A program made the translations under genes and the position numbers. Below are positions 1-64,000 of a DNA stretch of 64,000 nucleotides, one piece after another. The stretch is taken from NCBI GenBank assembly GCA_916048095.2, contig OU696577.1:4496001-4560000 (forward strand). Reading direction: 5' to 3'. The notes under the pieces were generated by a model. It made no database searches. It saw nothing but the letters and a program-made list of their open reading frames with translations, and was not told the DNA's origin. This DNA is from Sacculina carcini. Taxonomy: Eukaryota; Arthropoda; Thecostraca; Sacculinidae. Each line of letters opens with the position of its first letter. Positions within the stretch are counted from its first letter, which is position 1.

Positions 1-1293
1 CGACGTCAAGCCCTTCGAAGTCGCTTTCAGGGATACAATCGGGCCACAATTTTTTCCAGGCAGAATTCAATGTACGTGTCGTAATGCCCTGCCATGCAGC
101 ATCAATCATTTTCAGAGCTATGGCAATGTTGAAATGTTCCTTCCAAAACTCACGATGGGTCATCTGACTATTGTCCGTGATTTCAAAGCATCGTCGGAAC
201 AAATATTTGGTATACAGTTTTTTGAAGTTTGAGATCACCTGCTGATCCATGGGCTGGAGGATTGAAGTGGTGTTGGGGGGAGGAAAATCACCCAAATGAA
301 CTTGAAATCTTCCATTATGTCGTCTTCCAGGCCATGGGGATGTGCGGGAGCGTTGTCTAGAACAAGCAAACATTTCAAGGGAAGGTCATTCTCCTGGAGA
401 TATTGCTTCACTGAAGGGCCAAAGACTAGATTTACCCATTCAGTGAAGAACTGCCGGGTCACCCACGCTTTTGCATTTGCCCTCCACATCACCTGTAGCC
501 TCTCTTTCAAGACTTTATGAGTCTTAAATGCGCGCGGGTTCTCTGCATGGTACACCAGCAGTGGCTTTACTTTGCAGTCACCGCTGGCATTAGCACACAC
601 TGCTAAGGTTAGACGATCTTTCATTGGCTTGTGGCCCGGCAGTTTTTTCTCCTCAGCGGTGATTAATGTCCTGCGTGGCATTTTCTTCCAAAAAAGGCCC
701 GTCTCGTCGCAGTTAAACACTTGTTGCGGGATATAACCTTCTTCGGAAATTTGTAAAGCGAAGCGGTGTTTAAACTCCTCCGCGGCTTTGGTATCTGCAC
801 TCGCTGCTTCGCCATGCCGTACCACAGAGTGGATGCCTGTCCTTTTCTTGAATTTCTCAAACCAGCCATGGCTTGCCTTGAAATACACTCCACGTGTACC
901 CGACGATGTCTCACCCACTGTTGACGCTGCCTCACGTTGAAGGTCCTTGTAGATGGACAGCGCTTTCTCGGAAACGATGCTCTCCGTGACGGTATCTCCT
1001 GCCAGCTCCTTGTCACGTATCCACAACAACAGAAGTCTCTCCATCTCGTCATGGATGTCGGTCCTCATTTTGGAAAGAATAGTCACTCCCTTGCTCGGTT
1101 TCATAGCTTTTATGGCATCTTTCTGTTTCAATATTGTACAGATCGTGGATGATGACCGATTGTACTGCTTTACGAGATCACTCACACGAACACCACGCTC
1201 ATGTTTGTCTATTACCTCTTGCTTCATTTCGATTGACATCATCCTCTTTTTCTTCTCAGAGGACGCCTTTCCATCTCCTTCTTTAGAACTCAT
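1..1293 (-). pseudogene. Tigger/pogo transposase (CENP-B/Jerky-like), frameshifted, 3' end outside window
   Basis: The best start is the ATG at 1293, giving MSSKEGDGKASSEKKK. The frame remains open further upstream, but only to a GTG. The N-terminus is a pipsqueak/CENP-B helix-turn-helix (residues about 15-60). A second CENP-B-type HTH follows, then the DDE catalytic core with FNCDETGLFWKK and LVLDNAPAHP, the first two catalytic Asp regions. The reading frame fails near 275, in a run of six C. The expected continuation (PNTTS..LQPMDQ) is present in another frame, and further transposase sequence continues down to base 1. I infer a one-base loss in the homopolymer. The enzyme would cut and paste the element; this copy cannot make a full one. 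Confidence 0.88.
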
Positions 1294-1553
1294 GATTAAT
1301 GTCACATAAAAAGCCACAAAAAGGAGATAAATGTGATAAAACCAACACAACACAAGAGCGCGGGATCAGACCTGTACGGCGGGGAAACACACGTGCTTAC
1401 TGCTGGGACGAGCGCTGGGCAGGGTTGCCAGGAGTCACGACCGAAAAAAATGACAAACTTGCAACTAAGAAAAGACAAAAAGGACAAACAATATTTTGCA
1501 AGTCAGGAAAGACTGTCATTGAAATTTTTTTACAACAAACATGGCAGTCCTGG

Positions 1554-1587
1554 CGCTAGGTGGCCTCGATCGCTCGGCCACCTAGCG
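1554..1587. repeat. Perfect 12-bp hairpin in Tigger leader
   Basis: CGCTAGGTGGCC (1554-1565) is followed after 10 bases by its exact complement (1576-1587). It lies between the transposase start and the TIR. It could be a subterminal protein-binding site or a chance foldback; nothing else in the sequence decides. Confidence 0.7.
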
Positions 1588-1708
1588 GGAGCATCTGAAA
1601 TGCTCGTAACTCGAATTTTCACTCGTATGTAGAGCACGATTTTTGCTCGAAAGACCGCTCGTATCTCGAGTTTCTCGTAAGTAGAGCAGCTCGTATGTCG
1701 AGGTTCCA

Positions 1709-1711
<3 letters not shown>

Positions 1712-1742
<31 letters not shown>
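1712..1742. repeat. (TA)n microsatellite at Tigger insertion site
   Basis: Alternating TA tract directly abutting the Tigger terminus. It fits a TA-targeting insertion. Confidence 0.9.
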
Positions 1743-1747
<5 letters not shown>

Positions 1748-1749
1748 TT

Positions 1750-2095
1750 TGTATATTTTACTTTGATTTATGCACCCAAAATTACCCAAAAATACACTCA
1801 CACACACGCTCATGCCGACAAACACATACACACACATGGACGAACACACACACACACATAATGTAGCAGAATGCAAGCGTCAAATATACTTGTTTCTATT
1901 CATCCCATTATTATATGTATGTGTATGTGTGGTCACTCTTGCAAGATTTATCAAGTACAATTAGCAGAAATGATGCGGTGTCATTCTAGCAGGAAAGTTT
2001 CGAGCAATCATTCAACTCAATGATATGATGTATAGAATCAATATGAAAAACAAACACATATAGAAGCAATGTCATTTACAAATACAATACATTAG
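1750..2095 (-). repeat. Unclassified dispersed repeat, copy 1
   Basis: Read on the minus strand, this stretch matches two other copies at 22745-23165 and 23555-24130. Shared landmarks are an ACATTGATTYTATACATCAT segment, a GACGCTTGCATTCTRCT segment, internal CA/TG tracts of variable length, and TAAATCAAAGTAAAATAT near one end. It has no coding capacity. No family is recognised; a SINE- or MITE-like non-autonomous element is possible. Confidence 0.65.
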
Positions 2096-2100
2096 TTTTT

Positions 2101-2293
2101 TGTTTTTTTGACAAACAAATATATTTACAAACGCGTACACATTTTCACAATACTACAATACAATGGAGGCAGCGTTGCCACGAATGACGGCCAGGCTTAT
2201 TCGCTGCCGAAGCCTCTCGCGTCTCTCGCGGCTCCCCTGTCTCTCGCGGCTCCCCTGAAAGTTCGTTCATTCTTCCGCCCAAGAGCTTGACGA
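2101..2293 (-). mobile_element. 5'-truncated 3' end of the zinc-finger/PHD retroelement, copy 1
   Basis: About 190 bases match the last coding codons and short 3' UTR of the element at 19015-22540, including GGAGGCAGCGTTGCCACGAA and ACAAACGCGTACAC. The translated minus strand retains the C-terminal LLGGR..E.SGEPRET and GRHSWQR pattern. A local triplication of the CTCTCGCGGCTCCCCTG segment (2215-2260) adds residues. The truncated 5' side runs directly into a TG-rich array. Confidence 0.8.
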
Positions 2294-2299
2294 AGTATA

Positions 2300-2445
2300 C
2301 ATTAGAGTGTGTTTGTATGAATGTTGATGGGTGTGTATGTGTATGTGGGTGTGTATGCTTGTATGTGTATGTTAGTGTGTATGTGTGTATGTATGTAAAT
2401 GTGCGTGCATGTGTGTAAGTAAGTAAGTGAGTAAGTAAGTGTATT
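2300..2445. repeat. TG/TGTA-rich microsatellite
   Basis: Irregular (TGTGTATG)n array between the truncated retroelement end and the 3' tail of the neighbouring LINE. Open reading frames across it are an artefact of the repeat. Confidence 0.85.
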
Positions 2446-3285
2446 GCCACAACAGCAAGAAAAACAACAAAACAATCAGCTAAATATTGCGGCGATAGTT
2501 CGTCGAGCTAAACAGCTCCTGGACGAACAGATTGACATAAACATTTCAACATTACATGTAATTGTATCAATACAGTTTAATTGACTCTATGATAATATAT
2601 CAATTTAATCAGTTCACTCAATGAAAGTGTACACTATGAATGACATCATCGACAATTGTGAGTAGACACGTGGAAACATGACAATATATATATGTACGAA
2701 ACGCGGAACAAATTACGCATGTTCAGCGGTGTTCACATTCGGACACATTTGTTGTTTTTTTGCTCAAGCAGGTGTTTTTTAATCTATTTTCATACACATT
2801 CTTGCGAACCGCGTTCAGAATTTGCTTAAGATTGATGGGAAGTTCATTGAATGAATTTGGAGCCGAACATATTACACTGTGTTTAAAAAGAGTTGTTCTA
2901 AAAGACGGACATTCAAAGTTCAAGCGATGACTTCTTGTCGTGTAGCTGCTTTCAGTTAAGGTAAAAAGTGTGCTATTTTTGTATTCATGAATCAATACTA
3001 AGGTGAAATATTTGTGAATGAAATGAATTTGCAATATGTTTCTGTCTGCTAAATATTTATCTATGGACTCGAATTTTTTAACGTGAAATATGCAACGAAA
3101 TATTTTGTTTTGTGCAATACTTAATTGTTTATTAAATGAGGGTCATGTGGATCCCCATAATGCTACACAGTAATGCAGGTGAGGATAGCACATTGTGTAA
3201 TATATGCTAAGAATAACTTCAGTAGTCAGGTTATGTCTTATCCGGTAGAGTATGCCTGTAAATTGCAAGATTTTGGCGCATGTTG
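2440..3285 (-). pseudogene. LINE-2 family copy: C-terminal reverse transcriptase fragment and 3' UTR
   Basis: On the minus strand 3283-2735 encodes the end of a CR1/jockey-type reverse transcriptase: GILYRIRHNLTTEVILSIYY, YPHLHYCVALWGST, a TGA where Trp is expected, then FNKQLSIAQNKIFRCIFHVK and the terminal FNELP motif. The 3' UTR (about 2450-2720) holds a GTCGAGCTAA block also found in copies at 11041 and 18600, and ends in short TTAC-type repeats against a TG array. 5'-truncated, as is usual for LINEs. It is closest to the 17126-18625 copy. Confidence 0.75.
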
Positions 3286-3366
3286 GTGTGTCTGTGTGAG
3301 TGTGTGTGTACATATATCTGTGTGTGAGTGCGTGTGTACATTTGTGTGTGTATGTACGTGTGTGTG
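3285..3366. repeat. TG microsatellite
   Basis: TGTGTGTG/TGTA array separating the LINE-2 fragment from the next retroelement end. Confidence 0.85.
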
Positions 3367-3368
3367 AG

Positions 3369-3541
3369 TTTTTTTGACACACAAACGAATATATTTACAA
3401 GCGCGTTCACATATTAACAACACTACAATACAATGGAGGCGGCGTTGCCACGAATGACGGCCAGGCAGATTCGCTGCCGAAGTCTCTCGATGCTCCCCTG
3501 AACGCTCACTGATTCTTCCGCACCAGGAGCTTGATGAAGTC
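3369..3541 (-). mobile_element. 5'-truncated 3' end of the zinc-finger/PHD retroelement, copy 2
   Basis: It matches 19025-19205 closely, including ATGGAGGCGGCGTTGCCACG and the short 3' UTR. It lies within TG arrays on both sides (3285-3366 and 3550-3600), so the insertion appears to have split or entered a microsatellite. Confidence 0.8.
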
Positions 3542-3549
3542 ACCCACAG

Positions 3550-3600
3550 TCTGTGTGTGAGTGTGTGTGTATGTGTGTGTGTATGCGTGTATGTGTACTC
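3550..3600. repeat. TG microsatellite
   Basis: GTGTGTATG-type array between retroelement copy 2 and the 3' end of the full LINE. It is followed by ACTCACAGTT repeated twice (about 3597-3616), probably the LINE 3' tail. Confidence 0.8.
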
Positions 3601-3641
3601 ACAGTTACTCACAGTTGTAGTTTACAGGAAATGAGCAGGGC

Positions 3642-5600
3642 TCAGACTGTCCTGTCTCCATACCCACATTTATCTAACCTATGCTTGAACTGTGCTATAC
3701 TGTTTGATTGAACTATTTCTTTACCCAAACGGTTCCATATATCTATACACCTACTTGGGAAACTGTACTTCTTTATATCCCTTAATACCCGGGTTTGCTG
3801 TAGACATTTATTGTGTCCCCTATGGTCCCTCGTACTCCAAACCACCCAATCTTTCCTATCCAATCGTTCCATACCAAGGCTGTGCTTGAAAACGTTTATT
3901 AAATCCCCCCTTAACCTTCTCTTTTCCAGTGACGACAACCCAATTTTCTCTAACCTTTTTTCATAATTCAACGAACTCAATGATGTTAACAGCTTAGTCG
4001 CTACTTTTTGGACTTTCTCTAACCTAGCGATATGTTTTTTATTGTGGGGAGCCCAAATTACTGCCGCGTATTCTAGTGGGTGCCTTATCACATTTTTTAT
4101 CAATTTTTTTACCACTCCCTCATCCATGAAGTTAAATGAGACCCTTATATTCTTTATGGTTCTATACGCCGCATTCACTACTCTGGTTATATGCCTCTCC
4201 GGCGACAGATCATCCTCAATAGTTACACCCAAATCTCTTTCGGCAGTCACCTTCTGCAGCTTGTGCTCGCCCAACATATAACATCTCGATGGTCTGAGTT
4301 TTCCTTTACCAAATTCCATAACGTGGCACTTGCTGGCATTAAACTCCATGCCCCATTCCCTACTCCACTCACATAGCCTGTCTAGATCCTCTTGCAATTT
4401 TTGGCAGCTGGTCCGATCTTTCACTCTTCTCAAAATTTTCGCATCATCTGCAAACATGTTCACGTAACTGCCTATTCTCTCCGTCATTTGATTTATGTAC
4501 ACCAGGAACATTATCGGTCCAAGCACTGATCCTTGAGGGACGCCACTTGTGACTTCTCTCCACGTCGATTTGGCACCTCTTACAACTGTTCTCATTTTAC
4601 GTCCGCTCAAATAATCTCTCATCCAATCCAAAAGCTTTCCACGTATCCCTCCTTCATGCTCAATTTGCCACAATAACTTGTTTCGTGGAACCCTGTCGAA
4701 CGCCTTTTTCAGGTCCAGATATACACAATCGACCCATCCATCTCTTTCCTGCACTGTGTCTATCACCCTAGAATAAAAACTCATCAAGTTCGCAACACAA
4801 GACCTTCCACTCCTGAATCCATACTGTGTCTCATTTAAAATACTGTTATCCTCCAAATATGATACCCATCTGTCCTTAATGATCGACTCCACCAATTTAC
4901 ACATGACGCTTGTTAGTGAGATCGGCCTGTAATTCAGCGGTTTGTCTCTCTCTCCTCCTTTGTATATCGGTATTATATTCGCCAGCTTCCACTCCTGGGG
5001 AAGAATTCCTTGTGACAGGCTACCTTGGACAATATCGAACACCGGTGTGAGGAGTTCATATCTACATTCTTTCAGGATCACCGCGGCGATATCATCTGGA
5101 CCAACTGCTTTTCTGCATTGAAGACCACTCAGGCGCCTCTCAATCTCTTCGCGATATACTTCAATATAGTCGATTCCCAGTCTGGTATCAACTATCACCG
5201 GAGTTTCCAATCCGTCCTCAGTCGTAAATACCTCTTGAAACTTCCTGTTCATGACTTCACAAATATCTCCTGCTTCCTCGTAAATTTCGCCATCCACAAT
5301 CAATTTGTCTATAGCAACCTTACTTTTCAATTTTTTGTTTAGAAACTTGTAAAACAACTTTGGTTCATATTTACTCTTGTCTACAATGCTTTTCTCATAT
5401 TGTCTTTCCTCCTGCCTTCTCACACTCACGTAATGGTTGCGTGCTTTTTTGAATTTCTCTCTATTTCTCAACGTATTCCGTCTTCTCATTCTTTTCCAAG
5501 CCTCTTCTTTTTGCACACGTGCCCTTTCACATTTTTTATTGAACCATTGTTTTTAAACAGCATTTTTTTCTTTGAATTTTGGTACGAATTGTTGCACACC
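3642..5600 (-). pseudogene. LINE-1 ORF2, reverse transcriptase part
   Basis: Continuation of ORF2. After the frameshift near 5620 there is a TAA codon at about 5555, and then an uninterrupted frame of over 600 codons. RT motifs are all present: AVGPDDI, WKLANIIPIYKGG, NYRPISLTSV, QYGFRSGRSC, YLDLKKAFDRVP (motif A Asp), TSGVPQGSVLGP (motif B) and MFADDAKI (motif C with both Asp). The C-terminal thumb region ends with FPSRCIDIWNRLGKEIV. The catalytic residues look intact; only the frame is broken. Confidence 0.88.
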
Positions 5601-5614
5601 CCTTTTGTAGATCT

Positions 5615-6556
5615 CTAAAAAGGCATTGTATTTTCCTTGTACACTTTCCTTGTATTTTCCTTGTACATTTTCCTTGCTTCCAGCAAGTCTTTCCAGTCTA
5701 CTTCTGCGAAATATCTCTTCATACCGTCAAAATTACTTTTAGCGTAGTTCAATTTTGCCTGCGGTGGTACTCCTAAGCTTCCTGGCCCTTCATTCGTTCC
5801 TATTGTTGTAATCTCTATCATTATGTGATCACTCTTACCCAGAGGGCTTTCATAGTGAATATCCACTATCTCACCGGGATGACCTGTGAAAACTAAATCC
5901 AACCTCGAGGGTTCATCATCACCTCTATACCTAGTAGGTTGCGTTACCCATTGCGTCATAAAGCCCTCAGTCATTAATTCTAGCAACATATATCCCCAGG
6001 AATTTTCATTACCATTGGTGACCAAATTTTCCCAATCTACTTCTTTACAATTGAAGTCTCCCATGAGTATGATTTCTCTCTGTCTCCCCATTATATTTGC
6101 TAACTCCTCCTTTGATTCAAATAACATCTCACTATATTCTTCCTGCTTCCACGCAGCAGTTTTTGGTGGAACATACATTACTCCAATACATTTAACATTT
6201 TTACCATGTCTAATTTTCGTGCTCAAAAACTCTGCCTTACCTTTTCCAAAATGCGTATCTTCTATTGCTATATCCTTTCTCACACACATCATAACACCTC
6301 CCCCAAATTTCCCCATCCTATCCCTTCTGATCACATTATAGTCTTCCTCCCTGAGGATAACATCAAAGTCCTGGGACAATTTCGTTTCTGTCATGCAAAC
6401 AATATGAGGTTTCATTCTTCTCAAATAATCTTCCAATTCGCTTTTTATTGACATGAATCCATCTACATTTGTATATACAATCCTCAACCCATCTTCTCTA
6501 CTGACCATTCCACCATTTTTTGTGCCTTTATTCAGTCGTGTCTCGGTTTGTACCAT
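5615..6556 (-). pseudogene. LINE-1 ORF2, apurinic-type endonuclease part
   Basis: Begins at the ATG at 6556, inside the end of ORF1. Exonuclease-endonuclease-phosphatase motifs are seen in order: RIVYTNVDGF, MTETKL (catalytic Glu), GGGVMMCVR, GVMYVPP, ILMGDFNCKEVDW (catalytic Asp and Asn), PTR...SRLDLVFT and GKSDHIMIEI (catalytic His). This domain nicks target DNA for target-primed reverse transcription. The frame ends early at 5615, just after a duplicated VYKENT block caused by a ~20-bp tandem repeat. The natural continuation (EIYKRGVQQFVPKFK) lies in the next frame, so this is one broken ORF with the entry below. Confidence 0.85.
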
Positions 6557-7554
6557 TTTCTGAGTCTTCCTTCCAGCACCCGCCAGTAAAAAACTTCCTT
6601 CTCCTTCTCAGTTCTTTGCATGTTCCTCTTCTTAGACTCCTGAAACAATTCTCTTCTTTTTTGCCTTTCCTCCTCATTGAGGTCCTCTCTTACCCAGACA
6701 TTTTTCCATTTTTCTTCGTGTGACAACTTCCATGTCTTTCTTAGTACTTTGCTAGCCATCTCCTGACTTCTGAACTTGACCTTCATTGGTCTCATGCTAC
6801 CTTTCTCGTACTTTCCAAGTCTGAATACTTCCTGTATATCCCCTCCCGCTCCTTCTTCAACAGCACCAACAACGTCTTCCACCACTTTCATCTCAACCTT
6901 CTTTCTTTCCCACCAGTTTGGGTACTCAGCCTCCTTCACTCCGAACAAAATGACACTCTGCTTTTTTTCCACAATGTCCCTCACGACGTTTTCTTTTTGC
7001 TTCAGTACATGCACTACTTCCTTTTCGATTTTAGTGTCTCTTTCTTCTTTTTGCTGCCTCATGACTTCCTTGAAATCCTGTATGACCTCTCCTTGTTCTT
7101 TTGCCCATACTTCCTGGTTTTTCTTCAATTTCCCCAAGTCATCATCCTGTTGTTTTGCGGCATCCTCTCTCATTTTGAGCCTTTCTTTCAACCTTTCATT
7201 CACCTGCAAGACTTCTTGAATTCGATCTTTAAGTCCTGCATTTTCACTTTTCACTTTTTCATTCGTCTCATTCAACTCCATCACTTGATTTCTCAATTCT
7301 TGCATCTCCTTCTGCATCTCCCCCATAACCACACCCAAGTCATTTTTCTCTCCCTCCTCACTTGGTCTCACTCTTTCTCTCATCTCTTTCAGGTCCCTCT
7401 CCAACTCCCCAATTCTCCTGGCGTTGTCTGCTACCTCTTTCTCAAAACCACGCTTTTCGGCGTCCGCCCCCCCTCTTTCTTCTACAGGTCTTCCCACCTC
7501 CAACTGGCTTTCCTCTGTGCTCACACTGGTCTGTTTCTTTCTCCTTCCTGTCAT
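6532..7554 (-). CDS. LINE-1 ORF1 protein (coiled-coil, RRM-like)
   Basis: Intact frame from the ATG at 7554 (MTGRRKKQT), about 340 residues. Residues about 50-190 are a long, highly charged coiled coil rich in E, K, R and L heptads, expected to oligomerise. A C-terminal RNA-binding module follows, with QSVILFGVKEAE, VFRLGKYEKGSMRPMKVKF and WVREDLNEEERQKRREL. This is the arrangement of CR1/L2-type ORF1 proteins, which coat the element RNA and act as chaperones. The frame also extends to an upstream GTG, which I do not favour as the start. It ends 25 bases inside ORF2. Confidence 0.85.
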   Translation of the reverse strand: MTGRRKKQTSVSTEESQLEVGRPVEERGGADAEKRGFEKEVADNARRIGELERDLKEMRERVRPSEEGEKNDLGVVMGEMQKEMQELRNQVMELNETNEKVKSENAGLKDRIQEVLQVNERLKERLKMREDAAKQQDDDLGKLKKNQEVWAKEQGEVIQDFKEVMRQQKEERDTKIEKEVVHVLKQKENVVRDIVEKKQSVILFGVKEAEYPNWWERKKVEMKVVEDVVGAVEEGAGGDIQEVFRLGKYEKGSMRPMKVKFRSQEMASKVLRKTWKLSHEEKWKNVWVREDLNEEERQKRRELFQESKKRNMQRTEKEKEVFYWRVLEGRLRKWYKPRHD

Positions 7555-7764
7555 TTTCCCTTGGAGACAGAACTGCTTTTGCCCCACTCACCTGTTAATA
7601 CAACTCGTTATGTTCAGTTGTTGATACAATGCCGAAATTTGAAGGCCACTGGCGCAACTTTCAAACCACAACACACACACAGATTCACAATTCACCAGGA
7701 CACAACCGCACTCTAACACAGTCAAACAAACAGTGACAAACAGTGTGTACAGTGACAAACAGTG

Positions 7765-7949
7765 TGTATGTATTTACAATCAAGTATTCATTTTATAATA
7801 ATGTAAAATTAAGCACGCACAAATGCGCGCGTTGTATATGCGAGTCAGTTCGGCGACCCGGTGATGGTTGCCGCGTTGCCGCGCACGACCGCCAGGCTGA
7901 CCCGCTCTCTGAGCCAGGCCGTCTCGCGCGGCTCTCCCGAACGCTCTAA
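7765..7949 (-). mobile_element. Divergent relative of the zinc-finger/PHD retroelement, 3' end (copy 3)
   Basis: 7861-7949 aligns with the coding end of the 19-22.5 kb element (GCCGCGTTGCCGCGCACGAC region) but with roughly one change in five bases. Its 3' UTR (7765-7860) does not match. It therefore represents another subfamily. Its 5'-truncated side abuts a 320-bp TG array. Confidence 0.65.
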
Positions 7950-8268
7950 CAGTGTGTATGTATCTGTGTGTATGTATGTGTGTGTATGTATGTGTGTGTA
8001 TGTATGTGTGTGTATGTATGTGTGTGTATGTATGTATGTGTGTGTGTATATGTGTGTGTATGTATGTGAGTGTATGTGTGTGTATGTGTGTGTATGTATG
8101 TGTGTATGTTTGTGTGTGTATGTATGTGTGTGTATGTATGTGTGTGTATGTATGTGTGTTTATGTATGTATGTGTGTATGTATGTGCGTGTATGTAAGTG
8201 TGTGTATGTGTGTGTGTATGTGTGTGTGTATGTATGTGTGTATGTGTGTGTGTATGTGTATGAGTGTA
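7950..8268. repeat. Long TG/TGTA microsatellite
   Basis: About 320 bases of (TGTGTATG)n-like repeat, the longest such array here. Long frames in all directions come from the period-4 repeat and are not genes. Confidence 0.92.
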
Positions 8269-8374
8269 AAGTAAAGTAAAGTGAAAATATTTGCCACTCA
8301 TCATAACATGTACACAATAAAGAAAGATATAGCAATATTTGTGGCGCATATCCATTAACCCATTAATGCCGACT

Positions 8375-8390
8375 GGCAAGTTTACTTGCC
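8375..8390. promoter_or_regulatory. Subterminal palindrome GGCAAGTTTACTTGCC, left copy 1
   Basis: 16-bp palindrome 16 bases inside the left piggyBac TIR. Sister copies lie at 8716-8731 and 10466-10481 with a variable centre. The repeated placement near both ends suggests a transposase-binding site; that role is inferred. Confidence 0.6.
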
Positions 8391-8715
8391 ACACACAAAA
8401 ATAAAATTCAGGAAAGAAATAACAATGGAATTGTAATTGAAGGTGTTTTATATTGTTGAAACAAGTATTGAACGTGCACAGAACACGTTCTCGACGCGCT
8501 GCTGCGTCACATGTCCGCTCAGTTGACCTTGAAAGTTGCTACTGTGCAGCATGGCGCTACCACGTCACATATAATCATAAGTTTTTAACTGCATTAGTGT
8601 GCTCTTTTCTACTATTTCATATATAACTGTTCCTAAAATGATGATCTAGCATTGAGTGATTGAGTTTTTATTCTGATGATAATATATGGGCTGTTTTATT
8701 ACAACAAATAAACAT

Positions 8716-8731
8716 GGCAAGTAAACTTGCC
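8716..8731. promoter_or_regulatory. Subterminal palindrome GGCAAGTAAACTTGCC, left copy 2
   Basis: Second left-side copy, about 340 bases internal to the first, upstream of the transposase relic. Confidence 0.55.
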
Positions 8732-8822
8732 ACCCGGCGTTGGCGATAAGGGTTTGATCAATTTTGAATGTACCGCTCCTTACGTGCAATGATATATTTC
8801 TATCTTAATTTCAGTTTGTCCA

Positions 8823-10371
8823 TGAATGAAATAAATGACCTTATGATGGAAGGAAATCAGATGAGCAAACTGAAGTCAGAAAACCTATCGAACCCCCGAT
8901 GAAGCACCGGAAGCCGACACAGATCAAGACAGTGACGTTCTGATGATGAAGTTACCTGCAACCCGGTGAACCTTCCCAGGAGAATTTTACTCAGCAATGT
9001 TTTGAGTCGTAATGCAGATGATGATTACCCTCCCATCGAATCAACACAATTTGTTCCATCAGAGCCACCTAAAACAATAATTACCTAAACAAAGATTTCG
9101 ACTTAAACTTTGGACAATTTGTACATCAGATGAATTTTTGCATCATGCTGAGCGATATTGTGGAATACATACGAAAGTGACTGATAAAGGATTTGGTCTT
9201 GGTGGGAGTTTAGTGATTCAAATGAATGAAAATGTGAGTATGCAACCTGGTCAGCACGCTGTAGTTGACAATTGTTTTGGGTCAGTTGCATTATTGAAGA
9301 ACTTGCATCAAACAAAATATCAGCCACCTGCACATTCAGAGAAGACAGGCTCTCTGCAGCCCCTCTGAGCACAAGACAGTCCTTAGCATGGGCGTAAATC
9401 CTGGGGGGTATGGGGGGTATATATACCCCCCGACAAATTAGCTGGGGGGTATGAATATGCAATTATACCCCCCGAGAATTCTGCTGAGTTCAGTTCATTA
9501 GGTATATTATCATCAAAATCAGCATAGAAGGCAAATGACAATAGGCCAAAAATGCAAGAAATTATAAATATGTGAATAATTATATTACGCAATACACTTT
9601 TCATTGAGGTATGTGTATTGTAATTGAATAGGCTGAAAATAGTTGAGGGTCTCGTGCAATTGACCAGCTGAGCGAACTTTGAACACTAATACATGATGGC
9701 TGTCATCCCCCCCGAGCCTCGACACAAATCTACGCCGATGGTCCTTAGATAAATGATATGGATAATGATAGATATGGAAAGAGGGACTATGGATGAATCA
9801 TTCACTAGCTGCATTTCAGTTGTAAAGTGGAAGGACAACAAAGTGGTGAGTGTTACATCCAACAAACTTCGTTCAGAGCCGTCGAAGAAAGCTAGAAGAT
9901 GGAATAGGATCCAAAAGAAACATGTTGAAGTTAATTTGCCACATTCAATACACATTTATAATCAGCACATGGGCGGCGTTGATGTGTTCGATCAACAAGT
10001 AGCAGCTTATCGATGCAGAATAAGATAATAAAAATGGTGGTGGCCCCTTTTTGCATGGACTGTGAACGCTCAGGTTGTAAATGGATGGAAGCTCTTCAGG
10101 AACTACGATGAGAAAATCATTTTGCTGGACTTTGCACGGCAACTGGTGATATCGACGCTGTCAAATTATGGGAAACCCAGAGCAAGACCAAGTCCAGTTC
10201 CTATGGCTGTGGTGGAAACAGTGCGGTACAACACTCAGCAGCATTGGATTTACAAAGACAAGAGTCATTTCAACAGATATCGTCAGTGTGGTGGACGCAC
10301 CATATATTTTTGCAGTGTATACAATATTCCTGTTCACCCTGAATGTATGAATGAATTTCACACAAAAAAGT
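8823..10371 (+). pseudogene. piggyBac transposase relic
   Basis: Recognisable pieces in order: an acidic N-terminal stretch (MNEINDLMMEG, from 8823); GFGLGGSLVIQMNEN and QPGQHAVVDNCFGSVALLKN (9188-9305; D at the DNFFTS position); KWKDNKVVSVTSNKL and HIYNQHMGGVDVFDQQVAAY (9825-10020, the conserved MGGVD motif); and a C-terminal cysteine-rich domain with RYRQCGGRTIYFC and PVHPECMNEFH. Several stops and frameshifts are present. The segment coding the first catalytic Asp region is missing near 9130. A hAT MITE splits it at 9387. It cannot be functional. Confidence 0.88.
9387..9740. mobile_element. hAT-type MITE inside piggyBac
   Basis: 354-bp non-coding element. Imperfect TIRs start CATGGGCGTAAATCC at the left and CATCGGCGTAGATTTG at the right (complement strand). 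Both sides carry an exact 8-bp duplication GTCCTTAG (9379-9386, 9741-9748), diagnostic of hAT. The ends are G/C homopolymer-rich (GGGGGG, CCCCCCC). It interrupts the piggyBac transposase and so is younger. Confidence 0.88.
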
Positions 10372-10465
10372 AATATTATAATGGTGAAATTATGTGAAAT
10401 TTGGAAAATTTCAATTAGTTTTTAGTTTTTATTGTTTGCCATATTTCTTTATGTTATTGCCGGTT

Positions 10466-10481
10466 GGCAAGTATACTTGCC
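10466..10481. promoter_or_regulatory. Subterminal palindrome GGCAAGTATACTTGCC, right copy
   Basis: Right-side copy, about 130 bases from the element end; exactly self-complementary. Confidence 0.6.
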
Positions 10482-10952
10482 AGCTTCTATTTCAGAATAT
10501 AATAGTAAATATATTTGTTTCTTCTTTTTATACGATAAATGGGATCTAAATAAGTCATTTTCTTGTAAATTTGAATTTCAGTTGTCATCCAGTAATTATC
10601 GGCATTAATGGGTTAAGCCGAATCTCCTGATGGACATTTAGGATCAATATATAGATACATGAACAACTATACACGCACAACACATACACGAACACTTATA
10701 CACTTATACATACATACATACATGTTTGCATACACATGTGATTCATCTTCATCAATGCGATGGCTGTCAGTCGCAACAACCACCGGTCAATATTGCTGCT
10801 GCTCAAGCTGTTGTTGGCGAAAGTGTTTTTTATCTCTATTTTAACAGAGTTCAGTGAGCCAGTGTGCGCTAAGGTTTTAATTTTTGCTGGTAGATTATTA
10901 TATATTGGAATGCCTGAATAAAATATACTGTTTCTGAATAGACTGGTTCTGG

Positions 10953-11040
10953 TTCTGTGTGTATGTATGTGTGTGTATGTGTGTGTATATATGTATGTAT
11001 GTATGTATGTGTGTATGTGTGTATTTGTATTTGTATTTGT
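10953..11040. repeat. TG microsatellite with GTATTT tail
   Basis: TGTGTATG array followed by GTATTT repeated about four times, the latter being the 3' tail of the adjacent LINE-2 copy. Confidence 0.8.
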
Positions 11041-11785
11041 ATTTAACCATGTATTGCCACAAACAAATATACAATGTTCAAACAATAAATATCACAATTG
11101 GCAATAGACCCGTCGAGCTAATGCTCATAGACAGGCTTACATTTCACTTGTACAGGTGGAAATAATGCTATCAAGCCAGGTTATATAGACACAAGTACAT
11201 ACATGCACACACATGCGCGCTCAATCACATATATACACTATTCATATACAATTATACACAACAAACATATAACCATACCTACCACAGTCTACCATACATA
11301 TTCGTACATATATTCTCATACACATATACACATGAAACAATACGCAAACATGCAGCTATATGCAAACAAAGTGCACGCGTATACAACTTCCATACTCGTC
11401 TCCGCACATATTACCATACAAAACCTAACACGTATTCCATTACATACACACATTTGATGCACATACCCACACATACACACAATGCGCAAACAGACAAATA
11501 TTTTGGAAGCAAACACATAGAGACACATATATACACACAACATACCAATACCTCATGCATAAACACATTCATACATATCTATTCTCATTCCCGGATTCAT
11601 ATTTATTCATAAATTCACGAATACTTAACAATTAATCGCAAAACAAAACTACAACCTTTGAGCTGAGTTAAGTGGGTAAATTTTTATATTAAACATTTAT
11701 AGCTTGTTTTATTTTCTCCACGTCGCTCTCAATATATAACAATTCCTTCACAGACATCGGCACACCATTCAACTTTATTCAAACC
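11041..11785 (-). pseudogene. LINE-2 family copy, 3' end (left arm of a large inverted repeat)
   Basis: Mostly 3' UTR. The extreme coding end (VPMSVKELLYIESDVEKIKQ) lies at 11785-11690 on the minus strand. It matches 17925-18620 in inverted orientation over about 700 bases, including the GTCGAGCTAATGCTCATAGA block. It is 5'-truncated within the last coding segment, at the junction with an L2-like LINE. Confidence 0.75.
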
Positions 11786-11789
11786 AAGC

Positions 11790-14010
11790 CACTTTATTCA
11801 CTCCTCCCGCTCAAACACCAAAGCTTCCGGTGGTGGTGTTGGATGTATATTTAATAAATATATAGTCTTATCTACTATACCCAACTTTGGTCCCCCATGC
11901 TTATCCTTTGAATACCTCGCTCTTTCTCTCAATATTCCATCCTGCTCGAAATTTTGCTTTGTTATAATTTATCGTCACAGTCATCCGGGAACTACGTCAT
12001 TATTTTTCATCGAATTTCCTGTGTTACTTGATGTGCTTCTCGCGTCCTTCTCCAGTCGTTTCATTATAGCTGGAGATTATAATTTCTGGGTCGATCAACT
12101 TTCCCGAAATCCTTATTGCTCTCAATTCCTGTCTATGATCCAAACTTACGGTCTATACTCGCCTGTTACCTCACCGACTCACATCTCCGGTCACACCCTT
12201 GATCTTATTCTTTTTCCATCTCCAGTTCTAGCATCCGACTTAACCCCTCCGGATGTTCTTGTATTTCCCCCAGATACCTTTACTTCTGACCACAGTTTCC
12301 TCACTTTCAATCTTCCTTTTCCCAAACCACGTATTTCTCCCCCCAGATCGTACAGAATTTATAAAAAAAATTACCCTCACCTCTTCTCAACTTTATTCTC
12401 TCACATTCTTCCCTCAACTCAATTCCACTCACTTCCCCCTACCAGTTGTACTCTTCTTTTTTCAAGGTTATGTCTTCTATCAACGAAGCCATATTTCCAC
12501 TATGCTCATCCTCCAATCACTCTAATCTTCCTCCTTGGTTTAATCGCGAACTAATCTCTCTCAAACGCGCCCAACGCTACCACGAGCGTGTGTGGAAACG
12601 CTGTTGCACTACTGCTACGTGGTCATCCTTCTGCTCATCTCGCTCTTTGTATATTTCTGCCCTATACTCTGCTAAACAATCCTACTACAAATCTCAATTA
12701 TCGTCACTCTCTCGCTGTCCTAAATCTCTGTGGTCCTCGCTTAACTCATTGAGTGGCCTGCAAAACCCAAGCCTTTCGTCTTCTCTCTCTGCCTCCGACC
12801 TTGATGTACTTTTTTCCGATAAAATCCAAATTGCCATTTCTAGTATTTCTTCTCCTAACTCCCGCTTGACTCAAACTAAATCCTACGATCTCTCTTTTCA
12901 CTCTTTCACTCACTTTTCACATCTAGAGCTTCCTGATATCATCACTATCATTTCTACAACAAACATTTCGCTTTCCCCTGCGGACCCCATAAATTTGCGT
13001 GCCCTATCAGACTCTATTTTGCTCCTGGTTCCCTTTATATTGCATTTAATCAATAGCTCTTTCCTACATGGTATATTTTTTCCTGAGAAGCATGCAGTCA
13101 TCCTTCCGATACTCAAAAAACCTTCCCTCGATCCCTCGCTATGTAGCAGTTACCGTCCTATTTCTCTACTCAACTTTCCCTCTAAACTCCTCGAGTCTGC
13201 TGTGTATTCTCAACTTGCGCCATTCATGAACTAATCCCTTGACCCCTTCCAATCGGGTTTCAAGTCAGCTCACTCTACTGAATCTGTCCTAACCTCCGTT
13301 ACTACTACTGTTTTTTCTCATTTTTCATTCGGTAAATCTGCTCTGCTTATCCTCCTTGATCTGTCAGCAGCCTTTGACTTAGTTGACCATTCAATTTTAA
13401 TCAGAGATCTCTCCTTTCTTGATGTGTCCTCTTCAGCGCTCTCTCTTCTACATTCTTATCTTACTGATCGTTCCTACTCGGTGCAATTCAATTCCACTAC
13501 TTCTAAGCAAACTCCTCTACTTTCCGGTGTGCCACAAGGTTCTATTCTAGCCCCGCTTCTATTCAATCTGTACATGTCTTCTCTTTGTCCTATTCTCCAT
13601 CGCTATCCTGTCCAGTTCCATGTCTACGCAGACGATATACAAATTATTATTCCTCTTCCCTTCCCCCATGCTTCGCTCTTATCAGACATTATCTCTGATA
13701 TTTCTTCCTGGTGTGCCTCTCGCAGTCTCCTTATTAACACTTCCAAATCAGAATTCTTCATTCTACATCCTCCTCGCTTAACACCTCCGCTGCTCCCTTT
13801 ACCCCTATCTCGAAGTGTTCGTGATCTCGGAGTCATTCTGGATTCGTCACTTTATTTTCTGCAAATATTTCTGCTGTTTCTCGCACTTGTCATCTCATTC
13901 TACGTTCGCTATATCCTATCCGCCCTTTTCTCGACCGTCCCTCAGCTATTAACCTGACTCATTGTTTCATCTTTTCAAGAATCAACTACTGCAATTCTAT
14001 ATATTCTATT
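11790..14010 (+). pseudogene. L2-like LINE copy (LINE-3), endonuclease end and reverse transcriptase, 3'-less
   Basis: 5'-truncated inside the endonuclease: ASGGGVGCIFN, IIAGDYNFWVDQ, THISGHTLDLIL and TSDHSFLTF. RT follows from about 12446: PPWFNRELISLKRAQ, SSYRPISLLNFPSKLLE, a broken stretch around 13235-13420 containing LLDLSAAFDLVDHSIL (motif A), then GVPQGSILAPLLFNLY and FHVYADDIQI (motifs B and C). A stop at 13234 and frame changes break it. This motif set is typical of the L2 clade. The protein would end at NYCNSI near 14000, where the sequence switches to an oppositely oriented LINE. The same family occurs at 58340-61470. Confidence 0.82.
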
Positions 14011-15827
14011 ATAGTCTAGGATAGCGTGAGACGTACCCACATTTGATCGAAACCCGTATTGGTTTTCGTTGATAACATGGTTTTTAGCGATAAATTTTTG
14101 TAACCTCTCATTGAATAATTTTTCAAATATTTTGGAGAATGTATCATTTATCGATATCGGACGGTAGTTGCTTTTATCAGTCCTGTCCCCTGACTTGTGA
14201 AGAGGAAATATCTTGGCGGTTTTCATCAGCGTTGGGAACACACCTTGTGCAATGGACAAGTTGAAGAGATATGCCAGCGGTCGGGATAAATGTATTGAAG
14301 ATTGTTTGACTAGGTTCATGCTTATGTTGTTGCAATCGGTAGATAGTTGTCCCTTACTGTGATGGATAATATTCAGGATTTCCCATTCGGTTGTAGGACC
14401 AATGAACATAGTGTGACTTATTGGTTCCACATGTTTCAAGGGGTTCTTAGTCAGCAATGGTAATTTGTCCGACAAATTTGTTCCGACGTTGACAAAGTAG
14501 TCGTTGAGAGAATCAGGTATCGTCTGTGATCTATCGGATGGACCATTATTATTTCCAATCTGATTAATTTTGATATTCTTTTGCGGTACCATGTTGATTT
14601 CTCTATTAATTTTCGCCCATTTCATCTTGGCCGAGACCGATCTTTCCGCAAATAGCTTGCGATAGTACAGCTGCTTACGCTTATTGACGATTTTAGTCAG
14701 CGCATTCTTGTACACAATGTAAGACTCTTTATCAACTGCATTTTTTGTCATGAGAAAGTTTGCGTACAGGTGGCGCTTGGTACAGCTCGATATTTTTATG
14801 CCCTTAGTTATCCACGGTTTATGCTGAACAGTTTTGTTCTTAGCTTCATACATCGGCATATGTTTGTTTACTAACTGACTGAGGAAACATTCATATGACA
14901 CATTTATATCATCACCTTGTATAACGTCCCAGTTTGTTTGCTCCAGTTCATGATTGAGTCGTCGCAGCCTTTTTGTAGAATATCGTCTTTTCAAAAAAGT
15001 ACTTCCTTTTGGTGTAGAATCCGATTCATTCAACAGTGTAAATATCGGGAAGTGGTCAGAAATTTCTTCGCAGATTACGCCACTTGATAGTGAACTGGTC
15101 ACACAATTTGTGAAGATATTATCAATCACAGTGTTTGACTTGGTCGATGCTCTAGTCACTGACCTGATCAGTGGAAGAAACCCATTACTTGTCATTTCGA
15201 TAAAGAAAATTCGAGTTGGTAAGTGGTCGTCAGAGTTCAGCAAGTTTATATTGAAATCGCCCATAATCATCCAATTATGGCTGCTCGAATTATCGACTAA
15301 TTTGTTCATTTCATCAGTGAACTTATTGATAGGTGTGCCAGGAGGACGGTAGACACAAGAAATTCTAATTATTTTGCTCTTAACAGAGATATCCACCGTA
15401 ATCACCTCCATCAAATCAGGTATTCCTATACTGAGACGAGGTATGTGTTTGGCTTGATGCATGTTTTTGACAAATACGGCCACGCCACCTCCTCTTTTGT
15501 TCTGACGTGTCTGGTGAAACATCCCGCCATATCCCGCCATTGATATCCCGCCATACGACAAAAATCAATCGAAGTGTCGTTCACCCATGTTTCTGATATG
15601 GCAACTACATCGATATTTACTTCCAGATCACTCAAAAAGGATGTCAGATGTTCAATGTGCTTATTCAAACTACGTGCATTCAAATGAAGTGCCATAAATC
15701 CCTTCGTGTTTTGGAACTTGCAGTTAAAGGTGTCCATGTCATAAACGTCAAAAGTATTATTTTCCACATCCAGGTTGTTTGTCTCATCGATGTCAGCATC
15801 AGCTATGTTCACATCAACCATTGTCAA
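14011..15827 (-). pseudogene. LINE-4 ORF2: endonuclease and N-terminal reverse transcriptase
   Basis: Starts near 15827 with an acidic leader. Endonuclease motifs: LHLNARSLNKHIEHL, VVAISETWVND (catalytic Glu), KRGGGVAVFVKN, ISCVYRPPG, WMIMGDFNINLL and EEISDHFPIF. The frame is broken near 15500-15560 by a local triplication of ATATCCCGCCAT, which splits GYQWRDMAGYGG. RT motifs present: TAKIFPLHKSGD, NYRPISINDTFSK and NQYGFRSN. The sequence leaves homology after SHAIL at about 14015, before motif A. Confidence 0.83.
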
Positions 15828-15889
15828 GATGTTTCAATAGGTCCCTCAATGATACGCAAGAGCACCCACAACCCACCTCACAATTTACA

Positions 15890-16170
15890 CAGGGATGCAT
15901 CCACCCCCACACATGTACACACACACTTGGCTCAGTCACATATGCCCACATACACACTACAACTTGAGTGCAAAGATATGGTTCACACACACGCACACAC
16001 GCACACACACAAACAGTACCTTTCATACACTTGAACACATAAGGACATGAACATATTTCACACGCACACACACGCACGCATACACAAATTGCTCCTCTTT
16101 TACATTCATGTAGACACACTCTCACACACGCACACACACATTCGCACATTGTCACAAGCATACGCATACC
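15890..16170. repeat. CA-rich microsatellite between LINE-4 ORF1 and ORF2
   Basis: Several interrupted CACACA/CACG tracts. They occupy the inter-ORF region, so either the element carries a microsatellite or one expanded after insertion. Confidence 0.75.
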
Positions 16171-16282
16171 CAAACAGGCAGAAATGATCGGCTATAAGGC
16201 GATATTTTTCTGATTAACGAGTGAATAAGACTAATAGATTGACACAATCGTGTGTTCCATGCAATTTACTGCGATGGATACA

Positions 16283-17062
16283 TCAGCTTGGCTCAACTTT
16301 TACGATTGTTTTCCTTTGCGACATACCTTGTACGCACGGCTTGGTTTGGTTGAACAGTCGACTGATGACTTTGTGGCAAACCTGGACCCGTTTTTTTGTC
16401 GCTGTACTAACTGGCCCGATGTGTGATTGGGCCTCGGTCATTGACTTGACCTTCACCGCACGGGCGTGCTCAGTAATCCGCATGAATATGCCAGAATGGT
16501 CGCTCCATACCGCGTGAATTTTTCCGTTTTTTCGCATTTGCCGAAGTTCATATGCCAATTTGATGTTGTTCGCAGTCAGGTGATCGTTTATATAGACATG
16601 TTTTTTCGCCGATGAGTTCTTCAACATTGACCTGGCTTTGTGGAATTGCTGGCGTTTTCTCATTCTCTCAAATTTGACCAGGAGAGGTCGAGATTTACCT
16701 TCAGTTCGGTTGCCAATCCGGTGAACTCCTTCAATGTCATCTTCTGCGAGGTTGACTCCAATGCTCAAAGCAAGTTCATGAACTATTTGCATTGGATTTT
16801 CACCTTCAACTTCGGTGATGCCCATGACACAGAGATCTTTGCGTCTGCTGCTCTGCTCCAGCATGCAGATTCTATCCTGCGCCTCTGTTAGCTCCACTTT
16901 AAGAGCAGAAATTTCATCGTCCTTGGTATGCAGCACCGCTGACACAGCAGCCTCAACTGCCGGAGCCACAATAATTTCTCTCATTATACTCAAGACATCT
17001 TCACTTTTCAGGCAGTCTATAAGTGCCTCCCTCAGGTCCGAAGTACTTGCCGCCTTTGCCAT
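16283..17062 (-). CDS. LINE-4 ORF1 protein (coiled coil plus RRM-like RNA-binding)
   Basis: Intact frame of about 259 residues from the ATG at 17062 (MAKAASTSDLREAL). Order of parts: N-terminal helical segment; a short coiled coil EISALKVELTEAQDRICMLE; an L1-like RRM core, RRKDLCVMGI, ..VHRIGNRTEGKSRPLLVKFE; then a C-terminal domain with NDHLTANNIKLAYELRQMRK and VWSDHSGIFMRI. Such proteins bind the LINE RNA. It is a clear homologue of the truncated ORF1 at 44163. Because the rest of the element is dead, the intact frame is probably chance survival. Confidence 0.82.
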   Translation of the reverse strand: MAKAASTSDLREALIDCLKSEDVLSIMREIIVAPAVEAAVSAVLHTKDDEISALKVELTEAQDRICMLEQSSRRKDLCVMGITEVEGENPMQIVHELALSIGVNLAEDDIEGVHRIGNRTEGKSRPLLVKFERMRKRQQFHKARSMLKNSSAKKHVYINDHLTANNIKLAYELRQMRKNGKIHAVWSDHSGIFMRITEHARAVKVKSMTEAQSHIGPVSTATKKRVQVCHKVISRLFNQTKPCVQGMSQRKTIVKVEPS

Positions 17063-17129
17063 CACTTCACTTCACAAACACAGAGCTACCGAAACACGTC
17101 CGCACTCAATGACACTAGGCTGAATACTG

Positions 17130-18625
17130 GAATACTTTTTCTTTTATATGTGAATGACCTTTTAAATCTAGCAAAAAACTAAGCTTCACCCTTTATGCAG
17201 ATGATACAAATGCAATTTTGGCTAATAATAAAATTGACGATTTACATAGAGAAATTGAAGAAGAATTAAAACATGTACATGAATGGATATTACATAATCA
17301 CTAGAAACTAAATACTAAAAAATCCAAGTTTATATTGTTCTAAAACAGGTCAAGAAAGCACACTTCTCCGACTGTTTATCTAAACGATCAAAAAATGGAT
17401 AGAGTTGGAAAAACAAAGTTCCTCGGCGTCATTATCGACGAAAATATAAATTGGAAAGACCATATTGAGCATGTATTTGGCAAAATTTCCTAAATTTGTG
17501 GTGTTTTATATAAAGTAAGATACAAGTCAACGACAGAAGCCTTAATTAGTATCTACTATACTCTTATATATCCTCATCTAATATATTGTAGCGCTAATTG
17601 GTCTTGCACATGGCCATCCTTCATTCTTAGAATCAAACTTATCCAAAACAGAGTTTTACGATGCATTGCTCACAAAAATAAATTCGGATCTATCAGCGAT
17701 ATTTACCAAAATTTAAAAATTCAACAATTCCACACAATTCGGAACAAATTTTTGATCTTACTCATCAGTAAAAATCTCAAAAGCAAAAACCGTATACACA
17801 ACATATTCACTCGGGAAAGCACTGTAATTAGTACTCGAAGTAGTTATAATATAACTCCACCAAGATTTCGAACAATGTTATTCAAGTACAGTATTCTGTA
17901 TTGCGGGCCGCAGTTGTGGAATGGTTTGCCGATGTCTGTGAAGGAATTGTTATATATTGAGAGCGACGTGGAGAAAATAAAACAAGCTATAAATGTTTAT
18001 TATAAAAATTGATCCACTTGGCTCAGGTCAAAAGTTGTATGATGTAGTTTTGTTTTGCGATCAATTGTTAAGTATTCGTGAATTTATGAATAAATATGAA
18101 TCCGGGAATGAGAATAGATATGTACGAATGTGTTTATGCATGACGTATTGGTATGTTGTGTGTATATATGTGTCTTTATGTGTTTGCTTCTAAAATATTT
18201 GTCTGTTTGCGCATTGTGTGTATGTGTGGGTATGTGTATCAAATGTGTGTATGTAATTGAATACGTGTTAGGTGTTGTATGGTAATATGTGCGGAGACGA
18301 GTATGGAAGTTGTATACGCGTGCACTTTGTTTGCATATAGCTGCATGATTGCGTATTGTTTCATGTGTATATGTGTATGAGAATATGTGTAAGAATATGT
18401 ATGGTAGACTGTGGTAGGTATGGTTGTATGTTTGTTGTGTATCATTGTATATGAATAGTGTTTATATGTGATTGCGCGCGCATGTGTGTGAATGTATGTA
18501 CTTGTGTCTATATAACCTGGCTTGATAGCATTATTTCCACCTGTACAAGTGAAATGTAAGCCTGTCTATGAGCATTAGCTCGACGGGTCTTTTGCCAATT
18601 GTGATATTTATTGTTTGAATATCCG
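17130..18625 (+). pseudogene. LINE-2 family copy: reverse transcriptase end and 3' UTR (right arm of inverted repeat)
   Basis: 5'-truncated RT starting with FLLYVNDLL (17140). It then reads, with a frameshift and stops, FTLYADDTNAILANN (motif C), KTKFLGVIIDENINWKDHI, STTEALISIYYTLIYPHLIY, and RTMLFKYSILYCGPQLWNGL, ending at 18012. The 3' UTR (18013-18625) is AT-rich with TG tracts and contains the GCATTAGCTCGACGGGTC block shared with other copies. Its last 700 bases are inverted relative to 11085-11785. Confidence 0.78.
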
Positions 18626-18990
18626 AAGATCCGAAGAATATTCACCAAAAATTTATTAGTTTAATAACAATTCACTCGAAATTATTCGTTTCGCGAGTCG
18701 CTAATCGGAAAAAAGCAAGTTGTTGGCACATAAATTAAATATATCACAATTGCAAATCAAAATCGTCGGAAATTCAGCAAACCCAACGGAAAATAGCACA
18801 TTTTACAGGCTCCTACAGCTTCAATGGTTGCATCCAGATTGCAGCAGTCAATCATGCAATGACGAGCACACTCAATACTTCCATCCTCAGCAAAAAAATT
18901 CTTAAAAACTATCAAAATTACCCTGGAAACTTCAAATATTTAGGAGCACAAAAATAAACGTCCACTCGCTGACACAGTCGAAACAACACA
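18626..18990. other. Interval without a recognised feature
   Basis: AT-rich single-copy-looking sequence between the LINE-2 3' UTR and the TG tract that borders the zinc-finger retroelement. I see no open frame, terminal repeat or match to other parts of the window. Confidence 0.5.
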
Positions 18991-19076
18991 GTTGTATGTG
19001 TGTGTGTGTATGTGTTTTTTTGTTTTGAGACACAAACATATATATTTACAAACGCGTACACATACTCACAATACTA

Positions 19077-20933
19077 CTATGAAACAATGGAGGCGGCGTT
19101 GCCACGAATGACGGCCAGGCTTATTCGCTGCCGAAGCCAGGCCGTCTCTCGCGGCTCCCCTGAACGCTCGCTGATTCTGCCGCCCAGGAGTTTCACGAAG
19201 TCGTCCAGGGATGCCCCCATCACGCCGGTGGTCTCGATGGCCAGCGGCACGAAATCGTACCGCTGGCACAGTTCTGAGTAGCGCCGCCTCTTTCGGTCCT
19301 CTGCTGCCTGCGCTGCTGCCCCGGAAGTGACCGCGCCGTCTAGCAGGTGTGTGCTGCAGAACGTGTTGACGCAGGTCACATCCCAGAGCAGGGACTTGCC
19401 GTGCCGCACCGGGAACACGGTGATTCCGTCCGGTCGGCGGCCGTCGCCGCGGTCCAGGCCTCTTGGCTCCAGCACCGCGGCGATTCCTGCCGACGCCAAA
19501 CTGCGGCGAATGATGTTGTTCAGCGCCGTGTGGCGTGGCAGGCGGCCGGCATTGCGACTGCAGGAGAGGCTATGGTGGCCCCACCTGTCAGTTGTGGCAC
19601 CGCAGCGACACCTGTGCGGCTCTTGCACTGCGGCACCAAGTCGCAACGCCACGCCGACTCGGACGGCTTCGTCTGGCAGCAGCAAGCCGAGGCTGGCGGC
19701 AGGCAGCGCTGACAGCCAAGCGCCATTGTGAGGAGCGGCCGCGGCCAGGAGACGGGCTCGGCACAGCTGGTTCGCGCTTGCGAGGAGATGTTGTTGGCGG
19801 ACGGAGGAAGATCGGTCGTCTAGGTGGCGCTGGTGCAGTGGCTCACTCGTGCTGAAGTCCGGGCACATGGTGTCCACGAACTCCTCGATGGCTGCCACCA
19901 GAGAGCAGGGTCTGTCACCGCTTGTGCGGTGGTTAATGAGACAGACCAAGTCTCTGGTAGCTTCCAGCGAGGCGATGTGGGCAGGTAGTGCCACGTCGCT
20001 CAGCCGTCTGGCTCCGATACATCCGTGGCGGACCGGAAGAGAAACCTGCAGCCACTGTGAGTCTGACATGGCGACATTGCAGCAATCGCTGATGGCCGAT
20101 CTCAGCTGCTCGTCGATGTCACCCATTTGTTCGCGGGCCTGGTACACCGGCGCTGCTCTCAGTAGGTATATTGCCCGCGGAACCGATGCGTACCTGCTGA
20201 GAAAAAACAGCGCCGGGTGCGAGCCGATGTTGACTGAGCGCTGGATCAGCAGGGACGTTTGGCCCTCGATTCTGTTGAGCGCCTCTGCAATGCCGCCCGT
20301 CTGCACTGGTGCGCCGAGCAGATGGAGGTCGGAGAGCTGCGTGACTGTGGCCGAGGCAAGCAGTGATGTGGCGGCCGCGTTCGAGTCTTCGGTATCTGCT
20401 GGTCGTGTGTCAGTGGCTGGACCCAGACTGACAACTTCGCATTTGCCGGTGTTCAGCTCGAGGCCGATGCTGCCGAGGGCCGGGATCAGGCGGCTGACGT
20501 CTGCAAGCACCACTTCCCTGGGGCCTGCCAGTGTGGCGTCGTCCAGGTACCACAGGTTCAATGGCGACTGGAGAGACTGGGCGACTGGATCGACGGCGAG
20601 GGCGAACAAGATGGGCCCGAGCGGGTCTCCTTGCTGTACACCGCGACAGGACCAGATTCGCGTGGTGCCGTGGTACAGTGGGGTTGGCTGGCCGTACGCC
20701 TGCTGGACGAGCGGCAATGCTGCGGGGAAACGACGGGCGACTTCATCGAGCAGCGCGCGCCGACTGATGGTGTTGAAGGCGTTGGTCACACCCAGCTTCA
20801 GCAGAATGTGACCATGCCGACCGTTAGCCTCATTGACGAAAGCGCGCGTGGCGTGCACGGCCGCTTCGCAGCCCAGCTTGCACCCCACTCCGAGCTGAAC
20901 GGGGCGCAACTGCTGTGCGACATGCTGCTGCAT
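19077..20933 (-). pseudogene. Retroelement protein, C-terminal part: reverse transcriptase and restriction-like endonuclease
   Basis: About 610 residues continuing the ORF above in a different frame. RT: LGVGCKLGCEAAVHA, LLKLGVTNAFNTISR (motif A; the catalytic Asp is replaced by Gly, GGT), RGVQQGDPLGPILFALA (motif B) and WYLDDATLAG (motif C, YLDD type). A zinc knuckle CRCGATTDRWGHHSLSC is followed by a PD-(D/E)XK-like nuclease, RPDG...LLWDVTCVNTF and AEDRKRRRYSEL, and then FVPLAIETTGVMG and RISLAVIRGNAAS. The nuclease is expected to open the target for reverse transcription. The loss of Asp in motif A makes this copy inactive. Confidence 0.85.
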
Positions 20934-20967
20934 GTCAGCTCCACTCCGAGCGCAACTGCTGTGCGAC
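20885..20967. repeat. Local duplication that broke the retroelement ORF
   Basis: CGCAACTGCTGTGCGAC occurs at 20905-20921 and again at 20951-20967. CCACTCCGAG-type sequence precedes each, with a 10-base difference between copies. The repeat lies exactly at the frame break, and the two overlapping ORF ends encode the same VAQQLR residues. Confidence 0.8.
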
Positions 20968-22209
20968 TGCGCTCGTCATTTTGCCAGCGATCAGTTTGCT
21001 GGCGAGGCGCCGCAAAACACTGCCGACGGCTACTGGGCGCAGCCCGCCGGACTTCTTGCGCAATGCGATTAGTCGCGCGCTGTAGAATGCGCCGAGCACG
21101 AAGTCCGGGATGCGACCCTGTACACAACAGTTGCACAGCTGCGTCAGTGCCTTCAGCAGCTGGGCACCCGCTTCAGCCGTCTGTGGCGCGATGAGCTTGA
21201 GGAGATGTAGCGGCCGTATTCCGTCCAGTCCTCCCGATGAGCCTTTGGGCATCGAGTGCACGACGGGGCGGATCTCGTGCTCCTCAAAAATCGGCAGTGT
21301 TCCGGCGTCATGCATCTGCAGCTGCTCGTCCGGCAATGCAGGCGGGTGCTTGCGCTCGAGCTCAGTGGTCACTGCCTCGTCGTCCCCGGCCAAGCAGTCG
21401 CTGGATGTCAGCAGGCGGAGCGCTGCACCAATGTCTCCATCGGCGCACGCGGCTCTGACGCCGCGGGATCTGGCCTCGTCTTCGTCGTGCTGTGATCGCC
21501 CTCGGTTTTGTGAGCCCCGCTTCTTCCTTGCTGCTGCGTCGGAGCTGATCGGACCCGTCAAGGCGTATGACAGCAGCTTCCACCAGACCGAGAGGGAGCG
21601 CTGTTCCAGAGCCGCCGTGATGTGCTGAGCGAGGTCGGCTGCCACCCGATGACGCAGCGCACGTGGGACATGCTGACGCACTCGGCGTTGCTGTCTGAGC
21701 TCGGCAAGCGCCGCAGCCAGGTCTGTCGGAATAGTGGTGTTACCGTCGGCTGGCGGGTCCACGTCGCCATCCGCACCGCGGCTCTGCATGCACGCACCGC
21801 AATGCCACACCGGCAAGACGTCGGCTTGTGCCCGGGTGATTCCCACGCAAGTGAGGTGGAATAGTCGCTCACATTGCGCGCAGGAAATCACCCGCCTTCT
21901 GCTGTTGGCCGTGCCGCAGTGATGGCACGGCTGCGCGGGGTCGGATCCCGTGTCTGCGCTGGGGGCCCGCTCGGCCTGAATTCCGACAGCTTGGCAACGG
22001 GCTAGACGGCACGGTGCACACGATCTGTAGTGTGGAGTGAGACGGCAACTGCCTCCACGGTCGCACTGTCTCTCCCGCACGCCGCTGTCCTGGTGTCGCC
22101 GCCAGAATATGTCGCATGCTCTGCAGAGAGCCACATAATTGTGCGTTTGTCGCACTCCGTTTGTTGAGTCACAAACAGCGCACGACAAATGATGTAGCTC
22201 TTGCGTCAT
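20935..22209 (-). pseudogene. Retroelement protein, N-terminal part: nuclear-receptor-type zinc finger, PHD finger, RT N-terminus
   Basis: Starts at the ATG at 22209 (MTQELHHLSCAVC). Residues about 9-75 match a nuclear receptor DNA-binding domain: C-x2-C-x15-C-x2-C (ending CRACDIFWRR, the P-box region), then C-x5-C-x8-C-x2-C ending CAPCRLARCQAVGI. Residues about 92-140 are a canonical PHD finger: CHHC, CAQCERLFHLTC and HCGAC. A linker of about 130 residues follows, then the RT start (SSGGLDGIRPLHLL, YSARLIALRKKSGGLRPVAV). The frame closes at 20935, where a ~46-bp local duplication has broken an originally continuous ORF. DNA or chromatin binding by the two fingers is inferred. Confidence 0.85.
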
Positions 22210-22544
22210 TGCAGGCTACAATTACACGAAACTATATACACACATTATTCAATATACACGAATTTCACTGGCACAATGTGGGTGGTCGATGACTAGAAGG
22301 GTGGGTATGACTAGAAGGGGAAACACTGGCACAATAAACACACTGGCACACTGGGGTATTTACACGCGCAGTCGCTCTGCGTAACGGCCACCGCGATGAT
22401 TGATGATGACAGGTGTCACGGTAAACGTGTAAACACGCGACCGGACACGCTCACAAAATCGCGCGAGCACTTTTAAATACACACCTAACCTTACTGAAGA
22501 GCCGGGCCACAGACACAACCTTCTCCGGTGAAGGACCGAACAAG

Positions 22545-22665
22545 ACTGTGTATGTGTGTACGTATGTATGTGTGTGTATGTGTGTGTGTGTATGTACGTA
22601 TGTGTGTATGTATGTGTGTGTATGTATGTGTGTATGTATGTGTATGTGTATGTGTTCGTATGTGC
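22545..22665. repeat. TG microsatellite at 5' end of the zinc-finger retroelement
   Basis: GTATGTGTGTACG-type array starting right at the element's 5' border, matching in kind the tract at its 3' border (about 18993-19012). Confidence 0.85.
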
Positions 22666-22744
22666 GGTCGCTCCGCTGCTGCAAGTGTGCAAGGACAGTT
22701 CGCAGTTCGCATTCTAGCAATTCATACATGTAAACACACTCTCA

Positions 22745-23049
22745 CTATTCGTAAATGATATTTTTTCTATGTGTTTGTTTTTACATTGATTTTATACATC
22801 ATGTCATTCAATTGGATAATTGCTCAAAACTTTACAGTGAGAGTACCACCGCATCATTCATCCTAATTGTACACACACACACACACACCAGAATGGGAGG
22901 AGTAGAAACGGGGATGACGCTTGCATTCTACTGCAATATGTGTGTGATCGTCCATGTGCGTGTATGTTTGTGGGTGTGTGTGAATTTGTGGGTGATTCTG
23001 TGTGAGTAAATCAAAGTAAAATAGATGTTGTTAGACCGTATAAGAACGC

Positions 23050-23100
<51 letters not shown>

Positions 23101-23165
23101 AACACCATTATTGACAACGAGATTACAAGACGCACGCAGTGCGGATGTAATAGCGACAATAACCG
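22745..23165 (+). repeat. Unclassified dispersed repeat, copy 2
   Basis: Matches 23555-24130 in direct orientation and 1750-2095 in inverse. It contains ACATTGATTTTATACATCAT, a CA tract, GACGCTTGCATTCTACT, TG tracts, AAATCAAAGTAAAATA, a second CA tract, and a conserved end AGACGCACGCAGTGCGGATG. Non-coding. Confidence 0.75.
23040..23099. repeat. (CA)n microsatellite
   Basis: Nearly pure CA tract within repeat copy 2. Confidence 0.92.
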
Positions 23166-23554
23166 CACTAAATACACACACATACATACACATGATGTGT
23201 GTATATATGTATGTTGGTGTATATATGTGTGTGTGTGTTGGTGTATGTGTGCGCGTGTGCGCGAAAGAGTTAGTATAATCGGTGAATACCCATGTACTCA
23301 TGCATATTATCATATATACGTGTAGTTTCTTTATTACTATCCATCACAAATGTCAACTATATTCATTCCATATAATTAACATCAAGTCTACTAAGGAGCG
23401 ATGCTCGGCGGACTTTGCCATTTGTTTTTTTATGTTTTATTTGTGCACTTGATGTTGAATGACAATACATGCAAACAAACAAACAAACACTCACATACAT
23501 ATACACACTCACATACATGCCAACACACATTCTCATATATTGTATTTGCAAATG

Positions 23555-23870
23555 GCATTGTTTCGATGTGTGTTTGTCTTTCACATTGATTCTATACATC
23601 ATGTCTTTGAGTTGGATTATTGCTAGAAACTTCCCTGCGTGAGTTCCATCGCATCATTTCTGCGAACTGTAGTTGCGAAATTTTGCGTCAGCGGAGTGAT
23701 CGCACGTACACACACACACACAACGCACATACATACACACACATTCACATACATGTACACACACTCACACACGCACAAACTCACATGCATACATATACAC
23801 ATTACAATGATATGAGTAGAAACGGGGATATTTGACGCTTGCATTCTGCTGCATTATGTGTGTGTTAGTC

Positions 23871-23904
<34 letters not shown>

Positions 23905-24130
23905 TGGGTGTGTGTGCGTATTTATGTATTTGTTGGTGATTCCGTGTGCGTAAATCAAAGTAAAATATATGTTATTAGACTGTATAAGAACGCACACACA
24001 CAGACACACACACACAGACACACACACACACAGACACACACACACACAGACACACACTATAATTGACAACGAGGTTACGAGACGCACGCAGTGCGGATCT
24101 ACTAGCGACAATAACCGCGCGAAATATACC
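23555..24130 (+). repeat. Unclassified dispersed repeat, copy 3 (tandem to copy 2)
   Basis: Same landmarks and order as copy 2, displaced by about 0.8-0.95 kb, with longer microsatellite inserts including (CACAGACA)n at 23985-24055. Two direct copies about 0.9 kb apart suggest a segmental duplication followed by microsatellite drift. Confidence 0.75.
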
Positions 24131-24738
24131 GATACCGATCAGCACTGTGATTAAAACTGTAGAAGGAACGCATTTTGCAGTCATCACAGTGTAATTTGTT
24201 ACTTAATTCTTGTCAGCGAGCATATCGTACGCGCGACATATGGTGACAATTTTCTGCAATTTTTTTTTGCAATCAAAAACCACATTTTACCATATGGGAA
24301 CATCGTAATTTGCCTTCCTCTCACAAAGTAAATTTTTGATATAACGTGAATTTTCTTAAATAAATATTATCATCATAATCTTGTTGATATGTGGATGTAA
24401 CATCAAGAATAGCAGAACAAAATTCAAGGGACCCAAATAATACAGTAGTCAAACTGGGCGCTTTAATGTATAAGCTACAGAAAATGGAAAATGGTAAAGC
24501 TTCAGGAATTTTAATGCATATAATTACCTTTTCATAGACTTGTTATCCGCTGATTACACGTTTCTCTTCAATCAGAAGTAAAATGTTTTAAGGATTTTTT
24601 TGGTAAAAGTACTATTAAATGGTTATCAAACATCACAATCAAAATTATCTCATGTGGGAGCATTGAGAGGATAAAGCTTCACCTATATCCTAGAGGAAGG
24701 TTCACCTTTATCCTGCCCATATTTGCATACGTGACAGG
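24131..24738. other. Interval without a recognised feature
   Basis: AT-rich sequence with frequent stops in all frames. I see no terminal repeats, exon-like frame or RNA gene. Confidence 0.5.
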
Positions 24739-26604
24739 TATAGATGCAAAAAAAGGTTTTTAGGATGCGTTTTTGTGTGCAAAAAAAATCATGTTTTTTA
24801 AATTTTTTAGGTTTTTTAGAATTAGCCCCAATTGTCGTCGGATGTTGGATTTTAGTACATATAAATGAATTTACTTGATGTTTTGTACATCTTTACTTGT
24901 CATATTTCAAAGATAATTTGATAATAGTAAGAAAACAAAATATTTATCAATAAATGCAACCGGAGACTGTTTGAAAGTGCAACCTGGTCCGGTGGCTTAG
25001 GTTTTTTCATTGAGAAAACCCATGTTTTTTAAGATGGTTTTAATGATGTGGATATTTGAATTAAGAGATATTATTTGAAATAATTTGCCAGCAGAACAAA
25101 ACAAATTCATTGAGTAATCGTGTGTTCATTTTTTTTAAAGAAGCCATGTTTTTCAAGAAAATATGCAATAATGCTTTAAAAACTAGTTTTAATTTCGTTA
25201 TATTAATGTACAGATTCAGAAAATGTTGACAGCATAACAAGACAAGTTTATTGGTTGGTCTAGTGTTTTTTGACAAACCTTCATTTAAACTAAGGCTATT
25301 TTAATGAAACAATGATTTCTAAAACAGTCCCTATGGAAGATAGATTTGATTTATATACGTTCAAATACGTTTTGTATATCAAGTAGCCTGCTGGTATAAG
25401 CGGCTGGTTAACCCACTTGATTAAAACTCTTTTTTTAAACCATGTTTTTTTTCATAATCGATTTTTTTAAAGACGGTTTTCGTAAATGTAGAGATTTTGA
25501 AAAAAATTGCGGCAGATCAGGAAAAGTTGAACCAAATTGATTGGTTATTTATTATTAACCTGTTTTTAGAACTGGTTTTATGGATGATGGTTTCTTTGAT
25601 GTAGTTACTTGTGTTCAAATACGTTTTTGTACATTAAATATATTTCCTCAATCGTTTTTTTCCTACACGAAAATATTGCCCGTTTTTCTGGTCAGGATTG
25701 CCAATCTGAATAATGCGACCCGCTTTTATTCGTAGTCTCAATAGGGACACTCAGTTTGTGTGTATATTTGTAGTCTTTGTGTAAATATTTGCAGTGTTTG
25801 TACTTCTATATTTGCAAATAATTGATCTGTTGAATGAAATGATTGAGTTAATTTCTGTTAGGAAAAAGGTAATATGTAAACAAATAATAAAACTTGTGCC
25901 ACCTGTTGTTGTTTTTTCAAACAGTTTCATTTTCAGTTTTCAGTAGAAAAACGGTTCTCAAACCTTGCTTTCTTACACAATGATTAACTCAATAATTGAA
26001 TGCAAAGCTGTGCTGTACATAGAAGAAGAGCCGTTGCGAGGAGTTATGGGCCCCCACCGAAGGCAACACTTGGGATCCCCCCCTCGAAGGCAACACTTGG
26101 GGCCCCCATTATAAATAAATCACTAAATAATGAATTGATTTATTATACATAATCACATAATACAAGGTCAGGTGAAAACATCTGAGCAAAAACGTAAACG
26201 CTATACATAATAAATATGATAAATTTTAATATCATACGTGAAGCAATGGGGCCCCTCAACATTCGGGCCCCCCGGCCGGTGCACACGGGGGGAGGTTGCT
26301 ACGGCTCTGCATAGAAGTGCCGCACAGTATCGCGCAACAATGATATTAGGACTTTCAGACACATTATAACCATATTATTGTGTATATTTAAAGATAATTC
26401 AATTTGATAGGGTCACTAATAGCATGAATAACTAAAATGTTGATAAAAAATAATTAATTCAACATCCCAAATATATCATTTCCATAATTTTGATTATTTG
26501 CATGACTCTTAAAAAAACGAAAAAGAACGTGTTTTTGGTTGAGGTTTTTTGGGAAAGAACTGTTTTTTATATAAACAAAGATCGATTTTTAGGTCGCATC
26601 TCTA
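24739..26604. mobile_element. hAT-like non-autonomous element, 1.87 kb, AT-rich
   Basis: The left end begins TATAGATGCAAAAAAAGG and the right end (complement) TAGAGATGCGACCTAAAAA. They are flanked by GTGACAGG (24731-24738) and AAGACAGG (26605-26612), 6 of 8 bases identical, fitting an old hAT-type 8-bp duplication. The interior is AT-rich with many short TTTTTT/ATGTTTTTT motifs and no coding region. The first ~130 bases match 41216-41352 in reverse, showing a dispersed family. A younger MITE lies inside at 26026. Confidence 0.6.
26026..26309. mobile_element. hAT-type MITE nested in the 24.7-26.6 kb element
   Basis: 284 bp, ends AAGAGCCGTTGCGAGG and (complement) CAGAGCCGTAGCAACC, with an exact 8-bp duplication CATAGAAG (26018-26025, 26310-26317). 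GGGCCCCC-rich subterminal blocks resemble other hAT MITEs here. Confidence 0.87.
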
Positions 26605-26890
26605 AAGACAGGCCGGAGTGCACTAGCATGGTGAATACCGTAACTAAGTTCTAAAAACTTCTACATATATTTCTTTATTTTTAATTTTTCATCATCTAGG
26701 GACGGTAGTATGGGCTCACCAGCCGATGCATCAATCATTTTTACAGTTGAATATTTGCTTTTGTTCATGGTTCGCATAAAACTGGTTGATTGAGAATGGT
26801 AGCATTGCTACTTGCTCTCCTCGTTCGTGCAGAACATAGCGTGTGTTCGCATTACCTTAGCAACAGCGATGATACCAACCACGAGCTTTC
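26605..26890. other. Interval without a recognised feature
   Basis: Sequence between the hAT-like element and a TG array. A short frame with a leader-like MRMVALLLALLV start at 26790 runs straight into the microsatellite and is not convincing. Confidence 0.45.
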
Positions 26891-26892
26891 GT

Positions 26893-27126
26893 ATGTGTGT
26901 GTGCTGTGCTTCGTATGTGTGTGTGTGTGTACTTATGTGTGTGTATGTATGTGTATGTGTGTACGTGTGTATGTGTATGTATGTACGTATGTGTATGTAT
27001 GTAAGTATGTGTGTGTATGTGTTTGTGTATGTGTGTATGTAGGTGTGTGTATGTGTGTGTATGTGTGTGTGTGTATGTATATGTGTATGCATGTGTGTGT
27101 ATGTTTGTGTGTGTGTGTGACTGTAT
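26893..27126. repeat. TG/TGTA microsatellite
   Basis: About 230 bases of TGTGTATG-type array. Confidence 0.92.
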
Positions 27127-27147
27127 CCAGGTGTGTGCACTGGTGAG

Positions 27148-27177
27148 CCTCGGGATTCCACAAAATCTACGCCGCTG
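27148..27177. mobile_element. Single terminus resembling the hAT MITE at 9387
   Basis: On the complement strand CAGCGGCGTAGATTTTGTGG and then CCCGAGGCTC parallel the right end of the 9387-9740 MITE (CATCGGCGTAGATTTG...GAGGCTC). No opposite end was found; the TG array begins close by. Confidence 0.45.
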
Positions 27178-27639
27178 ATGCGCTTACTCGACTGACGTGT
27201 GACTCACTGACCTCGGGTCTTGTCCCATCCTCTTCCCGTCTCTATCCCGCTTGCACTTCCACTGGTTGGTCTGTCTATGTGCCCCTGACCCAGTTGTTTA
27301 CGGTCGTGCACGTGTCATCCAGTAGGCCTGCTCGCTCGCCTGCCTCAATAATGGCCATGCTTTGTCAGTAAATCAATCTTCTGATGATATATGTATTGCA
27401 TTGTTGTTGGAAGTAAATGTAACCCTTGATTGACACACACTTCTTCACAAAAGCGTATTTCACCTTTTGTTTTGAATATATATAATTATTTGTATATGTA
27501 TTCACACAAACCATGAGAACAATACCTGAATATGCACAAATAGTATCACACCAGATTGAGAAATTATTACAATATAGATATGTGATGTAATATTGTTAAC
27601 GAATCCCAAGCATATTAAATATTGCGGACGTAACAACTG

Positions 27640-28257
27640 GAACACAATGCGAACAAGAATGCTGAACTACAAGTAGCGCTGCAAAAATAGTGCCAATTGT
27701 TGTAGATAACGGCAATTTCGTAGCGTAATTCGACCAGAGCTACACACATGTAATGCCTACTGGGCAAACTGACGCATTTACACATCTAATTCAGTCTTAA
27801 CCCACTTCTTTGGATGGGGTCGATTTGATTCTGGATGCGCACAGTGTCGACGACGGCCGGTGCTTGTAGATAACGAGTATGTTCGGATAAACGTTTAGCG
27901 GCGAGCATGTGGCCATCTCGCAGGCTGACTTCCCGGCCGCGAGTGCTTCACGCCAGGTTGGGTGTGGCTTAGGTTGACCTGGATTAATTGGTATATCGTT
28001 AGATATTTGTCTTCCGAAGATGGGCATGACTGGTGATAAGCGGGTGGCAAGATCAGGAGTGCAGGGATATTGGAACAATGTTCTCTGAAATCGATCCGTA
28101 TCGAGACGACCCTAATTGTCGATGTTGTCAGTTAGAATTCGCTTAACCGTTTTCATAGATACTTCCGCGTGACAATTGCTGAATGAATTAACCACTGAAG
28201 AAACGCGATGAGCTACTTCCCAGCTACGGAGGATTTTCTGAGTTTGATGTGAAGCTC
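27640..28257 (-). pseudogene. Gypsy-type integrase relic (Ty3/Gypsy)
   Basis: The minus strand reads SHQTQKILRSWEVAHRVSS, NCHAEVSMKTVKRILTDN (catalytic Glu region), a TAG, GRLDTDRFQRTLFQYP, TPDLATRLSPVMPIFGRQI, NPGQPKPHPTWREALAAGK and, after frame changes, SGRITLRNCRYLQ. This is the second half of the integrase core and the C-terminal domain. No LTR, gag, protease or RT was found next to it, so it is an isolated, multiply mutated fragment. Confidence 0.8.
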
Positions 28258-29110
28258 ATTCGGGTCCAACATCGGAAGTAAGCTCATCACTAGGAAGGCC
28301 TTTTGTTGCAAAAACAACTTTTCATCATAAAATCTATCCATTACCAAAGATCAAAAATAAATATTTTATTTATTTGAGGTAAGTATTAAAGGACTATTCA
28401 AATGCAGCTTTTTGCAACTTATTGTTTTTAGCGCAACTCTTGTATTTATACGACTAACTATTTGGGTTTAGGTAACTGTTTACATTTCGGAATCACCTTT
28501 TCATAGTATTAGGAAACGTTTTAGTTCTAAAGTTGTACAATGCAGCACATATCAATGTATTTTTAATACAAACTCGATTTATCATGAATCTTAAAGGTGT
28601 GTGATAATTGGGTCCGTCTGTCGTACTAGGCATCTTACCCGTGCACGCGCGCATACACATGGACAATATAATATCGCCTAGTACATTGAGTGATATAAAA
28701 ACGGGCATGTGTTCATGTGTGAATTTGTATACCTTTTCTTTGCTTACTATCTGCTATACGTTTCGAACAGCCTGGGAGTATCTATATAGAATAACAACAC
28801 TTGTGTCTATTTACCGTATATTCAGGTGAGTTTTAGCTACACATTTCGTTTAACCTTAGAATATATAAGAATATTAAAATTAAGCGAGCCTGTCAAACTA
28901 TATTGTAGATTTAAATGGCATTACCAGGCATCAGTGCGACAGACTCCACAGACTAGACAAGCACGTGAAACACAACAGAGGTTACCTTTGTGGTCAATAA
29001 CACTGGTCAAAACGATTTTTCTGGCAAAATGTTTCAAAACAAATTCTGACTAAATTTGGGCTGCTGATTATGAAAATTTGCTCAACATTTTTATCACATC
29101 AGAATTTTAA
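28258..29110. other. Interval without a recognised feature
   Basis: AT-rich sequence between the integrase relic and TA tracts. Short frames only, none with a recognisable domain. Confidence 0.5.
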
Positions 29111-29118
29111 GCTGTATC

Positions 29119-29119
29119 A

Positions 29120-29175
<56 letters not shown>
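29119..29175. repeat. (TA)n microsatellite
   Basis: Pure TA tract of about 57 bases. Confidence 0.95.
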
Positions 29176-29178
<3 letters not shown>

Positions 29179-29312
29179 GTATGATTGCTCTTCAGTTTAA
29201 ATATCGAAGAATAACAAAGGTGACAAAGTTCTTGTACAATTAATCAAATACATTTTCAAATACAAATACATCAAGTACAGTAACAGAGATTGGATATAAA
29301 ACTTATAGGAAT

Positions 29313-29317
<5 letters not shown>

Positions 29318-29380
<63 letters not shown>
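29318..29380. repeat. (TA)n microsatellite at a Helitron-like end
   Basis: Pure TA tract ending directly at CTAG of the next unit. Confidence 0.95.
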
Positions 29381-29381
<1 letters not shown>

Positions 29382-29570
29382 TAGCATTAAAAACCGCCCG
29401 TTGTGCGGAACAATTCATGAAAATATTGCAAATTAATAAATAAATAAGGCAAACTCATAAAAACCTTAATCAATTGAAAAGTCTAAATTTCATTCTTTTA
29501 ATTTTATTTTGACAAAATATTTTCACTCAGCCCACCTCATATTTAAACCCGCCCGACGTGCGGAATTATT
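29381..29570 (-). mobile_element. Single 190-bp Helitron-like unit
   Basis: On the minus strand it starts with an ATTCCGCACGTCGGGCGGGT block, continues TTTAAATATGAGG and TATTTTGTCAAAATAAA, and ends CCGCACAACGGGCGG...AATGCTAG next to a TA tract. The same unit is tandemly repeated at 47690-49495. The terminal CTAG preceded by a short GC hairpin (CCGC...GCGG) resembles a Helitron 3' end. No helicase gene was seen and no target duplication is evident. Confidence 0.55.
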
Positions 29571-29860
29571 CAGAACTTGAACACCATCCGTTCTGGATCT
29601 TGAAGTCAAATCCATTAGTTTTGTATATGAATTCATTCTATACGGTGAAATCGAACGTTTTATTGTCTATAGTTGCTGCCCGCGGGACATTTTTACCTCA
29701 TAAACATGATCCATCGCTTCGTTCGCGTTTGAAGCCCCTGATCTATACCATTGAACCCGCGCAATTATGTCACCTCATATTCACGCATACATACACAGAC
29801 AGACAGATAATTTCTTTTATATATACGTAAAACAAATATATATATATATATATATATCTC
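29571..29860. other. Interval without a recognised feature
   Basis: Short non-coding stretch, ending in a small TA tract (29838-29858) where the Penelope-like element begins. Confidence 0.45.
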
Positions 29861-30009
29861 TTGGAAGTAGGCCATTTGTAATGCATGCTCTGTTAAATTC
29901 TACAGCATTTTCTGTGTTGTTTCTTTTGTATGTACATTTCTCTATACGTCTCACCAGCTTCTTCTGGTTCTCAGAGAGCTTTCCCAGTAGTACCGAAAAA
30001 CTCATTTTT

Positions 30010-30053
30010 GCCAGAGGCACCTTTCGACATATATTAATGTCATCTTCAGGGGC
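30010..30053 (-). ncRNA. Hammerhead ribozyme motif, PLE-A left pLTR
   Basis: Core CTGAAGA, stem II GACAT/ATGTC with a 6-nt loop, GAAA, a 3-bp stem III AGG/CCT around a 2-nt loop, then C at the cleavage position. Stem I (GCC/GGC) has a mismatch next to the core. PLE pLTRs are known to hold such minimal hammerheads with very short stem III. Confidence 0.72.
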
Positions 30054-30115
30054 ATATATACCGAGACAACCGAGACAGGGACCAAGATACACTCAAATTA
30101 TATTACAGAAACACT

Positions 30116-30706
30116 ATGAGCTCAAATTACAAACAAGACGAGACTGCACTTCAGAAAATCATTAGGAAACATGTTACTCCATGTCAACCAGAAACAAAAA
30201 TTAAACTAGTCATTTACTACAAAACTCGAAAAACATACCAGTCGATTGTCAAGAATAGCTGCCTACCAAGGACCGAAGAGACGCAAAAAGTGACCGTCGT
30301 GTATTCACATAAATGCCAAACTGGAGACTGCAGTCTCCGTAATTCTGAATACATCGGCCACACAACAACAACTTTGCACAAGCGACTCACTGCTCACTTG
30401 CACGACGGCGCTATTTTTCGGCACTACGCGCAAGAGCATAAGATCAAGCTCAACAGAACAATCCTCACTGACAATACATCCGTCATTTGCCAGGAGCATA
30501 ACATCAGAAAGCTCAAAATGATAGAGGCAGTGTTGATTTGTACGCGGAAACCAACTATAAACGTCCAACAACAGCCTGACGTAATTCTTCCATCTATTAG
30601 ACAGCAAAACAACATCAACAACCAACAGAGAAGCGCATCACAACATCCTGCACCTAGCCAGAATTTATCTACATCAAACGGCAGTGCAAATGTGCACTCG
30701 GCATGA
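30116..30706 (+). pseudogene. PLE-A C-terminal GIY-YIG endonuclease fragment
   Basis: About 196 residues, open from an ATG that is probably internal to the original RT-endonuclease protein. The RT is absent. Visible: VVYSHKCQTGDC (Tyr and the Cys pair typical of PLE nucleases), SEYIGHTTTTLHKRLTAHL (YIG plus catalytic Arg), EHKIKLNR, and a Glu in KLKMIEAVLI, followed by a Q/N/S-rich tail. The nuclease would nick target DNA during PLE insertion. Without RT the copy is non-autonomous. Confidence 0.85.
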
Positions 30707-30813
30707 ATTTTATATACTTTTATATTGGAATTTTCTAGAGTATTTAACGTCTCATTCAAATTTGATTTTCAGTTTAGTGTATATTTATTTACGATTGTTA
30801 TGTGTATATATAT

Positions 30814-30857
30814 GCCCCTGAAGATGACATTAATATATGTCGAAAGGTGCATCGGGC
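30814..30857 (+). ncRNA. Hammerhead ribozyme motif, PLE-A right pLTR
   Basis: Same core (CTGAAGA...GAAA) and stem II. Here stem I GCCC/GGGC is fully paired but stem III (AGG/CAT) has a mismatch, so the two copies differ by complementary lesions. Cleavage would fall after the C of CATC. Confidence 0.72.
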
Positions 30858-30981
30858 AAAAATGAGTTTTTCGGTACTACTGGGAAAGCTCTCTGAGAAC
30901 CAGAAGAAGCTGGTGAGACGTATAGAGAAATGTACATACAAAAGAAACAACACAGAAAATGCTGTAGAATTTAACAGAGCA

Positions 30982-31061
<80 letters not shown>
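30982..31061. repeat. (TA)n microsatellite
   Basis: About 80 bases of pure AT repeat at the end of PLE-A. Confidence 0.95.
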
Positions 31062-31063
<2 letters not shown>

Positions 31064-31550
31064 GAAAGAAAAGAAAACACAAATGACTGCCACTTTTTGT
31101 CAAACGTGCTCACTCTGCTCGTCTGAAAACGTGTCAAGCTTGAGAACTGACGTTTCGTCAGTGACTATAAACAGTTCAGTGATTCATTATTATTATTATT
31201 ATTAATTACAGGCAAATCCAGTAGCATGGGAAGAGTGCAAGCACTATTACCACCCTAAGGTGGCCCCATGTACCGGAAGCGCCCAAAAGATTCAGAGAGA
31301 GAGAGAGAGTTCGAAAAGAAAAATGTCTAGAAAGGGAGTTGGAAAGTAAATAATAAATAAATAACAATAAATAATAAACCATCATCCGATAACAATCCAT
31401 AATGTCACTCCGCCCACGTTCCTCAATAAATAATAACAATCAACAGTAAATATGTGATTCAGTAAATAACAGCCATCAATAAATAAGAATATATATTAAT
31501 AATGCAAAACCGTTAGTGATATCTCCATATGGTGCTACATATATGACAAA
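31062..31550. other. Interval with short simple repeats only
   Basis: Contains (ATT)n at about 31186-31206, (AG)n at about 31295-31310 and AT-rich AATAA runs. No coding sequence or paired ends seen. Confidence 0.5.
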
Positions 31551-31724
31551 ACCTCGTGAATATTTCCTTGAACACACCCTGAAGTGTATTACGCATCAAC
31601 TTTATATATTTGTTGAAATCAACAGCAATCTGGGCACTGTTGTGCTGGTACGATAGCTTCTCTATGCTTCGCACGATTTTTCTGTGTTCAGGAGACAACA
31701 CACTCAGTTGTTCACTGAATTTTA

Positions 31725-31770
31725 TTCCTCGAGGTACCTTTCGGCTATCACTAGCCATCGACAGGAGAAG
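31725..31770 (-). ncRNA. Hammerhead motif, PLE-B left pLTR, core mutated
   Basis: Stem II GGCTA/TAGCC with GTGA loop, GAAA, and stem III AGG/CCT are intact, but the first core strand reads CTGTCGA instead of CTGANGA. The invariant A after CTG is lost, so self-cleavage is not expected. Confidence 0.72.
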
Positions 31771-31911
31771 TAGATATAACACAATACAATACACAGCAAG
31801 AATACACAATATCAAGCAATACAGGATAAACGGTGTTTATAAACAAGGTGGACAATATATCACTCATGTGCCAATGTGGCACCTACTTAATGACACCTAT
31901 GCGGCAAGCGG

Positions 31912-32190
31912 TTGATACAAAATTACCACCTATGTGCCAAGGTCGATTGGTGTCGCATGGATGGGAGGGCGACATCTGGCTGTTGTTGAATGTTAATTTA
32001 ACATTTATTGTCATTAATAAATTCAGCTTCAATTATTTTGAACCTACGGATGTTATTTTCCCTGTAAATGATTTCGGTTTTTTCATCCATAGTCTTTCGG
32101 TCCAATTTCATTTGATGCTGCTGGCGGTAGTGCCTGGCAATGGCTCCGTCTTGAAGGTGTGCTGAAATTCGTTTAGACAGCGTTGTTGTT
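31912..32190 (-). pseudogene. PLE-B GIY-YIG endonuclease fragment
   Basis: The minus strand reads TTTTLSKRISAHLQDGAIAR, HQMKLDRKTMDEKTEIIY and NNIRRFKIIEAEFI, parallel to the PLE-A nuclease (TTTTLHKRLTAHLHDGAIFR, NIRKLKMIEAVLI). The YIG region is cut off at the arm junction. Too short to be functional. Confidence 0.78.
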
Positions 32191-32418
32191 GTGTCAACTA
32201 ATGAAAAAGAGTTGTAATGAAACTCGCATTACATTGGCTACACAACAACAACGCTGTCCAAACATATTTTTGTATCAACCGTTTGCCGCATAGGTGTCAT
32301 TATGTAGGTGCCACATTGGCACATGAGTGATATATTGTCCACCTTGTTTATAAACACCGTTTATCCTGTATTGTTTGATATTGTGTATTTTGCTGTGTAT
32401 TGTATTGTGTTATATCTA

Positions 32419-32464
32419 CTTCTCCTGACGATGGCTAGTGATAGCCGAAAGGTACCTCGAGGAA
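32419..32464 (+). ncRNA. Hammerhead ribozyme motif, PLE-B right pLTR
   Basis: All core positions fit: CTGACGA, stem II GGCTA/TAGCC closed by GTGA, GAAA, stem III AGG/CCT with TA loop, C at the cleavage site, then GAGGAA pairing with upstream TTCTC in stem I with one bulge. This is the best hammerhead in the window. Confidence 0.8.
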
Positions 32465-32842
32465 TAAACTTCAGTGAACAACTGAGTGTGTTGTCTCCTG
32501 AACACAGAAAAATCGTGCGAAGCATAGAGAAGCTATCGTACCAGCACAACAGTGCCCAGATTGCTTTTGATTTCAAAAAATCGTGCATACATAATGGTCT
32601 CCTTCCAAAATATAATTATTATTATTATTTTTGTTTTTGTGCTTTTCCATGTTTTTTGCCTTATATATACACATACATACATATACATCTATATACACAC
32701 ATATATTACTACGTATTCTTATAATATTAATTGTGAAGGCAAGGTTCCTAAATTAACATGCCTATCCCTACTATTTATATTTACATTATTTATGATGTAG
32801 GCGGTTCTACTGTTTTTCTTTCAGATTTTTTCCCACATTCAG

Positions 32843-33137
32843 CTACAACTTCCACCTTTTCCCAGTTGGGTAAGCTGCCACATTCCTGTGTACTACTAAT
32901 GAATTAGACATTCTGTGATGTCTCACATCCGCACGATGTTGTTTTATTCTCGTTTCAATGCCCTTTCCTGTCTCACCGTAATAAGCCTTATCGCATCCAC
33001 TACAGCGTATTTTATATACTACGCTATCTTTATTAGTTAGTTCGTTTCCTGTTTGAGTGTTCCTAGATGTTTTGACTGTCTTTTTCATAAGTTGATCGGA
33101 AATTTTTAATCCTGTTGTTGGTAGCAGCATGTAGTTT
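32843..33137 (-). pseudogene. PLE-C GIY-YIG endonuclease (part 3 of a split element)
   Basis: The minus strand reads MLLPTTGLKISDQLMKKTVK, VVYKIRCSGCDKAYYGETGK (GIY-YIG core with Cys pair), ETRIKQHRADVRHH and SLVVH. It joins to the RT part at 36130 once the LTR element (33138-36129) and one copy of the GTTT duplication are removed. The C-terminus ends at GKRWKL, short of the usual length. Confidence 0.85.
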
Positions 33138-33507
33138 TGTGGCGTTTGGTTAGCCACTGAATGACTTACGTTCACAATGCGAGATCTTTGGACCGACTGC
33201 ATTTTGACCCCAGTGTTCAGGTCACACAACAGGTCACACACAATCATACAGACATACAATTGGTCAAGCACACACATGATCCAACAACACACGCAGTGAC
33301 AAAGGCAAACACGACACGCAGACATACTAGTTCAGAAGACACATACACACCGGACACACACCACTGACCCAAGACTAACTACACACAGACATACACTTGA
33401 CATACATACATACCAGACACGCATACAGACGAGCGAAACGTACACACGCGACAGGACACACTAACACATCCGCAAACATAAAACAATGCAAAACATGATA
33501 CACCACA
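33138..33507 (-). repeat. 3' LTR
   Basis: 370-bp terminal repeat, TG...CA boundaries. Rich in ACACA-type motifs. Nearly identical to 35759-36129; small differences such as CAGACATACTAGTTCAGAAG versus TTCATTAG. Confidence 0.87.
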
Positions 33508-33738
33508 AGACTCTCCCACCAGAAGCGGAGCTAGTCAAGCAGTGAAGTAAGCGAGTGTAAGCGTAAACAGTAGCAATGGCGGTGCGTATAACATGTTGAC
33601 AAACACAAAGATATGTACGAATGACATCAGAACATATATGATCAACGAAACGCTCGGTAATCACGTGTGCATCAAGGTAGACGATTCGCAATACGATGCA
33701 CGACAGCAGCGTATACAAACATAGGTGCATACGACATA

Positions 33739-33775
33739 GATCGTATAGATCGTATAGATCGTATAGATTAGTACC
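33739..33775. repeat. 9-bp tandem repeat CGTATAGAT
   Basis: About four direct copies inside the LTR element, near its 3' end. Confidence 0.85.
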
Positions 33776-33959
33776 AAAATGAACATTAAACAGTGTGTAA
33801 ATGATACGCGTGTATGACAAACAATATTACACAAAAGATAGTGTGGCGCTTGTAGTCAAATATGCAAATTGAAACACAGTGCTTAACACGCATATCATGT
33901 TCAACACGCACGCATACACCAAGTAGGGACATACAAATATACACAATATTAACATACAT

Positions 33960-34975
33960 TTTGCACTGCAATAATCAAAAGTAGTGGTAGTCTGGGTGTT
34001 TTGTGAATCTCACTTTTCGTCCAGTCCGCGTTGTGACTGGCGTTGGCGGCGACGCTCGAGGAACAGGTACTGGAGCAGGTCGCAGTGCGGCGGGTGTCCG
34101 TGGACCCCGGAGTAGGTGTGCATGGTGACGAGGCGGTCGGAAAAGCTGACTGGACAGTAACGACGACTGATTTCAAGCGATCGATTGACACTGTCTCCGA
34201 CCTACCAGTTGGCAGAGAAATCACGAACACTTTCGGTGATCTGGAAATAACTCGGAATGGGCCGCGATATGGCGCTTCGAGCGGGCGGCGGCATCGGTCG
34301 ACGCGCACCCACAGGTGCTCGCAGACGGTGCCTACGACGTGCTCGCAGGTGCAGGGCAGGGCTCGCAGGGCAGGTGCCTACGACGTGCTCGCAGGTCATG
34401 AGTCTTGAAGGCACGTAGGAAGGCGATGTGTTGTGCGAAGTACCGGCAGACAGTTTGTGGAAATCCACTTCTTGCATTCGTTTGGTGAGATCTAACACAA
34501 ACTCATGCTGCGCCTTGGTCGAGACAGTGTCGCACGTCGGTACACGCGGACACAACATGTTGCTGCCAGTCACAGCTGTAAATGGTGAGATGCCGGACTC
34601 GGTGGGCAACAAGCGAATACCCAGCATCACCACTGGCAAGGCAGAGAGCCAGCATTGCTTCCGAGCCATGATCGATGTTTTTATAACACGATGTAGCCGC
34701 TCAACCAATCCGTTTGATTGCGGTCGATACGCAGTGGTTCTAATGCGGTGAAATAATTGCGAGAGCTCACGGAACAATTCTGACTCAAACTGTGTGCCAC
34801 GATGGGTTACCACACGAAGCGGGACGCCGAAGCGCGACACCCAGTGAGTCAAGAAGGCGTCGGCGACGGCTACAGCGGTGATGTCTTGCAGAGGAACAGC
34901 CTCCGACCAGCGACTTGCTCTATCGATACATGTGAGAATATACCGATAAGGCGTAGAGAACGGTTGGCCGCGTTA
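33960..34975 (-). pseudogene. Gypsy-type integrase, core and C-terminal domain
   Basis: The minus strand reads RYILTCIDRASRWSEAVPLQ (first catalytic Asp), FGVPLRVVTHRGTQFESELF (second catalytic Asp replaced by His, codon CAT), YRPQSNGLVERLHRVIKTSI (catalytic Glu), then a C-terminal domain after frame changes: YRGPFRVISRSPKVFVI, SIDRLKSVVV, ending in a Ser/Thr-rich tail. The internal CAGGTGCCTACGACGTGCTCG-type duplication (about 34330-34395) also breaks the frame. Inactive. Confidence 0.85.
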
Positions 34976-35659
34976 GGTGGCCGGCAGCTGACTTCAAATG
35001 CCCCAGCTTTGTCGAAGCCCGGAAAACCCGTGGTCTCCTCGAGGGAAACCCAATTCGCCGTTGAGGGAATGTCAATTCGCCGTGCCAATGCCGTTGGCTG
35101 CTGAGATGCATGCGTGTTGAAGGCACTAGCGGAGCGAGCAGGAGTGTTGGCACTGAGAAGTGGCATGAGTTCATCCGCCAGCTTAGCCATGTCCTTCAAA
35201 GCCATTGTTTGCTGAGCTTCCAGCACAGCTCCAATGGTCGGCGGCAGAGTTTTTATAAACTGGTGGCGCACGAGATCGTCAGATACGCCCACTTTTGCTG
35301 CCTTTGTCTGCAGTTCAGCCATGTTAACTGACGGACGGCCGGTGAGTTTCTGCTTGGCAATTATTTCCTCGAAGAATTCCGACTTGGCGCGTTGAATATT
35401 ACTGCACGATTTCTGCTTTGAGAGACGAATAATTCTGTTCTTGAAGAGTCGATGGCGGAAGTCGGCTGACAACATTGAGTGGAAGTGATGAGAGCACGTA
35501 GAAAAATTTGGTGCTTTCCGCTGTGATGTTGCGCAAGTGAAACTGCGCCTCCAGAACGACAAACCAACCGTCAACAACACCCTCCATGAACGGCGGTGCC
35601 TTTATGGCCACAGCATTTACGTGCTCTTCAAATCCTGTCTCCATCGGTCGGTCATTCAT
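34960..35659 (-). pseudogene. Gypsy-type gag polyprotein
   Basis: Begins MNDRPMETGFEEHVNAVAIK at 35659. Retroviral-like capsid features: APPFMEGVVDGWFVVLEAQF, STKFFYVLSSLP, a frame change near 35400, then SVNMAELQTKAAKVGVSDDL, VRHQFIKTLPPTIGAVLEAQ and LADELMPLL. No zinc knuckle follows; instead the sequence passes at about 34970-35000 into integrase. The deletion therefore fused gag to the integrase core. Confidence 0.8.
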
Positions 35660-35758
35660 TTTGACGAAAAAAATTCAGCCAGTGAAAATACCAGAAAAAT
35701 ATATACAATATGATGCAAGGCACAAGAACTCACCAGCCGATCACGTCGGGGTCATCAA

Positions 35759-36129
35759 TGTGGCGTTTGGTTATCCACTGAATTACTTACGTTCACAATG
35801 CGAGATTTTTGGACCGACTGTATTTTGATCCCAGTGTTCAGGTCACACAACAGGCCACACACAATCATACAGACATACAATTGTTCAAGCACACACATGA
35901 TCCAACAACACACGCAGTGACAAAGGCAAACACGACACACAGACATACTAGTTCATTAGACACATACACACCGGACACACACCACTGACCCAAGACTAAC
36001 TACACACAGACATACACTTGACATAAATACACAACAGACACGCATACAGACGAGCAAAACGTACACACGCGACAGGACACACTAACACATCCGCAAACAT
36101 ACAAACAATGCAAAATATGATACACCACA
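35759..36129 (-). repeat. 5' LTR
   Basis: 371-bp terminal repeat. As the 5' LTR (element on minus strand) it would contain the promoter. Outer flank GTTT at 36130-36133 pairs with 33134-33137. Confidence 0.87.
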
Positions 36130-37037
36130 GTTTGTTCTCTTCAATATAGTGTTCAGTTGTCTGCACTCCTTTGATTCTGGAACGATTATCATGTCTTTAT
36201 TTGTATTCAGTGCACACTTTTTTCTTTGATGTATTTTTTGCACTTTCCCTTTGCATTTGATTATGAATGCTGATGTGTATTTCAAATCCTGGAATATTTG
36301 CATGATCTTTTTCATTTCATTACTGAGCGTTTCGGAGCTACATAATCTCAGAGCCCTTAAGAACTCTCCTATAATCATTCCTGATTTCATTGACTCTGAA
36401 GGACTCGACAAGGCATGAATTTTGTCATTTTTGGCAGACGGTTTCCTGTACACATCAAATACCATTTGACCATTTTCGTTGGATATTAGCACATCGAGAA
36501 ATGGAATCTTTTCTTCTTTTTCATACTATATTGTGAATTGTACATTTTCGCACACAATGTTGAGCTAGTTCAACTTGATATTTAAATCAATTGATTTTGG
36601 CGCAATTACCAGCACGTTATCTACGTATCTAAGCCATACCGCATCTTTTCCTATGATGTTACGATACTGAGACATTTCGAGATTTTCCATGTACAGATTG
36701 GCTAGAATTGGACTCAGCAGTGATCCCATTGCGAGTCCACTGCTCTGCGAGTATTCCTCATTCTGGAATGTAAAAGCGTTGAAATTCGAACACAACTTTA
36801 ATAATTCAACGAACTGTTTTTGGCAATAGGTAGGTCTATGTTGAACTCATTTATTGCGCGTTCCAACACTTTCATCGCATCCATATTATCTACGTTCGTG
36901 TATAGTGATTTGACGTCAAAACTCGGCATAGTCTTAACCACTGTATTTATACTTTGCAATCTACGCAGGAGATCGTCCGAATTTCTTAGGTAAGAATCGC
37001 TTAGACGCCCTAGAAGTGGTGTTAAGTATGTTGCAAG
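36130..37037 (-). pseudogene. PLE-C reverse transcriptase core (part 2 of a split element)
   Basis: The minus strand reads YLTPLLGRLSDSYLRNSDDL, PSFDVKSLYTNVD (motif A), SGLAMGSLLSPILANLYME (motif B), LRYVDNVLVIAP (motif C; YVDD changed to YVDN, codon AAC), IPFLDVLISNENGQMVFDVY and RKPSAKND, ending NTILKRTN at the LTR element. Stops near 36520 and a frame change near 36830 add to the damage. The N-terminal side is cut by the hAT element at 37038. Confidence 0.85.
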
Positions 37038-39320
37038 TAGGACCGGATTAACGTATAGGCAAAGTAGGCAGTTGCCTAGGGCCCCGCGCTTTTGGGGGCC
37101 TCGCGTTTTTGGGGGTCTTGTGCGTTTGGGGCCCTATAGGCAGTGGGGTGCTGCGACTCAAATATCTTAGGGGCCCATCTCATTATTTTCTCAAGTTCTC
37201 ATAGTCTGCCCTCGTTGCCAAATATTTTCAAACATTCTCCCGCTAATCCACGTTGTATTTTTGCATCAGTCAGGAGCTAACCTGATAAAACATGGCACGT
37301 GTATCGCCAGCTCACTTTGATCCAGCTCACTCGTACACTTACATCCACACACGCATACATACACATTGTTTACGCACAGCGAGAGCAATATTCGTGTGAT
37401 CCATTCGTGTGATGTTGGGAGGTTTTATGCGAGTGGATCTCAAAAACGAAAAAAGAAACTTCAAGAACAAGAAAGAAAAATCAAAGACACATCAAATTGT
37501 AGGAAGATCACATATATGCTGACGAGTTTCTGAGGCCATAAGAACAGTCGAATTCCCAAATGGGGCAGGAGCTCCTGAAAGCTCTTGCATAGCTTCAGAG
37601 CCAACGTCTCCTCCTTCCAATATGACAGACGTTTCATCGCCAGAATTTGTCTAGGAAAATCCCGCCTCATGGCCAAATATATTCCCCGATTCTCTACGAG
37701 ATGACTTTGTAGCAGAAAATTTCAGTCAGCTTCTTAACATTGCCTTTGTGAAGTCAGCGAGGATTTATGATGATGGAAGTCCTCGCTACTTGACAGCATC
37801 TATGTTCTACAGGAAGCTGGCGAATTCCGAAACAGTTCAGAGATCATGGATGGTGTATTCTGAAACCTCAGGATAGGTCTATTGTTCAGCATGCAAGCTG
37901 TTTTCTCCGAAAGGAAATGCTTTTACGCAGAGTTTCAACGACTGGAAAAACTCGAAACGATTTGAGCACCATAAAAACAGTGCCTCTCACAGGAGTGCAA
38001 TTTTAGCCAGTGTGATCCGTGCACAGAAAAAAGGATTAATGGACACACATTTAGAAAATCAGACTGAAAAAGAGCGGACATACTGGAGAAAAGTTCTAGA
38101 AATAGTTGTTGCTGTGATGAAGCTCATATCTGTAAGAGGACTAGTTTTTCGTTGAGACAATGAAATTTTTGGTTCGGAAAACAATGACAACTTCTTAGGG
38201 ATCATAGATCTTTTAGCACAATTCGATCCATTTTTGGCAAATCATGAGTCATGCTTTGAAAATGCTGGAAGAGGCACTGTTTCCTACATGTCTTCTAATA
38301 CTTGTGATGAGTTTTTAGGGCTCATGACTGCAAAGGTCCTCAATAGCATCATTTCAGCCGTGAAAACTGTAAAGTAATTTGCAATAAGTGTGGATTCGAC
38401 ACCAGATATTTCACACAAGGTTCAATTGACATTCATTGTCCGCTTCGTCAACCCCACTGGTAAGCCAGTGGAACACCTCATTAAATTCATTTCTTTTCCA
38501 GGCCATGATGGAGAAACGAGATAAAAACCAATGAAACGAGCTGCTGAAACTGCTGAGCCCGTGCGGAATCACACGAGATGAATACCAGTCGGTATCTATG
38601 AGGAGTGAAGCAGAGGGCTTAGCATTGACAATGGAAAATTTTGAATTGGCCCTACTCTGTGCGCTTTGGGACTGTATACTGGAACGCTTAAATGCCATCA
38701 ATAAGACGCTCTAAAGAGTCGACATTAATATGTCAACATGTGTTAACCTCTATGCAGGACTAGTGGAGTATGCAAGATCACTTCGAAATGATGAATCTTT
38801 TGACATTTTCGAACAGAAAGCTAAGTTGCTAGTGAATGACTCGAGTTACCGGGCGGACCTTCAGCGCTCAAGAACAAAGAAACGAAATTTTAATGAGCCA
38901 GATACCGAAATTTGTATACCACGGAAGCAGAGGTTCAAAACAGGCACCTACTATTCTATTCTGGGATACTACTACTGTTCTATTCTGGTTTCACTAATAA
39001 CGGAATTGATGAAAAGATAAGAAGCATATCATAACGTCAATAGAAAGTTAGGATATATTTTCCAAATCACCAACATTCCAGATGCTGAATTAAAGGATGC
39101 TGCGGTAAAGTTGCAGCAGCACTTTTCGGCAGATGTTGACGAAGCATTTGCTGAAAAATTGTTAATTTCTCCGGATATATGAAACAGATTGAAGCAACCT
39201 TTGAACAATGTGCACCATCAGCTGCTCAAATGCACCATCAAGTGCATCAATGTGCACCATCAAGCATTCCCAAATGTGGACATAGTTTTCCGCCTTAACT
39301 TGACGCTACCATCTTCTAAC

Positions 39321-39547
39321 TGTGAAGGGGAGTATAGTGGTATTAGTTTTTGGCTCCGGTGTAACCAATAACACCACCAAGCACAATATGTGAACACGGA
39401 CATAATAACAAGTTCGCCACAGATGGCCAAGCACTGCCACAAACCGCCACACACTCCGTCCCCTACCCGGCCCAAAGATGTCCTTATATAACAGACAGCA
39501 TTTTGATGTGTGTGTGTGTGTCTGTGTGTGTGTGTGTGTGCGTGTGT

Positions 39548-39581
<34 letters not shown>

Positions 39582-39732
39582 TGATGACGCATTAACTCGT
39601 GGAAACATAAAGTGTGAATTGGTTGCAGCGAACACACGATGACTGGTTGCAGTGTGAGTTGGTTACAGAAACACACGATGAGGCGAGATTGCATGCAGTT
39701 CCCTTGATTGTATAAGTCGTATGTATTTCACA
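39321..39732 (+). mobile_element. Probable solo LTR inside the hAT transposase
   Basis: The hAT C-terminal motif is interrupted by about 412 bases that begin TGTGAAGGGG and end GTATTTCACA (TG...CA with inverted TGTGAA/TTCACA). A TATA-like TTATATAACAG lies at 39482, followed by a TG microsatellite. Flanking 5-mers (CTAAC, GTACA) do not match, so the boundary or the class is uncertain. Confidence 0.5.
39508..39581. repeat. TG microsatellite
   Basis: TGTGTG array with CTG interruptions within the LTR-like insert. Confidence 0.9.
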
Positions 39733-40635
39733 GTACACACGCCACAGGAGCGTTCATTCTCTGTCTTGAAAAAAACAAATAACCACCTCCGTTCGACAAT
39801 AAGTCAAGAAAAAATGTGTAGCTTAGCGTTGTTGACTATTGAGTCCGATCTCACAAATAATATTGATTTCTACGATGTTATTGATGATTTTGATAAGTGA
39901 AGTCCAGAATAAAGTTTATATAATCATGTAATACTACTGGTAGAATGGTAGTCACCGGGCACCTCATGATTACGATTACGATACATGTTTCATGATTACG
40001 ATTGTTTTTGTATCAACTCCAAGGAAAATGTGCAGCAAATTTGCGTCTTCCAGATATAGACCTTTGTATAACCAAATTTGTATGTGAATTTTCCAAAATA
40101 ATTGATAGAGCTAGCTGGGTCAAAACTGCACCTGTGAGGTGAAATATTGTCTGCAACAGTGAATGAAATATTGGATAAAGCAATATTTAGCGCTCAGTGT
40201 TTCATGTATGAAAGTGTTAGTTTAATCTATCTTTTGAAATATCGTTTAATGTATCTTGTGTTGTATGTTGTATTGTAATATGTAATGAGTATTTTATGCT
40301 TGTATTCTATTAGCGATTGGAAGTGACCGAATTTGAGTCGTGCAGGATATCAGTCAGGCAAATCATTCTATATTGCGGGTTCCATTTTCGGGTTTGGGAG
40401 GTGCAAAAAAGTTGTTGAAGCACTTATTAATCATATAGAAAGAGGTTATATACCCATATTCTACATGTGTTATTGAAAAGTTTATCAGTTTTTCGGCGGC
40501 GTAGGCAAGGTGTTGGTTGACTCAACTGAGGGGGGCCACAATATCACGCCCAGGTTTGCTTGTTCATATCTCATATCATGGGGGCCCCGCGGATCTGAAC
40601 TGCCTAGGGCCCTGCGAAGTCTTAATCCGGCCCTG

Positions 40636-40700
40636 GTTGCAAGACATTTCGCAAATCTGTGTGGAGCGCTTCCCACGCATGATGTGATCGGTCACTTACA
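40636..40700 (-). pseudogene. PLE-C reverse transcriptase, N-terminal piece (part 1)
   Basis: The minus strand reads PITSCVGSAPHRFAKCLAT and then meets the hAT element. The next residues (YLTPLLG) resume at 37037. A TGA lies directly before PITSC, and no further PLE sequence is visible to the right, so the element is 5'-truncated near 40700. Confidence 0.72.
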
Positions 40701-41199
40701 CACTTCGCGTCACTGATACACAACATATGCTCAACTAGATACATTACATTTATACATTCACAATTCTACGCATATGTACAAATATAGAAATCGAATGCAC
40801 GGTGATATTCGATCACCACAATTGATACATATTCGTGTGATTTTGTGATGTGATGTGATGTGATGTATTGGTGTCTCGAACTGCTTAGGAGCATGCATGT
40901 GTTTGTTTGTACACGGTGTAACCTTGACGGTGGGTCACAGATGGAAGAGCCGGTGGAAGGCAGTTGTTTGTGAACGGCGCGAGGGATGTGTTATCGAGTG
41001 GTGTGGTGGATATATGCGTGGTGATATTGGAGTCGTCTTGAACTTCGTGTGGTGTTTTGTTTTTGTGGCCAACTATTATTTGGAAAATTGTACTAGTTAT
41101 ATCGTTACTCAATATAATCACTTGCTACTGGTCTCACCTTGAGGAATGTAGCGACAATTTTCACTATTATTAAATTATCTTTGAAATAAAACACGTAGA
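40701..41199. other. Interval without a recognised feature
   Basis: Contains only a short GTGAT pentamer run (40848-40868). Small frames without domain similarity. Confidence 0.45.
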
Positions 41200-41215
41200 T
41201 ATACAAAACTTCAAT

Positions 41216-41352
41216 TAAACTCATTTATATACACTAAAATCCAACATCCGAGGACAATTGGGGCTGATCCCAAACATCTATAAAAGACAAAACACCTAAA
41301 AAGAACATAAATTTTTGCAAAAAACAGTAAAAAACGATTTTTTGCATCTCTA
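41216..41352. mobile_element. One-ended fragment of the 24.7-26.6 kb hAT-like family
   Basis: The complement, starting at 41352, reads TAGAGATGCAAAAAATCG and later CCCCAATTGTCCTCGGATGT, matching 24739-24870 base for base over long stretches. The opposite end is absent. Confidence 0.75.
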
Positions 41353-41476
41353 TATATATGGTTCATGTCATAAGATCTGTCAGCATCAGCTGCCGCTGCA
41401 AGCACTGGCAGTTGCTGAGCTGCACCTTTTTTGGAATGCACACGCTTGTCAGTGCAAGCAACACATACATGTAGAT

Positions 41477-41754
41477 TAGTGTTTCTTAACCGTTTCCAGT
41501 GTTCGCACCATTTTCAAATCAGCGGTTCTAGCACCCCCTGGATTCTAAAGAGCTATATAAAACAATAAAAACACAAACGACGTATTAACAAAAAGTGTAT
41601 TCAATATTCTTTAATACAACCCAAAGTTTTTTTAAGATTGCCTTTTTACGGGAAAAACTATAATGCATAGATACACATATACTTTCTTGCAATTTTCGTA
41701 TTAATCCTAGCACCCCCTGAGAAACAGTCTCGCACCCCTGGTTAAGAACCACTG
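41477..41754. mobile_element. hAT-type MITE
   Basis: 278 bp. TIRs TAGTGTTTCTTAACC and (complement) CAGTGGTTCTTAACC, with an exact 8-bp duplication ATGTAGAT (41469-41476, 41755-41762). Non-coding, with AGCACCCCCTG blocks near both ends. Confidence 0.9.
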
Positions 41755-41762
41755 ATGTAGAT

Positions 41763-42600
41763 TAACACACACATATGCGCTCCAGCACAGAAGATTCCAC
41801 ACACATATACGCTCCAGCACAGAATATTACACACACACGCACATACAAACAATGCAAAAGATGATACACCACACCAGCTTAGCCCATCTGAACATTTCCA
41901 GCCCGAGTCTTAAAGGAGTGCGAGTTGTATATACAAAGTGAGAAACTGTTATTGACAAAAATATATGTCTTATGCACAAAGAGATCATGCAGACACCCAG
42001 ATGCCACATAAACGCCGTGATTTTCACATTACATTTATTGAACAATATGCAGTGACACAAGATTTGCCGCAAGGAAACATCACTGCCAAGTGCATTTCTC
42101 TCAAGCACACACGAAAAATACCACAAACATCATCACTAAATTTGTCTCACAGAAAATCTACACACACAAGCACAAATAAAACAGAAACGCAAGAAAACAA
42201 TGCGAAATTGCTGTTCCATCTAGGAATTATTGTGGCGCTTATATAACACACACACATCGAGACACCTATAAATACAGGCACACGAGGCAATGGGAACTTT
42301 GCAAAAACAATATCAACGTGCTAACAACAACAAACAAGCATAAACAACTTCGCGAGCAATACTACGAAAATACCACAATCCAACGCAGTTATTGTGTAAA
42401 ATTCTCGGAATGCACACTGTTTCACACACATACACACACATTCGCGCGTACACACATACAAACACTCGCGCATACACACACCTACACGCACTGGAATTTG
42501 TTCTGAACAAGGCACATTTTGTTCGTTCACGCCATCACTAAGACACTACAACAGGTACAATATAAAAACCATCAAAATACAATATACTGTATTACACGGC
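41763..42600. other. Interval without a recognised feature
   Basis: CA-rich, low-complexity sequence with short frames. It could include 3' flank of the formin gene (minus-strand AATAAA at about 42025-42030), but nothing proves this. Confidence 0.4.
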
Positions 42601-42629
42601 CACTCTCCGCTGCTCACTCTCATTTCTCA

Positions 42630-42668
42630 GTCTCTGTGTGTACGCATATGTGTGCGTATGTGTACGTC

Positions 42669-42758
<90 letters not shown>

Positions 42759-42830
42759 TGTGTGTGTGTTTATGTGTCTGCGTGTTTGTGTGTGTGTGTA
42801 TAAGTGTGTGCATGTACGTGTGTTGGTGCC
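42630..42830. repeat. TCTG and TG microsatellite
   Basis: (TCTG)n, (TC)n, then a long (TG)n array. Confidence 0.92.
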
Positions 42831-42833
42831 TCA

Positions 42834-43050
42834 TTCATTGAGTTGCATTACTCGCTGCATGAGGTGCGCGCTGTGAGACACCGGCGACTCAGCTGTGTTA
42901 GCAGGTACTTGCCGGTCCCTGTCCGAGCTGCTGGCAGTCATCGGCAAATAGTCAGGGGGGCGCGTGCGGCGCCGCACCCCAACCACCGCAGGCAAACCAT
43001 CCCCACTGATCCCGCCCGATAACACGTCGTTCAAGCTGTCACTGGCACAC
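42834..43050 (-). CDS. Candidate last coding exon of the formin gene
   Basis: A GC-rich open stretch on the minus strand ends RRRTRPPDYLPMTASSSDRD, SPVSHSAHL, MQRVMQLNE and a stop at 42834. Position and strand suit the exon after the DAD exon, and the basic/Ser-rich tail resembles insect Diaphanous C-termini. However, no AG acceptor in this frame fits the phase-1 donor at 43542, so an additional small exon would be needed. Tentative. Confidence 0.35.
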
Positions 43051-43542
43051 ACGCGCACACAGTTAGGGCCACTGCTACCCGATAAACGAGCGAAAAATTG
43101 GCAAAAATTCGACAATTCGACTGTTAGACAACAAGGACGACCAGAAAATGGTAGAAATTAGCCCAAAACAGCGACAGAGCAGATGAGGCTGCTAGGAGCG
43201 GTATCTCACCATTGCGTCACTTCCCGACTGTTGGGAGACGCCGCCAACATGCCACGTGACCTGCTTCTATTCAGTTGAGCCCTTCTCTCGGCTGCCAGCA
43301 TACGCACACACACACATTGAATGAGTCGCGATACCAAGACATCAATGTGAAAAAACAACGACCTAATATGACCGCCCTATCTAGGGTAGCTCTATGTCTC
43401 CAAAAAAACTGCACTTGATGGGACGGAAAAGGAGATAAAATTTCAAGGGCGAGATGATACACCAAACATGATGATAAAAAAGGTCGAACAGAAGGGAGGG
43501 CTAGAAAGAGCTGAGAGGAATAGGGAAGGGTTGAGTGCTCAC

Positions 43543-43786
43543 CGCCCGCGGCCCGTGGGGCCCGTTTGCGTTTTTGGTCGCGACTGAACGCCGAGCCAGT
43601 TTTGAGCGCCTCGAGAAGGCTATCCATGACTCCCTCCTGGTCGTCAGCGGCGTTCACCATGTCCTCTATGGCGCGCTTCTTGCTCTGTTTGGCCAGCCGC
43701 TCCTGCTCCGCCTTAGCCTTGGCCTCGCGCGCTCGTGCCAACTTGGCCAAATTCTCTCGCTCGCGCACGTTATCAGCGTACGCGTC
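43543..43786 (-). CDS. dia: Diaphanous-related formin, DAD exon
   Basis: Exon of 244 bases: AG acceptor immediately upstream at 43787-43788, GTGAGC donor at 43542. It encodes DAYADNVRERENLAKLAR, a basic/acidic helix EAKAKAEQERLAKQSKKRAI, then the diaphanous autoregulatory domain GVMDSLLEALKTGSAFSRDQ followed by KRKRAPRAAG. The DAD (MDxLLxxL plus basic cluster) binds the N-terminal inhibitory domain; Rho GTP releases it so that FH2 can nucleate and elongate actin filaments in the cytoplasm. It joins in phase 0 to the exon at 53198-53362. GC content is clearly above the surrounding intron. The acceptor lies at the edge of a duplicated segment (43788-43925). Confidence 0.92.
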
Positions 43787-43787
43787 C

Positions 43788-43925
43788 TATCGCATACATG
43801 CACACACACCAACTATATGGAATATCGATACCGACATATCGAACAATACCGAAAATATGGAAAAAAGCAAATGTAACGTCTATATTACAAAAAGTGACAA
43901 AGAAAAATCCAATAAATATATAAAT
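43788..43925 (+). mobile_element. Short LINE-5 fragment at the formin splice acceptor
   Basis: Matches 52602-52742 in inverted orientation with few differences. It encodes GISIPTYRTIPKIWKKANVT and ILQKVTKKNP of a CR1-like RT. Its left edge coincides with the intron/exon border at 43786-43788. Confidence 0.78.
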
Positions 43926-44162
43926 TTATGACTGATTAAATTTCACTGAAGTCCAATCATAATTTACGCACTTGCGATTACACAGGAATATACTACTCTG
44001 TAGAGAATTTTGTGTTCTACAAGATAAGCTATAATTTATACCCAGTCTGTGTTTTGTGCTCAGTCTGTGTTTTGTGCTCGGCGTGTAAGGACGTGTTTCG
44101 TGGTGCTCGTAGTGTGTCAGTAAGTTTCGCTAAACTCCAGTAGACAGTGAGCCGGTGCGGCA

Positions 44163-44790
44163 ATGGCGCATGCAGCAGAAATGATGGAGGCCATGAAAGA
44201 GTGTTTATCGAATGATGAGCTACTCAATATGATTAGGCAGAAGATTGTCGAGCCTGCTGTGAAAGCTGCAGTCGCTGAGGCAGTGCAGGCAAAAGAGCAT
44301 GAGATTGCGATCCTGAAAGAAGATCTGAACTCTGCACTAGACAGAATCGACAAAATTGAACAACACTCCAGGCGAAAAAATCTTTGCATCTCAGGCCTGG
44401 TGGAAGAGAAATCTGAAGATGCCAACAAGCTCCTGCAAGATGTTGCCAAGAGAATGAAGGTGGACATATGCGCTGATGACGTGGAATCGGTACACCGAAT
44501 TGGCAAACCTGTCACAGGCAAATCCAGACCACTCCTGATCTGCTTTGAAAAACTCAGAAAGCGAAATGAGTTTTACAGGGCCAGGACATTTTTCAGTTAC
44601 GGTATTATCAATGGATGATGTCCTTCGCCACACTGGACCAGCCGGAGCAATGACCGAAGAAACAGATTCTATTCAGTTGTGTCAGGCAGAACGCACGGCT
44701 GAGTGGAAAAATGTCAGCCGCAATGTTACAGCCACGACAAATAAAGTGAACCGACCCAACACCAGATTCAGTCAGTCAAACAGGCGGTAG
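44163..44790 (+). pseudogene. LINE-4 ORF1, truncated
   Basis: MAHAAEMMEAMKECLSNDEL start, coiled coil EIAILKEDLNSALDRIDKIE, RRM part RRKNLCISGLVEEK, SVHRIGKPVTGKSRPLLICF, then FYRARTFFSYGIING and a stop at 44618. A C-terminal piece continues in another frame (TAEWKNVSRNV) to 44790. Compared with the intact ORF1 at 16283 the central C-terminal domain is missing, an internal deletion near 44600. Confidence 0.83.
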
Positions 44791-45174
44791 TTCAACTAGC
44801 TAAAATCAATATACCTCACCTCACACAGGTCACACCTACCACACAGTGAGTGTACACACTTGTCTTGACGTCGTATTGTCGTGCGTTTGTTTACGTCCTG
44901 TAATCTCAACCTAGTTGTATTGTTGTTTACGTATTGTATGCCAATTGTCTGTATATACTTGAAAATGTGTTCTTTTTTTCGCTTCACTCACCTATTCGCC
45001 GCTGACCGGTGGAATGTTTGTGCACCCATATCGCAACTCTTGTTTTTGTTCTAACTATACGTGCAATTTTCATTCTGTGTTTTTTTTCTATAGACTGAGA
45101 TTTTCTTTTTTCATTGTAATTCATCCATCTATTTTTATATATTTATTCCTGGGCTTATTGTTTGCTTTTTTGTG

Positions 45175-46155
45175 ATCATTAGTATGAATTATTTGGATGA
45201 TGAGCTGGGGATAGAACTGGAGCCCGAAAGTAATTTTTTCACACAACATTTGGATCTCGGTGACAAAAAGATATATGAACAATGCACATACAAGATTCCT
45301 TCAACCATTGTGAAAAACTCATTGGAGTTGGCGATATTGCAAGTCAATATAAGATCGCTGAAGCAAAACTTTGAAAAACTGAAATACTTACTCTCCAGTT
45401 CAAAAATGTTTGATATTATCCTATTATCAGAGACTTGGATTGATGACTGTTCATCTAAATTTTTCCAGATTGATGACTATGATTTAGTGACCGCTTCGCC
45501 GGAATGAGAAAGAACGAGGGGTAAAGGATCTGCTATTTATGTGAGCAAAAAATATAATTACATGGTCAGTGACAAGTATTCAAGTGGCACAGAGATTGCA
45601 TTTCAGGCAGTTACTATTGAGCTGTTTAACCCAAATAAAAGAAATATAGTTTTTATCTCCGTCTACAGGTCTCCCTCTTATCAGTCTTCCCTTTTTATGA
45701 ATTTTTTAGACACCACATTTTGACACATTGTTTAATGATAAAGTATATGTAAAGTAAAGTAAGTTATTGGCGGTGATTTTAACATTGATATCTTGGATAA
45801 TTCGCAAACAGATTTTATTGATCTCATGGCTTCTAAAGGATTCTACCCAACAATCAATAAGCCGACTCGTATAACACAGACATGCTCCACTCTGATCGAC
45901 AACACATTCATCAACAACACGTCTCTAGTCTCTTCCAGTGGCATAATAACACATGATATCAGTGATCACCTGCCAACTTTTTGCACTGTGACGTACAATA
46001 CTGTTTCACCCACAACATTGCATCAAAATGGAAGATTATTCAATTTTAAACATGCTGACAAATTAATACAACAAGTCAGAGTTGAGATGGACAAGTTCTA
46101 TGAGATATCAGAAGCCGAAGAATGTGCCAACTTCCTACTACAAACATGTGTATGA
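45175..46155 (+). pseudogene. LINE-4 ORF2 endonuclease, stops
   Basis: LAILQVNIRSLKQNFEKLKY, IILLSETWIDD (catalytic Glu), a TGA at 45505, GKGSAIYVSKKYNYM, VFISVYRSPS, stops near 45720-45760, VIGGDFNIDILD (catalytic Asp/Asn) and HDISDHLPTFC (catalytic His). Ends NFLLQTCV at the internal deletion. Confidence 0.83.
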
Positions 46156-46838
46156 TGTGTAAAAATGAGCTGAGTGATTTAAACTTATTAATTGACAATG
46201 ATCGAATTGATCACTCGCCAGTGGTGAAATATCTGGGGGTGATGTTAGATAATGACCTCAAATTCCGTGCTCATATCAAGTATACAACTTCAATAATTAA
46301 CAGGCACATTGGAATTATTTCGAAGGCTCGTAAATTTTTAACCTCTGAACACGCGCTTTTATTATACAATGCCTTAATTCAACCTTTCTTATCGTATTGT
46401 AATTTAAATTGGGCATTGGGGTATCCTACCCATTACAATCCCTTAATTGTTGCGCAAAAGAGAATTATGAGGATTATCGACATGGCTCCATATGGTTGAC
46501 ATACAAGCTCAATTGAAAAAAAATATAAGGTACAAAAATTTCGTGATCTCGTCAAACCAAACTGTATGGTTTTAATGCATAGTTTTTTAACCAATTCACT
46601 TCCCCCATGTATTTCTCACAATTTTATTTTGAAACTCAATACAAGAAACCTAAGAGAAAAACATCATTTTGAGGAGCTAAGAGTAAATAACAATTATGAA
46701 GAACATTGCATGTTTATCAAGGCACCCAAGTACTGGAATCAGTTAGTTGCCAAAAATATTCCGTCTCTCGTGAATGTTCCTTCTTCTAAACGTGAACTCA
46801 AACAAGTTACGAACAAGCTGATTATGGACAATTACTGA
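46150..46838 (+). pseudogene. LINE-4 ORF2, RT C-terminal region
   Basis: KNELSDLNLLIDNDRIDHSP, VVKYLGVMLDNDLKFRAHIK, HALLLYNALIQPFLSYCNLN, IVAQKRIMRIIDMAPYG followed by a TGA (Ser in the sister copy), then CMVLMHSFLTNSLPPCI and FIKAPKYWNQLV. I count 14 residue differences from the 62.5-63.2 kb copy over about 225. The RT palm with motif A-C is absent. Confidence 0.85.
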
Positions 46839-47253
46839 TTAGTGACTCATTGATCTGGTTGATGGTGACAATGTTGACAATGTTGATGGTATGAATGAAT
46901 GATAGCTGATAGCACCAATGCTGATAGTTAATTGTGAAAATATCACGTGTACTTGGCTCGGTTTATTTCCTCGGCTCATCATCTCCATATTTTTATTATT
47001 TTTTGTTAGCAATTTTTATTAATTTGATCTGTAATGATCTACTTTTGTTTTGGTTGACCAAAAATTGCAACGACGACTTTATCTTTTCTTCAATTCACAA
47101 TTGTTCCTAGTTGCATGATTTAGAATTATTATATATTATTTCAGTGGTTGAGACAGGATTCTTCCTTACACCCTGAAAAATATCATTTTTGCAACTGTTT
47201 TTTTGTGATGTTCTTCATGTTCTGTTTCAAGTGTGAAATAAACTTTCTTCTTC

Positions 47254-47689
47254 TTAAAAAAATGATACAAAATACGTGTAAAATTCTTAAATACATCCAA
47301 AATTACACTTGAACACCGGGCGACTAAAATTAATTCATTTTTCTACTATTTCTCAGTAACTATTTGTTACACATACAAATTAATTATACCATCGTGCTAG
47401 AAATCTTGTTTTCTACAATACGGTATAATTTGTAATTTTCCAAAGTGTATCTGAAGGAAGTTACGGCGGTGTAAAGTCAAATGGACATATTGCCAATTTG
47501 ACAGCTATTATGCGCACTTGCGATTACACAGGAATATACACCGATTAAATTTCACTGAAGCCCAATCACAATTAGGAATGCATCATATTAGCTCCAAGCA
47601 TGGATGGTGTGGTTTCATTGGGTACAGTTTAATTAATTAACTATACTGAATAGAAAGGCTTTATTGTCCTCAATATTTACACATGAATT
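47254..47689. other. AT-rich interval sharing blocks with 43930-44040
   Basis: GCACTTGCGATTACACAGGA and GATTAAATTTCACTGAAG occur here (about 47512-47560) and left of the LINE (43935-43995), but in swapped order. This suggests an older repeat flanking the LINE insertion. Confidence 0.5.
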
Positions 47690-49495
47690 GTTCCGCCCGA
47701 CGGGCGGCTAAAATACTACTGGGAACAAAGTTAACTACTGAATTTTACTGTATAATTTAATTATTTTAATTTCAAGTTGCATAAGCTTAAGTTGCATAAG
47801 GATATGGGTTGTAATATCATGCAATGCCAACTATATGAATATGCTGTTTTAGCGGACGCATAAATCTGGAATTATATAGATGACAGGTTTCATTGTTTTG
47901 ATAGTGTTACACTTCTGAATTACTACACACGAAGGATGGATGTGAACTTGAGCAGTGTTGAGGAAAAAACTTCGTCAATAATTAAAACAAGAATTTACAA
48001 ATTTATATTTTTCTATTGGATAAGCTTTTTGCTTTTTGATTCATTATATTATATTTATAGTTACGCACGACGGGCGGGTTTAAATACGAGGCAGTTCGAG
48101 GGAAAATATTTTGCCACATCTAAAATAAAAACATTCACATTTAGACTTTTCTATTGGTTAAGACTTTTTATGGGTTTACTTTTTCTTTTTTAATTTCTAA
48201 TCATTTTTTTATTCAATATTCAATTCAATATTCATTTTACTTCATTTATTGTTCTGCACAAAGGGCGGGTTTTAATGCTAGATGGTGATGTTGAGTTATA
48301 AATAAATTTTGAAAACATTATGATGAAAAAATTAGTCATTTTTCATTGTTTTGTGTCAGAGTTCTGAATTATTCAGCACGATGGGCAGGTTTAAATAGGA
48401 TTTTTTTTGGTTTACTCTTTTCTTTATTAATTCATATTTATTTTCTCTTATGAATTGAATACAAATATAATAGTATGAACTGTTTCGCACGACGGGCGGG
48501 TTTACATGCTAGAATTTTCATTGTTTTGTACGTGTTAGTGTTCTGAATTATTCCGCACGACGGGTAGGTTTAAATATGAGGTGGATTAAGGGATAATATT
48601 TTGTCAAATTTATAATTAAAATATTCACATTTAGAGTTTTTATTGGTGAACGTATTTACAGGTTAAATTTTTTGCTTTTTAATTTTTATACAGTTTATTC
48701 TATGGATTGAATATGCATTTTATTTTATGAATTGTTGAGCACGACGGGCGGGTTTCAATATGAGGCGGGGTAAAAGAAAATAGGTTGTCAAAATAAAAAT
48801 AAAAATAATTAAATTGAGACTTTTCAATTGAGTAAGATTTTAATGAGGATATCTGTTTTCTTTTTTAATTTGCAATATGTTTATGAATTAAATATGAATT
48901 TCATTTTATGAATTACTCCGCACAACTGGCGGGTTTCAATGCTAGACGGTGATGTTAAGTTATAAAAATATTTTGGAAAAATTATAATGAAAAAGTGTAG
49001 TCACTTTTCATTGTTTCGTGTCTGAGTTCTGAATTATTCAGCACGACGGGCATGTATAAATAAATATGAGGCGGTTTAGGCAAACTATTTTCTGAAAATA
49101 AATGCGAGAATATAGATATTTAGAATTTTTATGGGTTTACTCCACTCTTTTTTAATTCATTTTCCTTTTCTCTTATGAATTGAATACAAATTTAATAGTA
49201 TGAACTGTTTCGCACGACGGGCGGGTTTACATGCTAGAATTTTCATTGTTTGTTACGTGTTTGTGTTCTGAATTGTTCCGCACAATGGGTGGGTTTATAT
49301 ATGAGGCGGGTTGAGGGAAAATATTATGTCAAAAAATATATAAAATATTCACACTTGGACTTTTCTATTGAGTAAGACAATTATGAGTTTTCATTTTCTT
49401 TTTTAATTTGGAATATTTTGTATGAATATGAATTTTTATGAATATTACTTCCATTTTATGAATTCCTCCGCACAACGGGCGGGTTTTAATGCTAG
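47690..49495 (+). repeat. Tandem array of Helitron-like units
   Basis: About twelve GC-rich blocks of the form CCGCACGACGGGCGGGTTT are spaced 70-190 bases apart in very AT-rich DNA. Blocks alternate between those followed by ATGAGG (unit start) and those followed by AATGCTAG or ACATGCTAG (unit end). Approximate block positions: 47697, 48065, 48255, 48375, 48487, 48555, 48738, 48917, 49040, 49210, 49279, 49470. The last unit ends CTAG against a TATATA tract, as does the single copy at 29381-29570. Short GC stem CCGC/GCGG near CTAG fits a Helitron 3' end. Confidence 0.7.
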
Positions 49496-49832
49496 TATAT
49501 ATATATGATACACATTCCTGATTTTCACTCCCAAAGTATTCGCAACATGTTTCCAGTCACTCTCATTGTGGTATGCTTCCGTGAATAGTTTTTCTATGAT
49601 TTTCACTAAATTGATTATACTTTATTATAAGTTTTGCACTATTAACACTAGCAAACTGATGAGTCGTATAAAGTGCTATTGTGAAATAAAGCATGGCCCC
49701 AGAAAAGTTGTGCTCAATCGACAAATTCGCCAAATATTTATATTTTAATATAAATACGCTTGTTTTTCGATATTTTGTATGAAAAAAAATCATTTTTCAT
49801 TTTCTTCAATTAAAGTTCAATTTTTTCCTTAT

Positions 49833-49937
49833 ATTTCATTTGGATCAAATCATATTTCATTTGGATCAAATCAGATTTCATTTGGATCAAATCAGATTTG
49901 ATTTGGATCAAATCAGATTTGATTTGGATCAAATCAA
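49833..49937. repeat. 21-bp tandem repeat, five copies
   Basis: ATTTCATTTGGATCAAATCAG and close variants, five in a row. The core TGATTTGGATCAAATCA is almost palindromic, so each unit could fold. Confidence 0.93.
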
Positions 49938-50560
49938 ATTGCAAATGGTATAGTACGGTACGATTGCAAAAATGAGGTGCGGTACGAAATTTTTTCGTTG
50001 GTACGAATCACGAAACCAATCGTACCGTACGTACTTCATTCTCTGCTTCTATAATATAATTCTGTAGTGATATTTTGCCTCTGCCAAACCTAATGAGATG
50101 ACATTTTCTGTATTAAATTTCATCTGTCATTTATTGCTCTATGCAGACAGTTGGTGGCTATATTGTTGGAGTTTTTTTTCTAACACAGACATGTTTATTG
50201 CCCAAAATCAGACACATAAAGCATAAAACACAAGCACATGGCACACAAGCACATGGCAATTTTAACAAAATAGAGACTTAAATAATTAAATAAATGACAA
50301 TGAATGATTATGCAGTGATGGTCATTATATCAATCATATATAAATACAAAACTATAGTCAAACATCACCACATAACGGTTTCACACAACAAAATAACATT
50401 GCTAGGTCGAGCATGTGACATGAGTGCGTGCGTGTTTGGGTGCTTTATTCATTTTATTTTTTAAGGAACATTGAATGTATATTTAAATAAAAACATGCAA
50501 TGCGAAACAATGAAACAAGGAAGAAAGAACAAATGAACAAAAGTACATTGAATATAAATG
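49938..50560. other. Interval without a recognised feature
   Basis: AT-rich sequence, possibly LINE 3' flank. No paired termini, long frame or RNA gene seen. Confidence 0.45.
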
Positions 50561-51683
50561 TAAATTCAGAAGCACGGGTGACGTAACGGCAATTGCCCTG
50601 TCTGAATCACCCATACTTCCTCATTTTTAACAACCAGAATTTATCTACTAAGACGAAATAAAAAGGAAATAAAAACAAAATATACGAAAATAAGATACGA
50701 AAATATAATATTAAATATGAAGATTAACTATATGGATAATTTGAATAATCCTAATGTAAGACTTTTTTAGTCATGACTTTACATTGACGAAATTTATTAG
50801 GGAGATCAGAAAGATGTTTAACTAGTGGGGATAGCACCGTGTTCCAAACTATTGGAGCTTTTACCAAGAGTGAATTCATTTCGAAATTGTGAGAGAATGT
50901 GGGCTGGGTAAAATGCTGTATATTCCTTGTATTTGCTTTTTTGATGTGTAAGATAAATTTGTTCTGGATCAATGGCGCTAATTTGCACTGCAAGAATTGA
51001 CAAAGAATTAGAAGAAGATTATACTTAATTAAATTGTCAAATTTGTAGATATTTAGTGACCCAAAGATGGGAGAGGATAATGAGAATTCGAAATTACCCT
51101 GATTGATCTTTTTTGAAGAACCCTAAGCCGATCAAATGATGTTGAATACCCCAGGCCCCAAATTGTTAAACAGTAAGAAAGATATGGTAAGACCAGTGCG
51201 TTATAAAGTAAAAGTAGCGCATAAGTTCGAAAAATAGTTTTAACTTTGGAGATCATGCCAATGTTCCTCGACAAAATTTTACAAACGTTGGCTTTATGAG
51301 CAGAAAATTTAAAGTCTTCAACGATAATGACGCCAAAATATTTGACTGAATTGCAGTTGCTGACAGTCACTGCTTTCATCATTGATGTTGTGTTGAATTT
51401 TCAAATCATCCGCAAATGTATTCATGTGTGTACATTTTGCTCTCATTTTCATCAAGTCGTTCACATATAGAAAGAACGTTATTGGTGCAAGCACGGTAGT
51501 TGCGTCAATCCACTGTTGGCATTAACCCAAGACAATTTATTTCTTCTGATACAAGTGCGCATCTCTATTCCAGAACTTTTTCATCCAATCCTGGAATTTA
51601 CCACTGACTCGTCCATATTTCCTTAGCTTGTGTAATAACTTCCCTTGCGGTACTTTATCGAAAGCCCATTCGAAGTCAATATA

Positions 51684-52421
51684 CAGTTGAAACCGCTTAA
51701 TGTCATACCCTCGGGACCTGCAAAAATTATGACATTAACCAAGCTCAGCCTTTTTGGCCATTTTTCGCCTCCAAACTTGTTTTTATCAGTCGGTATATTT
51801 TTACAATCATGAGAAATGTGAAAATATCGCACAGTACACAAGTCATTGCTTCATGAAAAAATAAAATATCGCTCTATAGAACAGTACCGCCTCGTCTGCA
51901 TTGAAAATGTGTCTGGGCGCACAGCCGTCCAGCACCTTGGGCATTACGTTTGCCATCCATTTTTTTGCCCCACCAAATCAGCCGCCGCTTTCTCCCATTG
52001 CGCCTTCACAAATCTGACGGTTTCCCGCGGCTCCAGCCGGCCGAGCCAGCCAAACTGACGGTTCAAATGCCACAATCATCTCAATTCATGGCGCGCATCT
52101 GGTGGAGCCACATGAGCACAGCCTCATCCACCTCTGCAATATTGTTCGATCTCTTGCGCTTCCGACTAATATTGCTGCTGGTCACCGCAAGGTCTCGAAC
52201 TTCTTTATGTTCCTTCCAGATTCCTGATTGTTCCCTGATTACAGCCGAGGTCCTTTGCAATGGTCGTTTGTTTCTAGCCAGCCTTGAGTTGGTCCAAATG
52301 TCACACGGGATCACAAAAAGTATGACATTAAGCGCTTTCTGTCCCTGTGAGGCATATCGCCGAAGTTTGGGACCTACGACGGTATGACATTAACCGGTAT
52401 AACATTAAGTGGTTTCGACTG
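51684..52421 (-). mobile_element. Tigger/pogo-type element 2, 738 bp
   Basis: TIRs CAGTTGAAACCGCTTAATGT and (complement) CAGTCGAAACCACTTAATGT flanked by TA on both sides (51682-51683, 52422-52423). It interrupts LINE-5 exactly between GWVHTIY and IDFEWAF. It is an internally deleted copy with a transposase remnant. Confidence 0.9.
51760..52314 (-). pseudogene. Tigger-2 transposase remnant
   Basis: From 52314 the minus strand shows a CENP-B/pipsqueak-type DNA-binding part: EVRDLAVTSSNISRKRKRSN and EVDEAVLMWLHQMRAMN. After stops comes HIFNADEAVLFYRAIFYFF, the first catalytic Asp region. Most of the DDE domain is missing. It differs in sequence from the transposase at 1-1293. Confidence 0.75.
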
Positions 52422-52857
52422 TATATGGTGTGTACCCATCCCTCTCTTTCTTGTGTCCTATCCGAAATTTGCCTCTTTCTGAAACCAATTTGACTTTCCG
52501 TTATCAAATTGAACCTTTCCAAAAACGAGAACCACTTTCTGCGAATTATTTTATCAACCAATTTACATGACACACAAGTCAACGAAACGGGCCTGTAATT
52601 TCTTGGATTTTTCATTGTCACTTTTTGTAATATAGGCGTTACATTTGCATTTTTCCATATTTTCGGTATTGTTCCATATGTCGGTATCGATATTCCATAT
52701 AGTTGGTGTGTGTGCATGTATGCGATACTATCACATACTATCAACAGTTTCAAAGACACATTTGCCCCATGAAATGCGAGACAGATGAGTTCACTCAGTC
52801 CTGCGCACCACAAATCGATGAGACCTCACTCACATACACATACGGGCGAATTTATCT

Positions 52858-52923
52858 GGTGGTAAACCCTCGCATTCCAGGTGGTAAATCCTCGTATTCC
52901 AGGTGGTAAACCCTCGCACAGCA
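52858..52923. repeat. 22-bp tandem repeat, three copies
   Basis: GGTGGTAAACCCTCGCATTC-type unit, three copies with minor changes, in the formin intron about 280 bases downstream of the GC donor. Confidence 0.9.
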
Positions 52924-53197
52924 GTGAGCGTATGTGACTTGCGAAACAAATACAACTGAGTTAAATGTAGAACTCGTGTTGCCAGCGACGCCAAGCCATT
53001 CGACGGGGAGTACAAGAAAAACGGGTATCAACATAAGCTGCGTGATATGGCGAGGATGCACGTGCCTCATACCAACACATAACTTATTGACAAACAGACG
53101 AACAAAAGAAGATGCAAATTACGCAAACCAGCGCCAAAAAGATAATATATATAACACGAATCCCCAAACCAAATATAACACGTATCCCCAAACTTGC

Positions 53198-53362
53198 CTG
53201 GAATATTTCGATAAACTTGTTGATGTCGCCGAAAAAGTCCTCCATCGGGTATTTTTGTTTGTCGAACACAAAATACTCGGCAATGTTGGAGAAATCGTCG
53301 GTCATTTTCGATGCCATGTTGGACAAAACGTCAACCTGTTGGCGCGCGTTTACTGCAAACTC
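53198..53362 (-). CDS. dia: Diaphanous-related formin, FH2 exon
   Basis: 165 bases, exactly 55 codons, phase 0 at both ends: EFAVNARQQVDVLSNMASKM, FSNIAEYFVFDKQKYPMEDF, FGDINKFIEIFQ. This is the post/C-terminal helical part of the FH2 domain (EYFxFD and FFGDI are hallmarks), which closes the FH2 dimer on actin. The acceptor is TTGTTGTTAATCAG. The donor is CAG followed by GCAAGT, a GC-AG intron rather than GT-AG. Preceded by the exon at 55938 and followed, after a 9.4 kb transposon-filled intron, by the DAD exon. Confidence 0.92.
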
Positions 53363-53585
53363 CTGATTAACAACAAAGCAAGCAGACCAGATATGGATGA
53401 AGAGTCGACACCTGTAGCAACAGTGAAAAGAAGTTAGGCCAGATGCCAAAATCACCACCAATAGGATATGTATTCCCTTGCCTATGTAACGGAGAGGATT
53501 TGTATCCTCTTCTCATTCTCTCTCTGTACCTGTGTGAAATGATTAGAAAAACCAGTATTTAGATTGACAGCTCCATAGTTAATAT

Positions 53586-54369
53586 CAGGGTTTGAAAAAA
53601 CGTTTTTTTTCAAAAAAACAAAAAACCATATTTAAAAAACAACAACAAAAAAACATTGATTTTTTGGTTTATTTGGTTCTTTACACTTTGCACACACAAA
53701 TCAGAAAAGGATTGTACCATGCTATTTATTATATAGTTAAACATATTTTAGTACCCCTTACAAAGAGTTTTCTAAATACTTAAAAAAGATTAAAATAAAA
53801 TCATAAAAATGTACACACAGGATCTTGAATTTCACCTTGTAGCATCTATAGGCAACGGAGGTTTTAAACCGCTTCCAATTGCGAAAGCAGTCGATTTTAA
53901 GCACCCACATATGTTTGCAAAGTCCAAACCAAATACCCAGTGGTCTTATTTATGAAAACCTAGTGACTAAAAATCTTTTTGTCCATGGAGGTTAATTCAT
54001 GTTTGTTTTCAGAGTAAACACAGTTTATTCTAACTCAGAAGTTTCTAAAAATAGTGTTTTTCATAGAAACTCAAATGTTTTGTCGTAAATATTTAGGATT
54101 TCTCATAAATACCAACTACAATGTTTCCCCAGCAAAAACCAAAAATGTTAATAAAAATGTTTCCCATATCGTGCAAACCTATAAAATCATGCCAAAAAGT
54201 AATATTTATGAATGTTTAAAACTGTATTAATGAACTACTTTACTAATTCAGAAAATATTTGATCATTCCTATATGAGGAAAATCATTTCTGTCAAAAAAC
54301 AATTTAAAAAAACAAGTTTAAAAAAAAACACTTGGTTTAAACCAAATGGTTTAAACCAAACAAACCCTG
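53586..54369. mobile_element. hAT-type MITE, 784 bp
   Basis: Ends CAGGGTTTGAAAAAACG and (complement) CAGGGTTTGTTTGGTTTAA. Exact 8-bp duplication GTTAATAT (53578-53585, 54370-54377). The interior is rich in AAAAAC and GGTTTAAACC motifs, without coding sequence. It sits in the intron between two FH2 exons. Confidence 0.9.
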
Positions 54370-54377
54370 GTTAATAT

Positions 54378-54690
54378 CAATGAGAAGTTGCATTCACACA
54401 TATGCACTACTATTAAAACAACGTATTCAGTGATGAAAAATGAATCAATCTAAACTGTCACTGAAAAACAAACGAAATGGAAACTTTACACGCCATGGAA
54501 AGTCTGAAGCAGTACAAGCGTGCGCGATATTGTAGCAAACAGAAAACTAAACCTATATTTATAGACAAGCGGGAGACTACCCACTTTGCTGCCGTGACAC
54601 TTAGAGACCGACTTCACGGGCACTCTCAACCTCTACATAATCCGACCCGTGCCATGGGCGCGCCAAGACCATACCGGAGCTAATAAAGTC
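54378..54690. other. Interval without a recognised feature
   Basis: Intronic sequence with one short frame (54477-54683) lacking any domain. Confidence 0.45.
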
Positions 54691-55032
54691 CGTTTGAGAC
54701 AATCCGCTAGAGGGCGCTGAAACTGGCCGTTTGAGACATAAAACGAGAGCGCCTGAAATGCTCTAAGCAGAGCCTGTGATAATAAGCCGTTCCTCGCGAT
54801 TAAAGTAGGTTAGGTTTGGTAAGGTTAGGTTAGGTGGGTTGCTTAGGTTTGGTTAGGTTAGGTTAGGTTAGGTTAGGTTGGCTAGGTTAGGTTAGGTGAC
54901 AAGACCAGCATGTTCATATTTATTGAAATTTTATTATTGCCATCTCTCGCATTCTGACTTGAGTGTCGTTTCTTATAATCCATGCCAATGCAACGCCAAG
55001 TTTCAGCGCCCTCTGTAGGATTTTGTCTCGAA
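54691..55032. mobile_element. MITE-like element with ~33-bp inverted ends carrying a (TTAGG)n core
   Basis: TTTGAGACAATCCGCTAGAG (54694 on) and, on the complement from 55030, TTCGAGACAAAATCCTACAG continue into the shared AGAGGGCGCTGAAACT (54709-54724; 54999-55014). Between them lies a (TTAGG)n tract. No target duplication is obvious. Confidence 0.65.
54806..54897. repeat. Interstitial (TTAGG)n-like tract
   Basis: About 90 bases of GGTTA repeats with interruptions (GGTTTGGTAA, GGTGGGTTGC). TTAGG is the telomere unit of most arthropods; here it is internal. Confidence 0.88.
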
Positions 55033-55039
55033 TTTCAAA

Positions 55040-55930
55040 TTTTAGCTCCAGCACTAGTTAAACTTGTGTGCGCCTATGCTGCCTGCCGGATTAGGACGGC
55101 AAAAAGAGAGTATGAGAATTAGGCCTCAAAATGACACTGCCGCTAACGGGTCCATATCCGACAAGCGCACGTGGGCATCACTGCCCCACGCGTGCCTACA
55201 AGACGTCGCAACACTCCCACACACACACACACACAGGCCTCAGACCCACAGAAAAAAACCAATCAGCGGCGAGCCGGTCCCGCCCCCGCCGCCGCGGGGC
55301 ATGAATACTTCACAGCGTGACACTCATACATACATAGAAAGACATACCTATAAAGACAGTAAACTATACACAATCAGGCACACTAACACGCTCACACTCA
55401 AACACAATACTTCTCTCTCTCTCTCTCGCACCATACACAATCACACAACATATATGCAACTCATTTCTTATTCAACTACATCAACAAGTGATCAATCTAA
55501 ACCACAAAGAAAACCACCGGGATTTTAACAGCAAAATGAAACAACATTGGAGAAATACAAGACAGCACAAATAACGCGCTCAAGCACATTAAGAGCGCGT
55601 GCCGTTTCAACGCCCTCAAACCATGACGTCACACGGGAGATCGGCACCCGCATATTCACACGGCCAACTGATCCGAATTCTCCGCCAATATCGTCTACGA
55701 ATTGTTGAAAAACTTTCCAAAAGTTTTCGCCGTGAGCTGAACTATTTAGTGTCTGCAAAAATGGACAATATGCCATAAGGCAAATCGGCCCCAAACAAAA
55801 CACATACCGGGCGTGGTAGCCACTGATGGATACTGTAAGCATACTGCACTAGACGGCAACGAAACTGACACACTTGTAAGCAATCAAAGAAAAAGAAGGA
55901 GGGAAAACAGGAAAGAGCAGGCTAGTCTAA
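55040..55930. other. Intronic interval, short repeats only
   Basis: Contains (CA)n near 55216, (CT)n near 55413, and a hairpin CGCGCTC/GAGCGCG (55575-55581, 55593-55599). A minus-strand frame (55842-55525) has no recognised domain. Confidence 0.45.
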
Positions 55931-55937
55931 TACAAAC

Positions 55938-56054
55938 GTTCATGGTATCGGTGAACTTGTCGTCCGGCGAGGCGGGAGTCTTGTGGTTCTTCAGATCTGT
56001 CTCCAGGTTTTTCGTGGCAGAATCCATCTGTTTAATGAGTTTCATCACCTGCTC
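55938..56054 (-). CDS. dia: Diaphanous-related formin, FH2 exon (upstream)
   Basis: 117 bases, 39 codons, phase 0: EQVMKLIKQMDSATKNLETD, LKNHKTPASPDDKFTDTMN. It corresponds to the FH2 helix pair before the EYFxFD motif (LExDLK..., DDKFxxxM). The acceptor is TTTCACAG at 56055-56056. The donor is GTTTGT at 55937, a weaker site, but the join gives an uninterrupted FH2 sequence. Earlier exons must lie beyond 56.1 kb; I found none up to 64 kb, so the upstream intron is at least 8 kb or leaves the window. Confidence 0.88.
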
Positions 56055-56056
56055 CT

Positions 56057-57078
56057 GTGAAACCTACACGTCACCACACAACACACATACATGTAAGATG
56101 CTGCAATCGAGTAGCGGCGTTTTTTTGTATGTTTGAGGGCTTGTGTGTGTATTCTCAAAGTGTATTGGGCATAGACACATGGTCACATATACACACATAC
56201 ACCCATTCATATTTACTGCGCATGACGATGAAGGAACCACAAAAGTCGTGGTCACACGAAGCGAATTGTTGGCCAAGTCAACGATTGGTCTAGCCAACTG
56301 TTGGCTTGCAGCGGACAATCGTTGGCTTTGCCAACAATTGGCTTGCGAGTGGTCACAAGAGACCACTAATTGTCCATGCCAATAGCTGTTGTGCAGAGTA
56401 CGTCGGTGTGGTTTATTTCGATCTCCTGACTATACCATTTGAATTTTGATTTAATCCAGGTGTATTCTTGAATGTACACATCAAATATACAAACAACAAC
56501 AACAACACATTCGAGGTTGCTCGGACAGACAACCTGAGGAACGACAACAACAACAACAACATATATTTAATATAGCGCACATATTTACACACAGGCGCGA
56601 AAAAAACAACTGACAGGAACATCACAACGAGCAGGGAGTAGGCACAAATAAAAAAAAGAAAACACGTTTGCAAAACTGTACCATGCTAGATGGCCGTTGG
56701 CTATCAGATAGCTCATCCGCCCTTGGAACAGGTTTTGTTTTTATTCCTGTCGGGTGTCTAGCCACTCTCCTCACTGCAGAACAGTGGGGGAGCAGGTTTA
56801 GTCGCCGACGACTCGACCATGAATCTGGTTGTACTGGAAATATACGATTACCAGTAGCAGGGCGAAGCCTGACCAGACAACGACGAATGCAAAATATGCA
56901 AAGACGCAGCAACGAAAGCAGATAGTTCACAGTGATGAAAAAAACAAATATCAACAAAGAACAACGAGGGTACAACACATGATGTTCAGCACGAACAACA
57001 CACATATAACACACACAACACACAACCAACGATCAATCATACATTCAACCATCAAGAGAACGAGTGAGTATATATTTA
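56057..57078. other. Interval upstream of the first visible formin exon
   Basis: Contains a cluster of TTGGC/GCCAA motifs in both orientations (56268-56385), (CAA)n tracts (56485-56500, 56540-56562) and small frames. No further FH2 exon was recognised on the minus strand. Confidence 0.5.
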
Positions 57079-58337
57079 TAAATCACAAGTCACTGTGTGC
57101 ACGACTGCAGTGGTACGGTATTCAGCCGGCGTGGTTTGAGAGCTACCTAAGTGGACGTCAACAAATAGTCAGAAACGGGACTGAGAAACGACAGCTGAGA
57201 CATGGTGTACCTCAGGGCTCTGTGCTGGGTCCTCTTCTCTACATTTTGGCAGTCAACGATGCTGAGAACCACATCCCGTTCGGCAGAACTTTCAGCTACG
57301 CTGATGATACGTTTCTTGTGTTGACGGCGGCCTGCTCTCCCATTGGTATTCAAGAAATGGTTTCGCAGATGCACGTGAGCACGCAGGCTTTTAGCAATTG
57401 GCTTGCCAGTAATGGTTTCCTGATGAACAGTGAGAAGACATCCCTTGTGATTTGCGGTACTCGTGTCTCCATCCAACGCTGTGAGTCTGTCCGGCTACAT
57501 CTGTCAAATACCTGCATTTCACCTAGGCCAAGTTTGCGCGTTTTGGGAGTCACCCTGGACAGTCAGCTCACCTGGGGATGCCATGTGATGGACTTGGTAA
57601 AGCGCTGCAACTGCATACTGATCTCCATCAGCCGAATCAAGAGACCGCTGACATCCGAGGTAATAAATAGACTAGTTGTCGCCCACATCTTCTCCAGAAT
57701 ACAGTACTGCATGTCTGTCTGGGGTGGGTTGTCAGAGTCTGACAAAGAGAAGATCAGCAGGATCATGCGGTTTGCCGCCCGCCTGACTTGTGGTCTAAGG
57801 AAGTACGACCATGTCACGCCGGCTCTCAAGAGTCTCGGGTGGCCGACAGTTGAAGCCATGGTCAGAAACCGTGACCTAAAAAAATGTAACGAGAGCTCTG
57901 CAAGAAGATCGCGCTCCGCCGTGTCTCACTGACATGTTTAGCAGGAGGAGCAGCGTGTCAGCGCGTAGCACCCGTTCCACTGAATGTGGATTGTTGCACC
58001 TGCCCAGGGCCCGACTAGAGGCTACCAAACGCCATTTCAGGTGTCGCGCAGCCAGGGGTTACAATGAGGTCGCCAGCAATTGAGCTTTATCCTTTTTCTT
58101 TTTTTACACTTCATTCCGTTTAATAGTTTTATTGTTTAGTTTTATAGTTTCCGATATCACCCTACGTCGACTCCACCCATTTTTTATTATCATTATTTTT
58201 TATGTATACTCACTTTATCTTTAATTGTTGTTTTAATTGTATTGTAAACTGCCCATGTGTCATGTTCTAATGTGTATTGTAAATTGTCAATTAAAAACCG
58301 TTTCGGATTGACAATATATGATGATGATGATGATGAT
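57079..58337 (+). pseudogene. LINE-6 copy: reverse transcriptase C-terminal half and 3' UTR
   Basis: 5'-truncated at INHKSLCARLQWYGIQPAWF. RT motifs: LRHGVPQGSVLGPLL (B), FSYADDTFLVL (C, intact), LRVLGVTLDSQLTWGCHV, and VAHIFSRIQYCMSVWGGLSE, then a stop at 57932. The C-terminal end resumes after a small shift (LLHLPRARLEATKRHFRCRA) and ends at 58083. The 3' UTR ends in (GAT)n at 58318-58337. A CR1/jockey-type element distinct from the others here. Confidence 0.82.
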
Positions 58338-58339
58338 TT

Positions 58340-61300
58340 ATGAAGATCAGCAGAAAAGGATTGGAATGAAGAATTGGGAAGGTAAGATGGAAGCGAGATA
58401 TAGATACGAGGAGCAGAGAAATAAAAAGATTCGGATGACCAAGACGATTGATTAAGAGCAGGAGGACAGACCAATGGCACAGGAATGCGACAAGAAGTAC
58501 GATTATCGAGAGTCAATAGGGAACGGAGATAAGAAGGAGAAGAGGGAGAGTGGATAAGTTTGAATACCAGATAACATACCTTATAGCGAATACGAGAAAG
58601 AGCAGGTAACCAACCGAGCTGCCGGATATGCACCGAAGTGGGGGTTCGCGGAGGAAGTCTCAGTACAAACCGACAAGCAAGGTTGATTTCAAGGGAAGAT
58701 GGAAGAAGAGCGAGTTGAAATAGTCGATCTTAGAAAAGATATAAGAGTTAGCAAGAAGACTAGCGGATGAGACATCAATCGATGAACGAATAGGGTAAAA
58801 TTGGCGGAGTAAAAAGGGGCACGAGCGGGTGAGCTGAGAAAAATGAATCGAGAAAGAAGGGTTAGGATGGAAAAAGACACCCAAATTGCGTATTTGATTT
58901 GCTAGCGGAAAGTTTATAGAATGGGGCGACATTCGAGGAGGATGAAAGACTATTCTGTTTAGTCAGGGTTGAGAACGAGTTTACGTGAAACAGCCCAAGA
59001 GGAAATATGGGTGAGCAGCATAGATACCAAATTTGAAGAATGAGGAGAAAGAGGAAAACAAATTTGGATGTCGACCGTGTATACGTGAAATGAAACAGGA
59101 CAGCTACGGAGAATAGGGCAATTGGATGATACGTATAAGTTGAAAAGTAAAGAATCAAGAAGTGAGCCTTGTGGAACCCCAGAAGTGAGAGGAAAGTCGC
59201 ACGATAAGACTGCATTACTGCGAACAGCATAGGAACGATCGTTTAGATAAGAGGTAAGGAGAGGAAGTGCAGTGGACGTGAGGCATAGATGAGCAAGACC
59301 ACAGCATAAGATTTCGTGGTCGACTAGAACGAAGGCAGCAGAAAAATCTAAGGAAATCAGAAGCACGAAATTTCCAAATGAAAAATTAGATAACAGATCA
59401 TTGGCTAGGCAGAGAAGTGTTTCGTCAGAGTGCTGATATACAAAACCAGATTGGCAAGGATCGAGAACAGGTAAGATGATAGGCCGTAATTGAACAAGGA
59501 TGACATATTCTAGGAGTTTGGAGGACAGAGATAGACTAGAAATTGGACGATTGTTGCATGTAAGAGTGAGATCAATATTGGATTTTTGAGAATCGGCAGT
59601 ATAGTGGCATGTTTGGAAGCTAAGAATGAACTGTGAAGGAGAGAAGAGTTAACCATATCTGTGAAAAGTGGAGTAAGGAGTATAATATCATCAGATAGAG
59701 CAGAAAAGTGATGGTGTCAGTGGGACATTTAGACCTTTGTTTGGAAGAAAATGTGCTATGGTAGACGGATCAGTGGAAACAGTGCTGAGGCAAGGAAGAA
59801 ATTGGAGATAAAAAGTACTAGTGGGTAATTTGGATTGCAAGGATGCGATTTTAGAAGAGAAAAATAAAGCAAATTCACTGGCAGATATGGAGCAAGGTGA
59901 TTTGGAGGAGCGACCAGAGGTAATTTTCAGAGTCAGCCATCGTGAGCGAGATGATCGGATTCGGCGTAACTGTGAACGATATAAATTAGATTTTGACAAA
60001 GCTACCATGGAGAAAAAAGATTTGCGGGCATAACAGAAAGAGAACCATGATGAAGAAGAGCGAAAGCGCCGCCAAGAACGCTAACGGGCTCTGCATTCTG
60101 AACGCAAGCGGGATAGATCGGAATACCACCAGGGAGGAGTGCTAGAGCGAAAGTGATGTAAGCGCAAAGGGAATATCTGATTATTGATCAAGGAGAGTCG
60201 GATATAAAATTGGGGAGAAGTGGTGGGAGGAACAAATAATTTGAGGGATTCAGAATGGAGGTAACCCAAAAAAAAATGAAGGATCAATATTTTTGTAATC
60301 ACGAATCATCAGTGATTCGGGAGAAGGCTTAGAAGGTGAAGGAAGAGAAAGACAAAATGTGATGAGGCTGTGATCAGATATGAGAGAATCAGGGGGCAAG
60401 CGAATCTATCGAAGATAAAAAGTCTGGAGGAGTGCGTACAAATTACAAGGTCGAAGGTATGACCGGATAGGTGAGAGCACCATGGTTCATAACTGAAATA
60501 TCCCAAGAATTGAGCAGAGTTAAAAAATCAAAAACATGCGCATGAGATGGTGAGTCAACCCAGAAATTATAATCACCTAGAACAATTAAATTATGGGAAA
60601 AAGTATCAGAGAAGAAAGATAGCAGTGTATAAAATTCATATATAAATACTGAGGATGTGCCAGTGTGATCGTGTCGATACAACAATATAATACCTAATTT
60701 AGGGTGTGAAGAAAAAAAAAGCGAGAAAACAGCGTATTCAAAGGAACTACAAGGACATTGTAGAGTAGACAAGAGTGATAGAGATAAAGAACAGTGATGA
60801 ACAACACCAACACCACCACCGGAAGATTTTCGAGAAGATGCGAGATCGCGACACACATGGAAGAAGTTAAATGAAAGTCGAAGTTGGGCGGAAAAAGATG
60901 AAACATCGCTGTCAAAAAGCCAAATCTCGGTGAGAAAAAAGAGTGAGAAGTTGTGATAGGGAATGGCATTAGACACAAAATTAGCTTTATTAAGCTTACG
61001 CTTTATTATTATTAGCTTTATAGCTTTATAATTAGCTTTACACAACAGCTACAACAACTTTATTACGTACAGACCGAATATTCAGAAGGCCAACCAAGGA
61101 GGAAATACAATTAGTGGCGGCTAAAGGAGATATACGAGCAGATTGGGTGCGATTGGAGATAACAGAACTGTTGGAGACGAGGGAAACCAGATGCGAGGAA
61201 TTACAAGATTGAGCAATAGCTGTAGAGTCAGAAACACGCATTTCAGGAAGATAAGGGACAGACTTGGGTTGTCAGAAAGAAAGGATGACAGGAGACAAAT

Positions 61301-61470
61301 CCGAACAGTGAGAAGAAGACACAATAGTGCGTTGGCGGAAATAATTTTGCACTGCAATCAACGAGAAACAGGAGGATGAAAACGAAGAGTGGTCCGAAGG
61401 TTTACCATGACGGCAGCAGTTTATTAGGTTAGCAGAATATGAGGTCTGAAGATCAAGAAATGTCAAAATT
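58340..61470 (-). pseudogene. L2-like LINE (LINE-3), long decayed copy
   Basis: Minus strand, same family as 11790-14010. Endonuclease: LLNIRSVRNKV (about 61080), FFLTEIWLFDSDVSSF, SSGGGVGVVHH, NLIVLGDYNFWVDSP, SGHTFDLVI. RT: LLISLDFSAAFVLVDHEIL (motif A Asp changed to Val in the family's AFD), LTSGVPQGSLLDSLLFNLYV (B), FHVYTVDIQI (motif C, YADD changed to YTVD). C-terminus: NLGVFFHPNPSFSIHFSQL, LGWLPALSRIRYKVCYLVFK and NSSFQSFSADLHKS. The 3' end meets the (GAT)n end of LINE-6 tail to tail. Many stops. Confidence 0.82.
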
Positions 61471-62090
61471 TCTGCAGTTAGGATTTAGCAATTCATATTC
61501 ACCTAAATATCTGTGCTACTCGATATTTATACATTTTTTGGGTACGCAGGATAGCGTCATTCCACTTTAGGAAACGTCCACGAACCGGAGGGTAATATTA
61601 ATATTTTAAATATTATTATTAAAAAATATTAAGTCACTTTTAGTGGTTTGTTGTACAAATGGTACCAGATCGGAGAGGGTAGAAAAATAGTACCAACTCG
61701 GAAAGAGGATAGAAAAGAAGGACGTGTGTAGTTTCTTCCTTCAGAGCTGCAAACATAAATTGACCTTTTTTGAAGCAGGATATTTCTAGGTTACTTTTTA
61801 TAGGTTTTTAGGTTACTTTCATGTTCACAATCAAACAACAAACAAATCGTGTTTTTCATATAGCGCACTAATCAGCAAAGGCGTGATAAACATGTGATAA
61901 AGCGATACAAAAATTATAATAACATTAAAACTCATAGGTTATTTTAGGTTACTTTTTCTCGAAAATAAGTTACTATTTTCTGATTTTTAGGTTACTTTTT
62001 TATAGCCCTATTTATTACATTGAACTCATAATCATATTTTTATGATTTTTATTGTATAAAATATATTTCATTCTCTATATATATATATTT
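61471..62090. other. Interval without a recognised feature
   Basis: AT-rich, with TTTTAGGTTACTTTT-type motifs (61790-61990) that recur right of the next LINE (63640-63680). The LINE may have inserted in one older repeat. Confidence 0.45.
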
Positions 62091-62092
62091 TT

Positions 62093-63345
62093 TTTTTGAA
62101 GAAGAAGAAAGTTTATTTCACACTCGAACCAGAACAAGAAGAACATCACACAAAAAAAACAGTTGCAAAAATGATATTTTCAGGGTGTAAGGAAGAATCC
62201 TGTCTCAACCACAGAATTAATTTATAAAAATTCTAAATCATGCAACTAGGAACAATTGTGAAGTAAAGAAAAGAAAAGTCGTCGTTTCAATTTTTGGTCA
62301 ACCAAAACAAAAGTAGATCAATACAGATCAAATTAATAAAAATTAATAACAAAAAATAATAAAAATTATGAGATGATGAGCCGAGGAAATGAACCGAGCC
62401 AAGTACACGTGATATTTTCACAATCAACTATCAACATTGGTGCTATCAGCTATCATTACCATCAACATTGTCAACATTGTCACCATCAACCAGATCACTG
62501 AGTCACTAATCAGTAATTGTCCATAATCAGCTTGTTCGTAACTTGTTTGAGTTTACGTTTAGAAGGAGGAGCATTCACGAGAGACGGAATATTTTTGGCA
62601 ACTATATGATTCCAGTACTTGGGTGCCTTGATAAATATGCAATGTTCTTCATAATTGTTATTTACTCTTAGCTCCTCAAAATGATGTTTTTCTCTTAGGT
62701 TTCTTGTATTGAGTTTCAAAATGAAATTGTGAGAAATACATGGGGGAAGTGAATTGGTTAAAAAACTATGCATTAAAACCATACAGTTTGATTTGACGAG
62801 ATCACGAAATTTTTGTACCTTATATTTTTTTAAAATTGGGCTTGTATGTGAACCATATGGAGCCATGTCGATAATCCTCATGATTCTCTTTTGCGCAACA
62901 ATTAAGGGATTGTAATGGGTAGGATACCCCAATGCCCAATTTAAATTACAATACGATAAGAAAGGTTGAATTAAGGCATTGTATAATAAAAGCGCGTGTT
63001 CAGAGGTTAAAAACTTACGAGCCTTCGAAATAATTCCAATGTGCCTGTTAATTATTGAAGTTGTATACTTGATATGAGCACGGAATTTGAGGTCATTATC
63101 CAACATCACCCCCAGATATTTCACCACTGGCGAGTGATCAATTCGAGCATTGTCAATTGATATGCTTAAATCACTCAGCTCATTTTTGGTGAAATTATAT
63201 ATTTGATATTTCGTCTTAGAAGTGTTTAACCGTAGTCTATTTGCTTTGAACCAATCTGATATGTTACTTAAGAGATTGTTGGCTTTACTCGTCAATTCAT
63301 CTTGTGTAGAGGCTGAGATAAAAACAGCAGTGTCGTCAGCAAAAA
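62093..63345 (-). pseudogene. LINE-4 family copy, 3' end (sister of 46150-47253)
   Basis: 5'-truncated at the RT active-site motif: FADDTAVFISASTQDELTSK at 63345-63285. It then has an open frame to 62510 (NNLLSNISDWFKANRLRLNT, KYLGVMLDNDLKFRAHIKYT, CMVLMHSFLTNSLPPCI, FIKAPKYWNHIV) and a 3' UTR ending at 62093 with the GTGTGAAATAAACTTTCTTC tail and poly(A). Few differences from the 46 kb copy; this copy has no stop in the thumb region. It could be a more recent insertion of the same source. Confidence 0.87.
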
Positions 63346-64000
63346 TTTACTTATGTATATTGTATGTCTTGTTATTATCTTTTTAGTTTGTTTCAATGTT
63401 CTGACATTTAATAAATAAAAGAGTAAGATCACATATTTAAGCTTTTTCATCACATATTTTGTAAAAATCAATCACATAAAAATGACATAAACAGTGAAAA
63501 ATAACCACATATTTTCCGACCTCTAACAATAACTAGAGCTGTCAAAAGTTAATAGATACTTTTTATCTAAAGGTCACTTTTTCATAAGATGCCTAAAAAT
63601 GGATGAAAAAGTTGTATATGATAATTATAAACAAAAGTTATTAGGTTACCAAGTTACTTTTTTGCTTTTAGGTTACTTTTCCATTGTTAGGTTAATTTCG
63701 CGATATTTTTGTTATTTTGGTACTTGATCACGGGTTTTGGTAACATTTTCTAGGCATAGAAATTGTATAAGTTAGAATAAGAAGGAAAATTGGATGATAT
63801 ATAAGCTCTGAAGATGAAAACATGCCATTTGTTTGGGTGTCAAAATTTTACATTTGCTTGATTACACATGTGTATTGCTTACTAAGCTTACATTTGCTTG
63901 CTATTTATTGCCAACTTGTTTGCTATTGCTATTATATTCTATTCTGTGCTCCTGACTAATGTATATGCTTATTGACACGCTGGATTGTTTCTCTTGATAT
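63346..64000. other. Interval without a recognised feature
   Basis: AT-rich sequence to the window end with TTTAGGTTACTTT-type motifs. No coding or RNA feature seen. Confidence 0.45.

Follow-up and report, generated by a model that had tools for sequence, protein, structure and literature searches.

Layout of the element in the window

The window, which is the whole 64,000-nucleotide stretch of Sacculina carcini DNA analysed here, contains on its minus strand a copy of a non-LTR retrotransposon belonging to family A (Table 1). The initial annotation had placed a retroelement protein at 20935..22209, a span too short for the whole element, which runs from about 22547 to 19027 with an A-rich tail to 19015. 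The first open frame begins with M at 22209 and closes with a stop codon at 20937..20935 (minus strand). The nuclear-receptor-type finger (zf-C4), PHD finger, reverse transcriptase (RT) and nuclease had also been assigned to one unit. This is the case for intact copies elsewhere in the genome, in which zf-C4, PHD, RT, CCHC and a PD-(D/E)xK-like nuclease motif share one frame, but not for the window copy, where 46 extra nucleotides shift the frame inside the RT and the remaining RT and the nuclease motif continue in another frame (20975..19077). Beside the element, the stretch at 17494-18012 (+) resembles by eye a fragment of the final part of a further LINE reverse transcriptase protein.

Table 1. 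Features of the element copy in the window, from its 5' flank to its 3' tail
Feature	Position	Strand	Remarks
AC-rich array in the 5' flank (60 nt preceding the element)	22548..22607	-	19 CA and 0 TG on the element strand
Non-LTR retrotransposon copy, family A, ~3.5 kb	19027..22547	-	Ends set by comparison with other copies; both ends present, frame broken
5' untranslated region, beginning AGTCTTGTTC	22210..22547	-	In-frame stop immediately upstream of ATG
First open frame, 424 aa, encoding zf-C4, PHD, a linker and the start of RT	20938..22209	-	
zf-C4 nuclear-receptor-type DNA-binding domain, residues 9-78	21976..22185	-	Pfam PF00105 and profile matches to receptor DNA-binding domains in PDB
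PHD finger, C4HC3, residues 95-140	21790..21927	-	Pfam PF00628; 8/8 ligand positions present
Second open frame, 632 aa, encoding the remaining RT, a CCHC-like motif and the nuclease motif	19077..20975	-	
Frame-shifting 46 nt	~20922..20967	-	Placed by alignment, approximate; missing in 11/11 aligned family A copies
RVT_1 match	20427..20927	-	Pfam, 44.5 bits; YLDD at 20549..20538
CCHC-like motif C-x1-C-x9-H-x3-C	19560..19610	-	Alignment columns
Restriction-like nuclease motif RPDG ... WD ... K-x3-Y	19269..19436	-	Conserved motif
A-rich 3' tail	19015..19026	-	CA array continues from 19014 downwards

A nuclear-receptor-type finger ahead of a PHD finger

The translated frame contains the cysteine spacing C-x2-C-x15-C-x2-C followed by C-x5-C-x8-C-x2-C exactly as the initial annotation had written it, and its reading of this region as a nuclear-receptor-type finger followed by a PHD finger is borne out by Pfam, with zf-C4 at 27.1 bits (E 6e-6, cut-off 21.1) and PHD at 29.3 bits (cut-off 24). 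Higher zf-C4 scores were obtained for locus L021 (30.4 bits), the database proteins P0009 (34.3) and P0015 (56.3) and family D of the same genome (67.6-68.5). The PHD match was above the cut-off in L021 (28.8) and P0009 (26.4), below it in L027 of family C (21.2), and not listed for P0015. A profile of five intact relatives found solved nuclear-receptor DNA-binding domains with a best E of 1.8e-8, and the less derived fingers of P0015 and family D each matched the androgen-receptor DNA-binding domain at E 1.2e-14 along the whole domain, so that the zf-C4 match is, judged from these profiles, not due to chance.

The element thus shares with nuclear receptors the zf-C4 DNA-binding domain and all eight zinc cysteines, which are invariant across the five aligned proteins. 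It differs from them in the altered P-box region, in the fusion of the finger to a retroelement protein, and in the ligand-binding domain, which Pfam scans did not find in the two window frames, L021, L027, P0009 or P0015.

Affinity to R2-like elements

The RT profile found R2 proteins and structures at E 1.7e-18, with a match covering the RT alone, and the RVT_1 match lies above the Pfam cut-off, as in the R2-like reverse transcriptases of non-LTR retrotransposons that encode a restriction-like endonuclease (RLE). The putative CCHC and PD-(D/E)xK nuclease modules after the RT are recognised from conserved motif columns only, each of the four CCHC-like columns being >98% conserved (110-114 sequences). 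The lack of LTRs, the 3' end, A-rich or simple (most of the copies read have an A-rich tail), and the 5' truncation are likewise those of RLE elements, among which target-specific insertion, found here too, is common though not universal. The likeliest assignment, by analogy, is therefore to a site-selective non-LTR retrotransposon with a restriction-like endonuclease and an R2-like mechanism.

The likeness to R2 and R2-like elements lies in the RT, the single frame, the CCHC-like and PD..D..K motifs, the insertion into a specific repeat and the 5' truncation. The R2 clade proper is marked by a 28S rDNA target together with cysteine-histidine fingers and a Myb motif; the element instead has an (AC)n target and zf-C4 plus PHD. 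According to the text of PMC7650587, a Myb motif accompanies one to three cysteine-histidine fingers at the R2 N-terminus, in contrast to the zf-C4, PHD finger and (AC)n target found here, and the N-terminal part of R2-type proteins is the part that binds nucleic acid. The Togen elements of fish, whose place relative to HERO and NeSL is described as unresolved, are RLE-group elements specific to the same dinucleotide repeat, inserting into (TG)n (PMC4640811). In contrast, the main text of that paper contains none of the terms nuclear receptor, hormone receptor, zf-C4 or PHD, a comparison made by description only.

Families and copies in the same genome

A search of the element's own genome (264 Mb, 43 contigs) gave 517 candidates, of which 99 were scored and all 99 matched. 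The first 48 matches have at least 93% identity, and 28 of them keep a frame of 1014-1050 aa open, uninterrupted by stops within the match, at 94-96% protein identity to the window ORF. Coding DNA identity is 97.1-99.5% among 11 aligned family A copies and 96.5-97.6% between these and the window copy, and these values suggest that family A has been active fairly recently.

Four families in this genome (A-D) carry the finger. Families B, B2 and C show 65%, 65% and 64% protein identity to family A, and the least derived finger is that of family D (L086-L090), in which a PHD-like finger comes next and RT sequence after it wherever the frame remains open. Pairs of zf-C4 and RT matches in frames of equal length, known from domain matches alone, also occur on contigs C24 (1091 aa), C11 (1070 aa) and C8 (1049 aa). 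Other zf-C4 matches have no RT match listed beside them: G000:C9:57495 (+, in a 1140-aa frame), C20:1713915 (-, 1106 aa) and a cluster of four at C22:6177163-6184722.

Several arrangements around individual copies were also observed. In locus L013 (G000:C31:5952000-5961999), one family A copy follows another head to tail at a distance of 3759 bases, with a long (AC)n between them. Another ORF with a cysteine-rich, PHD-like start lies near two copies (L012, 6299-7633, +; L013, 8322-9662, +), perhaps from a different retroelement. The 5' untranslated sequences of L087-L090 (family D) and of L022 and L024 (family B) are alike by eye while their fingers differ strongly, a likeness that may perhaps come from recombination. 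Contig C9 (L067, L068) has TTAGG-type telomere repeats at both ends, as would suit an arthropod, and degenerate TTAGGTAACAC / TTAGGGCACAC arrays lie at some other contig ends (L072, L073, L074, L076).

Insertion into (AC)n arrays

The 3' junctions were counted in 55 sequences, which were the longer matches and not a random sample. Fifty were scorable; L025, L028 and L055 had no readable end, and L036 and the window copy were missed by the anchors, with CA arrays seen by eye. A (CA)4 or longer run lies within 120 nt on the sense strand at 45 of the 50 junctions, compared with 427 of 10776 strand windows (4.0%) in the rest of the window, a background drawn from this one window, which is itself fairly rich in AC. 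CA outnumbers TG at 47 junctions, the exceptions being L041, L050 and L051. Where (CA)4 is missing, L009 and L053 have degenerate CA arrays, L029 has few CA, L050 none and L051 a TG run; (TG)4 or longer was seen at L051 and L030, the latter having CA too. The same 3' flank adjoins L060 and L061, which are possibly not independent insertions.

On the 5' side, both ends could be mapped in 15 copies; (CA)4 or longer occurs within the 60 nt preceding the element in 14 of them and within the preceding 120 nt in all 15. The 5' ends of truncated copies were set by eye where likeness stops, which makes their AC flanks less independent than those of full-length copies. No AC array was present in 600 nt of 5' flank in L023 and L027, the flank of L019 has a gap, and L020 is preceded by family B sequence. 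Among the family D copies, L086, L087 and L090 have an AC-rich 5' flank, and L088 and L089, with one flank in common, show a short AC-rich stretch there. From the 3' junction counts and the 5' flanks together, the element is therefore (AC)n-specific in one orientation, with exceptions.

The exceptional L051 is a family B2-like copy, with its tail running into (TG)n and not (AC)n. Short repeats seen by eye at some junctions were considered as target-site duplications; they are indistinguishable from the array itself, and none is claimed.

Relatives of the element and origin of the finger

With the profile built from five intact proteins (A1), 130 proteins were recovered, 120 of them listed. Among those 120, the precomputed Pfam column gives zf-C4 for two, P0009 and P0015, both from other sources; by eye, P0010 and the crab protein P0005 appear to start with the last part of a zf-C4 finger. 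When other proteins with the finger of P0015 were sought, P0015 alone was found among 12 candidates, and no relative was found in the viral contigs searched.

An RT tree was built from 120 database proteins (P0009-P0128) and five loci, with six short sequences dropped, leaving 119 tips; P0003-P0008 (from the first search), both window frames and family D stood outside it. The zf-C4 carriers (families A to C, P0009 and P0015) fall within one clade of 13 tips with support 1.0, which fits one ancient capture. The initial annotation had held that intact relatives without the N-terminal region would speak against its reading. Inside the clade such relatives were not clearly found: five of the eight database members have no visible finger, of which P0011, P0012, P0014 and P0016 start too late and P0013, a possible exception, has another N-terminus. 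Outside the clade, none of the 106 tips has the zf-C4 pattern, 31 have the PHD pattern and many of the others begin too late for a judgement. PHD is thus more widely spread than zf-C4 in this RT lineage, and these sequences are most simply read as a single addition of zf-C4 to an element that already had PHD. The 31 PHD-bearing relatives outside the clade resemble the element in having the PHD pattern ahead of a related RT and nuclease motif; they differ in having no zf-C4 pattern, and some have a 2A-like motif or a ubiquitin hydrolase domain.

The finger itself was compared with six sequences taken as host receptors (L077, L079-L082, L096; L078, close to L077, was omitted) and three PDB fingers, in a FastTree phylogeny of ~70 residues, a length at which such a tree is weak. 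The element fingers, including those of family D, cluster together, separated from the nine receptor fingers (support 0.95), with P0015 and family D nearest the base of the cluster. The family D finger has 42-46% identity to each of the six host receptors and 43-46% to the three PDB fingers, and with such near-equal values no donor stands out. The proposal that a host DNA-binding domain was captured by the element accordingly gains from both trees, with the carriers in one RT clade and their fingers apart from those of receptors, and we infer the event and its direction from these sequences.

Constraint was assessed by Nei-Gojobori counts. Between families B and B2, dS in zf-C4 is 0.38 and dN 0.04, giving an omega of 0.09 (0.16 in the RT), which shows purifying selection on zf-C4 in this one family pair. 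More distant pairs are saturated or give 0.21-0.50 in zf-C4, and L010 versus L009 within family A gives ~1.1 from 9 differences, too few to judge.

No precedent for a retroelement with a nuclear-receptor finger was found among the titles and abstract starts searched in the open-access literature. The element is a real domain capture in a known kind of element, undescribed as far as the literature was searched, and the nuclear-receptor finger is apparently a DNA-binding module new to RLE elements.

Possible mechanism and role of the finger

In R2 elements, the nuclease nicks one strand of the target, the RT primes on it and the N-terminal fingers grip the DNA. By analogy, it is reasonable to suggest that the present element inserts by R2-like target priming into (AC)n with the captured finger helping to hold the DNA, an account that we regard as probable as a whole. 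An ancestor would have captured a nuclear-receptor-type DNA-binding domain, most likely once and from an animal receptor gene, and the domain would have been set ahead of a PHD finger already present. The nuclease would nick the strand of the (AC)n microsatellite presumed to be cut, the TG strand, and the RT would prime on the nicked 3' end and copy the RNA from its A-rich tail (target-primed reverse transcription), and in the product the sense strand of the element would be collinear with the AC strand. The zf-C4 most likely helps the protein to grip the target DNA, and the PHD finger may add a chromatin contact. The finger may also choose the target, as the initial annotation proposed, and the (AC)n specificity would fit such a role.

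Two alternatives concern the premises of this account. The zf-C4 likeness could be convergence of a cysteine-rich module instead of nuclear-receptor descent, and the low scores of the family A and B fingers (window ORF 27.1 bits, L021 30.4 bits), together with their second module being one residue shorter, would agree with it; family D (67.6-68.5 bits) and P0015 (56.3 bits), however, keep the usual receptor spacing in that module and match receptor DNA-binding domains over their whole length at E 1.2e-14, and convergence is hardly credible. The AC arrays could also have been made by the element, through an AC tail copied or expanded at insertion, instead of existing beforehand. CA does follow the A-rich tail directly in most copies read, and in six of the 15 copies the private 10-mers shared by the two flanks were no more numerous than between copies (own pair ranked 8th to 15th). 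Yet AC arrays stand on both sides of the element, the own pair ranked first to fourth in the other nine (first in L009, L014 and L017), other pairs shared a mean of 6.3 10-mers and own pairs 15.9, a value inflated by the 88 of L014, and most of the low-ranking copies are flanked by pure (AC)n, unusable in this comparison. The ranks thus support insertion into existing arrays, although not in every copy, and we consider element-made arrays improbable.

A weightier alternative accepts the capture of zf-C4 and denies it the choice of target. In this view the site is set by the nuclease, the CCHC motif or the shape of the AC repeat, and the finger does other work, such as attaching to the promoter or RNA of the element itself or keeping the protein in the nucleus. 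P-box residues are the base-contacting residues in receptors. In the element, this region varies (RACDI, PACKI, PACRQ, PSCRE, RSCQV, ASCRE) while families A to D, as far as read, are all in (AC)n, so that the recognition helix may not read the repeat. That fish Togen is (TG)n-specific, with no nuclear receptor, hormone receptor, zf-C4 or PHD in the main text of its description (PMC4640811), points the same way. On the other side, the finger stands at the very N-terminus, a part that binds nucleic acid in R2-type proteins as described in PMC7650587, and it is under purifying selection between B and B2. We see a finger without a part in target choice as a serious possibility, short of an even chance. 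Similarly tentative is the strong version of the targeting role, in which the finger itself reads the repeat. More specifically, the captured domain might have been re-tuned from hormone-response half-sites to an AC microsatellite and paired with a histone-reading PHD finger as a two-part homing device, a proposal that we also hold to be conceivable but not the expected outcome. If re-tuning did occur, families D to A would form a natural series of steps in changing the DNA specificity of a receptor.

It is an open question by what means retrotransposons gain or change their target specificity, and few DNA readers are as well understood as nuclear-receptor domains. A lineage that combines several open-frame families and varied recognition helices with a single target allows domain capture and re-tuning to be tested directly by binding assays, and the element could serve as a test case for the acquisition of new targeting domains by mobile elements. 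An added DNA-binding module of this kind may also be of interest to builders of retroelement insertion tools.

Other terminal modules in the lineage

Further N-terminal modules without zf-C4 occur among the relatives, such as a cysteine-rich stretch (P0038 and P0055, by eye) and two PHD matches (P0017), and from this variety the N-terminus of this RT lineage seems modular. A 2A-like motif ending in NPGP lies near the N-terminus of P0020, P0024, P0029, P0032, P0035, P0042 and P0047. A ubiquitin hydrolase (UCH) domain is present in 14 of the 120 relatives listed (P0017, P0018, P0020, P0022, P0024, P0032, P0034, P0037, P0039, P0043, P0054, P0058, P0075 and P0088), of which P0043 and P0058 are named from the barnacle Amphibalanus, and it is C-terminal in the two that were scanned, P0017 and P0020.
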